From assembly GCA_001281695.1 (NCBI GenBank), contig LJIE01000001.1:192107-256106 (forward strand): a stretch of DNA of 64,000 nucleotides, given 5' to 3'. Position numbers and translations under genes: made by a program. Each line of letters starts with the position of its first letter. Within the stretch, counting starts at the first letter, position 1. Under the pieces are notes generated by a model. The model had not been told where the DNA came from. It made no database searches and saw only the letters and a program-made list of their open reading frames with translations. Below, piece after piece: positions 1-64,000 of this stretch. The stretch comes from a bacterium 336/3. GTDB lineage: Bacteria > Bacteroidota > Bacteroidia > Cytophagales > Thermonemataceae.

Positions 1-1200
1 GCTCAGGTAGCTACTATTTCTGCAAATAGTGATGAAGAAATTGGAAACTTGATTGCTGATGCAATGGAGAAAGTAGGTAAAGATGGTGTTATCACTATTG
101 AAGAAGCGAAAGGTACTGCTAATGACATCAAAACTGTAGAAGGTATGCAGTTTGATAGAGGTTATCTTTCTCCTTACTTCGTTACAAATCCTGAAAAAAT
201 GGAAGCTGAGTTAGAGAAGCCTTTCGTTTTAATTACAGAAAAGAAGATTTCTTCTATGAAAGAAATCCTTCCTGTATTAGAACAAGTAGCTCAATCTGGC
301 AGACCTTTATTAATTATCGCTGAAGATGTAGATGGTGAAGCATTGGCTACTTTAGTAGTAAACCGTTTACGTGGTGCATTGAAAGTATGTGCTGTAAAAG
401 CTCCTGGTTTTGGTGATAGAAGAAAAGCTATGTTACAAGACATCGCTATTTTAACTAATGGCGAAGTAATTTCTGAAGAAAAAGGATTCACTTTAGAAAG
501 TGCTGGTAATTATTTAGGTGAAGCTAAGAAAATCATTATCGACAAAGATAATACAACTATTGTTGATGGTAAAGGTTCTAAAGATGCTGTAAAAGCTCGT
601 GTAAACGAAATCAAAGCTCAAATTGAAGTAACAACATCTGACTACGACAAAGAAAAATTACAAGAAAGACTTGCAAAACTTTCTGGTGGTGTAGCTATTC
701 TTTATGTAGGTGCTGCTACTGAAGTAGAAATGAAAGAGAAAAAAGACAGAATGGATGATGCTTTGCATGCTACTCGTGCTGCTATTGCTGAAGGAATCGT
801 TGCTGGTGGTGGTGTTGCATTGGTAAGAGCTATTGAGGCTTTAGACAGTGTAAAAGTTGAGAATGATGACCAAGCTACTGGTGTAAACATTATCCGTCAA
901 GCTTTAGAATCTCCTTTAAGAACTATCGTTGCAAATGCTGGTGGTGAAGGTTCTGTAATTGTAAATAAAGTAAAAGAAGGTAAAAAGGATTTTGGTTATA
1001 ACGCTCGTTTAAACCAATTCGAAAATATGTTTGAGGCTGGTATCATTGACCCTACAAAAGTAACTCGTTTGGCTCTTGAAAATGCTGCTTCAATTTCTGG
1101 ATTATTACTTACAACTGAGTGTGTAATTGCTGACGAACCAGAAGAAAACAATGCTCCTAAAATGCCAGCAGGCATGGGAGGAATGGATGGTATGATGTAA
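1..1200 (+). CDS. groEL: Chaperonin GroEL, C-terminal part (cut by window start)
   Basis: This is the last 399 residues of the 60 kDa chaperonin, which folds proteins inside a double-ring ATP-driven chamber with GroES. The reading frame is open from base 1, so about 145 N-terminal residues (equatorial and ATP-binding start) lie outside the window. Visible are the apical domain with [10 protein letters not shown], the later equatorial segment with the GGGVAL stretch, and the Gly-Met tail GMGGMDGMM that projects into the cavity. The sequence looks intact and functional. It ends 15 bases before a strong hairpin terminator. groES, if linked, would lie upstream of the window. Confidence 0.98.
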
Positions 1201-1215
1201 TATCACCTTCTCAAT

Positions 1216-1250
1216 AAAAAAGCCACTCAATTGAGTGGCTTTTTTATTTT
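1216..1250. terminator. Bidirectional terminator between groEL and the peroxidase gene
   Basis: Bases 1216-1245 form a perfect 30-base palindrome: six A, then GCCACTCAA facing TTGAGTGGC, then six T. It can act in both directions and separates the convergent groEL and cytochrome c peroxidase genes. Confidence 0.9.
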
Positions 1251-2455
1251 TATTTGATGAATGGATTAGACCATTTTTTATCTGTATAAATATTTGTACC
1301 ACTAAGTGTTCGCATAAAAGCAACTAATGCATCTTTTTCTGTTTGTGTTAGTTGCAAATTTTGGGCATTACCTTGTGGAAGAAGTCGGGGATCAAGATTA
1401 GTGTTCCCAGTAATACTTGCCATAGGTATTTGATTATAATGATTTACAACTCCTAATAGTTGGTTTGTAAAACCATTGTGCATAAAAGCTCCATTGCTTG
1501 AACCATCTACTTTTACAACATCTCTGATAGATGGTGAACGAGTAACTGTAAAATCCGTTCCTCCTCCTATCACACCAATTATACCATTATTTCTGCTATT
1601 GGGGGCTATATCAAACTCAGGAGCTCTATGACAACCTCCACAACCCGCACCTCCACCAATACGAACACCATTTGCATCTAATTGTGGAGGAGTTAAAAAC
1701 AAATTCTTTCCTTGATTTTCTAAAGCTGTAAAATTTGCAAAAGGTGCACCGTCATTTGGAGCATTTGCTCTTCCTACATCATATTTGGCATCAAATGATT
1801 GGATACTTCTAATAAAAGAAGCCAAACTTTCTTGCAATCTTGCCTCTGTGATTTCTGAATCACCATAAGCAGACTTAAACAGTACTTGATAATAGTCAAT
1901 TGCTTTTAGTTTTATGAGTAAGTCGTTAAGGCTTGGATCACCATCTTGCCCACTATACCCCATTTCTTTATGATCCTGAATGGGTTTAGTAGTTTGGTTT
2001 TCTAAAGAAGTAGCTCTTTCATCCCAGAAAAAACGAGTTTCTGTAGAAAATGCAGCATTCACAAGTCTCATAGAGTGTCTTCCAGTTGTACCATTCACAC
2101 CTGTACTTGCTAAATTAGGGTCTCCAAAGGCTGAACTTTGCTGGTGACAACTTGCACAAGAAATTGTATTGGTTAAAGATAAACTTTTATCATAAAACAA
2201 CACACGCCCCAAGGTAGCTTTTGCATTGGAAGCAACTGTTCCATTTCTTTTGGTGATGTAAGCAGGCACTGTTTGATTTGCATAATTTGCTAAACTTTTC
2301 AAATCAATGTTAGAGCCAAAAAACTCCGCCAATATATTGGCATCTTGCGATGGTGTAGGCAGTTCTGTATCATTACCAGATTTTTTACTACAAGAACCCA
2401 AACATAAGGCTATCAGTAGCATTCCATAGTTAAAAATTAAGTTGCTTCTAAACAT
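1250..2455 (-). CDS. Di-haem cytochrome c peroxidase (MauG/CCP family) lipoprotein
   Basis: A 401-residue periplasm-facing di-haem peroxidase that would reduce hydrogen peroxide with electrons from the respiratory chain. Two c-type haem sites are visible: CASCH at residues 100-104 and CGGCH at 272-276, the spacing expected for the family. The N-terminus is a lipoprotein signal with lipobox LGSC, Cys22 being the lipidated residue. FFWDERA after the first haem and the FMHNG segment in the second domain are family features. MauG-type modifying enzymes share this fold, so the substrate is not certain. It is transcribed alone, convergent with groEL. Confidence 0.9.
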   Translation of the reverse strand: MFRSNLIFNYGMLLIALCLGSCSKKSGNDTELPTPSQDANILAEFFGSNIDLKSLANYANQTVPAYITKRNGTVASNAKATLGRVLFYDKSLSLTNTISCASCHQQSSAFGDPNLASTGVNGTTGRHSMRLVNAAFSTETRFFWDERATSLENQTTKPIQDHKEMGYSGQDGDPSLNDLLIKLKAIDYYQVLFKSAYGDSEITEARLQESLASFIRSIQSFDAKYDVGRANAPNDGAPFANFTALENQGKNLFLTPPQLDANGVRIGGGAGCGGCHRAPEFDIAPNSRNNGIIGVIGGGTDFTVTRSPSIRDVVKVDGSSNGAFMHNGFTNQLLGVVNHYNQIPMASITGNTNLDPRLLPQGNAQNLQLTQTEKDALVAFMRTLSGTNIYTDKKWSNPFIK

Positions 2456-2565
2456 AAATAAACATTTTTTTTAACTTAGATATTTGAAGAGCAAAAAGGT
2501 TTAAGGCTATTCTTAATTTTTTTTGATAAGCTTTTTATTCTTTCTTATTTTCCAATTTTTATAAT

Positions 2566-2573
2566 TATCTTTG
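2566..2573 (+). promoter_or_regulatory. Putative Bacteroidota -7 element upstream of the ALDH gene
   Basis: TATCTTTG fits the Bacteroidota -7 consensus TAnnTTTG and lies 32 bases before the ATG at 2605. No TTTG box at the usual -33 distance is clear, so only the -7 box is called. Confidence 0.4.
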
Positions 2574-2604
2574 TGTAGAGAAATACATAACAACGCATTT
2601 TTTT

Positions 2605-4149
2605 ATGATAACAGCCCATCAAGAAATTCAAGGTATTTTAGAAAAGCTTGGTATTAAAACACATAATCCAGCTTATAGCACAGGCTTAGTTTGGGCAGAA
2701 CTAAATAGCCAAAGAAACACAAAACAAATTTTTTCACCTATTAATGGAGAGTTGATAGCTACTGTGGAAATGGCTACTGTACAAGACTATGAAATAGTTA
2801 TAAAAAAAGCAGAAGAAGCTTTTAAGATTTGGAGAAAAATCCCTGCACCCAAAAGAGGAGAAATAGTAAGACAAATAGGAGATAAATTAAGAGAACATAA
2901 GGAGGCTTTAGGGAAATTAGTTACTTACGAAATGGGTAAGATTCTCCAAGAAGGCTTAGGTGAAGTCCAAGAAATGATTGATATATGTGACTTTTCAGTA
3001 GGACTTTCTCGCCAATTGTATGGTTTGACCATGCATTCTGAACGCCCAGACCACCGTATGTATGAGCAGTGGCATCCATTAGGTATTGTAGGTATTATTT
3101 CAGCTTTCAATTTTCCTGTAGCTGTTTGGTCTTGGAACTCCATGATTGCTGCTGTTTGTGGAAATGTTTCTGTCTGGAAACCCTCAGAGAAAACTCCTCT
3201 TACAGCATTAGCTTGTCAGAATATTATTGCAGATGTATTAAGAAGCAATAATCTGCCTGAAGGTGTATTTAGTTTAATTATTGGAGATGCTACTATTGGC
3301 GAAAAAATGTCTAATGATACAAGAGTTCCTTTAGTTTCTGCCACTGGTTCTACACGCATGGGTAAGAAAGTAGGAGAAGCTGTTTCTAAAAGATTAGGTA
3401 AGACTATTTTAGAATTAGGAGGAAATAATGCTATTATTATAACAGAAAATGCTGATTTAGAAATGGCTATCAGAGCCACTTTATTTGGGGCTGTAGGTAC
3501 AGCTGGTCAACGTTGTACAACAACACGTAGACTTATTGTGCATGATTCAGTTTATGAAGAAGTGAAAAACAGATTAGTAAAAACTTATCCTAATTTACCA
3601 ATTGGTAATCCTTTGGATTCTAAAACATTGGTAGGTCCACTTATTGATCAAGATGCTGTTAAAATGTTTGAAAAAGCATTGGAACATGTTCAAAAAGAAG
3701 GGGGGAAACTTTTGGTAGGCGGAACAGTTCTTTCAGAAAAAGGAAATTATGTAACCCCTGCAATTGTAGAAGCAGAAAATAGTTATGAAATGGTACAAGA
3801 GGAAACTTTCGCACCAATTTTATATCTTATCAAATATAGTGGAGAAGTAGAAAATGCAATTGCCATCCAAAATGGTGTAAAACAAGGACTTTCTTCTTCT
3901 ATTTTTACTACCAATTTATTACAAGCAGAAACATTTTTGGCTTATGCTGGTTCTGATTGTGGTATTGCCAACGTAAATATTGGTACATCAGGAGCTGAAA
4001 TTGGAGGTGCTTTTGGTGGTGAAAAAGAGACTGGTGGAGGAAGAGAATCTGGCTCTGATTCTTGGAAAGCCTATATGCGTCGCCAAACCAATACTATCAA
4101 TTATAGTACTCAGCTACCCTTGGCTCAAGGAATAAAATTTGATTTTTAA
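2605..4149 (+). CDS. amaB: ALDH7-type aldehyde dehydrogenase (probable alpha-aminoadipic semialdehyde dehydrogenase)
   Basis: A 514-residue NAD(P)-dependent aldehyde dehydrogenase. The catalytic glutamate is Glu270 in LELGGNN and the nucleophile is Cys304 in GQRCTTTRR. The C-terminal signature GGGRESGSDSWKAYMRRQ is typical of the ALDH7/antiquitin subfamily, whose members oxidise piperideine-6-carboxylate/alpha-aminoadipic semialdehyde in lysine breakdown. Length and full domain set match that subfamily. No other lysine-degradation gene is adjacent, so the substrate is inferred from subfamily only. The start is the first ATG after a plausible promoter and gives the expected N-terminus. Confidence 0.85.
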   Translation: MITAHQEIQGILEKLGIKTHNPAYSTGLVWAELNSQRNTKQIFSPINGELIATVEMATVQDYEIVIKKAEEAFKIWRKIPAPKRGEIVRQIGDKLREHKEALGKLVTYEMGKILQEGLGEVQEMIDICDFSVGLSRQLYGLTMHSERPDHRMYEQWHPLGIVGIISAFNFPVAVWSWNSMIAAVCGNVSVWKPSEKTPLTALACQNIIADVLRSNNLPEGVFSLIIGDATIGEKMSNDTRVPLVSATGSTRMGKKVGEAVSKRLGKTILELGGNNAIIITENADLEMAIRATLFGAVGTAGQRCTTTRRLIVHDSVYEEVKNRLVKTYPNLPIGNPLDSKTLVGPLIDQDAVKMFEKALEHVQKEGGKLLVGGTVLSEKGNYVTPAIVEAENSYEMVQEETFAPILYLIKYSGEVENAIAIQNGVKQGLSSSIFTTNLLQAETFLAYAGSDCGIANVNIGTSGAEIGGAFGGEKETGGGRESGSDSWKAYMRRQTNTINYSTQLPLAQGIKFDF

Positions 4150-4201
4150 AAAAAAATTATTTATTTGCTAACTCAAGTTTAACTCAATAATAAAGAACTA
4201 T

Positions 4202-4618
4202 ATGGCAGCCCAAAAACCTTATAAAGCTATTATGCTCATTGATGATAATGAAATTGATAACCTTATTAATCAAAAAATTATAGAAGCTTCTAATATTTGC
4301 GACTATATTTTTACACATACAGGGGGCAAGAGTGCCATAGAATTTCTGAAAAATATCGAAAAAATAGCCCCTATTACAGGTAATCAGGGCTTGCCTGAGC
4401 TTATTTTTTTAGATATTGATATGCCTTTAATGGATGGTTTTCAGTTTTTAGATGAGTTTGATACACTTAGTCATACTACAAAAGAGTATTGTAAAATTGT
4501 GATGCTGACATCATCTATCAACCCTCAGGATATGAGCAAGTCAAAAAAATATCAATATGTTAAAAAGTATATCAATAAGCCCTTATCTCCTGACAATCTC
4601 AAAAAATTAGAGGTTTAG
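4202..4618 (+). CDS. Stand-alone response-regulator receiver protein
   Basis: A 138-residue single receiver domain with no output domain. The acidic pocket is Asp14/Asp15 in LIDDNE, the phosphoacceptor is Asp71 in FLDIDMP, and the later switch Thr (MLTSS) and Lys (INKP) are present. Bacteroidota use such CheY-like proteins as phosphorelay intermediates or regulators by protein contact. It starts 52 bases after the ALDH gene and ends at a hairpin terminator. No histidine kinase is adjacent, so its partner is unknown. Confidence 0.88.
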   Translation: MAAQKPYKAIMLIDDNEIDNLINQKIIEASNICDYIFTHTGGKSAIEFLKNIEKIAPITGNQGLPELIFLDIDMPLMDGFQFLDEFDTLSHTTKEYCKIVMLTSSINPQDMSKSKKYQYVKKYINKPLSPDNLKKLEV

Positions 4619-4640
4619 GCTGACAAATACTGACATTTTT

Positions 4641-4680
4641 ACAAAAAGCATCTTTTATATTTTTAAAAGATGCTTTTTGT
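4641..4680. terminator. Hairpin terminator after the receiver gene
   Basis: Bases 4641-4657 and 4664-4680 form a perfect 17-base-pair stem (ACAAAAAGCATC... facing ...GATGCTTTTTGT) with a 6-base loop and U-rich 3' arm, 22 bases after the receiver stop codon. Confidence 0.85.
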
Positions 4681-4898
4681 ATATCATAACATTCTATTGG
4701 TAAAAGAAACTACGCCTTTCATAAATCTTTACGTTCTATTAAGATTCATTTTTTTATTTTTGCAAAACATTTTATTTCCAAATAAAAGTTTGTTTTAAAT
4801 CATTTTAAACAACAAAATCGTTATCTTATTTGGCATAACATTTGTGAAGTAATTTGTATTATTTTATTCTTAAATTTTTAATCAAAAAAAGTATTCCT
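4681..4898. other. AT-rich intergenic region ahead of the lipoprotein gene
   Basis: The gene-free stretch 4619-4898 holds the terminator at 4641-4680 and then very AT-rich DNA with no ORF or RNA gene recognised. The promoter proposed at 4829-4856 is the only signal seen. Confidence 0.5.
4829..4856 (+). promoter_or_regulatory. Possible promoter of the lipoprotein/barrel pair
   Basis: TTTG at 4829-4832 is followed after 17 bases by TAATTTG at 4850-4856, close to the Bacteroidota TTTG / TAnnTTTG arrangement but one base short in the -7 box. It would give a leader of about 35 bases. Confidence 0.35.
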
Positions 4899-5363
4899 AT
4901 GAAAAGAATTATTCTTTCAGCAGTAGTTGTAGCTTCTTTAGCTTTTGGTGGTTGCAAAAACAAAAATGCAGATAACCCTACTTCAGTTCCTACAGGTAAA
5001 GCGACTATCACTGGTTTAGCAACTGTAGATTTAGATTTAAACCAAACTGGTCGTCAAGGTTCTGTACCTACTGGTCTAAAAGTTTCTGTAATTGTTAGCA
5101 CAAAATCTCTTGTATTAAATCCTTCTTCTAGTGTAACTTATGCTGATAAAGTATATGAAGCAACTATTGGTTCTGATGGTAAATATAGTGTAGAAATTGA
5201 CGCTGTTGAAAAACCTTTCACAGTTTCTGTACGTGGTGGTGATTTTGAAGCTAATCAAGTTCCTGCTCTTGGTGGTACTGCTGTTCGTAAAAAATTCAGC
5301 GTTGCAGCTGCAGATGTAACTGTTTACAAAGGTGGTTCATTCATCCAAGATTTAGCTTACTAA
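4899..5363 (+). CDS. Small surface or periplasmic lipoprotein, unknown function
   Basis: A 154-residue protein with a clear lipoprotein signal: hydrophobic stretch then lipobox FGGC, Cys19 lipidated. The ATG at 4899 is preferred over an upstream in-frame TTG because it places the signal peptide correctly. The mature part is a single beta-rich module starting GKATITGLATVDLDL, alternating hydrophobic and polar residues like carboxypeptidase-regulatory or transthyretin-like folds, but no family was recognised with confidence. It is 32 bases upstream of an outer-membrane barrel gene in the same direction, so the two probably form a co-transcribed envelope pair. Confidence 0.75.
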   Translation: MKRIILSAVVVASLAFGGCKNKNADNPTSVPTGKATITGLATVDLDLNQTGRQGSVPTGLKVSVIVSTKSLVLNPSSSVTYADKVYEATIGSDGKYSVEIDAVEKPFTVSVRGGDFEANQVPALGGTAVRKKFSVAAADVTVYKGGSFIQDLAY

Positions 5364-5395
5364 TATTCTCCATTAACTAGAAACAGATTAATTCA

Positions 5396-6259
5396 ATGAA
5401 AAAAATATATTCTTTTCTGGCAGCATTCGCACTTTGTGCAAATGTATTTGCTCAAGATGAAACTTCTTTAACTTCTAAGAAAGGTACTCCTATTTTACCT
5501 GAAGAGAAAGAGTTTGCTATTGGAATTAGTGCCAACCAATTTTTAAATTATGTAACAAGAGGAGCCGCAAACCCTTCTTTTACTTACGTAAACAACCCTA
5601 GCAACGTTCCTGTAGCTTTATTTGGTAAAAAAATGTTGAATGCAAACACAGCTTTAAGAGCAAGATTTGCCTTAAATACTGGAGCTAATACTCAAAAAGC
5701 TATCGTATTTGCAAGCAATATATCTCCTGATCCTTTAGCTCCTTCTTTCAATGAAGATTGGAGAACTGTAACATCTACAGATGTTTTATTGGCTGGTGGT
5801 TACGAAAAACGTAGAGGAAAAGGAAGATTGCAAGGTATTTATGGTGGTGAATTCCTTTTTGGTGTATCTGGAAACAGAGTAAAATACCAGTATGGCAATG
5901 CTATCACTCAAGATTTCAATGCTCCTGAAACTACAAACTTTGCTGGTAACACAAATAATACAAATGGTTTCTCAAGAGTTTTAACTGAAAGAAACAGTGC
6001 TAATTTATTTGTTGGTGCTAGAGGTTTCGTAGGTGTTGAGTATTTCTTTGCTCCTAAAATCTCTATTGGTGGCGAATTTGGCTATACTTTAGGTGGAAGC
6101 ATTCAAGGAAAAGGTATTGTTACAACTGAGACTTGGGACAGTGCTGCTGGTTCTGTACGTAAAATTGAAACTGAAGTATTCAGAAATGGTGGATTCTCTA
6201 GTATTAGAGCTGGTGTGGATAACCTTAATGGAGCTATCAACGTTTTATTCTACTTCTAA
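5396..6259 (+). CDS. Outer-membrane beta-barrel protein, unknown function
   Basis: A 287-residue protein with an N-terminal signal peptide (cleavage likely after NVFAQ), alternating amphipathic strands through the whole mature part, GGEF-type glycine-aromatic turns, and a C-terminal aromatic end (LFYF) as expected for a BamA-inserted barrel. The length suggests 8-10 strands. It lies just after the small lipoprotein gene and before a strong terminator, so the two-gene unit is self-contained. A PorT-like or OmpX/OmpA-like barrel role is possible; nothing in the sequence decides. Confidence 0.75.
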   Translation: MKKIYSFLAAFALCANVFAQDETSLTSKKGTPILPEEKEFAIGISANQFLNYVTRGAANPSFTYVNNPSNVPVALFGKKMLNANTALRARFALNTGANTQKAIVFASNISPDPLAPSFNEDWRTVTSTDVLLAGGYEKRRGKGRLQGIYGGEFLFGVSGNRVKYQYGNAITQDFNAPETTNFAGNTNNTNGFSRVLTERNSANLFVGARGFVGVEYFFAPKISIGGEFGYTLGGSIQGKGIVTTETWDSAAGSVRKIETEVFRNGGFSSIRAGVDNLNGAINVLFYF

Positions 6260-6280
6260 TAATACAATAAATATTTTTCA

Positions 6281-6314
6281 AAACCCTACAAAATCAATTT
6301 TGTAGGGTTTTTTA
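6281..6314 (+). terminator. Terminator of the lipoprotein/barrel operon
   Basis: AAACCCTACAAAAT at 6281-6294 pairs perfectly with ATTTTGTAGGGTTT at 6297-6310, followed by a T run, 21 bases after the barrel stop codon. Confidence 0.88.
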
Positions 6315-6390
6315 TTGCATAAAAAATAAAAATTTTCATAAATACTTCTATTTCTTTGGCTTTTCTCTTTTCAAAGTCTTTTGCAAATTG

Positions 6391-6398
6391 TAATTTTG
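6391..6398 (+). promoter_or_regulatory. Putative -7 element of leuS
   Basis: TAATTTTG fits TAnnTTTG and lies 24 bases before the leuS ATG at 6423. This supports starting leuS at 6423 rather than at an in-frame codon at 6381 that lies upstream of the box. Confidence 0.4.
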
Positions 6399-6422
6399 CA
6401 AAAATTTTTACTTCACAAAGCG

Positions 6423-9400
6423 ATGGCAGATTACAATTTCAGAGAAATAGAACCCAAATGGCAAAAAAATTGGGCAGAGAAAAATACTTATCAAACACAA
6501 GAAAATTCTTCTAAGCCTAAATATTATGTACTCGATATGTTTCCTTATCCTTCTGGAGCTGGTTTGCATGTGGGGCATCCTCTGGGTTATATTGCATCCG
6601 ATATTATTGCTCGCTATAAAAGAGCTAAGGGCTTCAATGTATTGCACCCAATGGGTTTTGATAGCTTTGGTTTGCCTGCTGAGCAATATGCTATCCAAAC
6701 AGGGCAACATCCTGCCATTACTACTACTGAAAATATCACTCGTTATAAAGAACAATTAAAAAATATTGGCTTTTCGTATGATTGGGACAGGGAAGTACAA
6801 ACTTCTGACCCTAATTATTACAAATGGACACAATGGATTTTCATGCGTTTGTTTGAGGCTTGGTACAACAAAGCAACAGACAAAGCTGAACATATCAATA
6901 TGCTTATTGCTGAATTTAAGAAAAATGGTAATGCACAAGTAAAGGCTGTTTGTGATGAAGACACCCCTGTATTTTCAGCAGAAGCATGGAATGGGTTTTC
7001 TGAACAAGAACAATCTGACATTTTATTAAAATATCGTTTGACATACCTTGCAGACGCATACGTAAACTGGTGTCCTGCATTGGGAACTGTACTAGCCAAC
7101 GATGAAGTAAAAGATGGTGTTTCGGAGCGTGGTGGCTATCCTGTGGAGCGTAAATTGATGCGTCAGTGGATGATGCGTATTACAGCTTATGCAGAACGTC
7201 TTTTGAACGATTTAGAAACATTAGATTGGTCAGAGAGTATCAAAGAAGTACAAAAAAACTGGATTGGTAGAAGTATTGGAGCTGAAGTTACTTTCAAATT
7301 GGCTACCAATGAAGCCACCATTACAGTTTTTACGACTCGTATAGATACTATTTATGGAGTAACTTATTTAGTTTTAGCTCCTGAAAATGAATTGGTTAGC
7401 CAGATTACAACACCTGCTCAGAAAGCAGAGGTAGAAGCTTATGTAGAAAAAGCTACCAACCGAAGTGAAAGAGACCGTATGGCAGATGTCAAAACTGTTT
7501 CAGGTGCCTTTACAGGCAGTTATGCTATCAATCCGTTTACCAATGAGCAAATTCCTGTTTGGGTTGCTGAATATGTACTGGCTGGTTATGGTACTGGTGC
7601 CGTAATGGGTGTACCCAGTTCAGACGATAGAGATTATCGTTTTGCAATACATTTTAATTTACCTATTGTAAGAGTAATAGAAGGTACAGAAGATGCTGAG
7701 AACCCAACAGAGAAGAAATATGGCAAGATGATTAATTCTGGATTTTTGAGTGGTTTGGAAAGCAATGAAGCCATTGAAAAAGCTATTGAATTTGCAGAAA
7801 AAAATAATTTTGGTGTAAAAAAAGTGAACTACAAAATGCGTGACGCAGTGTTTAGCCGTCAGCGTTATTGGGGTGAGCCTGTACCCGTTTATTTTAAAAA
7901 TGGTATTCCCAAACTCATTGAAGAAAAAGAATTGCCATTGGAACTTCCTAAAATTGACAAATATTTACCTACAGAATCGGGTGAGCCACCTTTGGGCAGA
8001 GCAGAAGACTGGAAATATCAGAATGAATATGAATACGAATTAAGCACTATGCCAGGTTGGGCTGGTAGTAGCTGGTATTGGTTGCGTTATATGGACGCAA
8101 ACAACGATAAGGAGTTTGTAAGTAAAGAGAAAGAACAATATTGGCAAAATGTAGATTTGTATATTGGTGGTGCTGAGCATGGTACAGGACACTTGTTATA
8201 CAGTCGTTTTTGGAATAAAGCATTATTTGATTTAGGTTATATTTCAAAGCCTGAGCCTTTCCAAAAAATGATTAACCAAGGAATGATTCAGGGACGTAGT
8301 AATTTTGCTTATAAGGTTTTATATAAAGAAGTTCATGCTTCTAAAAGATTGACAGAATATTTACTTCCTTTAGGTTTTACGCAAGAAACTACTTCTGGCG
8401 ATTTGAAATTGGATTTTCTACACAAAGAAAAAAATATTGCTGTTGAAATTCGTTCGCAGTCTATCATCAAAGAAAATTGGCAAGAGTATTTAGCAAAATA
8501 TGCCGAATTTATGCCACAAGGTTGCCAAGTAATGTTTGTTTCTGTAGAGGAAATTTTTGTGAATGTTGGTGAAACCATTGAACGCATTAAAACAGCCTTG
8601 AGTGGAGGTGATTTTTTACAATTCCCTTTAAATGATTATGAATTACCTAATTTATTCGTTTCTCATAATCTCAGAAAAGATTATGAAACCATTGATTTGC
8701 ACGTAGATGTAAATATTGTAGAAAATGAAATTCTTGATATAGATGCTTTTAGAAAGTGGCGACCTGATTTAGAAGATGCAGAATTTATTTTAGAAGATGG
8801 AAAGTATATTTGTGGGTATGAAGTAGAAAAAATGTCGAAGCGTTGGTACAATGTTGTAAATCCTGATAATATTGTAGAACGTTATGGGGCTGATACTTTG
8901 CGTTTGTATGAAATGTTTTTAGGTCCTTTGGAGCAATTTAAGCCTTGGAATACCAACGGAATTGAAGGAACTCACAAGTTTTTGAGAAAATTATGGCGTT
9001 TGTTTCATGATGATAAAGGAGAATTGAATGTTTCGGAGACTGAACCTACCAAAGAAGAGTTTAAAGCTTTACACACAGCCATCAAGCGTGTAACAGAAGA
9101 TATTGAACGTTTCTCTTTCAATACACCTGTAAGTACATTCATGATTTGTGTAAACGAACTGACTGATTTAAAATGCAATAAAAAGTCTATTTTAGAGCCA
9201 TTATTGGTGTTGCTTGCTCCTTATGCTCCGCATATCACAGAAGAATTGTGGAGTTTATCAGGGCATACAGAAACCATTAACACAGCTAGTTATCCTATTT
9301 TAGAGGAGAAATATTTACAAGAAGATTCGTTTTCTTATCCTATTTCCATCAATGGCAAGCATAGAACAAACATTGAGTTTGCTTTGGATATGCCTAAAGA

Positions 9401-9512
9401 AGCCATTGAAAAAGCTGTATTGGAGAACGAAATTGTACAAAAATGGTTAGAAGGGCAACCTGCGAAAAAAGTGATTGTCGTTCCAAAGAAAATTGTAAAC
9501 GTAGTAATCTAA
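6423..9512 (+). CDS. leuS: Leucyl-tRNA synthetase with an extra ~110-residue insert
   Basis: A class I synthetase of 1029 residues that charges tRNA-Leu. Visible are the HIGH motif HVGH (residues 49-52), the CP1 editing domain with [10 protein letters not shown], and the catalytic loop KMSKR at 803-807 where KMSKS is usual. The start at 6423 gives the normal N-terminus [13 protein letters not shown]. The typical bacterial length is about 860-930. The excess is a block at about residues 633-743, placed between the [13 protein letters not shown] segment and the LHVDVNIV segment that are near neighbours in other Bacteroidota enzymes. The block is in frame, has similar base composition, and carries an [17 protein letters not shown] stretch resembling the core of PD-(D/E)xK nuclease-like folds. 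The enzyme otherwise looks complete. Confidence 0.96.
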
Positions 9513-9585
9513 GCAGTGATGAGTTATAAATGATAAATTATTGTATGTTATTTGTGTTTCTACTCATTACTCTGTACTAAATATT

Positions 9586-10332
9586 ATGTATCAAAATAAA
9601 AAAGTAATTGTTGTTTTACCTGCTTATAATGCAGCAAAAACCTTAGAACAAACCTACCAAGAGATTCCTTTTGAGTATGTGGATGAAGTGGTTTTGGTAG
9701 ATGATGCCAGCAAAGATGACACTGTAGCTGTTGGTCAGAAGCTTGGTATCAAGCATATTGTCGTTCACGAGAAAAACAAGGGTTATGGTGGTAACCAGAA
9801 ATCTTGTTATAAAAAAGCTATGGAGTTGGGTGGGGATATTGTAATCATGTTACACCCTGATTATCAGTATACTCCAAAACTTCTGATTGCCATGATTTCC
9901 ATTATTGGAAATGATTTATATCCTGTTGTATTTGGTTCTCGCATACTGGGCAAAGGTGCTTTGAAAGGAGGAATGCCCATGTACAAATACATTGCAAACC
10001 GTTTCTTGACGTTTTCGCAAAATGTATTGATGAATCAGAAACTCTCTGAGTATCATACAGGTTATAGAGCTTTTTCGGGAGAGGTAATTAAAAGTATAGA
10101 TTTTACTTATAATTCTGATGATTTTGTGTTTGATAATCAGATGATTGCTCAAATTTTTTATAAAGGTTACGAAATTGGAGAAGTAACTTGTCCTACCAAA
10201 TATTTCAAAGAGGCTTCTTCTATCAATTTTAAGCGTAGTATGAAATACGGTTTTGGGGTTTTGGGAGTTTCGTTGAGATATTTCTTTACAAAGCTGGGGA
10301 TTTTCAAGTGGAAAGTTCTGACAGGGAAATAA
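9586..10332 (+). CDS. Family 2 glycosyltransferase (dolichyl-phosphate mannosyltransferase-like)
   Basis: A 248-residue GT-A fold transferase. The N-terminal VIVVLPAYNAAKTL, the nucleotide-binding EVVLVDDASKDDT and the metal-site-like MLHPDYQY are the standard GT2 marks, and FGSRILGKG followed by the YHTGYRAFS segment are typical of the DPM1-like branch that transfers a sugar to a lipid phosphate. No C-terminal membrane segments follow, so it is probably peripheral. The ATG at 9586 is chosen because the upstream extension from 9541 is not protein-like. A weak hairpin follows the gene. The sugar and acceptor cannot be told from sequence. Confidence 0.88.
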   Translation: MYQNKKVIVVLPAYNAAKTLEQTYQEIPFEYVDEVVLVDDASKDDTVAVGQKLGIKHIVVHEKNKGYGGNQKSCYKKAMELGGDIVIMLHPDYQYTPKLLIAMISIIGNDLYPVVFGSRILGKGALKGGMPMYKYIANRFLTFSQNVLMNQKLSEYHTGYRAFSGEVIKSIDFTYNSDDFVFDNQMIAQIFYKGYEIGEVTCPTKYFKEASSINFKRSMKYGFGVLGVSLRYFFTKLGIFKWKVLTGK

Positions 10333-10353
10333 ATTTATTGGAAATTGGAGATG

Positions 10354-10384
10354 AGAGAAAAAATTATTTAAAAGTTTTTTCTCT
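10354..10384 (+). terminator. Weak hairpin after the glycosyltransferase gene
   Basis: AGAGAAAAAA (10354-10363) pairs with TTTTTTCTCT (10375-10384) around an 11-base loop. It is A/T-dominated, so termination strength is doubtful. Confidence 0.4.
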
Positions 10385-10431
10385 TTCTTTCATTTCCTTG
10401 CATCCCATATCTCAAGTCTAATATCTAAAGT

Positions 10432-10884
10432 ATGATTGCTGTTATTCAGCGTGTAAAAAACGCATCTGTAACCATTGAGAGAAAACTCCATTCGGAAATT
10501 GGGGTAGGTTTGCTTGTTTTGTTGGGTATCGGGCAAGATGACACCCAAGAAGATATTGACTGGCTTGCCAAAAAAATTGTACAGATGCGTATTTTTTCGG
10601 ATAGCGAACAAAAAATGAACCTTTCGGTACAAGATGTGGGTGGAAATATTCTGCTTGTAAGTCAGTTTACATTATTTGCAAGCACCAAAAAAGGCAATCG
10701 TCCTTCGTTTATTGAGGCTGCCCGCCCAGAAATAGCGATTCCTCTTTACGAAAAATCTATTGCTATATTTTCTCAAGAATTAGGTAAATCCATCCAAACA
10801 GGTGAATTTGGAGCAGATATGCAAGTAAATTTACTCAATGATGGTCCTGTTACCATTATCATTGATTCTAAAAATAGGAAGTAA
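10432..10884 (+). CDS. dtd: D-aminoacyl-tRNA deacylase
   Basis: A 150-residue DTD enzyme that hydrolyses D-amino acids wrongly attached to tRNA. It begins MIAVIQRVKNASV, has the active-site motif SQFTLFA at mid-protein and the C-terminal NDGPVTI motif containing the Gly-cisPro pair that rejects L-amino acids. Length is normal for the family. It is the last gene of a rightward group before the leftward holA pair. Confidence 0.96.
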   Translation: MIAVIQRVKNASVTIERKLHSEIGVGLLVLLGIGQDDTQEDIDWLAKKIVQMRIFSDSEQKMNLSVQDVGGNILLVSQFTLFASTKKGNRPSFIEAARPEIAIPLYEKSIAIFSQELGKSIQTGEFGADMQVNLLNDGPVTIIIDSKNRK

Positions 10885-10904
10885 CTCTAATCATTTTTCA
10901 GGAG

Positions 10905-11510
10905 TTAATCTCCCCAGCCTTTTTTTAAGAATTTATATAAAATACTTGCTGGATTTACATTATCATAATCGTAATATCTACTATAAATTTTTGTATCTCC
11001 ATAAATATTTTCAAGATAAGAAATTGTAAAACTTGTGTAAAGATGATTTGTATATTTAGTACAATCTATAGTATTTTTTACTGTTTCTTTTAAATCAAAA
11101 TATTCGATTTCTTTTATTCCTTGTAATATCCAATCTTCATTCTTATGTCCTGTTCCTATCTCATAATCTTTAATATATAGCTTACCTTTTATATTTTGAG
11201 TAATTACAAGCATTTTTGGAGAACGATATTCTAATGTCCTAAAAAAATGTCCTGTCAACTCTATTATAAACATTCTATCTTTCAACTTTCCTTCTTTTTT
11301 TAAATATCTCAAAAAATCATTACGCTCAAATATTCTTAGTTCTTTATAAACATCCTTCAAAATAAACCAAGAGCTATCATTTTTACAAGTTTGATAATAG
11401 GCATCCATATTTGCTTCTGTAACATCATCCCATTTCATAACTAATTTATGAATATCATCTTTTTGAGGGGAAAAAGCTGTTAAACAGAAAATAAAAAATA
11501 TTGAGTACAT
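10905..11510 (-). CDS. Secreted protein of unknown function
   Basis: A 201-residue protein starting with a short hydrophobic signal (MYSIFFIFCLTAFSPQK). The rest is soluble and rich in charged and aromatic residues, with no motif recognised. The coding strand is very AT-rich. It lies 11 bases downstream of holA on the same strand and probably shares its transcript, but nothing links its function to DNA replication. It could be exported to the periplasm or anchored by the signal; a lipobox cysteine is not evident. Confidence 0.6.
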   Translation of the reverse strand: MYSIFFIFCLTAFSPQKDDIHKLVMKWDDVTEANMDAYYQTCKNDSSWFILKDVYKELRIFERNDFLRYLKKEGKLKDRMFIIELTGHFFRTLEYRSPKMLVITQNIKGKLYIKDYEIGTGHKNEDWILQGIKEIEYFDLKETVKNTIDCTKYTNHLYTSFTISYLENIYGDTKIYSRYYDYDNVNPASILYKFLKKGWGD

Positions 11511-11521
11511 AGACCTCTTTT

Positions 11522-12547
11522 TTAATGTAAAATCTTAAAAACCAATTCTTTGAGTATATCCCCCTCTTCCATACTTCCTGATTCTACGCCTTTGCTTTGC
11601 AGGTCGGCTTCTCGTAAGAAATGAATAATTTGTATCACTTTGGGCAAAGGGTATTTTCGGCTGGCATTTAGATAATCTTTCACAAAAAAACGATTGACAC
11701 TCAGGAGTTCAGCCAAAGCATTATCACTTTTGTCTGTGGTTTGGTGAGTAAGCAATACTTTTGTAAAAAACTGAAACAGAATGGTTACCATCGGGATAAT
11801 GGGGTTATCCTTTGGGTTTTGTGAAAAAACATGAATAATCCTATTGGCTTTGAGTATATCTTTGTCTATCAGGGTTTTCTGCAAATCGAAAATACTGTAT
11901 TCTTTACTTTGTCCTACATACTTTCTTACCAAATCTTCTTCAATTTGTTTACTTCCACCAATATTCAAGAGCATTTTATCTATTTCGCTAGCGAGCCTTG
12001 TCAAATCGCTTCCTACAAATTCGGCGAGCAGGAGGGTAGCTGTAGGTGAAATACTATATTGCTTTTGGCGAACATAACTTTCTATCCATTTGGGTATTTC
12101 GTTGTCATAGGGCTTTTTACTTTCAAGCACCACAGCGTTTTTTTCGAGGGCTTTGTAAAGGGCTTTACGTTTGTCTAATAATTTGTGTTTGTGAGCCAAT
12201 ACCAGAACTGTACTAGGAGAAGCTGTTTCTATATATTTTTGAAGCACTTTATGGGCTTCATCACTACGTAAATCGCTGGTTTCCTGAAACTCTTTGATTA
12301 TTACCACCTGTTTTTCTGCCATCATGGGGAAACGGCGGGCATTATTTACAATTTGTCCCATTTGGGAGTCCTTGCCATACATCACAACTTGATTGAATCC
12401 TTTTTCGTGTTCAGGTAGGGCGTTGGCTTCAATATAATCAGAAATTTGGTCTATATAATAAGTTTCCTCGCCATGCAAAAAGTAAATAGGAGCTATTTTT
12501 TTAGACTGTAAATCTTTGAGAATATCTTCAGGTTTTGATATAGGCAT
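11522..12547 (-). CDS. holA: DNA polymerase III delta subunit (clamp-loader wrench)
   Basis: A 341-residue delta subunit, close to the 343 residues of the E. coli protein. It opens the sliding clamp within the clamp-loader complex. Recognisable parts are the N-terminal IYFLHGEETYYIDQI stretch, the degenerate AAA+ region without a Walker A motif, the VLVLAHKHKLLDKRKALYKAL segment split around a sensor-like position, and the helical collar domain starting near EFVGSDLTRLASEIDKM. A secreted unknown follows 11 bases later. Confidence 0.92.
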   Translation of the reverse strand: MPISKPEDILKDLQSKKIAPIYFLHGEETYYIDQISDYIEANALPEHEKGFNQVVMYGKDSQMGQIVNNARRFPMMAEKQVVIIKEFQETSDLRSDEAHKVLQKYIETASPSTVLVLAHKHKLLDKRKALYKALEKNAVVLESKKPYDNEIPKWIESYVRQKQYSISPTATLLLAEFVGSDLTRLASEIDKMLLNIGGSKQIEEDLVRKYVGQSKEYSIFDLQKTLIDKDILKANRIIHVFSQNPKDNPIIPMVTILFQFFTKVLLTHQTTDKSDNALAELLSVNRFFVKDYLNASRKYPLPKVIQIIHFLREADLQSKGVESGSMEEGDILKELVFKILH

Positions 12548-12711
12548 GATGCAGTTTATTTTCTATACAAACTTATAAGGTTTGAAATTATTAATTAATC
12601 GAAATAAAAACTTATAGGCTTTGTTTTAATTCAAAAATAGATAAAAAAACGTAATTTTATACACAAAATCCCTCTAAAAAACGTTCTATTAAAAACAGAC
12701 AATCTTATCTA

Positions 12712-13764
12712 ATGAAATTTTTTAGTTATTCTATTATCGCTTATACGTTATTTTTATACAGTTGCAGTTCAGGAAATGGGAAAAGCAAGGATACTCCAAG
12801 CAATAACGCCCCTAAAAAAGAACCTCCTGTTACAGTAGAAGCTATTATTGCAACTGAAGTAGATTTTACAAGTCCTTTGGAAGTAAGTGGCTCATTACAA
12901 TCGCAAGATTTTGTAGAAATTCGTCCTGAAGCTTCTGGAAAAATTGTGGCTTTGAGTATCCCCGAAGGTAACTTTGTAGGACAAGGAACTGTACTTGGTC
13001 GCTTAAATAGTGATGATTTACAGGCTCAACTCAAAAAAAATCAAGCTCAATTAGTTCTTGCAAAAAAAAATGAAGAAAGACTCAAAAAGCTTTTGGAAGT
13101 AGGTGGTGTAAACCAACAAGAATATGACCAAGTTTTGAGCCAAGTACAAAGCCTGCAAGCTGATATAGAGTTTGTACAAGCTCAAGTCAGGAAAACTGTC
13201 ATTACAGCACCTTTTTCAGGCAAATTAGGACTTCGACAAGTGAGTTTGGGAGCTTATGTTTCTCCTAATAATATTATTGTTACACTCCAAAATACGAATA
13301 TTCAGGTAGATTTCAATGTTCCAGAACAATATATTCAAAAAATAAAACTTGGCGAAAAAGTTTCGTTGAAAGTGGAAGGTACTGAAAACTTACTCAATGC
13401 TCAGATTATTGCTATAGAACCTCAAATTAGTGCTACTACAAGAAATTTAAAGGTAAGAGCAAGGGTTGAAGGTAGTACAGAAGGCGTTTTAGGAGGTATG
13501 TTTACTCGTGTATTTGTAGGTACAGCCCAAACCCAAAAAGCTATTCTTGTACCTAGTAATGCCATTATTCCTGAAACAAGAGGCAAAAAAGTGGCTATTA
13601 TACGAAGTGGTAAGGCTATTTTTACTGATGTAGAAACAGGTGCAAGAAAAGAATCTAAAGTTCAGATTTTAAAAGGTTTAAAAGCAGGTGATACAGTAGC
13701 TACTACAGGTATTTTATTTTTAAAGCCTACAAGCCAAGTGATTGTTAAAAAAGTTATTCAATAA
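12712..13764 (+). CDS. RND efflux periplasmic adaptor (membrane fusion lipoprotein)
   Basis: A 350-residue HlyD/AcrA-type adaptor that links an inner-membrane RND pump to an outer-membrane channel. It has a lipoprotein signal (lipobox LYSC, Cys18), the lipoyl half-motif EIRPEASGKIVALSIPEGNF, a coiled-coil hairpin at about residues 100-150, the second lipoyl half with ITAPFSGKLGLRQVS, and beta-barrel and membrane-proximal domains. The pump gene starts 7 bases after its stop codon. No outer-membrane TolC-like gene is adjacent, so the channel must be encoded elsewhere. Confidence 0.93.
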   Translation: MKFFSYSIIAYTLFLYSCSSGNGKSKDTPSNNAPKKEPPVTVEAIIATEVDFTSPLEVSGSLQSQDFVEIRPEASGKIVALSIPEGNFVGQGTVLGRLNSDDLQAQLKKNQAQLVLAKKNEERLKKLLEVGGVNQQEYDQVLSQVQSLQADIEFVQAQVRKTVITAPFSGKLGLRQVSLGAYVSPNNIIVTLQNTNIQVDFNVPEQYIQKIKLGEKVSLKVEGTENLLNAQIIAIEPQISATTRNLKVRARVEGSTEGVLGGMFTRVFVGTAQTQKAILVPSNAIIPETRGKKVAIIRSGKAIFTDVETGARKESKVQILKGLKAGDTVATTGILFLKPTSQVIVKKVIQ

Positions 13765-13771
13765 TAGAGTT

Positions 13772-16700
13772 ATGAGTTTAGCATCATTTAGTTTACGCCG
13801 TCCAGTTTTTGCAGTAGTCATGTCTATTATTCTCATGCTATTTGGCGGGATTGGCTATAAATTCTTGAGTGTCAGGGATTATCCAGCTATAGATCCTCCT
13901 GTGATTACTGTACGAACATCATACACAGGAGCCAATGCTGATATTATTGAAAGCCAGATTACAGAACCTTTGGAAAAAGCGATTAATGGTATTCAGGGTG
14001 TTCGGACTATTTCTTCTACCAGTTCGCAAGGGAGTAGCACTATTACTGTAGAGTTCAATTTGGATGTAGATTTGGAGGCTGCTGCCAATGATGTTCGTGA
14101 TAAAGCTTCGCAGGCTACACGCCAATTGCCACAAGATTTGGATGCACCTCCAGTTGTTTCAAAAGCTGATGCTTCAGCAGACCCGATTATCATATTGGCA
14201 GTACAAAGTACAAAATTTAATATCTTAGAAATCAACGATTTTGCAGCAAATGTTCTACAAGAAAAATTGCAAACCATACCTGATGTCAGTCGTATTAATA
14301 TTTTTGGTGATAAACGCTATGCTATGCGTCTGTGGTTTAAACCTGAAAGAATGCAGGCATACAATGTTACCATCAATGACATCCAACAAGCTCTCAATCG
14401 AGAAAATATAGAAATTCCTGGTGGTAAAGTATTTGGGAATAAAACGGAACTTACCATTAAGACTATTGGTAAGCTTTCTACAGAAGCAGACTTTGAAAAT
14501 GTTGTGATTCGTTCCACACAAGATGGTATTATACGCCTCAAAGATATAGCAGGTGTAGAATTGGGTACAGAAATAGAAGAAACCAATTGGAAACTAAATG
14601 GAAATGGAGGTTTAGCTCTGGCTATTATTCCACAACCAGGGTCTAATTATGTTAAAATTTCAGAAGAGTTTAACAAACGTTTAGAAGAGCTCAAAAAAGA
14701 AATTCCTGAACATATTCGTTTTCAAGTTCTTTTCGACTCAACCAAATATATCAAGCAATCTATTGTAGAAGTAGCTGAAACACTGTTAATTGCCTTTGGA
14801 TTAGTGGTGTTAATTATTTATTTATTTTTCCGTAATTGGCTCATAGCCATTCGCCCTCTCATTGATATTCCAGTTTCGTTGATAGCGACATTTTTCATTA
14901 TGTATTTGGCCGGCTATTCTATCAATATTCTTACCATGCTGGGTATTGTGCTTGCAACAGGGCTTGTCGTAGATGATGGTATAGTCGTTACAGAGAATAT
15001 TTTCAGAAAATTAGAACAAGGCTATCCAATCCAAAAAGCAGCCAAAGAAGGCAGTAACGAGATTTTATTTGCTGTTATTTCTACTTCTATTACACTTGCA
15101 GTTGTATTTTTACCCATTTTGTTCTTACAAGGTTTTGTAGGTTCTTTATTCAAAGAGTTTGGAGTAGTGGTAGCTGGAGCTGTACTTATTTCAGCTTTTG
15201 TATCACTTACACTCACACCTGTTTTGAATGTTTGGCTCAATAAAAAAGATGATAAACCCTCTTGGTTTTATAGAGTTACAGAACCTTTTTACGAAAAAAT
15301 GGAATCAGGGTATAAAAGTACTTTACAAGCTTTTGTAAAAGTTAAGTTTATAGCTTTCGTGATTATTGGTGTTTGTATGGGAGCAATTTATTGGCTGTTT
15401 ACAACTTTACCCTCAGAGTTAGCACCTATGGAAGATAGAAGCAATTTTCGTTTGAGTGTAACTGCTCCAGAAGGTACATCTTTCGATTATATGTCAGATT
15501 ATGTAGATAGATTTGCTACATTTTTAAAAGATTCTATTCCTGAAGCAAAACTAGTATTTAGTTCAACGGCAGCTACTTTTGCAGGAGGTAGTACAAATTC
15601 TGCATTTTTAAGAGCAATCTTAACAGAACCCAATGAACGTACTCGTTCACAAAAAGAACTAGTTGACTATACCAATAAAAAGCTATCACAGTTTAATGAT
15701 GGGCGTATTTTTGTAGTTCAAGAACAAACTATTTCTGTAGGTTTAGGTTCAAGAGGTGCTTTGCCTGTTCAGTTTGTTATACAAAATTTTGACTTTGAGA
15801 AAATCAAATCTGTTATTCCCAAATTTTTGGAAGAAGCTAGAAAAAGTGGAACGTTTCAAGCTGTAGATGTCAACCTAAAATTCAATAAACCTGAAATTGA
15901 AATTACAGTAGATAGACTCAAAGCCAAAGACTTAGGCGTTACAACTGCCGATATAGCTGAAGCACTACAAGCAGCTTATAGTGGTAGAAGAATTGGTTAC
16001 TTTTTGATGAATGGCAAACAGTATCAGGTCATTGGGCAAGTAAGTAGAGAAAATAGAGATGAGCCAACAGATTTGAGTAGTATTTATATTCGTAACAATC
16101 GTAATGAGCTTGTACAGCTTAGTACACTTGTAAGCATTAAAGAAACCAGTAATCCTCCTCAGTTATTCCATTACAATCGTTATAAATCTGCTACGATTTC
16201 AGCATCTTTAGCTCCAAGTAAAACAATTGGGGACGGAATAACTGCCATGCAAGCCATTGGTAAAAATTTATTAGATGATACTTTTGCTACTTCTCTTTCA
16301 GGACCATCCAGAGATTATGCTGAAAGTTCGTCCAACACATCTTTTGCATTTTTATTAGCTTTATTATTGATTTACTTGGTCTTAGCTGCTCAGTTTGAGA
16401 GTTTTATTGATCCACTTATCATCATGTTTACAGTACCTTTAGCACTTGCAGGAGCATTATTAAGTCTTTGGATCTTTGGACAAACTGTGAATATTTTTTC
16501 TCAGATTGGCATGATTATGCTCATTGGTTTGGTTACTAAAAACGGTATTTTGATTGTAGAATTTGCAAACCAGAAACGAGAACATGGTACACCAAAATTG
16601 GAAGCTCTTTTGGAAGCCTCTAAGCAGCGTTTACGCCCCATCCTGATGACTTCATTGGCTACCATGCTGGGTGCATTGCCCATTGCCCTTTCATTGGGTG

Positions 16701-16849
16701 CTGCTGCCCAAAGTCGTATGCCTTTGGGAATTGTAATTGTTGGAGGGCTTTTATTTAGTTTAGTCCTAACATTGTATGTAATTCCTGCTATTTATATGTA
16801 TTTATCACGCAAAAAACAAGTTCATAATAAAGAACTCGAAAGGGTCTAA
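13772..16849 (+). CDS. RND family multidrug efflux transporter (AcrB-like)
   Basis: A 1025-residue inner-membrane proton/drug antiporter with two repeats of six membrane helices and two large periplasmic loops. It starts MSLASFSLRRPVFAVVMSI at the ATG at 13772; the in-frame codon at 13742 overlaps the adaptor gene and is not used. The TM4 proton-relay pair is present in GLVVDDGIVVTENI, and the TM10 lysine in GLVTKNGILIVEFAN. The FRNW and LAAQFESF segments are the usual HAE1 features. It is translationally close to the adaptor gene. Substrates cannot be predicted from sequence. Confidence 0.94.
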   Translation: MSLASFSLRRPVFAVVMSIILMLFGGIGYKFLSVRDYPAIDPPVITVRTSYTGANADIIESQITEPLEKAINGIQGVRTISSTSSQGSSTITVEFNLDVDLEAAANDVRDKASQATRQLPQDLDAPPVVSKADASADPIIILAVQSTKFNILEINDFAANVLQEKLQTIPDVSRINIFGDKRYAMRLWFKPERMQAYNVTINDIQQALNRENIEIPGGKVFGNKTELTIKTIGKLSTEADFENVVIRSTQDGIIRLKDIAGVELGTEIEETNWKLNGNGGLALAIIPQPGSNYVKISEEFNKRLEELKKEIPEHIRFQVLFDSTKYIKQSIVEVAETLLIAFGLVVLIIYLFFRNWLIAIRPLIDIPVSLIATFFIMYLAGYSINILTMLGIVLATGLVVDDGIVVTENIFRKLEQGYPIQKAAKEGSNEILFAVISTSITLAVVFLPILFLQGFVGSLFKEFGVVVAGAVLISAFVSLTLTPVLNVWLNKKDDKPSWFYRVTEPFYEKMESGYKSTLQAFVKVKFIAFVIIGVCMGAIYWLFTTLPSELAPMEDRSNFRLSVTAPEGTSFDYMSDYVDRFATFLKDSIPEAKLVFSSTAATFAGGSTNSAFLRAILTEPNERTRSQKELVDYTNKKLSQFNDGRIFVVQEQTISVGLGSRGALPVQFVIQNFDFEKIKSVIPKFLEEARKSGTFQAVDVNLKFNKPEIEITVDRLKAKDLGVTTADIAEALQAAYSGRRIGYFLMNGKQYQVIGQVSRENRDEPTDLSSIYIRNNRNELVQLSTLVSIKETSNPPQLFHYNRYKSATISASLAPSKTIGDGITAMQAIGKNLLDDTFATSLSGPSRDYAESSSNTSFAFLLALLLIYLVLAAQFESFIDPLIIMFTVPLALAGALLSLWIFGQTVNIFSQIGMIMLIGLVTKNGILIVEFANQKREHGTPKLEALLEASKQRLRPILMTSLATMLGALPIALSLGAAAQSRMPLGIVIVGGLLFSLVLTLYVIPAIYMYLSRKKQVHNKELERV

Positions 16850-16917
16850 AATTTCTTGGCATTTTTCTTGTTATAGCCAGTTGTATCCTTTATACCTTTT
16901 CCTCTAAAATATTTTTT

Positions 16918-18465
16918 ATGCAGAACTATCAAATTCTTTGGGCTGATGATGAAATCGATTTGCTCAAGCCACATATTCTTTTTTTAAAACAAAAAGGATA
17001 CGAAGTAACTCCTGTCAATAGTGGTTCAGATGCTTTAGATTTATTTCAAGAGCGAAATTTTGATGTTATATTTTTAGATGAAAATATGCCTGGAATGAGT
17101 GGTTTAGAAACTTTGAGCCAAATGAAAACCATTAAACCTCATATTCCTGTAGTGATGATTACTAAAAGTGAAGAGGAGTATATCATGGAGGAAGCTATTG
17201 GAGCAAAAATTTCAGATTATCTTATTAAACCTCTCAATCCCAACCAAATATTACTTTCTGTAAAGAAAATTTTAGAAAATAAACGTATCATTAGCGAAAA
17301 AACAAATCTCAATTATCAACAAGATTTTAGGAATTTAGCAATGGCTTTTGGTGATAATCTTGACCATGAAGAATGGGGAGATGTTTATAAAAAACTTGTA
17401 CACTGGGAGTTGGCTTTGGAGCAATCTGAAGATAAAAGTATGAGAGAAGTTTTAGAAATGCAAAAGAGTGAGGCAAATACCAATTTTACAAAGTTTATTT
17501 GTAAAAATTATGAAAGTTGGCTCAACGATCCTTCAGCTAACAAACCCCTTCTTTCTCATCAGCTTTTTAAGAAAAAAGTTTTCCCTAATTTTGAAGATAA
17601 AACATTTTTCATTCTGATAGATAATCTCCGTTATGATCAATGGAGAATTTTAGCACCTATTATTGGTGAGTACTTCAATATTGAAGAAGAAAGTCTTTAT
17701 TACTCTATTCTACCAACTACTACAGCTTATGCTCGTAATGCTATTTTTGCAGGCATGATGCCTTCAGATATGGAAAAGTATTATCCTCAATTGTGGAAAG
17801 GAGAAGATGATGAAGAAGGGAAAAATCTTCATGAAGAAGACTTTTTGAGAAAACAAGTAGAAAAAAACAAACTCAATCTCAAAGTTTCTTACAATAAAAT
17901 TATCACCAATACACAAGGAAAAAGCCTTGTTGATAATTTTAAAAACCTCATGCATCACGATTTGAATGTAATTGTTTACAATTTTGTAGATATGCTTTCG
18001 CATGCTCGTACAGATATGCAGATGATTCGAGAGTTAGCTCCTGACGAGGCCGCTTATCGTTCTATTACAAAATCGTGGTTTATGCACTCACCTCTACTTG
18101 AGCTAGTTAAAAGAGTTGCAGATGCAAAAGGAAGACTTATTATTACGACTGACCACGGAACAATTCGAGTGAAACGTCCTTTCAAGATTATTGGAGATAA
18201 AAATGTAAATACTAATTTAAGATATAAACAAGGTAAAAACCTGAGCTTTGGCGATAAAGAAGTTTTTGATGCTCGTAAGCCTGAAAAACTATTTTTACCA
18301 AAACCCAATATATCAACCACTTATGTGTTTGCTGTGGAAGATTATTTCTTTGCTTACCCTAATAACTACAACTATTATGTAAGCTATTTTAAAGATACAT
18401 TTCAACATGGTGGTATTTCTATGGAAGAAATGATTATTCCATTTATAACCTTAAAATCTAAATAA
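16918..18465 (+). CDS. porX: PorX-type response regulator with PglZ phosphatase domain
   Basis: A 515-residue protein with an N-terminal receiver (acidic pair Asp10/Asp11, phosphoacceptor Asp54 in FLDENMPGMSG, KPLNP lysine) and a C-terminal PglZ/alkaline-phosphatase-fold domain with LIDNLRYDQW, the SILPTTTAYARNA threonine and the metal-site TTDHGTIRV. This architecture is PorX, which with the kinase PorY and sigma factor SigP controls type IX secretion genes in Bacteroidota and hydrolyses oligonucleotides. porY is not adjacent, as is common. A small unknown gene follows after 5 bases. Confidence 0.93.
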   Translation: MQNYQILWADDEIDLLKPHILFLKQKGYEVTPVNSGSDALDLFQERNFDVIFLDENMPGMSGLETLSQMKTIKPHIPVVMITKSEEEYIMEEAIGAKISDYLIKPLNPNQILLSVKKILENKRIISEKTNLNYQQDFRNLAMAFGDNLDHEEWGDVYKKLVHWELALEQSEDKSMREVLEMQKSEANTNFTKFICKNYESWLNDPSANKPLLSHQLFKKKVFPNFEDKTFFILIDNLRYDQWRILAPIIGEYFNIEEESLYYSILPTTTAYARNAIFAGMMPSDMEKYYPQLWKGEDDEEGKNLHEEDFLRKQVEKNKLNLKVSYNKIITNTQGKSLVDNFKNLMHHDLNVIVYNFVDMLSHARTDMQMIRELAPDEAAYRSITKSWFMHSPLLELVKRVADAKGRLIITTDHGTIRVKRPFKIIGDKNVNTNLRYKQGKNLSFGDKEVFDARKPEKLFLPKPNISTTYVFAVEDYFFAYPNNYNYYVSYFKDTFQHGGISMEEMIIPFITLKSK

Positions 18466-18470
18466 AAATA

Positions 18471-18857
18471 ATGGGTTTTCATTATTATAATTACAGCATT
18501 TGGGTTGAAAAAGATGCTGATTTTTCAATGGAGAAGCTAAAGAATATTTTAGAAAATGTTGATTTCTTGAAAAAACCTGATGTTTCTATTCAGTTACAAA
18601 ATAAAAAAATAACCATAGTTTTAGGTAATTATCATATTTGGTTGCCTTTTATGCAGGATTCTTTTGTAGAGCAAGAAGCTCAGGAATCGTCAGAGAGACA
18701 TCCTTGTCTCAAAAACTGCAATGCTCGAATTGATATGTATGCAGAAGACGATCCTGATGAAAAATTTTATAATCAACAACTTATACTTGTAGAAACCATA
18801 GGTAATTTAAAAGGAACTCACATTTATGATCCTTATTTGGGAGAATGGATGAACTAA
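18471..18857 (+). CDS. Small cytosolic protein of unknown function downstream of porX
   Basis: A 128-residue soluble protein without signal peptide or membrane helix. The N-terminal half reads like a small alpha/beta domain (HYYNYSIWVEKD...), the C-terminal part contains a conserved-looking RHPCLKNCNARIDMY segment with two cysteines and an acidic DDPDEKFY stretch. No family was recognised. It starts only 5 bases after porX, so the two are almost surely co-transcribed, and it is followed by a terminator. A link to PorX signalling is an inference from position alone. Confidence 0.7.
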   Translation: MGFHYYNYSIWVEKDADFSMEKLKNILENVDFLKKPDVSIQLQNKKITIVLGNYHIWLPFMQDSFVEQEAQESSERHPCLKNCNARIDMYAEDDPDEKFYNQQLILVETIGNLKGTHIYDPYLGEWMN

Positions 18858-18858
18858 A

Positions 18859-18884
18859 AAAGCCCCAAATTAATTTGGGGCTTT
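18859..18884. terminator. Bidirectional terminator between the porX unit and htpG
   Basis: AAAGCCCCAAAT (18859-18870) pairs with ATTTGGGGCTTT (18873-18884) with a two-base loop, flanked by A and T runs. It lies between convergent genes. Confidence 0.88.
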
Positions 18885-18888
18885 GCTT

Positions 18889-20703
18889 TTATTTTAAATA
18901 ATTGATACTTCTGTTTACAAATTCGCTTAATGATGCTCCTGATAATATTCCTTGTGAAAGCTGTGCTAAATCATAAAGATGTTGAGCTAATTTGATTTGA
19001 GTCGTTTCATCTGTTTCTTTCAGTACCTTCTGGATAAGTTCGTGATTTCCATTGATACTTACATTGAAGGTATTTTCGTTCAAAGCCCATGCCCAACCTT
19101 GTACTTTACTCATCTCTTGCATACGACGAATGTACTCAGGTAATGTAATCAGTACAGGCATTTCATCTAAAGGCATCGCTTGTACTTCAACTGTTACTTT
19201 ATCATTTTTAATCACTTTTTTAAACAACTCTACGACCTTTTCAGATTCTTCTGTACTCAATACAGATGCCTGACTATCTTCTTTCTGAATCAGTTTATCC
19301 ACCACTTCCGAATCTACTCTACGAACTTGCGTTTTTTCCAACTTTCTTTCAAGCATTTCGCCAAAGTGGTTATCCAACATACCCTCCAAAACTAATACAT
19401 CATAACCTCGTTTATGAGCAGAGTCTATATAGGTGTACTGTTTTTCAAAATCGTTGGTATAAAGCAATACCAAATTTCCATTTTTATCAGTTTGGTTTAC
19501 TTGTATATAATTTTTATACTCTTCTAATGTATAATATTTTGATTTCGTATTTTTTAGCAAACAAAATCTTTCAGCTTTTTCATAGAATTTCTCATCTGTA
19601 AGCATTCCATATTTTACAAAAAGTCCAATGCTATCCCATTTCTCTTCAAAACCAGTTCTGTTATCTTTAAAAAGCTCGTTAAGTTTATCAGCTACTTTTT
19701 TGGTAATGTAACTATTGATTTTCTTCACATTACCATCTGCTTGTAAATAGCTTCTTGAAACGTTCAAAGGAATGTCTGGTGAATCTATTACTCCATGTAA
19801 AAGCATTAAAAATTCAGGTACAATATCTTTTACTTCGTCAGTGATAAATACTTGGCGAGAGTATAACTGAATTTTGTTTTTTTGTTGTTCAATGTTATTT
19901 TTTACTTTAGGAAAATATAAAATCCCTGTCAGATTGAATGGGTAATCTACATTGAGGTGAATCCAAAAAAGAGGGTCTTCTGAAAAAGGATATAATTCTT
20001 TATAGAATTTTAGATAATCCTCGTCTTTTAACTCACTGGGTTGGCGAGTCCAGATGGGTTGTGTTTCATTAATTTTTTCGCCTTCTATTTCTATACTTAC
20101 AGGCAAGAAACGGGCATATTTTTTAAGAATATCTTTCAGGCGAGAGCTTTCTAAAAATTCTTCTGAATCTTCTGCTACATGCAAAGTGATGGATGTTCCT
20201 CTTTCTTTTTTCTCTGAACCTTCTATGCTAAACTCTGTGCTTCCTTCACAAGTCCACTTGGCAGCAGGAGCATCTTGATATGATTTGGTGTCTAATTCCA
20301 CTTTTTTAGAAACCATAAAAGCAGAGTAGAATCCTAAACCGAAATTTCCGATAATTTGGTTTCGAGCATCTGTAATCTTATCTTGATATTTTTGTACAAA
20401 CTCATTTGCTCCTGAAAATGCTATCTGATTGATGTATTTGTCAATCTCTTCAGCTGTCATCCCTATTCCATTATCAGAAATGGTTATGGTTTTTGCCTCT
20501 TTATCAACAGACACATTTACCTTTAATTCTCCAAGCTCTCCTGTATACTCGCCCAAAGAACTCAAACTTTTTAGTTTTTGACAAGCATCTACAGCATTTG
20601 AAATTAATTCACGCAAGAAAATTTCATGATCTGAATACAAAAATTTCTTGATAATAGGGAAAATGTTTTCAGTATTGATTGAAAGTGTACCTTTGGCTTG
20701 CAT
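18889..20703 (-). CDS. htpG: Hsp90-family chaperone HtpG
   Basis: A 604-residue bacterial Hsp90. The N-terminal GHKL ATPase shows ELISNAVDACQKL, DNGIGMT and GNFGLGFYSAFMV; the middle domain shows LNVSRSYLQ with the catalytic arginine region; a dimerisation domain follows. Length is within the normal range of about 600-640. It is monocistronic, with an intergenic gap of 128 bases before the next leftward gene, and shares its 3' terminator with the porX unit. Confidence 0.97.
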   Translation of the reverse strand: MQAKGTLSINTENIFPIIKKFLYSDHEIFLRELISNAVDACQKLKSLSSLGEYTGELGELKVNVSVDKEAKTITISDNGIGMTAEEIDKYINQIAFSGANEFVQKYQDKITDARNQIIGNFGLGFYSAFMVSKKVELDTKSYQDAPAAKWTCEGSTEFSIEGSEKKERGTSITLHVAEDSEEFLESSRLKDILKKYARFLPVSIEIEGEKINETQPIWTRQPSELKDEDYLKFYKELYPFSEDPLFWIHLNVDYPFNLTGILYFPKVKNNIEQQKNKIQLYSRQVFITDEVKDIVPEFLMLLHGVIDSPDIPLNVSRSYLQADGNVKKINSYITKKVADKLNELFKDNRTGFEEKWDSIGLFVKYGMLTDEKFYEKAERFCLLKNTKSKYYTLEEYKNYIQVNQTDKNGNLVLLYTNDFEKQYTYIDSAHKRGYDVLVLEGMLDNHFGEMLERKLEKTQVRRVDSEVVDKLIQKEDSQASVLSTEESEKVVELFKKVIKNDKVTVEVQAMPLDEMPVLITLPEYIRRMQEMSKVQGWAWALNENTFNVSINGNHELIQKVLKETDETTQIKLAQHLYDLAQLSQGILSGASLSEFVNRSINYLK

Positions 20704-20831
20704 ATTTTTATTCTATTTGGTTTTACAGACTGCTATTCAAAAGCTATTCCAAGCCATAAAACCTGACAAATTGACACAAAAAAAGCTCCAAAATTTTACT
20801 CTTGAAGCTTTTTATTAAAATTTATATAATT

Positions 20832-23108
20832 CTATCTGTCTCTGTCATATCGGGGGTTATTGTCTTCATAACCTCCATCTTTATTTTTATTATAGAAATC
20901 TTCCATTTCCGTTTTGATATTTTCAAACGTTTCAACAGGAATTTCATAGGACAAAACAGCTTGTCTATCTATCTCAAAATCATTAGAAAAATTGCTCCAA
21001 GAGCTGTAACGAACAGCTCCATTTTTATAATTTTTAAGAGCTTCATCAATTTTTTGAGAACACAACCAAATATGTCCAGCCACAATTCTGAAATAAGCAT
21101 CATCTTCAATAGCCAACGAATCGGAAATATATGTTTGAGCTTTTTCTATATCTTTCAGAGCTAAGTAAGTTTGTGCTATTCTTCCTAAATTCCATGAAGG
21201 CTCAGAAGTATTATTTGCCTGAGCTTTTAAATGATACTCCAAAGACTTTTGATAATTACCTAATTTATAATAACACCAGCCTGCTTTACCTAAAGCCCAA
21301 CCATCTCTGGGGCTTTGGCGTTCAGCTAATAATAGAAACTCAACAGCTTTAGCAAAATCTTTTTGTTTCAAATAACACCAACCAGTATTACTCAAATTCC
21401 AAGCATCTGTAGCATCTAAATTAAATACTTTCAAGTGATATTCTAAAGCCTCTTCGTATTTATCTTGCGATGAATAGCACCAACCAATATTTTTCAAAAT
21501 CCATGTATTATTAGGTTTGAGAGCATCCGATTTTTTATAATACTCTGCTGAACGATCTAAATCCATTTTTTCTCTATAACACAAGGCGATTTCCTCTAAA
21601 AGATTGCTATGTTCTCCATTCAATTTTTCTGCCTGTAAATAATATTTAAGAGCATTATCATAATTTCTTTCTTTATTTTTATAATAATTACCCAACTCAT
21701 AATTTGCTGTAAAATTCTGTGGATTGTCTTCCACTGTTCTAATCAAATCATTGACATTTCCAGACTCTACAGCCTTGATAATCTGAGCGTTATTCTTTCG
21801 ATAGTTTATGACATTTTCTCGCATCACAAAGTATTCTTTTTCATTAATACCATGTTTTTGCACCAAAGACCAATCACTGTCATAATCTCGCAAGAATGTT
21901 TCTTCATCAGGAGCAAGCAAAATACTTTCTTGATAATAATTAACTGCTTTATCTTTTTGCCCCAAGCACCAATACACATGAGCAAGCATGAGCATTACTA
22001 CACCATTTTTACCCAAATCTTCTGAACGTTCTAAGTAAAAACGAGCTTCTTCCAAATTGCCCAATATAAAATTACACCAGCCTATTTGTCTTTCATTCCA
22101 AGAATCTTGTGTATTGATTTCGTGGGCTTTGAGATGATACTCTAATGCTTTTGTATAATCTCCAAGTTTTTGGTAACACCAACCCACATTTCCAACATTC
22201 CAGTCATCTTTTGGATTAACCTCCATAGTTTTCAAGTGCCATTCTAAAGCTTCTTGGAATTTCCCCACTTTTCCATAGCACCAACCTAAATTCCCTGTAT
22301 TCCAAGAATCCATAGGATTTAATTTAGCAGATTTTGCATGATACTCGATAGCGTCTCCATATTTACCAACAGAGGACAAACACCAACCAATTTGGCTCAT
22401 ATTCCAAGCATCTTCAGGGTCTAAATCAGCTGCTCTTTTATGGAAAGAAAGTCCTTGTTCGTAATTACCAATAGAAGAATATGCCCAACCTGTGTTACTC
22501 AAGTTCCAAGCATCTGTAGGGTCTAAATCAGCAGCTTTTAAATGATAAGTCAAGGCATTTTCAAACTGTTTGATTTGCCCATAACAATAACCTATTTTAC
22601 CCAAGTTCCAAGGATTGTTCCCTTCATACTCATCCGATTTAAGATGATATTTAAGAGCAGTATTATAATCGTGAAGTTTTAAATAACACCAACCCAGATT
22701 TCTTAAATTCCAAGCATCAGAAGGTTCTGTTCTATTCACACGAATATGATATTCTAAAGCGTCTTCGTATCTACCCATCGAAGACAGACACCAACCTATA
22801 TTTTTAAGAATCCAATTTTCGTCTGGCTCTAATTTATCCGCTACATAATAATATTCAAGAGCTTTTGCATAATTACGAAGCTCTCTGTAAGCAAAAGCAA
22901 GTTGCTCTATAGCTTCAGGGTTTTCAGGTTCTAAATCGTGAGCTTCAGAGAAATACTTAATAGCATTTTCAAAATCGTTGGTATCCAAGTAATGATACCC
23001 TAAATCTACAACAGCATCATAATCTTTTGGGGAATTACGATAGTTGTTAAGTAGTGTTTCTAAATCTTTGGGGTCGTCATTGAAGTCGTCGTCAAAAAAA
23101 TCGTCCAT
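20832..23108 (-). CDS. Large tetratricopeptide-repeat protein with Trp/Cys-rich repeat consensus
   Basis: A 758-residue protein made almost wholly of about 18 TPR units of 34 residues, in two blocks (about 35-400 and 465-720). There is no signal peptide or membrane segment; the N-terminus is strongly acidic (MDDFFDDDFNDDP). Many repeats share an unusual consensus beginning AWNLxNxGWCY at helix A and ending EALEYHLKAxxLDP, so each unit presents Trp, Trp and Cys at fixed positions. TPR arrays bind protein partners; the ligand is unknown. It is divergent from the SAM-riboswitch operon. No fused catalytic domain is visible. Confidence 0.9.
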   Translation of the reverse strand: MDDFFDDDFNDDPKDLETLLNNYRNSPKDYDAVVDLGYHYLDTNDFENAIKYFSEAHDLEPENPEAIEQLAFAYRELRNYAKALEYYYVADKLEPDENWILKNIGWCLSSMGRYEDALEYHIRVNRTEPSDAWNLRNLGWCYLKLHDYNTALKYHLKSDEYEGNNPWNLGKIGYCYGQIKQFENALTYHLKAADLDPTDAWNLSNTGWAYSSIGNYEQGLSFHKRAADLDPEDAWNMSQIGWCLSSVGKYGDAIEYHAKSAKLNPMDSWNTGNLGWCYGKVGKFQEALEWHLKTMEVNPKDDWNVGNVGWCYQKLGDYTKALEYHLKAHEINTQDSWNERQIGWCNFILGNLEEARFYLERSEDLGKNGVVMLMLAHVYWCLGQKDKAVNYYQESILLAPDEETFLRDYDSDWSLVQKHGINEKEYFVMRENVINYRKNNAQIIKAVESGNVNDLIRTVEDNPQNFTANYELGNYYKNKERNYDNALKYYLQAEKLNGEHSNLLEEIALCYREKMDLDRSAEYYKKSDALKPNNTWILKNIGWCYSSQDKYEEALEYHLKVFNLDATDAWNLSNTGWCYLKQKDFAKAVEFLLLAERQSPRDGWALGKAGWCYYKLGNYQKSLEYHLKAQANNTSEPSWNLGRIAQTYLALKDIEKAQTYISDSLAIEDDAYFRIVAGHIWLCSQKIDEALKNYKNGAVRYSSWSNFSNDFEIDRQAVLSYEIPVETFENIKTEMEDFYNKNKDGGYEDNNPRYDRDR

Positions 23109-23272
23109 AGTATTTATTGATAGTTTTTTAGCAAATTAATTCTTTTAAAGCATTTTGTAAAGAAAAAAGTCAAGAATATGACAATGTGAATATAAATAAT
23201 TGAAAATCATTGTTTTAAAATCAAAAATATATGTTTTTTCAAATATCTAAACTTTATCTCAAAATATTTTGT

Positions 23273-23280
23273 TAATTTTG
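23273..23280 (+). promoter_or_regulatory. Putative -7 element of the riboswitch-metH operon
   Basis: TAATTTTG fits TAnnTTTG and lies just before the riboswitch, so transcription would begin close to its first paired base at 23284. Confidence 0.5.
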
Positions 23281-23283
23281 CAT

Positions 23284-23393
23284 ACTTATCCAGAAAGCCT
23301 GAGACATGGGGTCTATGAAGGCTTGGCAACCGTTCCACCCGCAAGGAAAATGGTGCCAAATCCCCCTCAAAACTTGTTTTGAGAAAGATAAGT
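23284..23393 (+). ncRNA. SAM-I (S-box) riboswitch
   Basis: About 110 bases fit the SAM-I aptamer. P1 pairs ACTTATC (23284-23290) with GATAAGT (23387-23393). The P2 stem contains the kink-turn-like CTGAGACATGG...ATGAAGGC. The conserved GGCAACC core and GGTGCCAAATCC follow, then a P4 hairpin CTCAAAACTTGTTTTGAG. It sits directly after a -7 box and upstream of DUF1653 and metH, which fits control of methionine synthesis by S-adenosylmethionine. A competing hairpin downstream (see findings) may be the expression platform. Bases 23394-23479 hold no gene. Confidence 0.92.
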
Positions 23394-23479
23394 GTAGCCT
23401 ATCTACTTATGCCTACGCTTGTTTTTATGAAATTATCTCTCTGGATTTAGTTAAATACTAATAATTCAAGAAAATAACT

Positions 23480-23695
23480 ATGAATATACCCAGAGGTATC
23501 TACAAACACTACAAAAATAATTTATACGAAGTTTTTGAGATTGCTACTCACTCAGAAACAGGGGAGAAACTTGTAGTTTATAGAGCTTTGTATGGTGAAT
23601 ATGGTGTTTGGGTAAGACCTTTGTCTATGTTCACAGAAGAAATAGAATGGGAAGGCAAAAAAATAAAAAGATTTGAATTGATAAAAGAGTTTTAA
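23480..23695 (+). CDS. DUF1653 small protein in the metH operon
   Basis: A 71-residue soluble protein matching the DUF1653 pattern: GIYKHYKNNLYEVFEIATHSETGE, then VVYRALYGEYGVWVRPLSMF. The fold is a small beta-barrel-like domain of unknown function. It is the first gene after the SAM riboswitch and is 27 bases before metH, so it is expected to be controlled by SAM together with metH. The pairing suggests, but does not prove, a role in one-carbon or methionine metabolism. Confidence 0.85.
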   Translation: MNIPRGIYKHYKNNLYEVFEIATHSETGEKLVVYRALYGEYGVWVRPLSMFTEEIEWEGKKIKRFELIKEF

Positions 23696-23722
23696 GAGAT
23701 AATAACCATTTCCTATACAAAA

Positions 23723-26700
23723 ATGACGACTAATATTTACGAAATACTGAAAGAGAGAATCCTTGTGCTGGATGGTGCAATGGGGACAATGATTCAGCAA
23801 TATAAGCTGACTGAAGAAGACTATCGTGGTGAAAGATTTAAAGATTTCCCTCATGATTTGAAGGGAAATAATGACTTGCTTTCTATTACACAGCCCGAAA
23901 TTATCAAAGAAATCCATAGAAAATACCTAGAAGCAGGTGCTGATATTTTAGAAACCAATACTTTTAATAGTACTTCTGTTTCGATGGCAGATTATCACAT
24001 GGAAGATTTGGTGTATGAACTAAATTATTTATCTGCAAAAATTGCTAAAGAAGTTTGTGAAACATATAAAACTATTACTCCTGATAGACCTCGTTTTGTA
24101 GCAGGTTCGTTAGGTCCAACCAGCAAAACCACTTCGCTTTCTCCTGATGTCAATAACCCTGGATTTAGAGCTATTACTTTTGATGAGCTCGTAGAAGCTT
24201 ATACAGAACAGATAAGAGGTTTGGTAGAGGGTGGGGCAGATTTATTACTTGTTGAAACTATTTTTGACACGCTAAATGCCAAAGCCGCTTTATTTGCTAT
24301 AGAAAGTTTCTTTGAAAAAACAGGTAAAAAACTACCTATCATGGTTTCTGGAACTATCACTGATGCTTCAGGACGCACACTTTCAGGGCAAACAGCAGAA
24401 GCATTTTTAATTTCAGTTTCACATTTGCCATTACTTTCTGTAGGTTTCAATTGTGCTTTAGGTGCTGACTTATTACGTCCGTATTCAGAAGAAATTGCTC
24501 AGAAAGCTCCATTTTTTACATCTGCACACCCCAACGCAGGCTTACCCAATGCCTTTGGAGAGTACGATCAAACTCCTGAAGAAATGGCATCCATTATTGA
24601 TGGCTTTTTGAAAGATGAGCTTGTCAATATTATTGGTGGCTGTTGTGGCACTTCACCAGCTCACATCAAGGCTATTGCAGACCTTACTAAAAAATATAAG
24701 CCTCGTCCATTGCCTCAGAACGATGAAATTTCTAAATATTCAGGTTTAGAGCCTCTCAAAGCTACCAAAGAAATTCGTTTCATCAATGTGGGTGAGCGTA
24801 CCAACGTAACAGGTTCAAGGGCTTTTGCAAAGCTTATCAAAGAAGAAAAATATGAAGAGGCTTTGGCTGTAGCTCGTAATCAAGTAGAGGGTGGAGCTCA
24901 GATGATAGATGTAAACATGGATGAAGGGATGCTAGATTCTGAAGCCGTCATGGTTACCTTTCTAAACCTAATTGCCTCAGAACCAGATATTGCAAAACTA
25001 CCTATCATGATTGACAGCTCTAAGTGGAGTGTTATTGAAGCTGGTTTAAAATGTGTACAAGGAAAAGCTGTTGTAAACTCTATTTCACTTAAAGAAGGTG
25101 AAGTGGATTTTATCAAGAAAGCTAATTTAGTTAAAAAATATGGTGCAGCCGTGATTGTAATGGCTTTTGATGAAAATGGACAAGCTGATAGTTATGAACG
25201 CCGTATTGAAATCTGTGAAAGAGCCTATAATATTCTTACTGAGCAAGTAGGTTTCCCTGCCAACGATATTATTTTTGACCCTAATATCCTCACTGTTGCC
25301 ACAGGTATCGAAGAACACAATAATTATGCAATAGATTTTGTAAATGCAACCCGTTGGATAAAAGAAAATTTACCTCATGCTAAAGTTTCTGGTGGTGTAA
25401 GTAATATATCTTTCAGCTTTAGAGGCAATGAAGTAGTTCGTGAGGCGATGCACTCAGCATTTTTATACAAAGCCATCCATGCTGGTATGGATATGGGCAT
25501 TGTAAATGCAGGACAATTGGCTGTTTATGAAGATATTCCAAAAGATTTATTGGAATTGGTAGAAGATGTTCTTTGGAATAGAAGACCTGATTCTACTGAA
25601 AGATTGGTTTCTTTTGCCGAAAAAATTAAAGATAAAGGAGGGAAAACCCAAGAAGTAGATTTATCGTGGAGAAACGAACCTGTAGCCAAACGTTTGGCTT
25701 ATGCCTTGATGAAAGGTATTGCAGATTATATTGAAGTAGATGTAGAAGAAGCCAGACATACTTTTGAAAGACCATTACAAGTGATTGAAGGTCCATTGAT
25801 GGATGGAATGAACATCGTAGGTGATTTGTTTGGAGAAGGTAAAATGTTCTTGCCTCAAGTAGTAAAATCAGCAAGGGTGATGAAAAAAGCTGTGGCATAT
25901 CTCATGCCTTTTATGGAAGAAGAAAAATTAAAAAATGCTGATACATCCTCTTCTTCGGCTGGGAAAATTCTTTTGGCTACTGTAAAAGGAGATGTTCATG
26001 ATATTGGTAAAAATATTGTGGGTGTAGTACTTGCTTGTAATGGCTTTGAAATCATTGACTTAGGTGTAATGGTTTCTACACAAAAAATCTTGGAAGCGGC
26101 CAAAAAAGAAAATGTAGATATTATCGGACTTTCAGGGCTTATCACGCCAAGTCTTGATGAAATGGTGGGTGTTGCCAAAGAAATGGAGCGTGAAGGCTTT
26201 AAAGTACCCTTGTTGATTGGTGGAGCAACAACTTCTAAAGCTCATACAGCTGTAAAAATTGCTCATAACTATTCTGGTGCTGTAGTTCATGTATTAGATG
26301 CCAGCCGAAGTGTACCTGTTGCAACCAAATTACTCACCAAAGAAGCAGGGGAGAGTGAAAAGTTTGTAGCTGATATTAAAGAAGAATACATTAAAATTAA
26401 AGAAGACTTTTTGAACAGAAAATCTGATAAAAACTATATTTCTTTAGAAGAAGCTCGTAAAAATAAGGTAAAAATTGATTGGAACAGCCAAACAATTACA
26501 AAACCTCAATTTTTAGGAAATCAGTATTTTATCAATTACGATTTAGCTGAAATAGCAAAATATATTGACTGGACTCCTTTCTTCCAAACTTGGGAGTTGG
26601 CAGGGAAATTCCCTAAAATCTTAGATGATGAAATCGTTGGGGTAGAGGCTCGAAAGCTTTATGCAGATGCTCAAAAAATGCTTGAGAAAATTATTGCAGA

Positions 26701-27523
26701 GAAATCTCTACAAGCCAATGCAGTCATAGGTTTTTACCCATGCAACAGTGTAGGAGATGACGATATTGTTTTATATGATTTTGAAAATGTAGAAGTTACT
26801 ACACAATGCGATAAACATGGTGAACACAAACATCAAGTTTCCCAACCTAAGAAAAAACAGGAAAAAGAACAAGATGCTGACATTCTGGTAGCAGAAAATA
26901 ATTTTGAAACGCTTGAAGTATTGCATACACTTCGTCAGCAGAACCAAAAAGCTGAAAATTTACCAAACTTTGCCTTAGCAGATTTCATTGCTCCACAAGA
27001 AACAGGCAAAACAGACTATATGGGCTTTTTTGCTGTTACAGCGGGTATTGGTATCGAAAAAATTGTTGAAGCTTACGAAAAAGACCATGACGATTACAAT
27101 GCCATTATGGTAAAAGCCATTGCAGATCGTTTGGCAGAAGCATTTGCTGAACTGATGCATGAGCGTACACGCAAAGAGTTTTGGGGTTATGTGAAGAATG
27201 AGCATTTTACAAATGAAGATTTGATTAAAGAAAAATACATTGGTATACGCCCTGCTCCAGGGTATCCTGCATGCCCCGACCACACAGAAAAAGGCATGAT
27301 TTTCCAGCTTTTACAAGCAACTGAAAAAATAGGCATTACGCTTACAGAAAGCTATGCGATGTATCCCACAGCAGCCGTTTCAGGAATGTATTTTTCCAAT
27401 GCAGAAAGTAAATATTTTGGTTTAGGAAAGATAGGAAAAGACCAAGTAGAAGATTACGCCAAACGCAAAAAAATGACTTTAGATGAAGCAGAACGCTGGT
27501 TAAGCCCTGTTTTGAATTATTAA
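23723..27523 (+). CDS. metH: Cobalamin-dependent methionine synthase, full length
   Basis: A 1266-residue MetH that transfers methyl from 5-methyltetrahydrofolate to homocysteine through cobalamin. All modules are present in order: homocysteine domain (VGFNCALGA and GGCCGTS zinc cysteines), pterin domain ([10 protein letters not shown], about 350-620), B12 cap and B12 domain with the base-off histidine His759 in GDVHDIGKN, and the SAM-binding reactivation domain ([24 protein letters not shown]). A charged linker near residues 1030-1060 ([20 protein letters not shown]) is a little longer than usual. Controlled by the upstream SAM-I riboswitch; followed by a terminator. Confidence 0.98.
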
Positions 27524-27544
27524 GAAAAGCTTTACAAATACTTG

Positions 27545-27577
27545 AAGATACGCACAAAAATGCGTATCTTTTTATTT
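27545..27577 (+). terminator. Terminator of metH
   Basis: AGATACGCA (27545-27553) pairs with TGCGTATCT (27561-27569), followed by a T-rich run. It is 22 bases after metH and only about 16 bases before the next start codon. Confidence 0.88.
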
Positions 27578-27592
27578 TAAAAACATATTTCG

Positions 27593-28624
27593 ATGGATAT
27601 TTATAATGAAGAAACTGTACAAGTATTAACATCCGTAGAACATATTAGAAAAAGACCTGGGATGTATATTGGTTGTATTGATAGAAGTGGTATATTGAAT
27701 ATATTCCGAGAAATTTTAGAGAATTCATTAGAGAATAAAAATTGGTGTACTGTCCAAATACTCATCAATAAAGATAGTTATAAAATAAAGTTTGACACTT
27801 GTTGGTTTGAACCTATTAAAATTCAAAATCTATATCTTCATATAAATCTTATTCCAATAGGTAGTTTCTCATCTACACAATTTGGTTTTATAGTTCTAAA
27901 TGCTTTATCTACAAGTTGTGTTTTTAAGTTTCAAAAAGAAGAGTTACACTTTTCAGAAGGAAATTATATTAAAACAAAAAATAAAAACCGTTCTAATTTT
28001 ATAATAGAATTTATTCTTGATAAAAGAGTTTTCTCACTCAATACTTTACCTTATACCAATTTAATGAATATGCTTCAGGAGTTATCATTTTTAAACCCTG
28101 ACCGAAAGTTTATTGTTGAGGATAAGCAAAATAATTTTAAATCTGCTTTTCATCATCCCAAAGGAATATTAGAACATTTTTTTCATTTGACATTTGAGAA
28201 AACTTTATTATCAAGTCCTATTACTATTCACACAGAAAAAAATGATTATAAACTTGATATAGTTTTTGCCTATACCAATGATTTAGACAAAAAAAATAAA
28301 CCTATATATTATTCATATTCCTATGTAAACAATAATTTATGTTTTTTAGGAGGTTCTCATGAAAATGCTTTTAAAAGAGGATTAAAATCTGTTTATAAAA
28401 ATTTGAATTTAGAACATTTGAGTAACAAAAGTATAATAGTTGTAATTTACTTACAAATACCCGAAAATGAAGTTGCTTTTTCTGGTGCTACACGAAGATG
28501 TTTATACATACCTAATTTGGAATCTTGGATAAAAAAATCAGTTCTTGATTCTGTTTCAACATATTTTAGAGAAAACTTATCTGTTTTAGATGAAATAAAG
28601 ATTCCTATTTCATCTTATTATTAA
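27593..28624 (+). CDS. Degenerate GyrB/ParE N-terminal-like protein without TOPRIM domain
   Basis: A 343-residue protein. It opens with the type II topoisomerase B-subunit signature (VEHIRKRPGMYIG, residues 16-27), keeps the magnesium-ligand-like Asn44 in REILENSLE, and later aligns with the gyrase transducer domain (GGSHENAFKRGLKSVY; then IYLQIPENEVAFSGATR). The ATP site looks broken: the DxGxGIP loop is replaced by FDTCWFEP, and the glycine-rich lid that precedes VNALS is replaced by STQFGFIVLNALS. The TOPRIM and C-terminal domains are absent. It is AT-rich, follows the metH terminator with its own start, and converges on the AAA+/M41 gene with an 11-base gap. It is either a repurposed non-catalytic gyrase relative or a decaying paralogue. 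Confidence 0.75.
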   Translation: MDIYNEETVQVLTSVEHIRKRPGMYIGCIDRSGILNIFREILENSLENKNWCTVQILINKDSYKIKFDTCWFEPIKIQNLYLHINLIPIGSFSSTQFGFIVLNALSTSCVFKFQKEELHFSEGNYIKTKNKNRSNFIIEFILDKRVFSLNTLPYTNLMNMLQELSFLNPDRKFIVEDKQNNFKSAFHHPKGILEHFFHLTFEKTLLSSPITIHTEKNDYKLDIVFAYTNDLDKKNKPIYYSYSYVNNNLCFLGGSHENAFKRGLKSVYKNLNLEHLSNKSIIVVIYLQIPENEVAFSGATRRCLYIPNLESWIKKSVLDSVSTYFRENLSVLDEIKIPISSYY

Positions 28625-28635
28625 TTTTACTACCC

Positions 28636-30498
28636 TTACTCCATCATCTTCTTTTTGTATTCATAAATATGAAGGTAGCCCTCTTCACGAACTTCTACTT
28701 CTATTTTATGTTTTTTAGATATTTTGGCTATTTCAGAAGAATCTAAACTTCCTTTATTGGCAAGTTCTCTACTTATATCTTTCAGCAAATCAATATTTTG
28801 CATGAGAAGTTCATTAGTTTCAACCACTAATTGAGCTATCATTTTTTCTATCTCAGCATCTGTAACATACGAATCAAGTTTGTAAGGATAAGCCTCCAGA
28901 CTATACACAGCTTGAAACGCATCATCAAAACCGAATCTTCTGAAATAATCAGACGCTAAAACTGTTATTTGGTCTCTATCGTGGCTTCTACCGACACTGG
29001 CTTTCTGTTTTCCAAAAATAATTTCTTCAGCTATTCCACCAGCCAAGTAAATCTTGATTTTATTGATAATATTTTCTTTGGTTTCGTATATCTGATGAGG
29101 GAATGTGAAGCCACCTGCATAGCTACTGGCTATTTTACTTTTCAATTGCAATGGAGCCAATCCCATGAGTTTCATATATACAACTGCGTGTCCTGCCTCA
29201 TGTACACTGATATTGGCAACTACATCATCCAAGTTGGATTCTCTGATTTTATCAATACGTCCCACGTAAGGATATTCCGATTTAACATTGCCCACCAAAG
29301 CCTCTATTCTTTGTTCTTTTTTGTTGTAGTCAATATGGATATTTGTAAAATCGTTGATAATGGCTGTAAACACAAACTGATTCAAGCAAGATTCTAAAAT
29401 GTCAATGATGCTACTAAACACAGGGCGTACGCCTTGTACAGGAAAAACGCCATTGTTATAAATTAATTCATTCATTTTCTTGGTAATCGTAATATCAATA
29501 TTTAGCTTTTCTTTACGATCAATAATAATTTTTTGAATCTCTTTTTCAATCAAATTTTCAAAATCTATTCTTCGTAAAGAGTTGTAAATAAGGTGTATAT
29601 TACCAAAACGAGCTACTTGCTCAGGTCTAAATTTTCGAGAAAGAGCATTTTTAATGTCTACCAACGTAATTTTTTTGGTAAATGCATGGAAAATATCTGC
29701 ATCTACGTCAGCTTCGCTGGTTTGATCTGCCATTCTGAAAGCCTCATCCAAATTACCACTAATAATAATTAGCGATTTGCTATGGTTGATAGGCTCATAG
29801 ATTTTCTTTTTCTTTTTGGACTGAAGAATTAAGTCTACTACCTGCGATTCTGTGAGTTCAGTTATTTCATCATAATTAGAATCCAGACTCAAATTTTTCT
29901 TCAAGTCTTTTGCATCCCAAAGACTCACAGAACTTCCTTCTTCATACATATCTTCACCACGAGCTTTTCTGCGTTCTTTGTCTTTTTTTCTGTTCATATA
30001 ATTAAACAGAATATAGTCTAAATCCTGACGTTCCTTTCTACTCAATCTTCCATCACTTAGTAGCTCCCAAAAATCTGTAAATTTGGTTTGAGGCATAGGT
30101 CTTCCTTCTTCATCGAGCGTGTTAAAACGCTGAATTTCATCAAATAAAATAATCGAAGGTTTTTCATCATTGATTTCATAATTTTCCAAAATTTGAGCAA
30201 CACTATTGCTCCAACCACTTTGGTCTATATTACTTAATTCTATTTCTGCAAAACGATCTTGGAAATCAATAAATTTAACCATTTTCCTGATTAAATCTGT
30301 TTTTCCAACACCTGTCATTCCCCAAAGGTTTACAATAATGGGACGGTTTAAGATTTCAGGAATCAGATACCAAATTTCTATATAATTGATAAGGTCATCA
30401 ATGATGTTATCAATTCCAATAAATTCTGTTTTTAAGTATTCTTTACACTCTTCTAATTTTTTTTTCTTTGCAGCAAGCTCTTGTTTGTCTATCACCAT
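28636..30498 (-). CDS. AAA+ (Clp/Hsp100-like) ATPase fused to an M41 zinc peptidase
   Basis: A 620-residue soluble protein. The N-terminal part is a single AAA+ domain with Walker A GMTGVGKT (60-67), Walker B SIILFDE (115-121), a sensor-1-like SGNLDEAF and an arginine-finger-region FRPEQVARFGN that resembles Clp/Hsp100 D2 modules (usually FRPEFLNRID). Its inserted region (about 145-240) is long and charged. The C-terminal part is an FtsH-type metallopeptidase with HEAGH at 433-437, then YLAGGIAEEIIFGKQ and the SHDRDQIT acidic third-ligand region. FtsH itself has membrane helices and a different AAA subtype; here no membrane helix is seen. It probably unfolds and degrades cytosolic substrates; the targets are unknown. 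Confidence 0.85.
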   Translation of the reverse strand: MVIDKQELAAKKKKLEECKEYLKTEFIGIDNIIDDLINYIEIWYLIPEILNRPIIVNLWGMTGVGKTDLIRKMVKFIDFQDRFAEIELSNIDQSGWSNSVAQILENYEINDEKPSIILFDEIQRFNTLDEEGRPMPQTKFTDFWELLSDGRLSRKERQDLDYILFNYMNRKKDKERRKARGEDMYEEGSSVSLWDAKDLKKNLSLDSNYDEITELTESQVVDLILQSKKKKKIYEPINHSKSLIIISGNLDEAFRMADQTSEADVDADIFHAFTKKITLVDIKNALSRKFRPEQVARFGNIHLIYNSLRRIDFENLIEKEIQKIIIDRKEKLNIDITITKKMNELIYNNGVFPVQGVRPVFSSIIDILESCLNQFVFTAIINDFTNIHIDYNKKEQRIEALVGNVKSEYPYVGRIDKIRESNLDDVVANISVHEAGHAVVYMKLMGLAPLQLKSKIASSYAGGFTFPHQIYETKENIINKIKIYLAGGIAEEIIFGKQKASVGRSHDRDQITVLASDYFRRFGFDDAFQAVYSLEAYPYKLDSYVTDAEIEKMIAQLVVETNELLMQNIDLLKDISRELANKGSLDSSEIAKISKKHKIEVEVREEGYLHIYEYKKKMME

Positions 30499-30616
30499 AA
30501 TTTTTCAAAAAAATTTACGCATTACATGGACTACAAATATAATCAAAAAGTGTGCTTTTTTTGTTATATTTATATCTTATAATTTTATGTGATAACAATT
30601 TATAATTTGAGAAAAA

Positions 30617-31519
30617 ATGGATTTTGGAAAACTGAAAGACATTAGTCATATAGATTTTTCGTTACCTACTGAAAGTAGCGAAAATAAAAGGGTTTTAGCT
30701 CAAAAATACGATAAAACGTTGGAGGTTTATGTGGGCTGTCCCATTTGGGCAACCAAAGAATGGGTTGGTAAAATTTATCCTTCCAATGCTCAAAGCAAAG
30801 ATTACCTGAAATATTATGCGGAGCAATTCAATAGTATTGAACTGAATACTACTCATTACAGAGTTCCAGATAAAGAAACTATTGAAAAATGGAAAGAAGA
30901 TGTAACTGAAGGTTTTAAGTTTTCACCCAAATTTCCTCAACCCATTTCCCATGAAAAGAAACTACAAGGTGTTGGACTGATGGTCAAGGAATTTTGTGAT
31001 GCCATTGCAGGTTTAAAAGAACATTTGGGCGTTTCTTTTTTACAATTACCTCCATTTTTTGAGTTCAAAGATTTACATATTTTAGAGTCTTTTTTAAACT
31101 CATTTCCAAAAGAAATTCCTTTATCTATTGAATTCCGGCATGCTTCATGGTTTAAAAATGATGCTTTTGAAAAAACTGCTCAAATTCTAGAAAAACACCA
31201 CATAAGTACAGTTATTACTGATGTTGCAGGCAGGAGAGATGTTTTACATCAACGCATTACCACAGATACTTTACTCATTCGTTTTGTTGGAAATACTTTA
31301 CACCCAACTGATTATACACGTATAGATACTTGGGTAGAACAACTCAAAAATTGGTTTGAACAAGGTCTTAAAACGCTTTATTTTTTTGTACATGAACCTG
31401 ATAATGTGCTTGCTCCAGACTTATCTGTTTATTTTATTCAAAAGTTAAATAATGTTTGTAAATTGCAACTCAAAATTCCTCAGATAAAACAAAAAGATAT
31501 TCAGATTAAGTTGTTTTAA
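30617..31519 (+). CDS. DUF72 family protein (YecE-like TIM barrel)
   Basis: A 300-residue soluble protein. The DUF72 marks are YVGCPIWATKEWVGKIYP, YAEQFNSIELNTTHYR, FKFSPKFPQPISHEK, the LPLSIEFRHASWF segment and FFVHEPDN near the C-terminus. The family adopts a TIM-barrel fold of uncertain biochemical role. The 45-residue N-terminal extension before the barrel is slightly longer than usual. It is followed after 31 bases by the Ca3427-like gene, so a rightward operon through 33.1 kb is likely. Confidence 0.9.
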   Translation: MDFGKLKDISHIDFSLPTESSENKRVLAQKYDKTLEVYVGCPIWATKEWVGKIYPSNAQSKDYLKYYAEQFNSIELNTTHYRVPDKETIEKWKEDVTEGFKFSPKFPQPISHEKKLQGVGLMVKEFCDAIAGLKEHLGVSFLQLPPFFEFKDLHILESFLNSFPKEIPLSIEFRHASWFKNDAFEKTAQILEKHHISTVITDVAGRRDVLHQRITTDTLLIRFVGNTLHPTDYTRIDTWVEQLKNWFEQGLKTLYFFVHEPDNVLAPDLSVYFIQKLNNVCKLQLKIPQIKQKDIQIKLF

Positions 31520-31550
31520 TGAATATCATAAGATATAAGATTTATTTAAG

Positions 31551-32405
31551 ATGATTTCTTTGAAGTTAGGTGGCGTTCCCGAACATTTCAATCTCCCTTG
31601 GCGATTAGCGATTGAAGAAGGTGTTTTCAAAAATCAAAACATTGATTTACAATGGATTGATCATGCAGGCGGTACTGGTTCTATGACCAAAGCTCTGCGT
31701 GAAGGCGAATTAGATATGGCTATTTGCCTCACAGAAGGTATTGTAGCTGATATAGCAAAAGGCAATGGTGCTAAAATTATAAAAGTTTATGTAAAATCTC
31801 CTCTTACTTGGGGTATTTATGTAAATGCCAACAGTTCTTTCCAAGGGATTGAAGAATTGGAGGGGAAATTTTTTGGTATCAGCCGATTTGGATCAGGTTC
31901 ACACCTCATGGCTTATGTAAAAGGGCGAGATTTAAATTGGAATACAAAAAAAATGCAATTTGTGTTGCTTAAAAACTTAGATGGTATCAGAGAAGGGCTT
32001 AAAAGTAATCTTGCTGATACATTTATGTGGGAACAAGTGATGACACAGCCTTATGTAGATAATGGTGAATTAAAACAAATTGGACAATGCATCACACCTT
32101 GGTCTTGTTTTGTGTTGGCAGTAAGAACAGATGTTCTTGAAAAGCATGAGTTTGTTATTAAAACAATTTGCCAAACACTTAATTATTATGTAAAAGGGTT
32201 TAAGCAACGTCCACAAATCATCCATATCTTGGCTGATAGATATAACATAGATTTAGAAGACACTGCTCACTGGTTACATCAAACTATTTGGGATGAAACC
32301 AATGAAATCCCTGAAACCATGATACAAAAAGTACAAGATACCTTGCAGGAATTGGAAATTATACCAAATACAAAAAACTATCAGGATTTAGTTCATATTT
32401 TATGA
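31551..32405 (+). CDS. Ca3427-like periplasmic-binding-fold protein without signal peptide
   Basis: A 284-residue type 2 periplasmic-binding-protein fold, related to NitT/TauT and thiamine-precursor binding proteins. Specific marks are GGVPEHFNLPW at the start, LTEGIVADIAKGNG, YVKSPLTWGIYV, the FGISRFGSGSHLMAYV hinge strand, DTFMWEQVMTQPY and IGQCITPWSCFV. From memory these match the Ca3427 family first described in Candida. There is no signal peptide or lipobox and no permease or ATPase gene nearby, so it probably acts in the cytosol as a binding protein or enzyme. Its stop codon overlaps the start of the next gene (ATGA). Confidence 0.82.
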   Translation: MISLKLGGVPEHFNLPWRLAIEEGVFKNQNIDLQWIDHAGGTGSMTKALREGELDMAICLTEGIVADIAKGNGAKIIKVYVKSPLTWGIYVNANSSFQGIEELEGKFFGISRFGSGSHLMAYVKGRDLNWNTKKMQFVLLKNLDGIREGLKSNLADTFMWEQVMTQPYVDNGELKQIGQCITPWSCFVLAVRTDVLEKHEFVIKTICQTLNYYVKGFKQRPQIIHILADRYNIDLEDTAHWLHQTIWDETNEIPETMIQKVQDTLQELEIIPNTKNYQDLVHIL

Positions 32406-33118
32406 TAAGATTTTTGATTTTTCTTTTTGTTTGTTTTTTCATAAGCAATTGTAAACCAAAAGAATGCTTCAAAGAAACAGGCTCAGTACAAAAAATAAAA
32501 AAAGAGATTGGATATTTTAAAAGTGTATGGGCAGAAGATAATATTAGTGTAGAATTGGTTGAAGGAAATGAAATATTTTTAGAGGCAGGAGAAAAACTAA
32601 TAAATGGTATAGACTTCAAACTCAGAGAAGATAGCACCTTGATTATCAGCAATAAAAATTCTTGTAGTTGGTTGAGGAGTTATGATATTCCTGTAAAAGT
32701 GTATGTAGGAATCAATAATATAAGTTATATTAATTGGCGAAGTTATGGAAATTTGACTAGTGAAGAAAATCTACGTTTTGGATATTTACAATTAGATATT
32801 TTTGACGTAAATCCCAAAATAAATCTGAATATCAATGCCATTGGTTTGTTTTTGTATTACAACTTGGGAGCTGATATTACTCTTGAAGGTACAAGTAGTG
32901 AACTTTCCATTTTTACAAGAGGTTATGGCAAGGTTGATGCCTCTAATTTAGCTACTCATTCAGCAAGAATTATACATCAAGGCCAAAATAATATCTTGGT
33001 TCAACCTCTTGAAGTTTTGGATGTATTGATAGAAAGTTCTGGAAATGTGGTATATACAAAAGAACCCAAAGAAAAAAAGATTACGATTAAGGGTTCTGGA
33101 AAAATTATTAAACAATAA
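32402..33118 (+). CDS. DUF2807-type lipoprotein (head-GIN domain)
   Basis: A 238-residue lipoprotein with lipobox ISNC (Cys17). The mature part is a right-handed beta-helix-like repeat region typical of DUF2807: an [18 protein letters not shown] opening, the [11 protein letters not shown] and ASNLATHSA rungs, and a final [10 protein letters not shown] rung. These proteins sit in the envelope of many Bacteroidota; function is unknown. It overlaps the stop of the Ca3427-like gene by four bases, which suggests coupled translation, and menB follows after 32 bases. Confidence 0.82.
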
Positions 33119-33150
33119 AATCGTTCATTTATAAACATTATCAGATAATT

Positions 33151-33972
33151 ATGTCAAAATTTGCTTGGGAAGCCATTAAAGAATTCAGAGACATTAAATT
33201 TGAGTTTTTTGAAGGTATAGGAAAAATTACTATCAATCGCCCTCGTTATCGTAACGCATTTCGTCCCGAAACGGTTATGGAGATGATTGAAGCTGTTGAT
33301 TATTGTAGATACAGCGATAAAATTAATGTAGTTGTTCTTACAGGAGAAGGCGATAAAGCCTTTTGTAGTGGTGGCGACCAAAATGTAAAAGGTACAGGTG
33401 GATATATTGGAGAGGATGGCGTACCTCGTCTGAATGTGTTGGATTTACAGAAAAAAATCCGTTCCTTACCCAAACCTGTGATTGCAATGGTCAATGGTTA
33501 TGCCATTGGTGGTGGGCATGTGTTGCATGTTGTTTGCGATTTGAGTATTGCTTCTGACAATGCTATTTTCGGACAAACAGGTCCTAAAGTGGGCAGTTTT
33601 GATGGAGGCTTTGGTTCTTCGTATCTGGCTCGTGTGGTAGGGCAGAAAAAAGCTCGTGAAATCTGGTTTTTGTGCAGACAATACAGTGCAGAGCAAGCCT
33701 TAGAAATGGGTCTTGTCAATACTGTTGTACCCTTCGATAAATTGGAAGAAGAAACTGTACAATGGTGTAGAGAAATCCAAGAATTGAGCCCTCTTGCATT
33801 GCGTATGATAAAAGTGGGTTTGAATGCAGAATTAGACGGACAAGCTGGTATTCAGGAACTTGCAGGAAATGCTACACTTTTATATTACTTGACCGAAGAA
33901 GCTCAAGAAGGTAAAAAAGCATTCTTAGAAAAAAGAAAGCCTGACTTCCAAAAATATCCAAAATTCCCTTAG
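33151..33972 (+). CDS. menB: 1,4-dihydroxy-2-naphthoyl-CoA synthase
   Basis: A 273-residue crotonase-fold enzyme that closes the second ring in menaquinone synthesis. MenB-specific marks are the [17 protein letters not shown] opening, [29 protein letters not shown], and [20 protein letters not shown] with the family aspartate, followed by [16 protein letters not shown] at the C-terminus. Its length is normal. Other men genes are not in the window. A long AT-rich hairpin lies downstream. Confidence 0.96.
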
Positions 33973-33992
33973 TAGATAAGAGAATTTTATTC

Positions 33993-34041
33993 ATAAATTC
34001 AAAAAAAATACAAAAAACAACTGTATTTTTTTTGAATTTAT
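33993..34041 (+). terminator. Long AT-rich hairpin after menB
   Basis: A perfect 19-base-pair stem pairs 33993-34011 with 34023-34041 around an 11-base loop. The T run is inside the stem (eight T), so it may terminate transcription in either direction. It abuts the -7 box of the next gene. Confidence 0.65.
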
Positions 34042-34049
34042 TATATTTG
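34042..34049 (+). promoter_or_regulatory. Putative -7 element of the 34.08 kb gene
   Basis: TATATTTG fits TAnnTTTG and lies 33 bases before the ATG at 34083, directly after the hairpin that ends the menB transcript. Confidence 0.45.
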
Positions 34050-34082
34050 TAACAGAACTTTATCCAAACAATCATCAATACC

Positions 34083-34457
34083 ATGACAAGTGAACAGAAA
34101 AAAGCCTTATTGTTGCTCAAAGCTGTTATTTTCAATTATCACGGTTTAGATGATGAAGAGAGAAAAATCTTAGAGAAAACAGCCAAAGAAATAGATGGTT
34201 ATGAAGAGCTTGAATGGGTAAACGATTTCATTGCTCAAGACCATTTTAGTTCTTTTGAAAGGGCAAGAGGTTTCTTCAACAATACCATCCAAACACTTGA
34301 TAATCAAACTCGTCTTTCTTTTTTGGTACAGGCATGGGATGCCAATAGGGTCAAAGGTTATGTAAGCGAAATAGAAGCAACATCTTTGCTCAAATTATCA
34401 AAAGACTGGCATATCCAAAAAGAGTTTGTTTCTTTTGTAAGAAATCGCCCAAACTGA
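34083..34457 (+). CDS. Small all-helical protein, possibly TerB-like
   Basis: A 124-residue cytosolic protein predicted to be mostly alpha-helical (KKALLLLKAVIFNYHGLDDEERKILEKTAKEI...). The arrangement of an acidic turn after the first helix pair and a final helix pair (EIEATSLLKLSKDWHIQKEF) recalls TerB-like domains, but the similarity is only by eye. It has its own promoter-like box. No function is assigned. Confidence 0.65.
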   Translation: MTSEQKKALLLLKAVIFNYHGLDDEERKILEKTAKEIDGYEELEWVNDFIAQDHFSSFERARGFFNNTIQTLDNQTRLSFLVQAWDANRVKGYVSEIEATSLLKLSKDWHIQKEFVSFVRNRPN

Positions 34458-34740
34458 TTTTATAAAAAATTTGATGTGCCATTTTTTTTGTGTACCTATA
34501 GGGACTGCTCACCAAAATAGTCTATATTGTACATATGGCACATCATTATACATATCAACTCTATTCTCATAAAATTGTTTCTTAAGTTTGAGATTGGATG
34601 AAATTTTAAAGATTATAATAATCATTAAAATTCTAATTATTGTTATCTCTTACAAATAAATTTCTTTTTTGATTCGTTTTCCTGACCTAGCTAAGTTTGT
34701 GGTTGGTAATATACCAATCACAAGAGGAAATAATTGAAAG
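34458..34740. other. 283-base AT-rich gap with spaced inverted repeats
   Basis: No ORF or RNA gene is recognised. TGATGTGCCAT (34472-34482) is matched by its exact reverse complement ATGGCACATCA (34535-34545), 52 bases apart. A second imperfect hairpin, GTGGTTGGT / ACCAATCAC, lies at about 34701-34724 just past the stop of the leftward lipoprotein gene and could be a weak terminator, though no T run follows on that strand. Confidence 0.6.
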
Positions 34741-35508
34741 CTATTTTTTACGTTTCTTCCTATTTTTATTAAACTCCTCATCCTTAATTACCTGATAAGG
34801 TGAAAGTATTCTATCTGACAACTCTCTAATTTGATTGCTACCCACACCTCTAAAATTGACGTCATCTAGAAATAAAGCTTTATAATTAGAGACTTCTGAT
34901 GGAGAAGGTTTTGGTAAATTCCTATTCATTACTGTTTCTAAAATAAAAAAGCCGTATTGTTGTGTGGTATCAGAAATAAATAGCCTTTTACCTTGATAAC
35001 CTGCATTTTTATTTTCATAGAGTAAATACAATTTTCCTATTTGTTTAGGTTTATTCCAAAGTCCTAAATTAATAATCTCATAATAGGCACGTGGAATAGA
35101 ATCCAAATTTTGGTAAACGATTTTATCAGTTTCTTCTGTATTTCCAGTAAAATCACGCATTCGACGAGGTAAAAAATATGGATATTTTGCTTTATTATAT
35201 TTAGCAAGTCTTCTTTCTTGTTCATCATATCTAATAGAGTCTTCATTATATTTTCTATCAAAATTGCTTTCCAATATCTTCATCTCTTCTGATATTTTTT
35301 CTTGGAAAATTGTTTTTATTTTTTGATAGCAATTCTCATAGATATATAAATTAAATTGAATACTTTTTGAATCATAAATACCCAAATATACACCAGAAAT
35401 CTCTCCCTTATCGAACATATACCTGATTGAGTCAGAAAAATTTCTTTCGCTTTTGTGATGAATCTTACAACTCATCAGAAATACAAATATAATATACAGC
35501 CATCTCAT
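34741..35508 (-). CDS. Paralogous lipoprotein of unknown function (copy 1, 255 aa)
   Basis: A lipoprotein with lipobox LMSC (Cys14). Shared with the two genes to the right are a GVYLG start module, a YYEIINLGLWNKPKQIGKLY module, LFISDTTQQYGFFILET, and a C-terminal YQVIKDEE. This copy has an added charged segment (about residues 85-115) and a basic tail (NKNRKKRKK). No known domain was recognised. The common layout suggests one ancestral gene duplicated in tandem and then strongly diverged. It is the last gene of the leftward group. Confidence 0.72.
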   Translation of the reverse strand: MRWLYIIFVFLMSCKIHHKSERNFSDSIRYMFDKGEISGVYLGIYDSKSIQFNLYIYENCYQKIKTIFQEKISEEMKILESNFDRKYNEDSIRYDEQERRLAKYNKAKYPYFLPRRMRDFTGNTEETDKIVYQNLDSIPRAYYEIINLGLWNKPKQIGKLYLLYENKNAGYQGKRLFISDTTQQYGFFILETVMNRNLPKPSPSEVSNYKALFLDDVNFRGVGSNQIRELSDRILSPYQVIKDEEFNKNRKKRKK

Positions 35509-35546
35509 AAGCCTATTGCATAATTAGTAAATATCAAATGACCTCT

Positions 35547-35573
35547 GGTGTGAGTTTGCAACTCGCATATCTT
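35547..35573. repeat. Short intergenic repeat with GAGTTTGCAACTC hairpin (copy 1)
   Basis: GTGTGAGTTTGCAA at 35549-35562 recurs exactly at 37993-38006. This copy continues to ACTCGCAT, giving a small hairpin GAGTT-TGC-AACTC. It overlaps the stop of the 35572-36234 gene by two bases. Confidence 0.5.
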
Positions 35574-36234
35574 ATTTTTTAGCTTGGTATGAGCTAATAG
35601 ACCTCATGAACTCTTCATTTTTCACTTTAGTTGTAGGGTCTTTTATTTCTTCATCTGTAATAATGCGATAGGGTACCTCTACTACGTCTTTGTAAATACC
35701 ATAAAAGCATTCAGGTTTATGTTCTTTTTCTACACAAAAACTATCAAGAGAAGAATTAACTAATTTACTTACCAAAACGCCTTCTAAATTGCTTTTATAT
35801 GATATAAAATTTTGCTTAGCTATTTGAAAATAAAAACCATTGCTTGTTGTATCAGAAGTATAAATAACTCTTTCTCCATTTTCAAAATTTAGCTTAGAAA
35901 AATATAACTTACCTAATTTTTTAGGTTTGAAAGCTGCTGATAAATTTATTATTTCATAATATATAACGCTTTTAGATTCTTTTGTTTTTTTATAATAGTC
36001 CTCACCTTTGGTAGAATATCTTGCTGACCACCAATCTTCATAGTTCTCATATCTTATGTAGTGGCAAATGGTTAGTAAAAAATATGAACTATGATATGTA
36101 CCTGCTATCTCGTAATTGCTTCCAAGATACATTCCATCATATTTAGCAGAATCTAAACTTACTGTTTTAATTTCTTCATTTTTTGCTTTATCACATCCCC
36201 ATAATAAAAGCAGTGAAAAATATAACAATTTCAT
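35572..36234 (-). CDS. Paralogous lipoprotein of unknown function (copy 2, 220 aa)
   Basis: A lipoprotein with lipobox LWGC (Cys14). It shares with its neighbours the GMYLG module, YYEIINLSAAFKPKKLGKLY, YTSDTTSNGFYFQIA and a C-terminal YRIITDEEI. Several tyrosine- and tryptophan-rich stretches (YENYEDWWSARYS) are unique to this copy. No function is recognised. The gap to copy 3 holds one copy of the double-hairpin repeat. Confidence 0.72.
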   Translation of the reverse strand: MKLLYFSLLLLWGCDKAKNEEIKTVSLDSAKYDGMYLGSNYEIAGTYHSSYFLLTICHYIRYENYEDWWSARYSTKGEDYYKKTKESKSVIYYEIINLSAAFKPKKLGKLYFSKLNFENGERVIYTSDTTSNGFYFQIAKQNFISYKSNLEGVLVSKLVNSSLDSFCVEKEHKPECFYGIYKDVVEVPYRIITDEEIKDPTTKVKNEEFMRSISSYQAKK

Positions 36235-36332
36235 ATCACTATTGCAGAATTAGGTGAAATTACACTTAGATATTCATATTTAGTGGAATTTTTAAGTATT
36301 TCTGTCCTAAGTTTTGTTTTAAGTGTGTCTGC

Positions 36333-36425
36333 TCTTTTGCCTTTGTTGGTGAAGAAGACCAACGAAAATAAACAATTCCTTGTTGGTGTTGCGTGCTAAA
36401 ACACTAATAAGAGCTAAAAAAGCTC
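36333..36425. repeat. Double-hairpin intergenic repeat, copy A
   Basis: About 88 bases nearly identical to copy B at 37177-37264, including the exact 28-base run starting ACCAACGAAAATAAACAATT. Hairpin 1 has arms TTTGTTGGT / ACCAACGAA; hairpin 2 has arms CTTGTTGGTGT / ACACTAATAAG. It is followed by GAGCT-A5-AGCTC and a CTCGCACC fragment. It fills most of the 206-base gap 36235-36440, where no gene is seen. Confidence 0.8.
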
Positions 36426-36440
36426 GCACCAGCATTTATT

Positions 36441-37085
36441 TTATTTTTTTACTTCTTCATCTAAAATAATTCGATAAACAGAGTTTGAAATTTTAGAATA
36501 TTCGCTATGACACAATTCATTTGCCTTATGTTCAGTACTTGTGATTTTTAAGGATTTTAAAGTTTTTTTTGGAATATAGCCTGATGGCATAAAAACAGGA
36601 TGGGTTTGTACAACAAACCATCCAAATTTAGAAGTTGTATCAGAAATGTAAATATCTCCACCACCTATTGCATTTTTTTCTTGTGTACCAATTGAGTATA
36701 AACGTCCAATGGTTTTATGTTTTTGCCAACTCTTTTTATCCGTAATTTCATAATAAACTACTTGCCGATTTTTCTTGTTCAAGTTATACTCTATAAGGTT
36801 ACCATTACTATCTTCTTTTGGAATAATACCTTTTTTGGTCAAAGAGTCTATATGTGTCTTTTCAATAGATAACTTTGGGTAATCAATATTTCTTGAATAA
36901 AAGCATAAATTTAATATGAAACGTTCTCCTTCATACATTCCAGAGGGATTGAATGCTCCTTTTTTTATATGATATTTAGAACTGTCTTGTACAATAATTT
37001 TAATATGGTTATGAGATATTTTTGTATCCTCTTCATGGGTACAAGCAAGAAAAACTAAGAAAACAAAACAACACAACTTTTTCAT
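36441..37085 (-). CDS. Paralogous lipoprotein of unknown function (copy 3, 214 aa)
   Basis: A lipoprotein with lipobox FLAC (Cys15). It carries the family modules GMYEGERFILNLCFYSRN, VVYYEITDKKSWQKHKTIGRLY, IYISDTTSKFGWFVVQT and a C-terminal YRIILDEEV. It is most likely exported and anchored to a membrane. It lies between copies A and B of the double-hairpin repeat, which fits duplication of a gene-plus-repeat unit. Function unknown. Confidence 0.72.
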   Translation of the reverse strand: MKKLCCFVFLVFLACTHEEDTKISHNHIKIIVQDSSKYHIKKGAFNPSGMYEGERFILNLCFYSRNIDYPKLSIEKTHIDSLTKKGIIPKEDSNGNLIEYNLNKKNRQVVYYEITDKKSWQKHKTIGRLYSIGTQEKNAIGGGDIYISDTTSKFGWFVVQTHPVFMPSGYIPKKTLKSLKITSTEHKANELCHSEYSKISNSVYRIILDEEVKK

Positions 37086-37176
37086 AAACCTATGGCACAG
37101 TTTGGATAAATGAGGTATTTATCAGTATTATTTGCATCATCAATCATGCCAGCCATGGCAGTTAAATTGGAGATAT

Positions 37177-37264
37177 CTTTTGCCTTCGTTGGTGAAGAAC
37201 ACCAACGAAAATAAACAATTCCTTGTTGGTGTCGCTGTGCTAAAACACCAACAAGGGCTAAAAA
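37177..37264. repeat. Double-hairpin intergenic repeat, copy B
   Basis: The better-preserved copy. Hairpin 1 is perfect: TTCGTTGGTG (37185-37194), loop AAGAA, CACCAACGAA (37200-37209). Hairpin 2 is perfect: CCTTGTTGGTGT (37221-37232), 12-base loop, ACACCAACAAGG (37245-37256). It overlaps the stop codon of the gene at 37258. Confidence 0.82.
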
Positions 37265-37905
37265 CCTTTACTCATGAGAGTTGGGTTGTCTAATATGTTA
37301 TAAGCAACTATTGTTAAATGGATACTTAATTTGCTTTCCTTTATATATTTTTGAAGACTTTTTTCAAATATCAAAACCTGCTCTTTAAGATTATTTGAAG
37401 TTTGATAAAATGTAATTACTATGGAATTATAATTGTTTTCTTCAATGGTTAAAGTGCTTTTAATAGTTGTTTCTAATACATTGTTTACCAATATTTGAGC
37501 AAAAAAAGCTATCCATTTATCTTTATAAGAAAAATTAATATCATATTCTTTTTCTAAAAAATGATAGATTTGGTAATCTTGTAATTGATTATTTAATGCG
37601 AATAAACATAGAATAATATCTGAATTATTTGGGTTTTCATAGCTTACTATATAATCATATTCTATACATAATTTACCATTAACATATTCTAAATCATTTT
37701 CCATATCTTGACCCAGAATTAAAGCCTGTTCTAATTCTAATTCCTTAGCTTTTTTATCAAATACAAAATAAATCGTAAAATCCATATTTTCATGATGGGC
37801 ATTTTCCAATAAAAAAATAGATTTCATGTTTTTGGAAATATTGCCAAAAGTACTCCATATAAAACTTCTAGTTATTCTTAATATTTTGTCTTGTTTATTC
37901 ATCAA
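37258..37905 (-). CDS. Cytosolic protein of unknown function (215 aa)
   Basis: A 215-residue soluble protein without signal or membrane segment, AT-rich, acidic, with alternating predicted strands and helices (SIFLLENAHHENMDFTIYFV; EQALILGQDMENDL). No family is recognised. It heads the leftward group that continues into the paralogous lipoproteins, with repeat copy B at its 3' end. It does not share their modules. An immunity-type or accessory role would fit the context but is not shown. Confidence 0.62.
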   Translation of the reverse strand: MMNKQDKILRITRSFIWSTFGNISKNMKSIFLLENAHHENMDFTIYFVFDKKAKELELEQALILGQDMENDLEYVNGKLCIEYDYIVSYENPNNSDIILCLFALNNQLQDYQIYHFLEKEYDINFSYKDKWIAFFAQILVNNVLETTIKSTLTIEENNYNSIVITFYQTSNNLKEQVLIFEKSLQKYIKESKLSIHLTIVAYNILDNPTLMSKGF

Positions 37906-37990
37906 CCAATTAAATTAAGAAGTTATATTTTACTCAATACTACTATAAGACTAGTTCATATAGTGTATAATTAACTAAAACTATACCTGC

Positions 37991-38018
37991 TCGTGTGAGT
38001 TTGCAATTCATACCTCTT
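37991..38018. repeat. Short intergenic repeat (copy 2)
   Basis: GTGTGAGTTTGCAA here matches 35549-35562 exactly and the flank TTCATACCTCTT partly matches. It lies in the 247-base gap 37906-38152, which holds no gene and no other signal seen. Confidence 0.45.
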
Positions 38019-38152
38019 TTTGTGTGAAATCCACCTCCATTTTTTTCTTTTTTTGTGCAACTTTTCACAATATACTGTGTCTTTTATACAAAAACCTATA
38101 TATAAAACGTTTTAACTCTTTATTTTCATTATTACTTCAGACAACTTTTGCT

Positions 38153-40570
38153 ATGATACGCACAACTTTACTCATTATTTTTTGTTGTAGTTTTTCTTTA
38201 TTGGGGCTTGCTCAAGGAAAAATTACAGGACAAATCAAAGACACCAAAGGGCAAAATGTAGGCTTTGCCACCATTATTTTACAAGACAAAACCACTCAAA
38301 AAGTTGTACAAGGCAACACAACAAATGAAGAAGGTAAATTTACACTTGAGAATGTTCCCAATGGTTTTTACAAACTCACAGCTCGATTTGTAGGTTACAC
38401 TGATAAAATCGTTGATTCTCTTACTATTTCTGATACTCAGAAAGAAATTACTCTCTCCAATATTACTCTCAAAGATGATTCAGAAATCAAAGGTATTGAA
38501 GTCGTTGGACAAAAAGATTTGCTTGAGGAACTTCCAGATAGAATAGTCTATAATGCTGAAAAAGACTTAACCAACGCAGGTGGTACAGCTGCCGATGTAC
38601 TTCGTAAAGCTCCAATGGTATCTGTAGATTTGGATAACAATGTTCAAATCAGAGGTAACTCTAATGTAAAAATATTGGTAAATGGGAAACCCTCTGCTAT
38701 GATGGCAAACAATGTAGGTGAAGCCTTGAGGCAGTTTCCTGCTGACATGATTAAAAAAGTAGAAGTAATTACCAATCCATCAGCCAAATATGAAGCAGAA
38801 GGCACAGCAGGTATTATCAATATCATTACCAAAAAGAAAACATTAGAGGGAGTAAATGGTAGCATATTTTCGGCTGCTGGCACAAGAAACAGCAATTTGT
38901 TTACAAATTTAAACATCAAAAGAAAAAAAATAGGGACATCTTTATCTTTTGGTGGTGGGGCTTGGTATGCTCCTTTTCGTAGTGAAACAAATAGAGATAA
39001 TCTCCTGCCAAATTTATCTTTTTTGAATCAGGATAATGATGGTAATAATCTTGGTTTTTGGGGGAATGGAAATTGGAATACAGAGTTCGATTTGAGTAGT
39101 AAACATGCTTTCAGTACGAATGTTCGTTTTTCAAGAGGTGGGTACATGAGTAACTCTATTTTATCTACCAATTTTGCAGACCAAAATTTAAACCCTTTAC
39201 AACAATTTGCTAGAGATACAGACCAAACCTATAACAATGGCAATACAGATGTTACGGCTGACTATACTCGTATTTTCAAAGATTCTCGTAAAGATTGGAG
39301 TGTCATTGCTCAATACAGTAGAGGTATCAATAACAATCGTTATGAGCTTTTACAAAATCCTGCCAATAGCACCATTGTAGATTATCAAGAAAGAAATAGA
39401 AATGAAGCAATCAATCAGGAGTGGTCTTTCCAAACAGATTTTACTCAACCTTTGGATAGTTCGAAGACTTTAGAATTAGGAGCAAGAGCTACACTAAGAA
39501 ATGTCAATAGTGATTTTCGTTTAGATTTATTCGATTTCAATGAAAACAATTATATAAATCAGCCTAATCTTTCTAACATTTTTGAATACCAACAAAATGT
39601 AATGGCAGGCTACACTGTATTCTCTTGGAATACCAAAAAGAAACTGGGTATCAAAGCTGGGTTACGCTACGAAATGACTGACATTAATGGAGATTTTAAA
39701 TCTTCTGACACAACTATTAATCAGAACTATGATAATCTTATTCCCAGTTTAGCTATTTCAAAAAGTTTCGATAAAATAGGGCAATTCAAGATTAGTTATA
39801 GTAGAAGAATACAAAGACCATTTATATTCTATCTGAATCCGTATGTGAATTTTGTAGATAACAAAAATATTTCTTTTGGTAATCCGAATTTAAGACCTGA
39901 ACTGACCAACAATTTTGAATTGGGTTATAGTGTTTTCAAAAAAAATACATCATTCAATACTACATTATATTGGAGAAACACCAATGATGTTATAAGTTCT
40001 ATTAGAAGCGTAGATGCCAATGGTATTTCTTCTACTACCTTCGATAATTTTGCAACCAACAATAGTTATGGTGTGAGTGTATTTGGAGGATTTCAGTTCT
40101 TGAAAAATGGACGTATCAATAGTAATTTAAACGTCTATTATGTGAATTTAAACAATCAAAATGAAGGTTGGATGTATAATGGCAATGTAAATATTTCTTA
40201 TAAATTCAATAAAAACTTCAGTTTACAATCATTTAGCATTATCAATTCTCCTCGTGTTGAATTACAAGGTATCAGTGGAACATGGTTCTATTACAATTTA
40301 GGTTTAAGAAGAGCTTTATTCAAGGAAAAAGGTGGTATTACATTGGGTTTGGATAATCCTTTTGCTAATGCTATGGTGATTCGTTCTAAATTCAATACAG
40401 ATTCCTTCCAATCGAATAGTACTGTTTATCAGTATAATAGAGGTATCAGAGTGAGTTTTAATTACAATTTTGGTAAAATACAAAATGAACAAAGAAAACC
40501 TCGTAAAAAGAAAACCCTTAATAATGACGATATTAAGCAAGGAGAAGATGGTAATGGAGGGCAGAAATAA
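38153..40570 (+). CDS. TonB-dependent-type outer-membrane receptor with carboxypeptidase-regulatory domain
   Basis: An 805-residue outer-membrane protein: signal peptide ending GLAQG, a CarboxypepD_reg-like domain (KITGQIKDTKGQNVGFATI, about residues 22-105), a plug domain (GGTAADVLRKAPMVSVD; NPSAKYEAEGTAGIINI) and a long barrel of the OMP_b-brl_3 type with FKISYSRRIQRP and NLRPELTNNFELGY strands. The ATG at 38153 is chosen because the extension from 38024 lacks a credible signal and is not protein-like. No SusD gene follows, so it is not a polysaccharide-utilisation pair. The substrate is unknown. The C-terminus is unusually basic and charged (RKPRKKKTLNNDD) instead of ending on a barrel strand. 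Confidence 0.9.
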   Translation: MIRTTLLIIFCCSFSLLGLAQGKITGQIKDTKGQNVGFATIILQDKTTQKVVQGNTTNEEGKFTLENVPNGFYKLTARFVGYTDKIVDSLTISDTQKEITLSNITLKDDSEIKGIEVVGQKDLLEELPDRIVYNAEKDLTNAGGTAADVLRKAPMVSVDLDNNVQIRGNSNVKILVNGKPSAMMANNVGEALRQFPADMIKKVEVITNPSAKYEAEGTAGIINIITKKKTLEGVNGSIFSAAGTRNSNLFTNLNIKRKKIGTSLSFGGGAWYAPFRSETNRDNLLPNLSFLNQDNDGNNLGFWGNGNWNTEFDLSSKHAFSTNVRFSRGGYMSNSILSTNFADQNLNPLQQFARDTDQTYNNGNTDVTADYTRIFKDSRKDWSVIAQYSRGINNNRYELLQNPANSTIVDYQERNRNEAINQEWSFQTDFTQPLDSSKTLELGARATLRNVNSDFRLDLFDFNENNYINQPNLSNIFEYQQNVMAGYTVFSWNTKKKLGIKAGLRYEMTDINGDFKSSDTTINQNYDNLIPSLAISKSFDKIGQFKISYSRRIQRPFIFYLNPYVNFVDNKNISFGNPNLRPELTNNFELGYSVFKKNTSFNTTLYWRNTNDVISSIRSVDANGISSTTFDNFATNNSYGVSVFGGFQFLKNGRINSNLNVYYVNLNNQNEGWMYNGNVNISYKFNKNFSLQSFSIINSPRVELQGISGTWFYYNLGLRRALFKEKGGITLGLDNPFANAMVIRSKFNTDSFQSNSTVYQYNRGIRVSFNYNFGKIQNEQRKPRKKKTLNNDDIKQGEDGNGGQK

Positions 40571-40606
40571 AGAAAAAGGCGAGATTTAAGTCTCGCCTTT
40601 TTCTTT
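40569..40606. terminator. Bidirectional terminator
   Basis: AAAGAAAAAGGCGAGA (40569-40584) pairs with TCTCGCCTTTTTCTTT (40591-40606). The stem overlaps the end of the receptor gene and touches the stop codon of the convergent sensor gene. Confidence 0.88.
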
Positions 40607-42588
40607 TATGAGTTTTGTGTTTGAAGTGTTGCAACTAACAAACGCTCTTTTCCTGTTTCAAAAATTTTGTTTTGTATTTGTACAGTAAACTGCATTCCAT
40701 TCTTAGAAAAAGCTCGAACTTGTTTTAACTCTTTGACTGTAGTATTCTCTCCTCCTCTACGTGTTTTGTTGGCTGCAAAATCTGTTCTAATTTCATCAGG
40801 TGACATTTCTAAAAGGGTTCTGATACTTGTATCACTCAATTCACCATAATCATAATTAAATAATGTTTCTGTTTGTTTATTTACAAATCTTATAATTCCT
40901 TTTTCATCATAAACCAAAATAGGACTCAGAATATTATCAAGAATTTGTTTCATTTTAAACAACTCTTTTTCAGCAACATCCAAGTTTTTAGAAAGTTCTT
41001 CTTGCCCAATAACCAAAGTTTCAGCATTTAATCTCAACATCTCTTCTTGTTCTTTGATAGATTCTGTTTTGGAACGCATATCTAAAAGTAACAAACGAGT
41101 TGCATCATTAGAAAAGGCAGACATAATGGTTGAAGCCGTTACTTCTGCAATGTTTTTAAGAAACTCTATATGATGTGGCTGGAAATCATCAAAACTTGCA
41201 AGTTCAATTACTCCTATAGCCTCCTCATTATATCGTAATGGTACTATCAACAAACTTTTAGGCTGTAAATTACCCAAACCAGAACTAATCATCATATAGT
41301 CTTGTGGAATTTGCTTGATATGCACAATTCCACCTTCTAAAAATGACTGCCCTAACAAACCTTCCCCTAATTTTATCTTCTTTTGCAAACTTTTTTGTTT
41401 ATTATAGGCATATGTTCCTTTCAGCTCCAAAAATTGTTCCTTATCATTTTTATTCAAAATGAATATACCTCCTTGATTAACCTTCAAATACTTGACACAT
41501 TCTGAGATAATTTCAGAACATAATATCTCTATATTATCATTATTTCTACGTAAAATTTCCGAAAACTTAGCAAGACCTGCTGTAGCCCAAGCTCTTAGTT
41601 GCTCTTGTTCATATACAAGTTTCAAACTATTTTTCATATCTTCAAGAGATGTACCCAATGAACCTTTGCCTTCAAATACCAAGATTTCAGAGTCAAAACG
41701 ACCATTACCTACATCCAATGCGAATGTTTCTATTTCCTGCAAGTTTACGATTAAATCGTTTGTTGATTTCACCATTGTGTTCAATTCATCACCCGATTCT
41801 TCTAATTTGGGAGGGATATCCCCTTTTGCAAGTAATTTTAGAGCATCTCTCATACGGCGAATCCTTCGTAAAATATCCAAAATAAGTAGTGAACCAATGG
41901 TTGCTGCAATGGCAACAGCAATGAAAAATTCAAAAAATATAATCCAAGGCTTATACTCTTCTAATTCTTGATAGGCTGTATCATAATCCTGTTCAAGGTT
42001 GTCTTGCAGATTGATGATATCCGTAGTTGTCTTTTTAATATCTGTAACAATAGATGCAATATCAGATTGAAGCGTTTTTTGTAGTCTTTGTGTTACATTA
42101 TCAATCCCAACTATTTGCTTTCTTTTTGAATAAATGTTTCTTAATTGATTAATTTCTCTTTTTAAGTTATTGATTTGATTCTCAGTTTTAGAGTATAAAA
42201 CAACCAAAGTATTATTATTTGATTTTTCTGAATAAGTTTGTAACTCATTCATATCAGCTTTAAGATTTTCCATCAAAATATCATATTCTTCCAAGAAACT
42301 TTCATCATTGAATAGAAAAGCTTTTTCGAGAGTTACAATTCCTGCATCAACTTTATCCGTAATTTCCGCTGCATAAAATCGAATGGGAGCAATTTTTTCA
42401 ATAACAGCATTTCGATTTTCAACCATTCTACTCCACTGATAATTAGCCCCTTGAATCAAAATAAATGAAATAAGAGCCATTGAAAGAAAGCCTCCTGTCA
42501 GCCTTCCTTGAATAGTGGTAAAATCTACCCTAAAATAATACAATATCCTTTTAAGAATATTCTTGTTCTTCTTTTGAACCTCACTCAT
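40606..42588 (-). CDS. Membrane sensor with HAMP, GAF and PAS domains but no kinase domain
   Basis: A 660-residue protein: first membrane helix at about 30-50 (FLSMALISFILIQGANY), a helical periplasmic sensor (about 50-210, four-helix-bundle/CHASE3-like), second membrane helix at about 213-238, a HAMP domain with LLAKGDIPPKLEESGDELNTM, a GAF domain (about 340-490; GLLGQSFLEGG, LIVPLRYNEEAIGVIELAS), a coiled coil and a PAS domain (ILSPILVYDEKGIIRFVNKQTETLF). It ends after the PAS. No histidine-kinase, cyclase, EAL or methyl-accepting motif is visible, so the output must be through protein contact or a partner. Confidence 0.85.
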   Translation of the reverse strand: MSEVQKKNKNILKRILYYFRVDFTTIQGRLTGGFLSMALISFILIQGANYQWSRMVENRNAVIEKIAPIRFYAAEITDKVDAGIVTLEKAFLFNDESFLEEYDILMENLKADMNELQTYSEKSNNNTLVVLYSKTENQINNLKREINQLRNIYSKRKQIVGIDNVTQRLQKTLQSDIASIVTDIKKTTTDIINLQDNLEQDYDTAYQELEEYKPWIIFFEFFIAVAIAATIGSLLILDILRRIRRMRDALKLLAKGDIPPKLEESGDELNTMVKSTNDLIVNLQEIETFALDVGNGRFDSEILVFEGKGSLGTSLEDMKNSLKLVYEQEQLRAWATAGLAKFSEILRRNNDNIEILCSEIISECVKYLKVNQGGIFILNKNDKEQFLELKGTYAYNKQKSLQKKIKLGEGLLGQSFLEGGIVHIKQIPQDYMMISSGLGNLQPKSLLIVPLRYNEEAIGVIELASFDDFQPHHIEFLKNIAEVTASTIMSAFSNDATRLLLLDMRSKTESIKEQEEMLRLNAETLVIGQEELSKNLDVAEKELFKMKQILDNILSPILVYDEKGIIRFVNKQTETLFNYDYGELSDTSIRTLLEMSPDEIRTDFAANKTRRGGENTTVKELKQVRAFSKNGMQFTVQIQNKIFETGKERLLVATLQTQNS

Positions 42589-42614
42589 AAACTCAAATTG
42601 ATACTAATGCAAAT

Positions 42615-43391
42615 TTATTTCCCTGTATAGTTTGGTTTTCTTTTTTGTAAAAAGGCTTGAACACCTTCAGCAAAATCTTCTGTTTTAAAATTAACTCCTT
42701 GATTATCAGCTTCCAATTCTAATGTTTTTTCTAAAGTCCCCTCAAAACCCTCCTTAAGATTAGCTTTGGTATTTTTGATAGCAATGAAAGGTCCTGTTGC
42801 TAAACGTTCACTAATTTCATCTACTACTTTATCCAACATTTCTTCTGTGCATACTCTATTGATAAGGCGAAGGTTATATGCATCTTCTGCACTAAAAATA
42901 CTAGCCAAACTCATCAGTTCAAATGCCTTGTAATATCCTATACGTCTTGAAAGGAAAAAAGCTCCACCTCCATCACTTGATAAGGCTATATTCGTAAATA
43001 TTTGGCTGAAACGTGTATCTTCAGCTGCAAAAAGCATATCACAAGCCAGTGCCATATTAAACCCTAAACCTACACAAACACCTCTGATTTTTGCAATAAT
43101 AGGAATATTGGTATTATGCATCGCCAAAATAAGAGGATTTACACATTCTTTTAAATACTTTGTAACACCCGACATCAGCTCAGCTCCTCCTGCTACCAAA
43201 TCAGCTCCACTACAAAAATCTTTTCCTTCTCCTGTAAGCACTATGACTTTTGTGCCATCTGTTTCACTTTCTGTAATTGCTTGGTGTATATCCAATACCA
43301 TTTGTTTGGTAAGGGCATTTTTTCGAGTTGTGTTATTAAGGCTTATTGTTTTTATAGATTCGTGTTTACTTACAATTACTAAATCGGACAT
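42615..43391 (-). CDS. Enoyl-CoA hydratase/isomerase family protein
   Basis: A 258-residue crotonase-fold protein. Visible are the oxyanion-hole strand FCSGADLVAGG, IIAKIRGVCVGLGFNMALACD and a C-terminal AFLQKRKPNYTGK. The second crotonase region reads ALSSDGGGAFFLSRRIGYYKAFEL, with Asp-Gly-Gly in place of the catalytic Glu of classical hydratases, which fits an isomerase or phenylacetate-pathway PaaG-like member. It is encoded 103 bases downstream of the amine oxidase on the same strand. Exact substrate is unknown. Confidence 0.85.
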   Translation of the reverse strand: MSDLVIVSKHESIKTISLNNTTRKNALTKQMVLDIHQAITESETDGTKVIVLTGEGKDFCSGADLVAGGAELMSGVTKYLKECVNPLILAMHNTNIPIIAKIRGVCVGLGFNMALACDMLFAAEDTRFSQIFTNIALSSDGGGAFFLSRRIGYYKAFELMSLASIFSAEDAYNLRLINRVCTEEMLDKVVDEISERLATGPFIAIKNTKANLKEGFEGTLEKTLELEADNQGVNFKTEDFAEGVQAFLQKRKPNYTGK

Positions 43392-43494
43392 ATTTTTTAA
43401 AATTTTGTTTGGCTACAATTTAATCATAGAAATTGGTTTTCTTATGATTTGCTTGCTAAAATATTAGTTTTTTAGCGATTTTCTATCTATGATT

Positions 43495-44862
43495 TTATTT
43501 ATTTAATAACATCTCTACACAATCTTGTGCAGTTTGTACAGCACCTTCCATAAAACCTTGCCATTCTCCAATATATTCTCCAGCAAACAATACATTTTCA
43601 AAAGGTTGAGTTAAAATACTTTTCATACCAAACCATTGATGGATATTGTAAATAGCATATGCTCCTTGTGTATATATATCTCCTCCCCAATAATAGGAAA
43701 CAGCTTGCTCAAATAAATGTTGTTTATCACCAAAAACAGGCATTAAAGCATCTAATACATATTTTGCTTGTTGGGTTTTATTCATTTGACTCAGAAGAAA
43801 TGCTTTATCACCAATAGCATAAGAAGTTAGTATGCCTTTTTCATGAGTTTGTTGTTGGCTTGTGTGAAAAATAAAATGAGATAAACTATCTGTATTCATA
43901 GCAAAATCCTCTCTACCCCAAAATCTTTCTTTAAATAACAACTGTATTTTTATGATACGAGAATACAGTAGTTGCCTGATAGCTTCTTTTTTTAATGGTG
44001 GTAAATGTGGTTGCCAGTCTATTTTAGAAAATGCAAATGTTGGAAGTGTACAAATCACTTTATCTCCTTCAAATATGGTTTTGTCTTCACAAACTACTTT
44101 TACTTTTTTATCTTGAATAATGGCATTTACTTTTTTATTTAGTAAAATATTTTCTTTACCAATTTTTTCAGATAACGCATTGATAATTTGAGAGTTTCCT
44201 CCTATCATCTGGTAATCCATTTCATTGTAATCACTTGATTCTGCATACTCTGAAAGGGCTGCATAAGCAGAAACTTGCCTAATGCTTTCACCAAAATCCG
44301 TACTATCATTTAATTCTCTCATCAGTAATGCGTCTTCAGGAATACCATTTTCCATCAAAAAACGCCACCAGCTAATGGAATCTATCTTCTTTTGTTCTTT
44401 TAGAGATAAATTTTTAAAATCTTTAAATATTTGAGCTATTTTCTCTTCCCATACTTTATCCATCTTAACTTTATCAAAACGGATATGTTGGTTTTGAAGT
44501 AACATATCAATATTGTATTGATGTTTAACCGTTTTTACATTTAACTCTTCACACAATTTTATTAGTTGTTTATGAGATTTCCCTATCCACTCTGCCCCTA
44601 ATTCAGCATATAAATTTGGTATCTCTGGAAAAGAATAGCTAAAAACTCTTCCTCCTATTCTACTACGAGCCTCCAAAACAATTACTTTAAAGCCTTTCTG
44701 CGAAAGTCTATAGGCAGCTGTTAGTCCCGCAATACCCGCTCCTAAAATTAAAATAGTATCTCCTTTTTTAAGAGTATTTATTTGGGCATTGGCCAATGAT
44801 GTGCTTAAAAGACTGCCCAGAGTTGCAAGTCCTGTCTTTTTTAAAAAATCTCTACGTTGCAT
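43495..44862 (-). CDS. Flavin monoamine oxidase family protein, exported by a Tat-type signal
   Basis: A 455-residue FAD-dependent amine oxidase. It begins with a twin-arginine-like signal (QRRDFLKKTGLATLGSLL, cleavage near ANAQ), then the dinucleotide motif GAGIAG (41-46) and VIVLEARSRIGGRV. The substrate domain has ELGAEWIGKSH, and the C-terminal FAD segment reads VLFAGEYIGEWQGFMEGAVQ. Such enzymes oxidise amines or amino acids to aldehydes or imino acids plus hydrogen peroxide; here the reaction would be periplasmic. It lies 40 bases downstream of the ligand-gated channel gene on the same strand, so the two are probably co-transcribed. Confidence 0.88.
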   Translation of the reverse strand: MQRRDFLKKTGLATLGSLLSTSLANAQINTLKKGDTILILGAGIAGLTAAYRLSQKGFKVIVLEARSRIGGRVFSYSFPEIPNLYAELGAEWIGKSHKQLIKLCEELNVKTVKHQYNIDMLLQNQHIRFDKVKMDKVWEEKIAQIFKDFKNLSLKEQKKIDSISWWRFLMENGIPEDALLMRELNDSTDFGESIRQVSAYAALSEYAESSDYNEMDYQMIGGNSQIINALSEKIGKENILLNKKVNAIIQDKKVKVVCEDKTIFEGDKVICTLPTFAFSKIDWQPHLPPLKKEAIRQLLYSRIIKIQLLFKERFWGREDFAMNTDSLSHFIFHTSQQQTHEKGILTSYAIGDKAFLLSQMNKTQQAKYVLDALMPVFGDKQHLFEQAVSYYWGGDIYTQGAYAIYNIHQWFGMKSILTQPFENVLFAGEYIGEWQGFMEGAVQTAQDCVEMLLNK

Positions 44863-44902
44863 AAGAAGTAAGAGGTTTGAGGTTTTTTAAGCAAAACAAA
44901 TA

Positions 44903-45844
44903 TTAATCCAAAGCCATAATAATTGATACCAAATTGAAAATCAGATAAATAGAACCCAATATCCAAGCGACCAATCTATCTGTATTACTGGATAATTTGT
45001 CTTGTCCGTCATCATCTTGGCGAAGCGAAAGTGCTGAGAATGCAATGATTACAAAAATCATGATGAATGTTAAGCCATGTAGAGTATCAACAATTGTAAG
45101 AGTAGATGTTTCTGGTAAATAACTATCTATTACATATTTATTACCTACTGCTGCAAACAAACCACCCACAGGCAATCCAAAACGAGGTTCAGCATGGCTT
45201 GGGTCAATGAAAAATGTTACAAAAGATATTGCAAATGCCACATACATACCTAAAAAAAGTTTGAAAAAAAGTCCCCAAGCATCCCGTTCTATAGTAATAT
45301 CTACTAAAAACTGAGAATAGTAGGATTCTGGCTTTTTTTGTGTATTATCTCCAAAAGCTGTGTTGTAATGCCCTATTCCATTTGTTATTTTAAAACTTGT
45401 TATTTTCCACCCATCTACTTCTAATTTCGGATCATACGATTTTCCTAAAGTATCAGGAATAAAAATTAAATCTTTGGTTGTAAATTGTGGGTTTTCTACT
45501 TTAATTCTAAGTTTTTGTTTGTCAAATGGAAAATTGTGAAGTTCCCATCTTTGTTTCATCACTGATTTTATTTTGAGTTGTAACCAACCTTTTCCATTAA
45601 GACTATCAGCTATGATATTATCTATCTTATAATCTTTTGCATCAGGTAGTTCCACAGCATCTGTGGGCTTTTCTATAGGTCTTTTATGAATCATCCAAAG
45701 CCAAAAACGAGCGGTGTATTGTTCTTCAATAAAGTCTAAATCATGTAAACTAATAATATAACATCCAATTTTTACTGTGTCTGTTTGAGCTATAAGCCCC
45801 TGACCAAAAAATGTAAAGAAAAATAAAAAGATTAGTTTTTTCAT
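44903..45844 (-). CDS. Pentameric ligand-gated ion channel homologue (Cys-loop-like)
   Basis: A 313-residue membrane protein. A signal peptide (ending GLIAQ) precedes a beta-sandwich ligand-binding domain of about 180 residues that carries the family hallmark ELHNFPFDKQKL (FPFDKQ at 105-110) in the Cys-loop position, without the two cysteines as in other bacterial members. Four membrane helices follow: M1 (GLFFKLFLGMYVAFAISF), M2 (PRFGLPVGGLFAAVGNKYVI), M3 (TLHGLTFIMIFVIIAFSAL) and M4 at the C-terminus after a short RQDDDGQDK loop. Relatives such as GLIC (proton-gated) and ELIC (amine-gated) form pentameric cation channels. The M2 sequence is unlike either, so gating and selectivity are unknown. 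Confidence 0.83.
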   Translation of the reverse strand: MKKLIFLFFFTFFGQGLIAQTDTVKIGCYIISLHDLDFIEEQYTARFWLWMIHKRPIEKPTDAVELPDAKDYKIDNIIADSLNGKGWLQLKIKSVMKQRWELHNFPFDKQKLRIKVENPQFTTKDLIFIPDTLGKSYDPKLEVDGWKITSFKITNGIGHYNTAFGDNTQKKPESYYSQFLVDITIERDAWGLFFKLFLGMYVAFAISFVTFFIDPSHAEPRFGLPVGGLFAAVGNKYVIDSYLPETSTLTIVDTLHGLTFIMIFVIIAFSALSLRQDDDGQDKLSSNTDRLVAWILGSIYLIFNLVSIIMALD

Positions 45845-46008
45845 GCTGAATTGATATCTATGAATTACTACAAATGTGTGAAATTTCTAATACAAACTCA
45901 ATTGAAATATGTTTTTTTTAATTACATACTACATATAAATTTTACGGACTAAGTACCTTTATTTGCTCATAAAGTGTTTTATTAACTAACAATTTAAATA
46001 AAACTTTT

Positions 46009-46494
46009 ATGAAAAACATTGTTATTGAAATTAAATGGGCTATTATTTTTATAATAATGACCTTCTTGTGGATGTTGCTTGAAAAAACAATTGGCTTACA
46101 CGATGTAAATATAGAAAAACACCCTATTTACACTAATTTTATTGCTATTCCAGCTATTGCTATTTATGTGTTTGCCTTGCTAGATAAACGTAAAAATGTT
46201 TATGAAGGTTATATGACTTACAAACAAGGTGTTATTTCAGGTTTGATAATCACACTCATTGTTACAATATGTACTCCTCTATCACAATATATTATTTTGA
46301 CATTCATCACTCCAGATTTTTTTACAAACGCTATCAATTTTACTGTTAAAAACAAAAAAATGACTTTAACAGAAGCCCAAGATTTCTTTAATTTGAAAAA
46401 TTATATAATTCAAGGAACTATTGGAGCTCCTATTATGGGTATTTTGACAACTCTTATTGTTGCTATCACTACAAAAAAATCTAAAGACAATTAA
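46009..46494 (+). CDS. DUF4199 membrane protein
   Basis: A 161-residue integral membrane protein with four hydrophobic helices (about 8-28, 42-60, 72-100 and 132-155) and the DUF4199 layout: ALLDKRKNVYEGYMTYKQGVISG between helices 2 and 3. The family is common in Bacteroidota and of unknown function. It is followed after two bases by a small unknown gene, so both are probably translated together. Confidence 0.8.
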   Translation: MKNIVIEIKWAIIFIIMTFLWMLLEKTIGLHDVNIEKHPIYTNFIAIPAIAIYVFALLDKRKNVYEGYMTYKQGVISGLIITLIVTICTPLSQYIILTFITPDFFTNAINFTVKNKKMTLTEAQDFFNLKNYIIQGTIGAPIMGILTTLIVAITTKKSKDN

Positions 46495-46496
46495 TT

Positions 46497-47057
46497 ATGG
46501 GGAAAAGATCATTTCTTTATAGTGCAAATCAAAGTTTTACAAAATTAAGAGATTTGTCAGAGTGCAAAAACTCTATTCCGTTTTTTTATAAAATCATTTT
46601 AGGGGTAGATGCAGAAATCTGTAAATCTCAATTATGGGAAAACTATGCTCATCCAATAGCTATCAAAGGAGATTTCATAAAAGGCTTACAATTTTTCTAT
46701 GATTTATTGGATTATTTTAAAACCCAAAAACAAATACCTCAAGAATTATTAGAAAAATCATTATCAGATACTAAAAAGTTTTTTGAAGAAAATCCTGACA
46801 GGATAAGTGATTATTTCTTTTTGGAAGCTGGTGAGATTTTTGACAATGGTGAAGGGGATATTTACACTCAAAATAGAGACCTTTGGGATGACATAATCTA
46901 TGTTCATAAAAGTCTTAAAGAGCTCTTAATTAAGAAACCCTTAAATATGTTTGAAAATCCCATACATTCATGGTTTTACGATATAAAAGATAATCCCGAA
47001 GAGCATTTAATTGTAAACTGGAAAAGTGCTACTTTTTATTCTTTTAATAATACTTAA
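46497..47057 (+). CDS. Cytosolic protein of unknown function (186 aa)
   Basis: A 186-residue soluble protein, mainly alpha-helical by eye, with an aromatic- and acidic-rich middle (SDYFFLEAGEIFDNGEGDIY) and a WFYDIKDNPEEHLIVNWKS end. It resembles the general style of toxin-immunity proteins that accompany polymorphic toxins, but no toxin gene is adjacent and no family was recognised. It begins two bases after the DUF4199 gene and is followed by a terminator. Confidence 0.65.
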   Translation: MGKRSFLYSANQSFTKLRDLSECKNSIPFFYKIILGVDAEICKSQLWENYAHPIAIKGDFIKGLQFFYDLLDYFKTQKQIPQELLEKSLSDTKKFFEENPDRISDYFFLEAGEIFDNGEGDIYTQNRDLWDDIIYVHKSLKELLIKKPLNMFENPIHSWFYDIKDNPEEHLIVNWKSATFYSFNNT

Positions 47058-47078
47058 AGTATGGATTATTGAATATTT

Positions 47079-47117
47079 AAAAAGCAAGGATAATATATAT
47101 TTCCTTGCTTTTTTTTT
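47079..47117 (+). terminator. Terminator after the 46.5 kb gene
   Basis: AAAAAGCAAGGA (47079-47090) pairs with TCCTTGCTTTTT (47102-47113), followed by more T. Confidence 0.85.
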
Positions 47118-47154
47118 ATTTTTTTAATAGCTTTTGAATCCGATCACACCTTAT

Positions 47155-49461
47155 ATGTTTTTTCGCCTATTTGCTGTATTTATTTTACTTCACAATATTT
47201 TGCCTTCTAAAGCTCAATCTGTTTTAGATAGCCTTCTCTTTGATTTGTATAAAACAGAAGATGCTCACAGTTTAATTAAATTGGAGAAAATATTTGAACT
47301 CCAAAATCTGAAACGAGTAGTAAATCATGCAAATGATGACACCTGTCGAAGAAGAATGATAACATATCTTGAAAAAGAAGCCATCAAAACAAAATCTCCT
47401 TTTTTCAAAAGTATTATTTATAGCAAATTAAGTGAAGTAAATACCCTTGTTGATAAAAGCTCTCCTTTAGGAATTAAAAGTTTAAAAAATGCAGAAAAAT
47501 ATCTGTTTAAGGGTGATAATACTGTTGCTTTATTTTATTTCCGAATGAAAAAATCGGCTTATTTTCTACAAGCCAATAAATATGATTCAGCTTTGTATTT
47601 TGCAACCAAAGCTCTTGAAATCAGTAAGCAAGTGTCTCATGATAGTCTTTCCAATTCTGCTAACTATTTTATTGGAAGTGTTTATTATCGAGGCAGACTA
47701 TATGCCAAATCAAGAGAATATTTTTTGTTAGGCATCAAAACTGACGGAAAGGATTTGAGAAGACACTTAACGATTACCAACACGATAGGTGTGTCTTATC
47801 GTAATGAAGAAAAACACGATTCAGCCCGATTTTACTTCAAAAAAGTAATTGAGAGGGCTATTTTTTATAAAGATACAGCTTGGATAAGTATTGCAAATGG
47901 TAATATAGGAAGCACTTATCTTCTTGAAAAACAATATGAAAAGGCTATTCCTTATATGCTTATCAATTTGTCTTTAGCCACAAGGAATCACAAAAATACT
48001 CGTTTAGATGGTAATACCATCAATGTTGTAGTGGGCATTGCAAAAGCTTATTTGGGATTAAATGATTTAAAAAATGCTAAGATTTATAAAGATAGTGCCA
48101 CAAACAATATACCTCATGATAGAGGTCGAAATAAAAGACTAGCAAGAAATTATTATGAAATGTGTGGTTTATATTATCAACAGCTTGGTGATTATAAAGA
48201 AGCTTTTGCTTACTCAGAAAGGTTTCATCATTTAAAAGATAGCCTTGAATTGGCAGAAGAAAATCAAAGGGCAAGTGAAATTCAAAATCAGATAGAGATA
48301 GATAAACACATTGAAAAGGAACAAGCTCAATTTCTTGAAAATGAGCAAAAAAACAAATTGATTATCAGTTTTATTGTAATTCTGATCTTGAGCTTTTTCT
48401 TAATTTATTTTCTATGGAAAAGTAATAAAACCCGAATGCAGAATAATAGAAGATTAGCCAGTCAAAAAGAAGAAATTTCTGCTCAAGCAGAAGAATTAAG
48501 AGCTATCAATCATAGGTTAGTGGAGTTAGACGAGTTCAAACAAAACATGACCAGCATGATTATTCACGATTTAAAAAACCCACTCAATGCTCTTTTAAAT
48601 ATTTCACCACAAAAAATGCTTAATTATACAGAACAAATACGAAGTTATGCTCAACAAATGCAACGTTTGGTCCTTAATATTTTAGATGTACAAAAATTTG
48701 AAGAAGCTCAAATTTCTTTGGATAAACGGACTATCCATATTACAAATATTGTTGAAAATGCCTTGAATCAAACACACTTCTTAATATCACAGAAAAATAT
48801 TGTTATCAAAAAAGATATTCAAAAAGATTTGTATGTCTATGCTGACCAAGAAATGTTGGAAAGAGTATTTGTCAATTTATTAACAAATGCCATCAAATAT
48901 TCCTCTTTCAATCAAGAAGTACAAATCAAAGTCAATAAAAATCATGAACAAGTTTTTTGTAGTGTAAAAGACTTTGGGATTGGCATCCCTGAAGAAAAAC
49001 TTCATTTGGTTTTTAATAAGTTTGTGCAAATGGAAGCTCGTTCCTCTATTGGTATGCGTTCTACAGGTTTAGGGCTTACTTATTGCAAAATGGCTATTGA
49101 GGCTCATCATGGAATTATAGGTGTTAGCTCTCAGCAAGGACAAGGCTCAGAGTTTTGGTTTAAAATACCTCTTACAACATCTGATAGTCAAAGCATTGGA
49201 GAAAAAACTCAAGAAAATTTTGTTTTGCATAAAGATTCTTTAGAACTTTCGCATGAAGATAAATTATTATTAGAGCCTTTTTTCTCTGCTTTACAAAAGT
49301 TAGAAGTATATTATGTATCCGATTTAGAAAATCTTTTACAAAGTATCTCTTTTTTAGATGATAATGAACGGCTTCAGCATTGGCACAATCGATTAAGAAA
49401 TGCTATTTTTACTATGAATCAGCCTCTGTATTTACAGATTGTAAAGGAAATAAATTCTTAA
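47155..49461 (+). CDS. TPR-containing sensor histidine kinase
   Basis: A 768-residue kinase: signal peptide (MFFRLFAVFILLHNILPSKAQ), about 370 residues of periplasmic TPR repeats, a membrane helix (KLIISFIVILILSFFLIYFL), a short coiled coil, then HisKA with MIIHDLKNPLNAL and an HATPase domain with NLLTNAIKYS (N box), FGIGIPEEKL (G1) and STGLGLTYCKMAIE (G2). After the catalytic domain comes a unique helical tail of about 90 residues. The ATG at 47155 is preferred to a TTG seven codons upstream. The next gene, a receiver-kinase hybrid, starts 3 bases after its stop. Confidence 0.92.
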   Translation: MFFRLFAVFILLHNILPSKAQSVLDSLLFDLYKTEDAHSLIKLEKIFELQNLKRVVNHANDDTCRRRMITYLEKEAIKTKSPFFKSIIYSKLSEVNTLVDKSSPLGIKSLKNAEKYLFKGDNTVALFYFRMKKSAYFLQANKYDSALYFATKALEISKQVSHDSLSNSANYFIGSVYYRGRLYAKSREYFLLGIKTDGKDLRRHLTITNTIGVSYRNEEKHDSARFYFKKVIERAIFYKDTAWISIANGNIGSTYLLEKQYEKAIPYMLINLSLATRNHKNTRLDGNTINVVVGIAKAYLGLNDLKNAKIYKDSATNNIPHDRGRNKRLARNYYEMCGLYYQQLGDYKEAFAYSERFHHLKDSLELAEENQRASEIQNQIEIDKHIEKEQAQFLENEQKNKLIISFIVILILSFFLIYFLWKSNKTRMQNNRRLASQKEEISAQAEELRAINHRLVELDEFKQNMTSMIIHDLKNPLNALLNISPQKMLNYTEQIRSYAQQMQRLVLNILDVQKFEEAQISLDKRTIHITNIVENALNQTHFLISQKNIVIKKDIQKDLYVYADQEMLERVFVNLLTNAIKYSSFNQEVQIKVNKNHEQVFCSVKDFGIGIPEEKLHLVFNKFVQMEARSSIGMRSTGLGLTYCKMAIEAHHGIIGVSSQQGQGSEFWFKIPLTTSDSQSIGEKTQENFVLHKDSLELSHEDKLLLEPFFSALQKLEVYYVSDLENLLQSISFLDDNERLQHWHNRLRNAIFTMNQPLYLQIVKEINS

Positions 49462-49464
49462 AAT

Positions 49465-50586
49465 ATGATTACACTGAAAGATAAGCCTACATTGTTAATA
49501 GCTGATGATCAACCTGATAATTTAAGAGCTATTATTGAGATTCTGCAAAAATCATCCTTACAATTTGAATTCATCAATGTTCCTAATGGAAAAGTACTTG
49601 TAGATATTGCTATTAAGAAACAACCCGATTTAATTATTACAGATTGGGAAATGCCTGAAATGAATGGTTTAGAAGCCATTTCCGAATTAAAACAACACCC
49701 TGATACACAAGATATTCCTATAATTATTTGTACGGGAATAATGATTACTCCCAACGACTTAAAAGTTGCTTTGGAAGCTGGTGCTGCTGATTATATCAAA
49801 AAACCTATTGAACCCATTGAACTTTTGGCAAGAGTACAATCTATGCTTACTCTTTCAGCCTCTTACAGAAAAATTAAAGAACAAAAAGAAGAGCTTGAAA
49901 CACTCAATATACTCAAAAACAGAATTTTGTCTGTAGTTTCTCATGATACTCGTAGTCCATTAAATTCTCTTAAAGGAACTCTTTTTCTTCTTGAAAATGA
50001 TGCTTTAACACAAGAAGAAATGAAAGATACTGTTGGAAAGATTATCATCCAATCAGAACAAGTCAATAACTTTTTAGATAATCTTTTACATTGGGCAAAA
50101 AATCAGTTTGAACAACCAAAACCCAATGTCTCTAGTTTTAATATACAAGAAGTTCTACTACCAACCATAGAACTATTAAAACCTATTGCTTTTGCAAAAA
50201 AAATTACGATACTACACAATAACATTCAAGATTTAACTATTAAGGCTGATAAAGAAATGCTCAAAACAGTTATTCGTAACCTAATTTCCAATGCGATTAA
50301 ATTTTGTTCCACAAATGACTCCATAGAAATTAAAACACTCACAAATAATAACCAAGTTACTGTTTTCTGTAATGATACAGGCATAGGTATTAGTCAAGAG
50401 AATCTTGAGAAAATTTTTGAAGAAGGACAACTCAGTACAAAAGGAACAAACAATGAACTGGGAACTGGTTTGGGCTTATTACTTTGTAAATCGTTTGTGG
50501 AAGCCAATGGAGGAAATATTGGTGTAACTAGTCAAGAAAACAAAGGTAGTTCTTTTTGGTTTACAATTCCTCTACCTAAAAACTAA
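49465..50586 (+). CDS. Hybrid protein: receiver domain followed by histidine kinase
   Basis: A 373-residue cytosolic protein. The receiver is N-terminal (LIADDQPDN acidic pair, LIITDWEMPEMNG phosphoacceptor, KKPIEPIELLARV lysine), followed by a coiled coil and HisKA (VVSHDTRSPLNSLKG), then HATPase with NLISNAIKFCS and ELGTGLGLLLCKSF. The receiver-first order suits a protein that receives phosphate or signal from the upstream membrane kinase and then acts as a kinase itself. No DNA-binding output is present in the operon, so the final target lies elsewhere. The beta-lactamase gene follows after 21 bases. Confidence 0.92.
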   Translation: MITLKDKPTLLIADDQPDNLRAIIEILQKSSLQFEFINVPNGKVLVDIAIKKQPDLIITDWEMPEMNGLEAISELKQHPDTQDIPIIICTGIMITPNDLKVALEAGAADYIKKPIEPIELLARVQSMLTLSASYRKIKEQKEELETLNILKNRILSVVSHDTRSPLNSLKGTLFLLENDALTQEEMKDTVGKIIIQSEQVNNFLDNLLHWAKNQFEQPKPNVSSFNIQEVLLPTIELLKPIAFAKKITILHNNIQDLTIKADKEMLKTVIRNLISNAIKFCSTNDSIEIKTLTNNNQVTVFCNDTGIGISQENLEKIFEEGQLSTKGTNNELGTGLGLLLCKSFVEANGGNIGVTSQENKGSSFWFTIPLPKN

Positions 50587-50607
50587 TTCATTTTGTCTTT
50601 TATTTGT

Positions 50608-51489
50608 ATGTACTCAAAAAAAATTCTTAGCCTTTTATTCTTATTAATATTTGTTCAAAACTCTTTTGCTCAAAATATCAGACAGAAAATAGATAGTTTG
50701 CTCAAAACAAAAAAAGCAGATGTAGGAATTGCTATTTATGATTTACAAAGCAAAGACACCATTACATGGGGTAATTATAGAAAGTATCCTATGCAAAGTG
50801 TCTATAAGTTTCATTTAGCTTTGGCGGTTTTGCATCAAGTAGATAAAGGTAAATTATCTTTAGAACAGAAAATTTTAGTAAAAAAGTCAGATTTACTGCC
50901 CAATACTTGGAGTCCTCTCCGAGAAAAATATCCACAAGGAAATATAGAATTGCCTTTAAGTGAAATTATTCATTATACAGTAGCAATCAGCGATAACAAT
51001 GGTTGTGATATTCTTTTCAGACTATTGGGAGGTACAAAAAAAGTCCATAAATATATTAAATCTTTAGGAATCAAAGAAATTGCTATCAAAGCAACAGAAG
51101 AAGAAATGCACAAAGAGTGGGATGTACAGTTTACCAACTGGACGACACCTTTAGCTACAGTTCAGCTCTTAGAAATTTTTCATCAAAAGAATATTCTTTC
51201 TAAAACCTCTCAAGAGTTTCTTTGGAAAACAATGGTCGAAACTTCTACTGGTTTAAAAAGAATGAAATATCTCTTACCTAAAAATACCATTATAGCTCAC
51301 AAAACAGGAACATCAGACAATAAAGATGGCATTACATCAGCTATTAATGATATGGGTATCATTATGTTACCGAATGGAAACTACATTGCTGTTTGTGTAT
51401 TTGTGTCTAATTCCAAAGAAGATTTTCAAACCAATGAGCAAATTATTGCAGATGTCACAAAAATGATTTGGGATGAGTGCACAAAATAA
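50608..51489 (+). CDS. Class A beta-lactamase, subclass A2 (PER/VEB/CepA-like)
   Basis: A 293-residue serine beta-lactamase with signal peptide (cleavage near NSFAQ). The motifs are SVYK (Ser64-Lys67 here), SDNN (128-131), an omega-loop region with EEEMHKEWDVQFTNWT, and HKTGTSDN (Lys232). The MHKEWDVQFTNWT spacing and the LLPKNTIIAHKTGTS block are those of subclass A2, typical of Bacteroidota. It would hydrolyse penicillins and cephalosporins in the periplasm; the spectrum cannot be read from sequence. The ATG at 50608 is chosen over a TTG at 50593. It follows two sensor-kinase genes on the same strand. Confidence 0.93.
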   Translation: MYSKKILSLLFLLIFVQNSFAQNIRQKIDSLLKTKKADVGIAIYDLQSKDTITWGNYRKYPMQSVYKFHLALAVLHQVDKGKLSLEQKILVKKSDLLPNTWSPLREKYPQGNIELPLSEIIHYTVAISDNNGCDILFRLLGGTKKVHKYIKSLGIKEIAIKATEEEMHKEWDVQFTNWTTPLATVQLLEIFHQKNILSKTSQEFLWKTMVETSTGLKRMKYLLPKNTIIAHKTGTSDNKDGITSAINDMGIIMLPNGNYIAVCVFVSNSKEDFQTNEQIIADVTKMIWDECTK

Positions 51490-51493
51490 AAAT

Positions 51494-52237
51494 TTATGGA
51501 TTATTTCTCAAGATATACTCTATTTCTGATTCAGGATTAAGAGTTTCTCCAACATAAAAAGCGTTACTGCCTTGTCCTTCAAGCAAATCGAAGTATAACA
51601 TATAGCGTTTTGGAGCATCCTTACTTTGAGCCAATACATGTCTAGTTTCTCCTTTACCTTCTACAAAGTTTTCACCTTCAGCCTCAAAAAAGAAGCTCCC
51701 GACATCTACCATTTTCCATTGTTCTTGTCCATTAGGCAAACTGAAAAATACATCTGCTGTTTGATCACTATCTGCAAACTGCATGGCTGGTCCAGGGTTA
51801 TCATCTGTCCCCAAAAAGAATGGTGTCAGAGGTTTTTCAATACTTTGTCTTTGTAAAAAGAACCAAATAATATCAGCTCCTTCTCCTTTAGGCATACTAA
51901 TAAGTGCTTTCTTATCATCTACACTCAATATTGGAAAAAAACGACCTGTCTCAAGATGATTGTCATTTTCGTCCCAAGTCATTTCTACAAGTTTCATTTT
52001 TCCTAAAACCTGATAGTTTTTTTCCCAATGTACTATCAAATTACCTATTTGAATTTTACGAAGTTTATCGTAAACGGAAGCATTATCAAAAGCCATTTGT
52101 TCTTCAAATTTAGTTCGTTCAATTTGTTTTTCGGTTTGTGTTATTTTACGATTATATAATAGCCTCCTTACCAACCAAATACCTCCTACTATTGCTACAA
52201 TAATTCCTACATAAAAAAAGAAATAAGTTGAACCCAT
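51494..52237 (-). CDS. Membrane-anchored DUF4178-like protein
   Basis: A 247-residue protein with one N-terminal membrane helix (TYFFFYVGIIVAIVGGIWLV) and a soluble beta-rich domain. The LRKIQIGNLIVHWEKNYQVLGKMKLVE opening and the late YFDLLEGQGSNAFYVGE segment resemble DUF4178 proteins, but this is by eye. It is convergent with the beta-lactamase, four bases apart, and lies 20 bases downstream of the Ser-rich-tail gene, with which it probably forms an operon. Confidence 0.7.
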   Translation of the reverse strand: MGSTYFFFYVGIIVAIVGGIWLVRRLLYNRKITQTEKQIERTKFEEQMAFDNASVYDKLRKIQIGNLIVHWEKNYQVLGKMKLVEMTWDENDNHLETGRFFPILSVDDKKALISMPKGEGADIIWFFLQRQSIEKPLTPFFLGTDDNPGPAMQFADSDQTADVFFSLPNGQEQWKMVDVGSFFFEAEGENFVEGKGETRHVLAQSKDAPKRYMLYFDLLEGQGSNAFYVGETLNPESEIEYILRNNP

Positions 52238-52257
52238 ATTTTAATACTTTATATTGT

Positions 52258-53748
52258 TTAACGTTTTTTTCTAGAACTACTACCCCAAGAACGTGAATCT
52301 GAACGTTTGGAACTTGAGCTAGAGGATGATGAACTCGATTTTTTAGACGAGCTTGATGATGAACTCCAAGAACGTGAATCTGATTTTTTACTAGAGCTAG
52401 AATAAGAACTTCCACTACTCGACCCACTACTACTTTTAGAACCAGAGTTTGAGCTACTACTGTAATTTTTAGATCCTGATCCTGAACTACTTGAAGATGA
52501 ATAACTACGTGTTGAGGGTTTCTTAAAAGCTAGATTATATACTTTATTCGATTTTTCAGAACTAGTTTGTAACTGATTTTGAGCATACATCCAATTACCC
52601 GCCATAGCGTACTGCCATGCCAATTGTTGTGCCAAAAATGCTTCATTAGATAGTCTATCGTATGAGCTTCTATCAGAACTACTAATACTCGCACTTTTTG
52701 TAGATTTCAAGTCTTTATCAATGGCATTGTATTGGGTTATAAAGTTATTATAAGATTCTTTTTGGGTATTGTACTCATTCATAAGAGCCATTTCATAAGG
52801 AGCTAATTTTTCCAGTATAAACAAAGCATCTATGTATTCTTTATTAGTGGACTTTATTTGAGCCTGTGGTAACAAATTCATACATATTTTTAATAATGAG
52901 TCTGTTCTTTTCATGGCTGGTGAACCACTAACCAACATTTTGGGTTGTGATGTACTAATATTTGTTTCAAGTTTAATCAGATTAATATTCCTAGATAATG
53001 ATATTATTGAATTAGGCACCGTTGCTGGAGCATTCACAAAGCCTACAAATAAATTATTAGTATATTCATAACTACCCATCATTCTTTTTGACTCTATTTC
53101 TGCAATAGCACTATTTGTCATTAAGGTATGTTGGCTAACAGCAGATTTGCCTTCATAATTAGAAGCGTAAAATTCATTAATCAGTTGCAAACTATTGTCT
53201 ATCTTATTATTAGAAGTATTAAAAATAGCCAAACAGTCTAATAATGCTTTTTTATGTCTTTCTTCAAAAGGAGATTCATTAATTTTTCCTTTTAATTTTT
53301 CAGCATTAGAATTGAGCATCTTTTGTTGTGCTGTAATGCCCTCTATGTCTTTCTTAGTTTTACTTTTCAAACTAATGAGACTAATATGTTTATTATAGAA
53401 ATAAGATTGATTCGTCCTGAATATTCTCATTTCAGTATAAACATCTTGTAATCCTATCACCGAATAGCTTTTCTTTTTCTGTTCATAAAGAGTTTTTGCA
53501 TTTTTATATGAACTTTTTATATTTTCAAAATCTTTCGTAAAATCCTCTATTTCTGATGGTTTAAACCAATTAATAACATTTTTTTGAATGTCTTTTTCAG
53601 TTTCTTCCCATCTCGAAAAATCCCCTCTGTATTCTTTTTCAACAGCATTTTGCCCTGTGATAGGGGCTATTGCAAATGCACTTACCAAACCCGACACCAA
53701 CACTATAATCGGTACTAAAGGGCTTTTTTGTTTTAAAGGTGTATTCAT
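52258..53748 (-). CDS. Membrane-anchored coiled-coil protein with a long serine-rich tail
   Basis: A 496-residue protein: one membrane helix near the N-terminus (LVPIIVLVSGLVSAFAIAPI), a helical, coiled-coil-rich body to about residue 395, and a low-complexity tail of about 90 residues made mostly of Ser with Lys/Arg, Asp and Gly. The tail contains two DSRSW units. It ends in a basic SSRKKR. The DNA under the tail has internal direct repeats (CCAAGAACGTGAATCTGA at 52285 and 52366), a likely source of length variation. The body has no recognised family. The tail may bind envelope components or be modified. Confidence 0.75.
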   Translation of the reverse strand: MNTPLKQKSPLVPIIVLVSGLVSAFAIAPITGQNAVEKEYRGDFSRWEETEKDIQKNVINWFKPSEIEDFTKDFENIKSSYKNAKTLYEQKKKSYSVIGLQDVYTEMRIFRTNQSYFYNKHISLISLKSKTKKDIEGITAQQKMLNSNAEKLKGKINESPFEERHKKALLDCLAIFNTSNNKIDNSLQLINEFYASNYEGKSAVSQHTLMTNSAIAEIESKRMMGSYEYTNNLFVGFVNAPATVPNSIISLSRNINLIKLETNISTSQPKMLVSGSPAMKRTDSLLKICMNLLPQAQIKSTNKEYIDALFILEKLAPYEMALMNEYNTQKESYNNFITQYNAIDKDLKSTKSASISSSDRSSYDRLSNEAFLAQQLAWQYAMAGNWMYAQNQLQTSSEKSNKVYNLAFKKPSTRSYSSSSSSGSGSKNYSSSSNSGSKSSSGSSSGSSYSSSSKKSDSRSWSSSSSSSKKSSSSSSSSSSKRSDSRSWGSSSRKKR

Positions 53749-53869
53749 AACCCAAACATTTTTTTGAAAATATACAAATTCTCAAAGATCTTTCCAAAAT
53801 AAGTTTATTCATAGTTAAGTCTTATTTGGTTCAATTTTTGACCTTATAAAAGACATAATCTTGTACCTT

Positions 53870-54247
53870 ATGCCAAAATCTTTTAAAATCATCATATTAG
53901 GTTTTGCCTTTAATATACCCGTAGGTTTTGTATTGTGGTCTATTTTATGGAATAAAGGACTAGGTATTTTAGGCTTTACTGTAATGATCGCCTTGATTTT
54001 TAATGGCTATTTGTTAGCTTGGTATTGGAGAACTCTATCTTTTAATCTTTTAGAAAGAAGTCTTTTAGGGTGGTTATCAATGATATTGAATCATATTCTA
54101 TTTTTTGGAACAGAGTTTTTTATTATTCGGCATGAAACTTTTAATCTTAAGTTTGTTTCTAATTCAATTGGATTTTTTATTCTTTATTATCCTTTTTGTT
54201 GGTTGGGTTTTATAATTTATAATAAATTTCATAAAAAGGGTTCATAA
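53870..54247 (+). CDS. Small integral membrane protein, unknown function
   Basis: A 125-residue protein with four hydrophobic segments (about 5-28, 32-52, 62-82 and 95-118) and a basic end (KFHKKGS), so the C-terminus is probably cytosolic. No family is recognised. The ATG at 53870 is chosen over a TTG three codons upstream; a near-consensus -7 box (TAATCTTG) immediately upstream would make the transcript almost leaderless. It ends inside a bidirectional terminator. Confidence 0.62.
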   Translation: MPKSFKIIILGFAFNIPVGFVLWSILWNKGLGILGFTVMIALIFNGYLLAWYWRTLSFNLLERSLLGWLSMILNHILFFGTEFFIIRHETFNLKFVSNSIGFFILYYPFCWLGFIIYNKFHKKGS

Positions 54248-54267
54248 TATTTGCATGAACCCTTTTT
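54233..54267. terminator. Bidirectional terminator
   Basis: AAAAAGGGTTCAT (54233-54245) pairs with ATGAACCCTTTTT (54255-54267) between convergent genes; the stem overlaps the stop codon of the membrane-protein gene. Confidence 0.88.
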
Positions 54268-54270
54268 ATT

Positions 54271-56157
54271 TTAATACAACACTCTAAACTTGATTGTATT
54301 TTCTATTTCTTTTAAATCTGTAATCACATCTTTACTATATTCTTTATCTATATCTGTGATTACATATCCTATTTCTTCATTAGTTTTTAAGTATTGTCCC
54401 AAAATATTAATTTGATGATTAGCCAAAATCAGGTTTATTTTAGCTAAAATACCTGCTGTATTCTTATGGATATGAAGCAATCTGTGAGCATTTTTCTGAG
54501 CAGGAAGCTGTAAATTTGGGATATTTACACTTGCATAAGTGCTTCCTGTATTGATATACTCTATGAGTTTATTAGGAACATAAGTGCCTATATTTTCCTG
54601 AGCTTCTTCTGTGCTACCTCCAATATGTGGTGTGAGAATTACATTTGGTAAGCCTTTCAATTCATTTTCAAAACTTTCATCATTGGTTTTAGGTTCATAA
54701 GGAAATACATCTACAGCTGTACCCGCTATTTTTCCAGAACGAATATTCTTTACAAGAGCCTCTATATCAACAATATGACCTCTTGCCAAATTCAAGAAAA
54801 CAACTCCTTGCTTCATCAAATCAAATTCTTTTTCTCCTATCAAATTTTCATTTTCTTTTCTGCCATCTACATGAAGTGTTACAAAATCCGCTATTTGTAA
54901 AAGTTCTTCTAAACTATTGCATTTTTGAGCATTTCCTAAAGCCAATTTATCTACCACATCATAAAAATAGACCTGCATTCCCAAAGCTTCTGAAATGACA
55001 GAAAGTTGTGAACCAATATTCCCATAGCCCACTATTCCCAATTTTTTACCTCTAATTTCTCTACTGTTGTTTGCCGATTTATCCCAAATTCCTTGGTGCA
55101 TTTTCTGACTTTTCTCTGCAATCTGCCTTGTGAGTATAATCATTTCACCAAGAGCCATTTCCACAACACTTCTTGTATTGCTATAAGGAGCATTGAACAC
55201 AGCTATCCCTTTTTGCATACAAGTATTTAAGTCTATTTGATTTGTACCAATGCAATAAGCTCCAATGGCTATAAGTCTTTCAGCATGTTTTAAAACCTTA
55301 GCTGTTACATTTGTTTTTGAACGTATACCAAGAATAGATACATCTTTTATTTTTTCAATTAATTCATCTTCATTCAAGGCTCCTTTCAATGCTTCTACTT
55401 GATAACCTTCATTCTTAAAAATTTCTTGAGCTTTAGGATGTACATTTTCTAGTAATAAAACTTTTATTCGATGTTTTGGATAAGAAACTTGCATAGGTAG
55501 TTTATGGATAAATAGAAATTCGTCTAAATTAGGTAGAATGTAATCGGCTTTTTCAGCTACTTGTGGGCGTTCAATATTTTCTGTGAATGCATAAAAATGA
55601 TTGGCAAGCCCTGCTTCTCTCATTTCGTAATCTGTATAACCATCTCCTATTACATACACTTCTCCTTCTAGATTTAATTCTTTGAGTAATAGAACTTTAC
55701 CTTTATTTTTAGAGAGGAGAATATTTTTATCATAACCTATGATATTTTCCGATTCATTGAATACAAATTCATTGGCATAAATATTTTCAGGTTTAATGCC
55801 ATATTTAGTCACGATAGGCTCTATAAACTCTCTGAAACCACTTGAGATAATTAAAATATTTCCTGAATAAGTTTCTAAAAATGTCTTATTCCTTGAGAAT
55901 GAAACAGATACTTTACTTTCTAAAAACTCAACCAATTTTAAGATGTCGTTTTTGTTTGCAGAAAGTAGTTGTATGCGTTGTTCCAAAGCTTGTTCAAATG
56001 AGAGCTTCCCTTCCATTCCTGCTTTAGTAATTTCTTCTATTTTAGAAACTATTTCTTGTTGGTTGGGTTTGCCCTCTAAGGCTATTCGGGCAAGTTCATC
56101 CAAGCCTTCTACTTGTGTAAAAGTGCTGTCAAAATCAATAATAATATATTTGTTCAT
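54271..56157 (-). CDS. serA: Fused phosphoserine-phosphatase-like HAD domain and D-3-phosphoglycerate dehydrogenase
   Basis: A 628-residue bifunctional-looking protein. Residues 1-205 are a HAD phosphatase of the SerB type: DFDST (8-12), an LIISSGFREF motif II, a lysine-bearing KNKGKVLLL, and VIGDGYTDYEM motif IV. After a linker, residues 230-540 are a SerA-type dehydrogenase with the NAD motif GYGNIG (377-382), the LARGHIVD active-site arginine region and LTPHIGGSTEEAQ histidine. A C-terminal ACT domain (about 555-628) likely gives serine feedback. SerA and SerB are the first and last steps of serine synthesis; SerC is not in the window. Confidence 0.9.
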   Translation of the reverse strand: MNKYIIIDFDSTFTQVEGLDELARIALEGKPNQQEIVSKIEEITKAGMEGKLSFEQALEQRIQLLSANKNDILKLVEFLESKVSVSFSRNKTFLETYSGNILIISSGFREFIEPIVTKYGIKPENIYANEFVFNESENIIGYDKNILLSKNKGKVLLLKELNLEGEVYVIGDGYTDYEMREAGLANHFYAFTENIERPQVAEKADYILPNLDEFLFIHKLPMQVSYPKHRIKVLLLENVHPKAQEIFKNEGYQVEALKGALNEDELIEKIKDVSILGIRSKTNVTAKVLKHAERLIAIGAYCIGTNQIDLNTCMQKGIAVFNAPYSNTRSVVEMALGEMIILTRQIAEKSQKMHQGIWDKSANNSREIRGKKLGIVGYGNIGSQLSVISEALGMQVYFYDVVDKLALGNAQKCNSLEELLQIADFVTLHVDGRKENENLIGEKEFDLMKQGVVFLNLARGHIVDIEALVKNIRSGKIAGTAVDVFPYEPKTNDESFENELKGLPNVILTPHIGGSTEEAQENIGTYVPNKLIEYINTGSTYASVNIPNLQLPAQKNAHRLLHIHKNTAGILAKINLILANHQINILGQYLKTNEEIGYVITDIDKEYSKDVITDLKEIENTIKFRVLY

Positions 56158-56204
56158 GGCTGGTATTGGTATTTATACAAAACTACATGAAAAACCCTAA
56201 TAAG

Positions 56205-56230
56205 CAAAAAAGCCCACTATCAAGTGAGCT
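56205..56230 (-). terminator. Terminator of the nuoC transcript
   Basis: Read on the minus strand, AGCTCACT (56230-56223) and AGTGGGCT (56218-56211) form a stem with one mismatch, followed by six T. It lies 27 bases past the nuoC stop. Confidence 0.75.
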
Positions 56231-56256
56231 TACTTTATATTCTAAAGTTATTTGTA

Positions 56257-56766
56257 TTATCTTCCAAAATATAAATTTTCTTTATCTTGGCGTGTTTGGT
56301 CTTCCAAAGGATACTCTTTACGTAGTGGGTGATAATCCATTTCATCTACGTTATAAATTCTCGTCAGCTTCGGGTGTCCATCAAAGATAATTCCATAGAA
56401 ATCGTAAGCTTCTCTTTCCATCCAATTAGAAGATGCAAATAGTGTTGTAAGTGTTGGAAGATGCAAATCGTCTTGAGATAAAAACACCTTAAAACGCAAA
56501 CGAATATTACTTAAAAGGCTATGTACTTGATACATCACCGCAAACTCTGCTCCTTGATTATCAGGATAATGAATCCCACAAAGTGTTGTCAGGAACTGAA
56601 ACTGAAATTGTTTATGAAAATATAGATACTCTAAAAGATTGATGATGCTTTCTCTTTTGCAAATCAATAGAGGCAAGTCTGTTGCTGTTTGTTCATCCAA
56701 AATCAAACTACCTTCAAATTTTGCTAAGATATCTTCAATAATAATTTCTTTAGTAAGTACAGCCAT
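56257..56766 (-). CDS. nuoC: NADH-quinone oxidoreductase subunit C, not in a nuo operon
   Basis: A 169-residue NuoC (30 kDa) subunit of respiratory complex I, in the peripheral arm. The family signature is clear: WMEREAYDFYGIIFDGHP, then DEMDYHPLRKEYPLEDQ at the C-terminus. No other nuo gene flanks it; neighbours are serA and rluD. It could be transcribed at the end of the leftward run that starts with DUF3098. It looks intact. Confidence 0.93.
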   Translation of the reverse strand: MAVLTKEIIIEDILAKFEGSLILDEQTATDLPLLICKRESIINLLEYLYFHKQFQFQFLTTLCGIHYPDNQGAEFAVMYQVHSLLSNIRLRFKVFLSQDDLHLPTLTTLFASSNWMEREAYDFYGIIFDGHPKLTRIYNVDEMDYHPLRKEYPLEDQTRQDKENLYFGR

Positions 56767-56832
56767 AAAACTTAATTTTTGAGCAAGATAATAATTTTAA
56801 CAATTCTTAGAAATATTTTGTTTCGAAATACT

Positions 56833-57870
56833 CTATTCTGTATAATCTTCCCATTTTTTTAGTAAATTTTGAAAATCTTCAGGTAATTCACTCTCATAAA
56901 AAACAGGTTTTAATGTTGTAGGATGAATAAATCCTAAACTTTTTGCATGTAGGGCTTGACGTGGCATCATTTCAAAGCAATTTTCTACAAATTTTTTGTA
57001 TTTGCCTGTAGCATTGCCCCTACGTATTTTATCCCCTCCATAAGATACATCATTGAATAATGGATGACCAATGGATTTCATGTGTATGCGTATTTGGTGT
57101 GTTCTTCCTGTTTCTAAATTACAACGTATCAAACTCACATATTTAAATGAGCGTATTACCTGATAGTGTGTAACAGCTCTTTTTCCAATTTCTGAGTCTA
57201 AAGGGTACACATCCATTAATTTCCTATCTTTTGTACTACGATTAATGGGAGCATTAACCGTTCCTTTTGACTCTTTAGGTTCACCCCAAACCAATGCGTA
57301 ATATGTTCTTTCAATATTATGGTCAAAAAACTGTTTGGCTATAAAACTTAAAGCTCTTTCCGTTTTACCAATTACCAAAAGACCAGAGGTATCTTTGTCT
57401 ATTCTATGTATCAATCCTGGACGTATTTCTCCATCTTTAAAGTGTGGAAGTTGCTGAAAATGATATACCAAAGCATTTACAAGCGTCCCATCCCAGTTAC
57501 CATGAGCAGGATGGACAACCATTCCAGCAGCTTTATTGACAATCAAAAATTCATCGTCTTCATAAATAATATTAAGAGGAATATTTTCAGGAAGAATTTC
57601 TTTGTTTCGAGGTGGAGTAGGTAAATGAAGCGTTATACTATCAAAAGGCTTTATTTTATAATTCGATTTGATAATCTTATCATTTACCTTTATTAAGCCT
57701 GCTTCTATAGCATTTTGTATTCTATTACGAGTTGCATTTTGAACTCTATCAACCAAAAACTTGTCTACTCTGAGCAAGCCTTGACCCTTATCTACAATAA
57801 TTTTATAATGTTCGTACAATTCCGAAACATCTTCATCTTCCAAGAAGTCATCTTGTTCATCCTGATTCAT
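56833..57870 (-). CDS. rluD: 23S rRNA pseudouridine synthase, RluD/RluA family
   Basis: A 345-residue enzyme that makes pseudouridine in 23S rRNA (positions 1911/1915/1917 in the RluD case). An N-terminal S4 RNA-binding domain (LLRVDKFLVDRVQNATRNR, about 32-95) precedes the catalytic domain with HRIDKDTSG; the catalytic aspartate is Asp158. LETGRTHQIRIHMKSIGHP is the second conserved block. An acidic N-terminal extension (MNQDEQDDFLEDED) is typical of Bacteroidota copies. The RluD versus RluA/C assignment rests on the S4 domain and length. Confidence 0.9.
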   Translation of the reverse strand: MNQDEQDDFLEDEDVSELYEHYKIIVDKGQGLLRVDKFLVDRVQNATRNRIQNAIEAGLIKVNDKIIKSNYKIKPFDSITLHLPTPPRNKEILPENIPLNIIYEDDEFLIVNKAAGMVVHPAHGNWDGTLVNALVYHFQQLPHFKDGEIRPGLIHRIDKDTSGLLVIGKTERALSFIAKQFFDHNIERTYYALVWGEPKESKGTVNAPINRSTKDRKLMDVYPLDSEIGKRAVTHYQVIRSFKYVSLIRCNLETGRTHQIRIHMKSIGHPLFNDVSYGGDKIRRGNATGKYKKFVENCFEMMPRQALHAKSLGFIHPTTLKPVFYESELPEDFQNLLKKWEDYTE

Positions 57871-57885
57871 TTTTTAATGGGATTC

Positions 57886-58653
57886 TTATATTTTACTATG
57901 TAAGTTTTTGAATTGAGTATGTAAACTATCAAATTGAGATGACGATATTTCAAAACCACCATATTTGATATAGGCAAATATTTTACTTTGATATTTAAAA
58001 TCTTCGTACAAAGGTTTTTTATTTTGTCTTAGTTCTTGTTGATACTCTAAATTAGTTTTTTCTTTTTGTAAATGAATATATTGTTTTTGAGAAAGTAAAA
58101 ATAATGTCTTTAAATATAAGAATCTTACAGCTTGGGTATAATCTCCTTTGGCTATTGCTTTGTTTATTTTCTCATCTAAATTACTTTTATCTAATTTATC
58201 AATATCTTCTTCCAGAACTTCTTGTACAACTATTTTATTATTTCTTCTAAAGAGACTCATAGGATTGATTCCCAGTAAGGCAAGCACTAAAAATATGATT
58301 GCAATTGCTGAAGCAATATAAATAGCACTTTCGCCCAGTTGAATTTTAGGAGATTCTTGTCTTCTTATTTTCTTTACTTCCCATTCATTTTCTCCATTTC
58401 CTTGATTTTTACCATTTCTTTTTTGTTCCTGCTCATAACGCCATTGTTTCCACTCCCAATCACTATCTTCTTTATTATAATCTTTTATATCTTCTTCTTC
58501 GTAGTTAAAATCAGGGTCATTTCTTAATTTTTCTAAATTTTTATCTTTAAAACTACGTACTTCCACCAGAGAGCTATCTATAGCACCTTGTGAGTATCCC
58601 TGTAAAGAATACACAAACATGAGAGTTACTATAAAAAGCCTTTTGAACATCAA
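57886..58653 (-). CDS. DUF4129-like membrane protein with signal peptide
   Basis: A 255-residue protein. It has a signal peptide (ending SLQGYSQG), a highly charged periplasmic segment (DPDFNYEEEDIKDYNKEDSD...), one membrane helix (AIYIASAIAIIFLVLALLGI) and a cytosolic domain with YTQAVRFLYLKTLFLLSQKQ, the DUF4129 hallmark. In Bacteroidota DUF4129 proteins accompany MoxR ATPases and stage II sporulation or BatA-type genes; those are not present here. It lies between uppP and rluD with short gaps, in the same direction. Confidence 0.75.
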   Translation of the reverse strand: MMFKRLFIVTLMFVYSLQGYSQGAIDSSLVEVRSFKDKNLEKLRNDPDFNYEEEDIKDYNKEDSDWEWKQWRYEQEQKRNGKNQGNGENEWEVKKIRRQESPKIQLGESAIYIASAIAIIFLVLALLGINPMSLFRRNNKIVVQEVLEEDIDKLDKSNLDEKINKAIAKGDYTQAVRFLYLKTLFLLSQKQYIHLQKEKTNLEYQQELRQNKKPLYEDFKYQSKIFAYIKYGGFEISSSQFDSLHTQFKNLHSKI

Positions 58654-58683
58654 GTATATAGAAAAGAGTAAGATAAAAAACTT

Positions 58684-59487
58684 CTAAAGCATTTCCAAAG
58701 AATAGCCTCTAATTATTAAGGTTAATAATATCAATCCTACAATAATTCTGTACCAACCAAATGCTTTAAAGCCATATTTAGTCAAAACACCAATAAAAAA
58801 TTTAATTGCTATCAGAGCTACTACAAAAGCTACTATATTCCCAACAAAAAATAAAGTCCATTGTTCTTGTGTTTGATTCAAAAAATCTTCTTTTACATCC
58901 CAAATACTTTTGACAGTAGCAGCAAACATAGTAGGAACAGCCAAAAAGAAAGAAAATTCTGCTGCCACTTTTCTATTTAGGCGTTGAGTTAGCCCTCCTA
59001 TAATCGTTGATGCTGAACGGCTTACCCCTGGTATCATAGAAATACACTGAAAACAACCAATGATAAAAGCTGTTTTATAGTTAATGTCCTGAGTGGTTTG
59101 GTTTTGATTTAATTCATTCTTAGAAAACCATTTATCTACAAACAAAAGTATTATGCCTCCTAAAAGCAATGCAACAGCCACTACATCTACTCTTTCAAGC
59201 AAGGTATCAATATGTTTTTTGAGAAGCAAACCCACTATAGCTGCAGGGATAAAGGCTACTATGAGTTTAAAATAAAAATCAATACTTTGAAAAAATCGCT
59301 TCCAGTATAATACCACTACCGAAAGAATTGCTCCTAACTGAATAGCAACAATAAACATTTTAAAAAAATTATCAGCTTTCATTTGTGCAAATGAAGCCGT
59401 AATAATCATGTGTCCTGTAGAAGATATGGGCAAAAACTCCGTAAGTCCCTCTACAATGGCTAATAAAATAGCTTCTAATAAACTCAT
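58684..59487 (-). CDS. uppP: Undecaprenyl-diphosphate phosphatase
   Basis: A 267-residue BacA-type membrane enzyme that recycles the undecaprenyl lipid carrier for cell-wall synthesis and gives bacitracin resistance. Both active-site motifs are present: [15 protein letters not shown] near the N-terminus and PGVSRSAST in the second half, with about eight membrane helices. Its start overlaps the end of the DUF3098 gene by four bases, so they are translationally coupled. Confidence 0.96.
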
Positions 59488-59699
59488 TTTTTCGATTTAT
59501 AGAAAATAGCAATAAATTGAGTAAGAAAGCCTAATAATAATACAATGGGACCAAGTGTAATACCCATAAAGCCAAAACCATATCGTTCTTTATCACTTGC
59601 CATTATTACAAAGCCCAATAAAAGAAGTAATAGCCCTACTATCATGATGATATAATTGGCTTTATCAAAAGGAAAAGGTTTATTTTCTGAATTTTGCAT
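59484..59699 (-). CDS. DUF3098 small membrane protein
   Basis: A 71-residue protein with two membrane helices ([18 protein letters not shown] and [20 protein letters not shown]) and the DUF3098 form [12 protein letters not shown]. It is regularly found next to uppP in Bacteroidota; here the stop overlaps the uppP start. The ftsX gene that often precedes it is absent; the upstream flank is gmhA, divergent. Confidence 0.9.
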
Positions 59700-59833
59700 A
59701 AAATAGCTTTTTGAATGGCAAAGAAAACGTTTTTTGTTGAATTTTCCAACTATCTATAAAATGCTTGAAATAGGTATTTTATTTTGAGAAACCTTGATTA
59801 TTTCTTAATTTGCATCATAAAGTAAAAGCCAGT

Positions 59834-60412
59834 ATGTTAAATTTTGTAAAAGCTGAATTATTGGAAGCTCAAAAAGTTTTAAATTCTTTTTTTGAGGATA
59901 AAGAGAACCTTGATAAAATAGTTCTTACGGCTCAAAAAATGATAGATGCTATCCAAAACAATCGTAAGATATTGGCTTGTGGTAATGGTGGTTCACATTG
60001 TGATGCCATGCACTTTGCTGAAGAATTAAGTGGAAAATATAGAAATGACCGTAAAGCTCTTCCTTCTATCTCCATTTCAGATAGTGGACATATTACTTGT
60101 GTAGGAAACGATTATGGTTTTGACCACATATATGCTCGATTTATAGAAGCATTAGGACAATCAGGAGATGTATTGGTAGGTATTAGTACCAGTGGAAATT
60201 CTACAAATGTTATAAAAGCCTTTGAAGTAGCTAAAAATCAAGGCATTACAACTGTTGCTCTTACTGGTAAAAATGGTGGAAAATTGGCTGAATTAGCTGA
60301 TTTTGAGATTCGTGTTCCTCACACGGGTTATGCTGACAGAATCCAAGAGATACATATTAAAATTATCCATATTTGGATTGGTCTGATTGAAAAGGGTTTA
60401 GGGTTATCATAA
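59834..60412 (+). CDS. gmhA: D-sedoheptulose-7-phosphate isomerase
   Basis: A 192-residue SIS-domain enzyme that makes the heptose precursor for lipopolysaccharide or glycoprotein glycans. Marks are [21 protein letters not shown], the phosphate-binding STSGNSTNV, and [12 protein letters not shown] with the conserved Glu and His. The ATG at 59834 gives the normal N-terminus; the in-frame codon at 59810 does not. Other heptose genes are not adjacent. Confidence 0.94.
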
Positions 60413-60424
60413 ACTATAATCATT

Positions 60425-61357
60425 ATGAAAAAAGTTGTTGGAATTATTTTGTTTCTATTTTGGGTAAATTTTGTATTTTCTCAAAATACAAAAGAGGAAA
60501 GTATCAAAAATGATATAGTAGAAGGTACTTTATTAATTCCAACAAATAAAACTCCTGTTCCTTTAGTTATTATCATTGCAGGCTCTGGACCAACCGACCG
60601 AGATGGCAATAATCCATTAGCAGGAAAATCTAATTCTTATAAATTATTGGCTGAAGGTTTAGCTCAAAATAATATAGCCTCTCTACGTTATGATAAACGT
60701 GGTATCGCAAAAAGCGTAGTTCCTAATTTTAAAGAAGATAATCTTGATTTTGACCAATATATCAATGATGTAACCAGGTGGATAGATATTATAAGTAAAG
60801 ATAAAAGATTTAATAAAATTATAATTTTAGGACATAGTGAAGGCTCTTTGGTTGGAATGATTGCTTCTAAAAATTCTAAAGTATCCAAATACATTTCATT
60901 AGCAGGCACAGGCAGACCTATTGATGAAGTGATTTTACAACAGTTGAAAGACCAAAAACAACCTGAAAATATACTCAAAGATATAACAGATATGTTTGGT
61001 GAATTGAAAAAAGGCAACAAAATAGAAAAGCCTAACCCAATGTATTACAGTCTTTTCCGTCCAAGTGTACAACCTTACATGATTTCATGGCTCAAGTACA
61101 ATCCACAAGAAGAAATAAAAAAATTAACTCTACCTATTTTAGTTGTTCAAGGAACAACAGATTTACAAATTCCTGAAAGTGAGGCTCAATTATTATTAAA
61201 AGCAAGTCCTAAAGCACAATATTTGCTTATAGAAAAAATGAACCATGTGCTTAAAACCAGTTCTGCTGATAGGAAAGAGAATTTTGATACTTATTCAAAA
61301 CCTGATTTACCCCTTTCAGATGGTTTAATAAATGGTATTGTAAAATTTATAAAATGA
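60425..61357 (+). CDS. Exported alpha/beta-hydrolase (serine esterase or peptidase type)
   Basis: A 310-residue secreted protein with signal peptide (ending VNFVFSQ). The alpha/beta-hydrolase marks are VIIIAGSGPTDRDGNN at the oxyanion strand, the nucleophile in LGHSEGSLVG, an acid in TTDLQIPESE and a histidine in EKMNHVLK. It resembles the BAAT/S9-like hydrolases common in Bacteroidota. It is 12 bases after gmhA and its stop is only one base ahead of the Omp85-type gene, so the three form an operon-like run. The substrate is unknown. Confidence 0.85.
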   Translation: MKKVVGIILFLFWVNFVFSQNTKEESIKNDIVEGTLLIPTNKTPVPLVIIIAGSGPTDRDGNNPLAGKSNSYKLLAEGLAQNNIASLRYDKRGIAKSVVPNFKEDNLDFDQYINDVTRWIDIISKDKRFNKIIILGHSEGSLVGMIASKNSKVSKYISLAGTGRPIDEVILQQLKDQKQPENILKDITDMFGELKKGNKIEKPNPMYYSLFRPSVQPYMISWLKYNPQEEIKKLTLPILVVQGTTDLQIPESEAQLLLKASPKAQYLLIEKMNHVLKTSSADRKENFDTYSKPDLPLSDGLINGIVKFIK

Positions 61358-61358
61358 T

Positions 61359-63071
61359 TTGATTAAAAAACTTGCGATACTAACCCCTTTTTTTCTTTTT
61401 TTGAGCCTCTTTTCATTTGCTCAAAAAACTTTACAAATTGAATTTATACCTAATATTCATTATTTTTATCAAAAAAAATTCATAGATTCTCTTTCAAGAG
61501 AGTCTCATATAAATAATATTCTATCTACTCTGCAAAAAAAAGGATATTGGTATTCTAATATTCAAGAGAAAAAATATTTTAACAATACTTTAAATATTAA
61601 AGTGATTTTAAATAAAGAAGTTTATTGGAAAGCTCTTGAACAAGGGAATATAGAAAATTTGTTCTTAGGAAAACTTTCTTTGAATGATTTTAAAAATAAA
61701 ATTTTTGATTTTAGTATTTGGGAAGCTTTTTCAGAAAGAGTTTTAAGAAATGCAGAGAATAAAGGTTATCCTTTTGCAAAAATTCAATTGGATAGTATTC
61801 AAAACAAGAATGATTCTATTTCTGCCAAAATCAATTTTCAAAAAGGATTTTATGTTACTTGGGATACTCTGAGTGTACAAGGAAATCTAAAATTAAAACG
61901 TTCTTTTTTAGAACGCTATTTACAAATCCGAAAAGACGAATCTTATAGTCAAGAACAACTTGAAAGAGCAGAAAAGCTATTAAAGAATTTAGGTTTTATA
62001 AAAATAACAAAACCTACTCAAGTTCTTTTTGAAGCTCAGAGAGCAAAACCTATTTTTTTCGTAAATCAAAGTAGAAGTAATGAGATAGATGGTATTTTAG
62101 GTTTTATGCCCAATGAACTTTCTCCAAATACTTTATTACTCACAGGACAAGCTCAAGTAAAACTAAGAAATTTATTTAATTCTGCTAAAAGTTTAGAAGC
62201 AGAGTTTCAGCAACTCAAACCTAATCATCAATTACTCCAAGCCATTTACAAACACCCCATACTTTTTCGCTCTAAACTCAACTTTGAATTCAATTTTAAA
62301 CTTCTCAGAGAAGATACTAATTTTGTTAATATTAATAGGAATTTACGTTTTACATACCCTATCAATATCTATACAAATTTTAAATTGTTTGGAGGAGTAC
62401 AAAGTTCTCAAACAGGTTTCACTCCCAATATCAATATTAATACGCTACCTATAAATCAAGAAAACAAATATACTTTTTATGGATTAGGTTATGAGTATAA
62501 TCGTACAGATGATATTTTTTTACCTAAAAATGGTTTTCAAATACAGTTAGATTTACAAACAGGAAATAAGATTATTGAACGCCTGCCTTTCTTATCTGAT
62601 AGTTTGTACAAAAACATTCAACTCCGAAGTTTACAAACCACTATCAATTTTAAACAAAATTTTTATAGAATGATTAACAAAAAAAGTGGTGTGTATACAA
62701 AGCTTGAAGGTGGCATTTTATTAAATAGTAACTTACTTCAAAATGAGCTATTTCGTTTAGGAGGCTTGTTAAGTATTCGGGGTTTTAATCAGAATTTCTT
62801 TTTTGCTTCTTCTTACGCCTTGAGTACATTAGAATATCGTTTCTTTTGGCAAGATGATGCCTATTTTTCATTTTTTTATGACCAAGCTATTTTAGAAACA
62901 AAAATACTTGAGATAAAAACAAATGATACCCCCTTTGGTATTGGAACAGGTATAAGTTTCCAGACTAAAGGAGGTATCTTCAATTTAAGTTATGCTTTGG
63001 GTTACTCCCAAAACCAAAGTCTAAGTGTTACGAAATCCAAAATACATTTTGGATTTATTAGTAGATTCTAA
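61359..63071 (+). CDS. Omp85-family outer-membrane protein (BamA/TamA-like)
   Basis: A 570-residue protein with a signal peptide (ending FSFAQ), a periplasmic region of about 200 residues consistent with one or two degenerate POTRA domains (LSVQGNLKLKRSFLERYL is the clearest), and a C-terminal barrel with YEYNRTDDIFLPKNGFQIQL and the lid-loop motif LSIRGFNQNFF (IRGF), ending in a barrel strand closing at FISRF. Housekeeping BamA is larger and has five POTRA domains, so this is a specialised relative. It starts with TTG; no in-frame ATG is available close by. Its stop codon overlaps that of lysA. Confidence 0.85.
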   Translation: MIKKLAILTPFFLFLSLFSFAQKTLQIEFIPNIHYFYQKKFIDSLSRESHINNILSTLQKKGYWYSNIQEKKYFNNTLNIKVILNKEVYWKALEQGNIENLFLGKLSLNDFKNKIFDFSIWEAFSERVLRNAENKGYPFAKIQLDSIQNKNDSISAKINFQKGFYVTWDTLSVQGNLKLKRSFLERYLQIRKDESYSQEQLERAEKLLKNLGFIKITKPTQVLFEAQRAKPIFFVNQSRSNEIDGILGFMPNELSPNTLLLTGQAQVKLRNLFNSAKSLEAEFQQLKPNHQLLQAIYKHPILFRSKLNFEFNFKLLREDTNFVNINRNLRFTYPINIYTNFKLFGGVQSSQTGFTPNININTLPINQENKYTFYGLGYEYNRTDDIFLPKNGFQIQLDLQTGNKIIERLPFLSDSLYKNIQLRSLQTTINFKQNFYRMINKKSGVYTKLEGGILLNSNLLQNELFRLGGLLSIRGFNQNFFFASSYALSTLEYRFFWQDDAYFSFFYDQAILETKILEIKTNDTPFGIGTGISFQTKGGIFNLSYALGYSQNQSLSVTKSKIHFGFISRF

Positions 63072-64000
63072 AGTTTTACTGTTTCAAAATCCATAACAAC
63101 TTGATTTTTTAAAATATCTTCTAAAGCCTCTCTTTGACGGATTAAGTGAGCTTCTCCTTCAAATATCAATACTTCAGCAGGTCTGAAACGAGCATTATAT
63201 TGTGAACTCATTGTAAAACCATAAGCCCCTGCATTTTTTAAACACAAAATATCCCCTTCCCTCACCTCATTAAGCTTTCTATCCCAACCAAAAGTATCAG
63301 TTTCACATATATAGCCCACCACTGTATAAACTCTCGTAGGAGCCATGGGATTTGAAACATTTACAATATCATGAAACGAATCGTACATCATAGGACGGAT
63401 AAGATGATTCATCCCTGAGTTTACACCTACAAATACTGTTGCTGGAGTAGTTTTAATCACATTTGTTTTTACAAACAAATATCCTGACTCACTTACCAAA
63501 TACTTCCCTGGTTCGAACCATAATTCTAGTTCTTTGCCGTACTCTTTACAGAAACCTTGAAAAGCTTTTGTAAGTTTTTTTCCTAAATCTGCAATATCTG
63601 TAATTACGTCTCCTTCTTTATAAGCAACCTTAAAGCCACTTCCAAAGTCCATAAATTCTAAATCAGGAAAATCCTTAGCAATATCAAAAAGGATATTTGC
63701 ACCTTGTAAAAACACTTCTGAATCAACAATTTCAGAACCTGTATGCATGTGCAATCCGTTTACTTTTATATTATTGGTTTTGATTACACGTAGAAGATGT
63801 CTTGTTTGAAGGACAGAAATACCAAATTTAGAGTCTATATGCCCCGTAGAAATCTTATGATTCCCTCCTGCCATAATGTGTGGGTTCAGACGGATGCAAC
63901 AAGGAACAGAGTTTCCATACTCATGTCCAAACTGCTCTAAAATGGAAATATTATCAATATTAATAACAACTCCTAAACGAACAGCTTCTTTTATTTCCTC
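63068..64000 (-). CDS. lysA: Diaminopimelate decarboxylase, C-terminal part (cut by window end)
   Basis: The last 310 residues of a PLP-dependent decarboxylase that makes lysine from meso-diaminopimelate. The frame stays open to base 64000, with VPCCIRLNPHIMAGGNHK just inside the window. Seen are the substrate-loop-type GGNHKISTGHIDSKFG, HMHTGSEI, the phosphate-binding DFGSGF, the EPGKYLVSESG arginine-region equivalent, and the second-site CETDTFGWDR followed by GAYGFTMSSQYNAR. The N-terminal PLP-lysine region lies outside. The 3' end overlaps the Omp85 gene by four bases. Confidence 0.95.
   Translation of the reverse strand, partial: EEIKEAVRLGVVINIDNISILEQFGHEYGNSVPCCIRLNPHIMAGGNHKISTGHIDSKFGISVLQTRHLLRVIKTNNIKVNGLHMHTGSEIVDSEVFLQGANILFDIAKDFPDLEFMDFGSGFKVAYKEGDVITDIADLGKKLTKAFQGFCKEYGKELELWFEPGKYLVSESGYLFVKTNVIKTTPATVFVGVNSGMNHLIRPMMYDSFHDIVNVSNPMAPTRVYTVVGYICETDTFGWDRKLNEVREGDILCLKNAGAYGFTMSSQYNARFRPAEVLIFEGEAHLIRQREALEDILKNQVVMDFETVKL

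Follow-up and report, generated by a model that had tools for sequence, protein, structure and literature searches.

The window analysed here is a stretch of 64,000 nucleotides from a Bacteroidota genome of 4.7 Mb in 13 contigs (99% complete). At positions 27593..28624 of its forward strand lies an open reading frame of 343 amino acids, P0001, which we describe as a short GyrB43-like pseudo-ATPase (Pfam PF00204 at 35.1 bits; AF2 pLDDT 83.7; VIA Z 31 to GyrB43). Besides P0001, the genome has one complete gyrB (a frame of 667 codons) and one complete parE-like gene (633); no additional copy was found in it. Between metH and P0001 stands a terminator-like hairpin (27544..27571, +), which suggests that P0001 is not read out together with metH; two terminator-like sites were found around P0001, against 0.4 expected from shuffles. 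The downstream gene is convergent (28636-30498, −) and encodes a protein of 620 aa with an AAA ATPase and a C-terminal M41 (FtsH-type) peptidase, its end lying 11 bases from that of the P0001 frame. The GC content of P0001 is 25% against a window mean of 32.5% (GC1 0.33), and the gene is among the most AT-rich of the window. Elsewhere in the window, three adjoining AT-rich genes (34741-37085, −) encode lipoprotein-like proteins of 214-255 aa; they resemble diverged tandem copies, with the pattern 'YYEI...IGKLY...SDTT' common to them as judged by eye.

The P0001 frame is free of internal stops, and each of the other five frames of the same DNA contains 21-40 of them. In 300 simulations the gyrB of this genome was allowed to drift neutrally until 28% identity was left; with indels not counted, this produced a mean of 19.4 stops and a minimum of 9. 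P0001 shows none, thus the frame was under selection during most of its history, and random decay across most of that history is ruled out by the simulation. The first-pass annotation, made from the letters alone, had described an open frame retaining RKRPGMYIG, Asn44 and GGSHENAFKRGLKS, all of which are indeed in place; its further remark that the gene is not a random remnant is supported by the intact 343-codon frame and by the existence of relatives of about 340 residues.

Predicted fold and ATP site of P0001

Alignment and model divide P0001 into a degenerate GHKL part (residues 1-186; 27593..28150) and a transducer part (residues 187-343; 28151..28621), the latter including the Pfam PF00204 match at residues 201-335; these and the following features are all on the forward strand. 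The GHKL part opens with the N-terminal arm (27593..27646), in which Y4 and V9 align with E. coli Y5 and I10, followed by RKRPGMYIG (residues 19-27; 27647..27673) and by E40-I-L-E-N44 (27710..27724), aligned with the general base E42 and the Mg ligand N46 of E. coli. In both alignment and model, residues 68-93 (27794..27871) stand where the DxGxGIP motif, here lost, and the glycine-rich ATP lid, here deleted, would be expected. The transducer part contains GGSHENAFKRGLKS (residues 253-266; 28349..28390) and A299-T-R301 (28487..28495), the aligned counterpart of the QTK loop.

A residue table was built by aligning P0001 to the genome's own GyrB and to eleven other GyrB/ParE of the phylum. Y5, E42, N46, P79 and G119 are retained in this alignment, as is GGSH. 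Other positions are substituted (D73 to F, G75 to C, G77 to F, I78 to E, G114 to S, G117 to Q and T165 to F), G101, G102, K103 and Y109 are deleted, and Q335-T-K337 reads A-T-R. The lid GGKFD...YKVSGGLHGVG, the adenine-binding Asp and the glycines of DxGxGIP are all gone, which bears out the earlier observation that the motif and the lid are lost; the retained general base Glu (E40, corresponding to E. coli E42) was absent from that account. Among the residues examined as the GyrB/ParE ATP site (E42, N46, D73, G77, the lid, T165 and K337), P0001 keeps only E42 and N46, with K337 replaced by R.

The AF2 model of P0001 (pLDDT 83.7, pTM 0.81) is of very low confidence only at its ends and at residues 76-93, the place of the lid. 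It matches E. coli GyrB43 4prx with residues 3-340 on 4-377 (Z 31.2, 323 residues) and 4pu9 with residues 3-343 on 4-382; the model therefore spans GyrB43 end to end and its C-terminus falls just before TOPRIM. That the protein ends where TOPRIM would begin had already been noticed, and the structural alignment now places this end at E. coli residue 382. The GHKL and transducer fold of GyrB43 is present in the predicted model, and Pfam DNA_gyraseB scores 35.1 bits over a cut-off of 27; the best of the NCBIfam GyrB/ParE models reaches 109 bits with a cut-off of 740. The C-terminal half of GyrB/ParE is missing, as the ORF stops before TOPRIM and the next gene is convergent. Since two defining features of GyrB/ParE are lacking, namely the ATP site and the C-terminal half, P0001 is not filed under that name despite the common head fold.

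In GyrB, there is no ATP-driven closure of the N-gate without the lid and D73, and neither GyrA docking nor DNA cleavage without TOPRIM. We infer that P0001 uses no ATP and cannot dock GyrA via TOPRIM, hence that it is no topoisomerase subunit. As read from the sequence, the absent ATP pocket supports the earlier proposal of a non-catalytic GyrB-like protein, and P0001 is probably a working non-enzymatic protein and not a wrecked gene. The same pocket bears on another possible function, the sequestering of aminocoumarin-type ATP-site drugs. In normal gyrase the drugs bind to the GyrB head, which would speak for such a sink, but the pocket residues D73, G77 and (in most members) T165 are lost; we regard the idea as highly improbable and reject it on account of the missing pocket.

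The likeness to the 43-kDa fragment of GyrB/ParE extends over the whole predicted fold (4prx, Z 31.2 over 323 residues), RKRPGMYIG, GGSH and the transducer, whereas DxGxGIP, the ATP lid and the TOPRIM half are missing and identity is about 20-28%. Among solved structures, the stand-alone relative most similar in kind is 3cwv, a Myxococcus xanthus protein entitled 'DNA gyrase, B subunit, truncated', which is likewise a short stand-alone head (Z 30.6 over 313 residues). Its GHKL part is, however, about 20 residues longer than that of P0001 as measured by the matched ranges, so a lid may be present, and in sequence it is no closer than other GyrB.

Relatives in Bacteroidota and their evolution

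We define the short family as proteins of 320-366 aa without TOPRIM, in which the lid is deleted and D73 is replaced by a hydrophobic residue. P0001 has all of these properties, and 17 other proteins of this kind and length (320-366 aa) were found scattered sporadically over Bacteroidota, giving 18 members in total. The lack of homologues in other genomes, named beforehand as an outcome that would speak against the reading, was therefore not observed, and relatives of about 340 residues do exist. Of 59 related genomes searched, G004, G031, G056 and G057 carry true short relatives; three other short frames (G012:C124, G056:C265 and G049:C331) proved to be full-length GyrB/ParE cut by contig ends, with their motifs intact. 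A five-member profile assigns 275 bits to a sixth member, G011, which lay outside the profile, and at most 163 bits to full-length GyrB/ParE. Scanning the genomes of 84,980 species with a three-member alignment returned eleven loci, all in Bacteroidota, two of which are the G004 and G031 copies found before; the carriers include two cultured species, Aurantibacter aestuarii and Xanthocytophaga flavus, as well as a Mucilaginibacter, a Chitinophagaceae and a MAG of the Tannerellaceae. Three more members, G887 (326 bits), G930 and G931 (266 bits), came from a profile search that covered 395 genomes of the class; neither G887 nor G931 had been used in the profiles, and G972 is identical to L090. 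Single-sequence scans of viral and genome contigs recovered no close relative, reach coming from alignments only, and no main-clade relative was found in viral contigs.

Several other matches were rejected. Plasmid matches are true GyrB. Matches to P0001 in phage collections, at 21-27% identity (35% over one short fragment) and unannotated, are most likely host gyrB; the INPHARED records OR848231, OR846681, PQ520059, OR844989 and others match GyrB and are probably fragments of host chromosome deposited as phage. A weak Pfam CdiI match (E 0.06), seen in one of 14 members, is attributed to chance.

Across the 15 tabulated members, D73, the G77-type glycines and the lid are missing from every one, Lys or Arg stands at the place of K337 in 13, and E42 and N46 are kept together in P0001 only. 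The arm tyrosine is found in P0001, L027, L084, L089 and L091 and is missing in the other ten. This distribution bears on the possibility that the short proteins form mixed N-gate dimers with GyrB/ParE through the N-terminal arm and slow strand passage as a dominant-negative or regulator, a role to which we give a rather low likelihood. P0001 retains the arm residues Y4 and V9 together with RKRPGMYIG, and its predicted fold is that of GyrB43 end to end; because the arm is retained, a mixed-dimer modulator fits P0001 best. For most relatives the missing arm tyrosine argues otherwise, and GyrB N-gate dimers are closed by ATP in both heads, which also counts against it. The dimerisation scaffold that the first-pass annotation envisaged via the arm is similarly weakened for the family, tyrosine being absent in 10/15.

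The AF2 model of a main-clade protein (pLDDT 89.3) also matches GyrB43 (Z 25.7) and has a short helix at the former place of the lid. Weak fold matches to this model are given by phage T4 RIIA-type GHKL proteins (BFVD, E 1e-3 to 6e-3), but these are much longer, with TM-scores of about 0.35-0.4, and at most belong to a common superfamily. Closer pairs within the main clade are 37-62% identical and show dN/dS of 0.13-0.34 where dS is unsaturated, which indicates purifying selection; most pairs are saturated, and those show no more than a large excess of silent over replacement changes. The dN/dS comparison proposed earlier as a check thus gives no sign of a decaying paralogue for the family, and P0001 itself is without a close orthologue. 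Conservation in the main clade is 47% in the transducer against 34% in the GHKL part, with the transducer higher in 51 of 55 pairs. The two parts are alike in full-length GyrB (66.5 and 65.3), and ParE leans the same way as the main clade (81 versus 73, four sequences). In the main clade it is the transducer and the GHKL scaffold that are constrained, and the pocket is not.

All short proteins fall on one side of a branch (98/93) in a tree with several very long branches. The end branch of P0001 is the longest at 5.84, and those of L033, L027 and L093 are also long. Neither an origin of P0001 as a GyrB offshoot (AU p 0.11) nor its placement with ParE (p 0.07) is rejected; a single origin of the short proteins is the simplest interpretation, though not a proof. 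P0001 is 22% identical to the main clade and 24% to GyrB, its best short relative reaching at most 23% and the best full-length GyrB 28%, and the three other species of its genus lack the gene. We therefore considered that P0001 alone may be a gyrB paralogue, recently relaxed or in decay, and that it resembles the short family by chance. The longest end branch of the tree, the GC of 25% against the 32.5% mean with GC1 at 0.33, the absence from the three other congeneric species, the at most 23% identity to short relatives and the unrejected separate origin (AU p 0.11) all speak for it. On the other hand, 343 codons are free of stops and frameshifts where neutral simulation leaves at least 9 stops, the predicted fold is confident, and of the 17 columns that at least 90% of the other members conserve, P0001 retains 13, many of these columns being GyrB residues as well; on balance we hold decay to be improbable.

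The tree of the short proteins is discordant with taxonomy. P0001 and G004/L085, the two members from the window's own family, do not group as sisters; L085 (Cytophagales) instead pairs with the protein of Aurantibacter (Flavobacteriaceae), to which it is 62% identical. Carriers amount to 6 of 291 genomes of the order and 4 of 394 others of the class (about 1-2%), and 13 of 15 short genes are AT-richer than their surroundings (sign test p 0.007). Such AT-richness, together with presence in about 1-2% of genomes, gives the short gene the look of an accessory gene subject to gain and loss, and it may have spread by horizontal transfer.

Gene neighbourhoods and candidate roles

No fixed or common neighbour gene was seen at the loci of the relatives; the neighbourhoods revealed no binding partner and do not discriminate between the candidate roles. 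The antitoxin-like reading of the first-pass annotation was not borne out: neither an operon partner nor a conserved neighbour, as expected of a toxin-antitoxin or immunity pair, was found for P0001, which lies between the hairpin after metH and a convergent gene and whose relatives have no conserved neighbour. Pfam and PADLOC contain no model specific to the short proteins, and none of 14 members matched a PADLOC model of known anti-phage defence. A known defence system was seen nearby at one of 15 loci only (L092), where Hachiman (HamA, HamB; L092:524-3489, −) is located about 2.5 kb from the short gene of Xanthocytophaga flavus. Fic genes are present in 9 of 10 carriers and in 7 of 10 non-carriers of the short gene, and being common in both they give no pointer to a target. 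At individual loci, a gene for a Tpt1/KptA RNA 2'-phosphotransferase (L088:8190-8615, +) is found about 1.2 kb from the short gene, and in the Tannerellaceae MAG the intact short gene is followed, some 300 bases downstream, by a decayed fragment (L084:6480-6600, +) that has a stop inside and resembles a second copy of it.

We regard the short proteins as a pseudo-enzyme branch of GyrB43, set apart from GyrB/ParE by the two missing features. Our favoured explanation, held tentatively and at somewhat less than even chances, is that of an accessory gene for a pseudo-enzyme, a GyrB43 mimic which binds the partners of GyrB/ParE heads as decoy or modulator. The short protein is the B head (GHKL and transducer) of a type IIA topoisomerase without ATP lid, adenine-binding Asp and TOPRIM half, and what remains would still be recognised by such partners. 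It could then act as a pseudosubstrate or decoy for gyrase-targeting effectors, its missing segment being the one that they cleave or modify, or as a modulator that docks on gyrase or Topo IV. Agents recognising GyrB/ParE heads are exemplified by the pentapeptide protein MfpA (review PMC10886550). The protease toxin Cpe1 cleaves GyrB and ParE within LHAGGKF, at G101-G102, and is countered by an immunity protein that competes for the substrate-binding surface; a Fic toxin modifies an ATPase-domain tyrosine in the same region and abolishes ATP hydrolysis (PMC12136450). The segment deleted in the family is the target of these two toxins; together with the competition by the Cpe1 immunity protein, this hints at a pseudosubstrate or decoy. 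A decoy for a protease that requires LHAGGKF should perhaps keep that loop, which counts against it.

Known Cpe1 relatives are mainly from Pseudomonadota, a further point against a decoy. In its more specific form, the proposal is that a mobile family of GyrB-head mimics in Bacteroidota provides pseudosubstrates which can be neither cleaved nor modified and which capture effectors or phage proteins directed against gyrase/Topo IV heads, a target-mimicry immunity which we rate as a minor possibility. As P0001 has no close orthologue, is 22% identical to the clade and may have a separate origin (AU p 0.11 does not reject it), arguments drawn from the family may not carry over to it; P0001 is perhaps a decoy or regulator of gyrase or Topo IV, as the first reading had also suggested.

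Another model comes from the meiotic Topo VIB-like proteins MTOPVIB/TOPOVIBL, whose degenerate GHKL works without ATP (PMC11077084). They differ in being type IIB and eukaryotic with SPO11 as partner, and no sequence relation to P0001 was seen. The short proteins could similarly be ATP-independent DNA-binding dimers or scaffolds, as MTOPVIB is for SPO11, although we find this improbable. MTOPVIB does not bind ATP, forms dimers without it and also binds DNA (PMC11077084), and the transducer, whose net charge is −8 in the genome's own GyrB, is neutral or positively charged in 14 of 15 members. The own ParE transducer is, however, about neutral, thus charge is weak evidence for DNA binding, and neither a nuclease nor another partner adjoins the short genes.

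No earlier description of a family of stand-alone ATP-dead gyrase-B heads was found in the open-access literature, and family libraries show the short proteins only as a weak DNA_gyraseB match. Gyrase heads are targets of toxins, antibiotics and DNA-mimic proteins. The short family would be a bacterial counterpart of the degenerate meiotic Topo VIB-like proteins, and if it is true that its members bind gyrase or gyrase-directed effectors, they would represent a novel means by which an essential drug target is controlled or protected.
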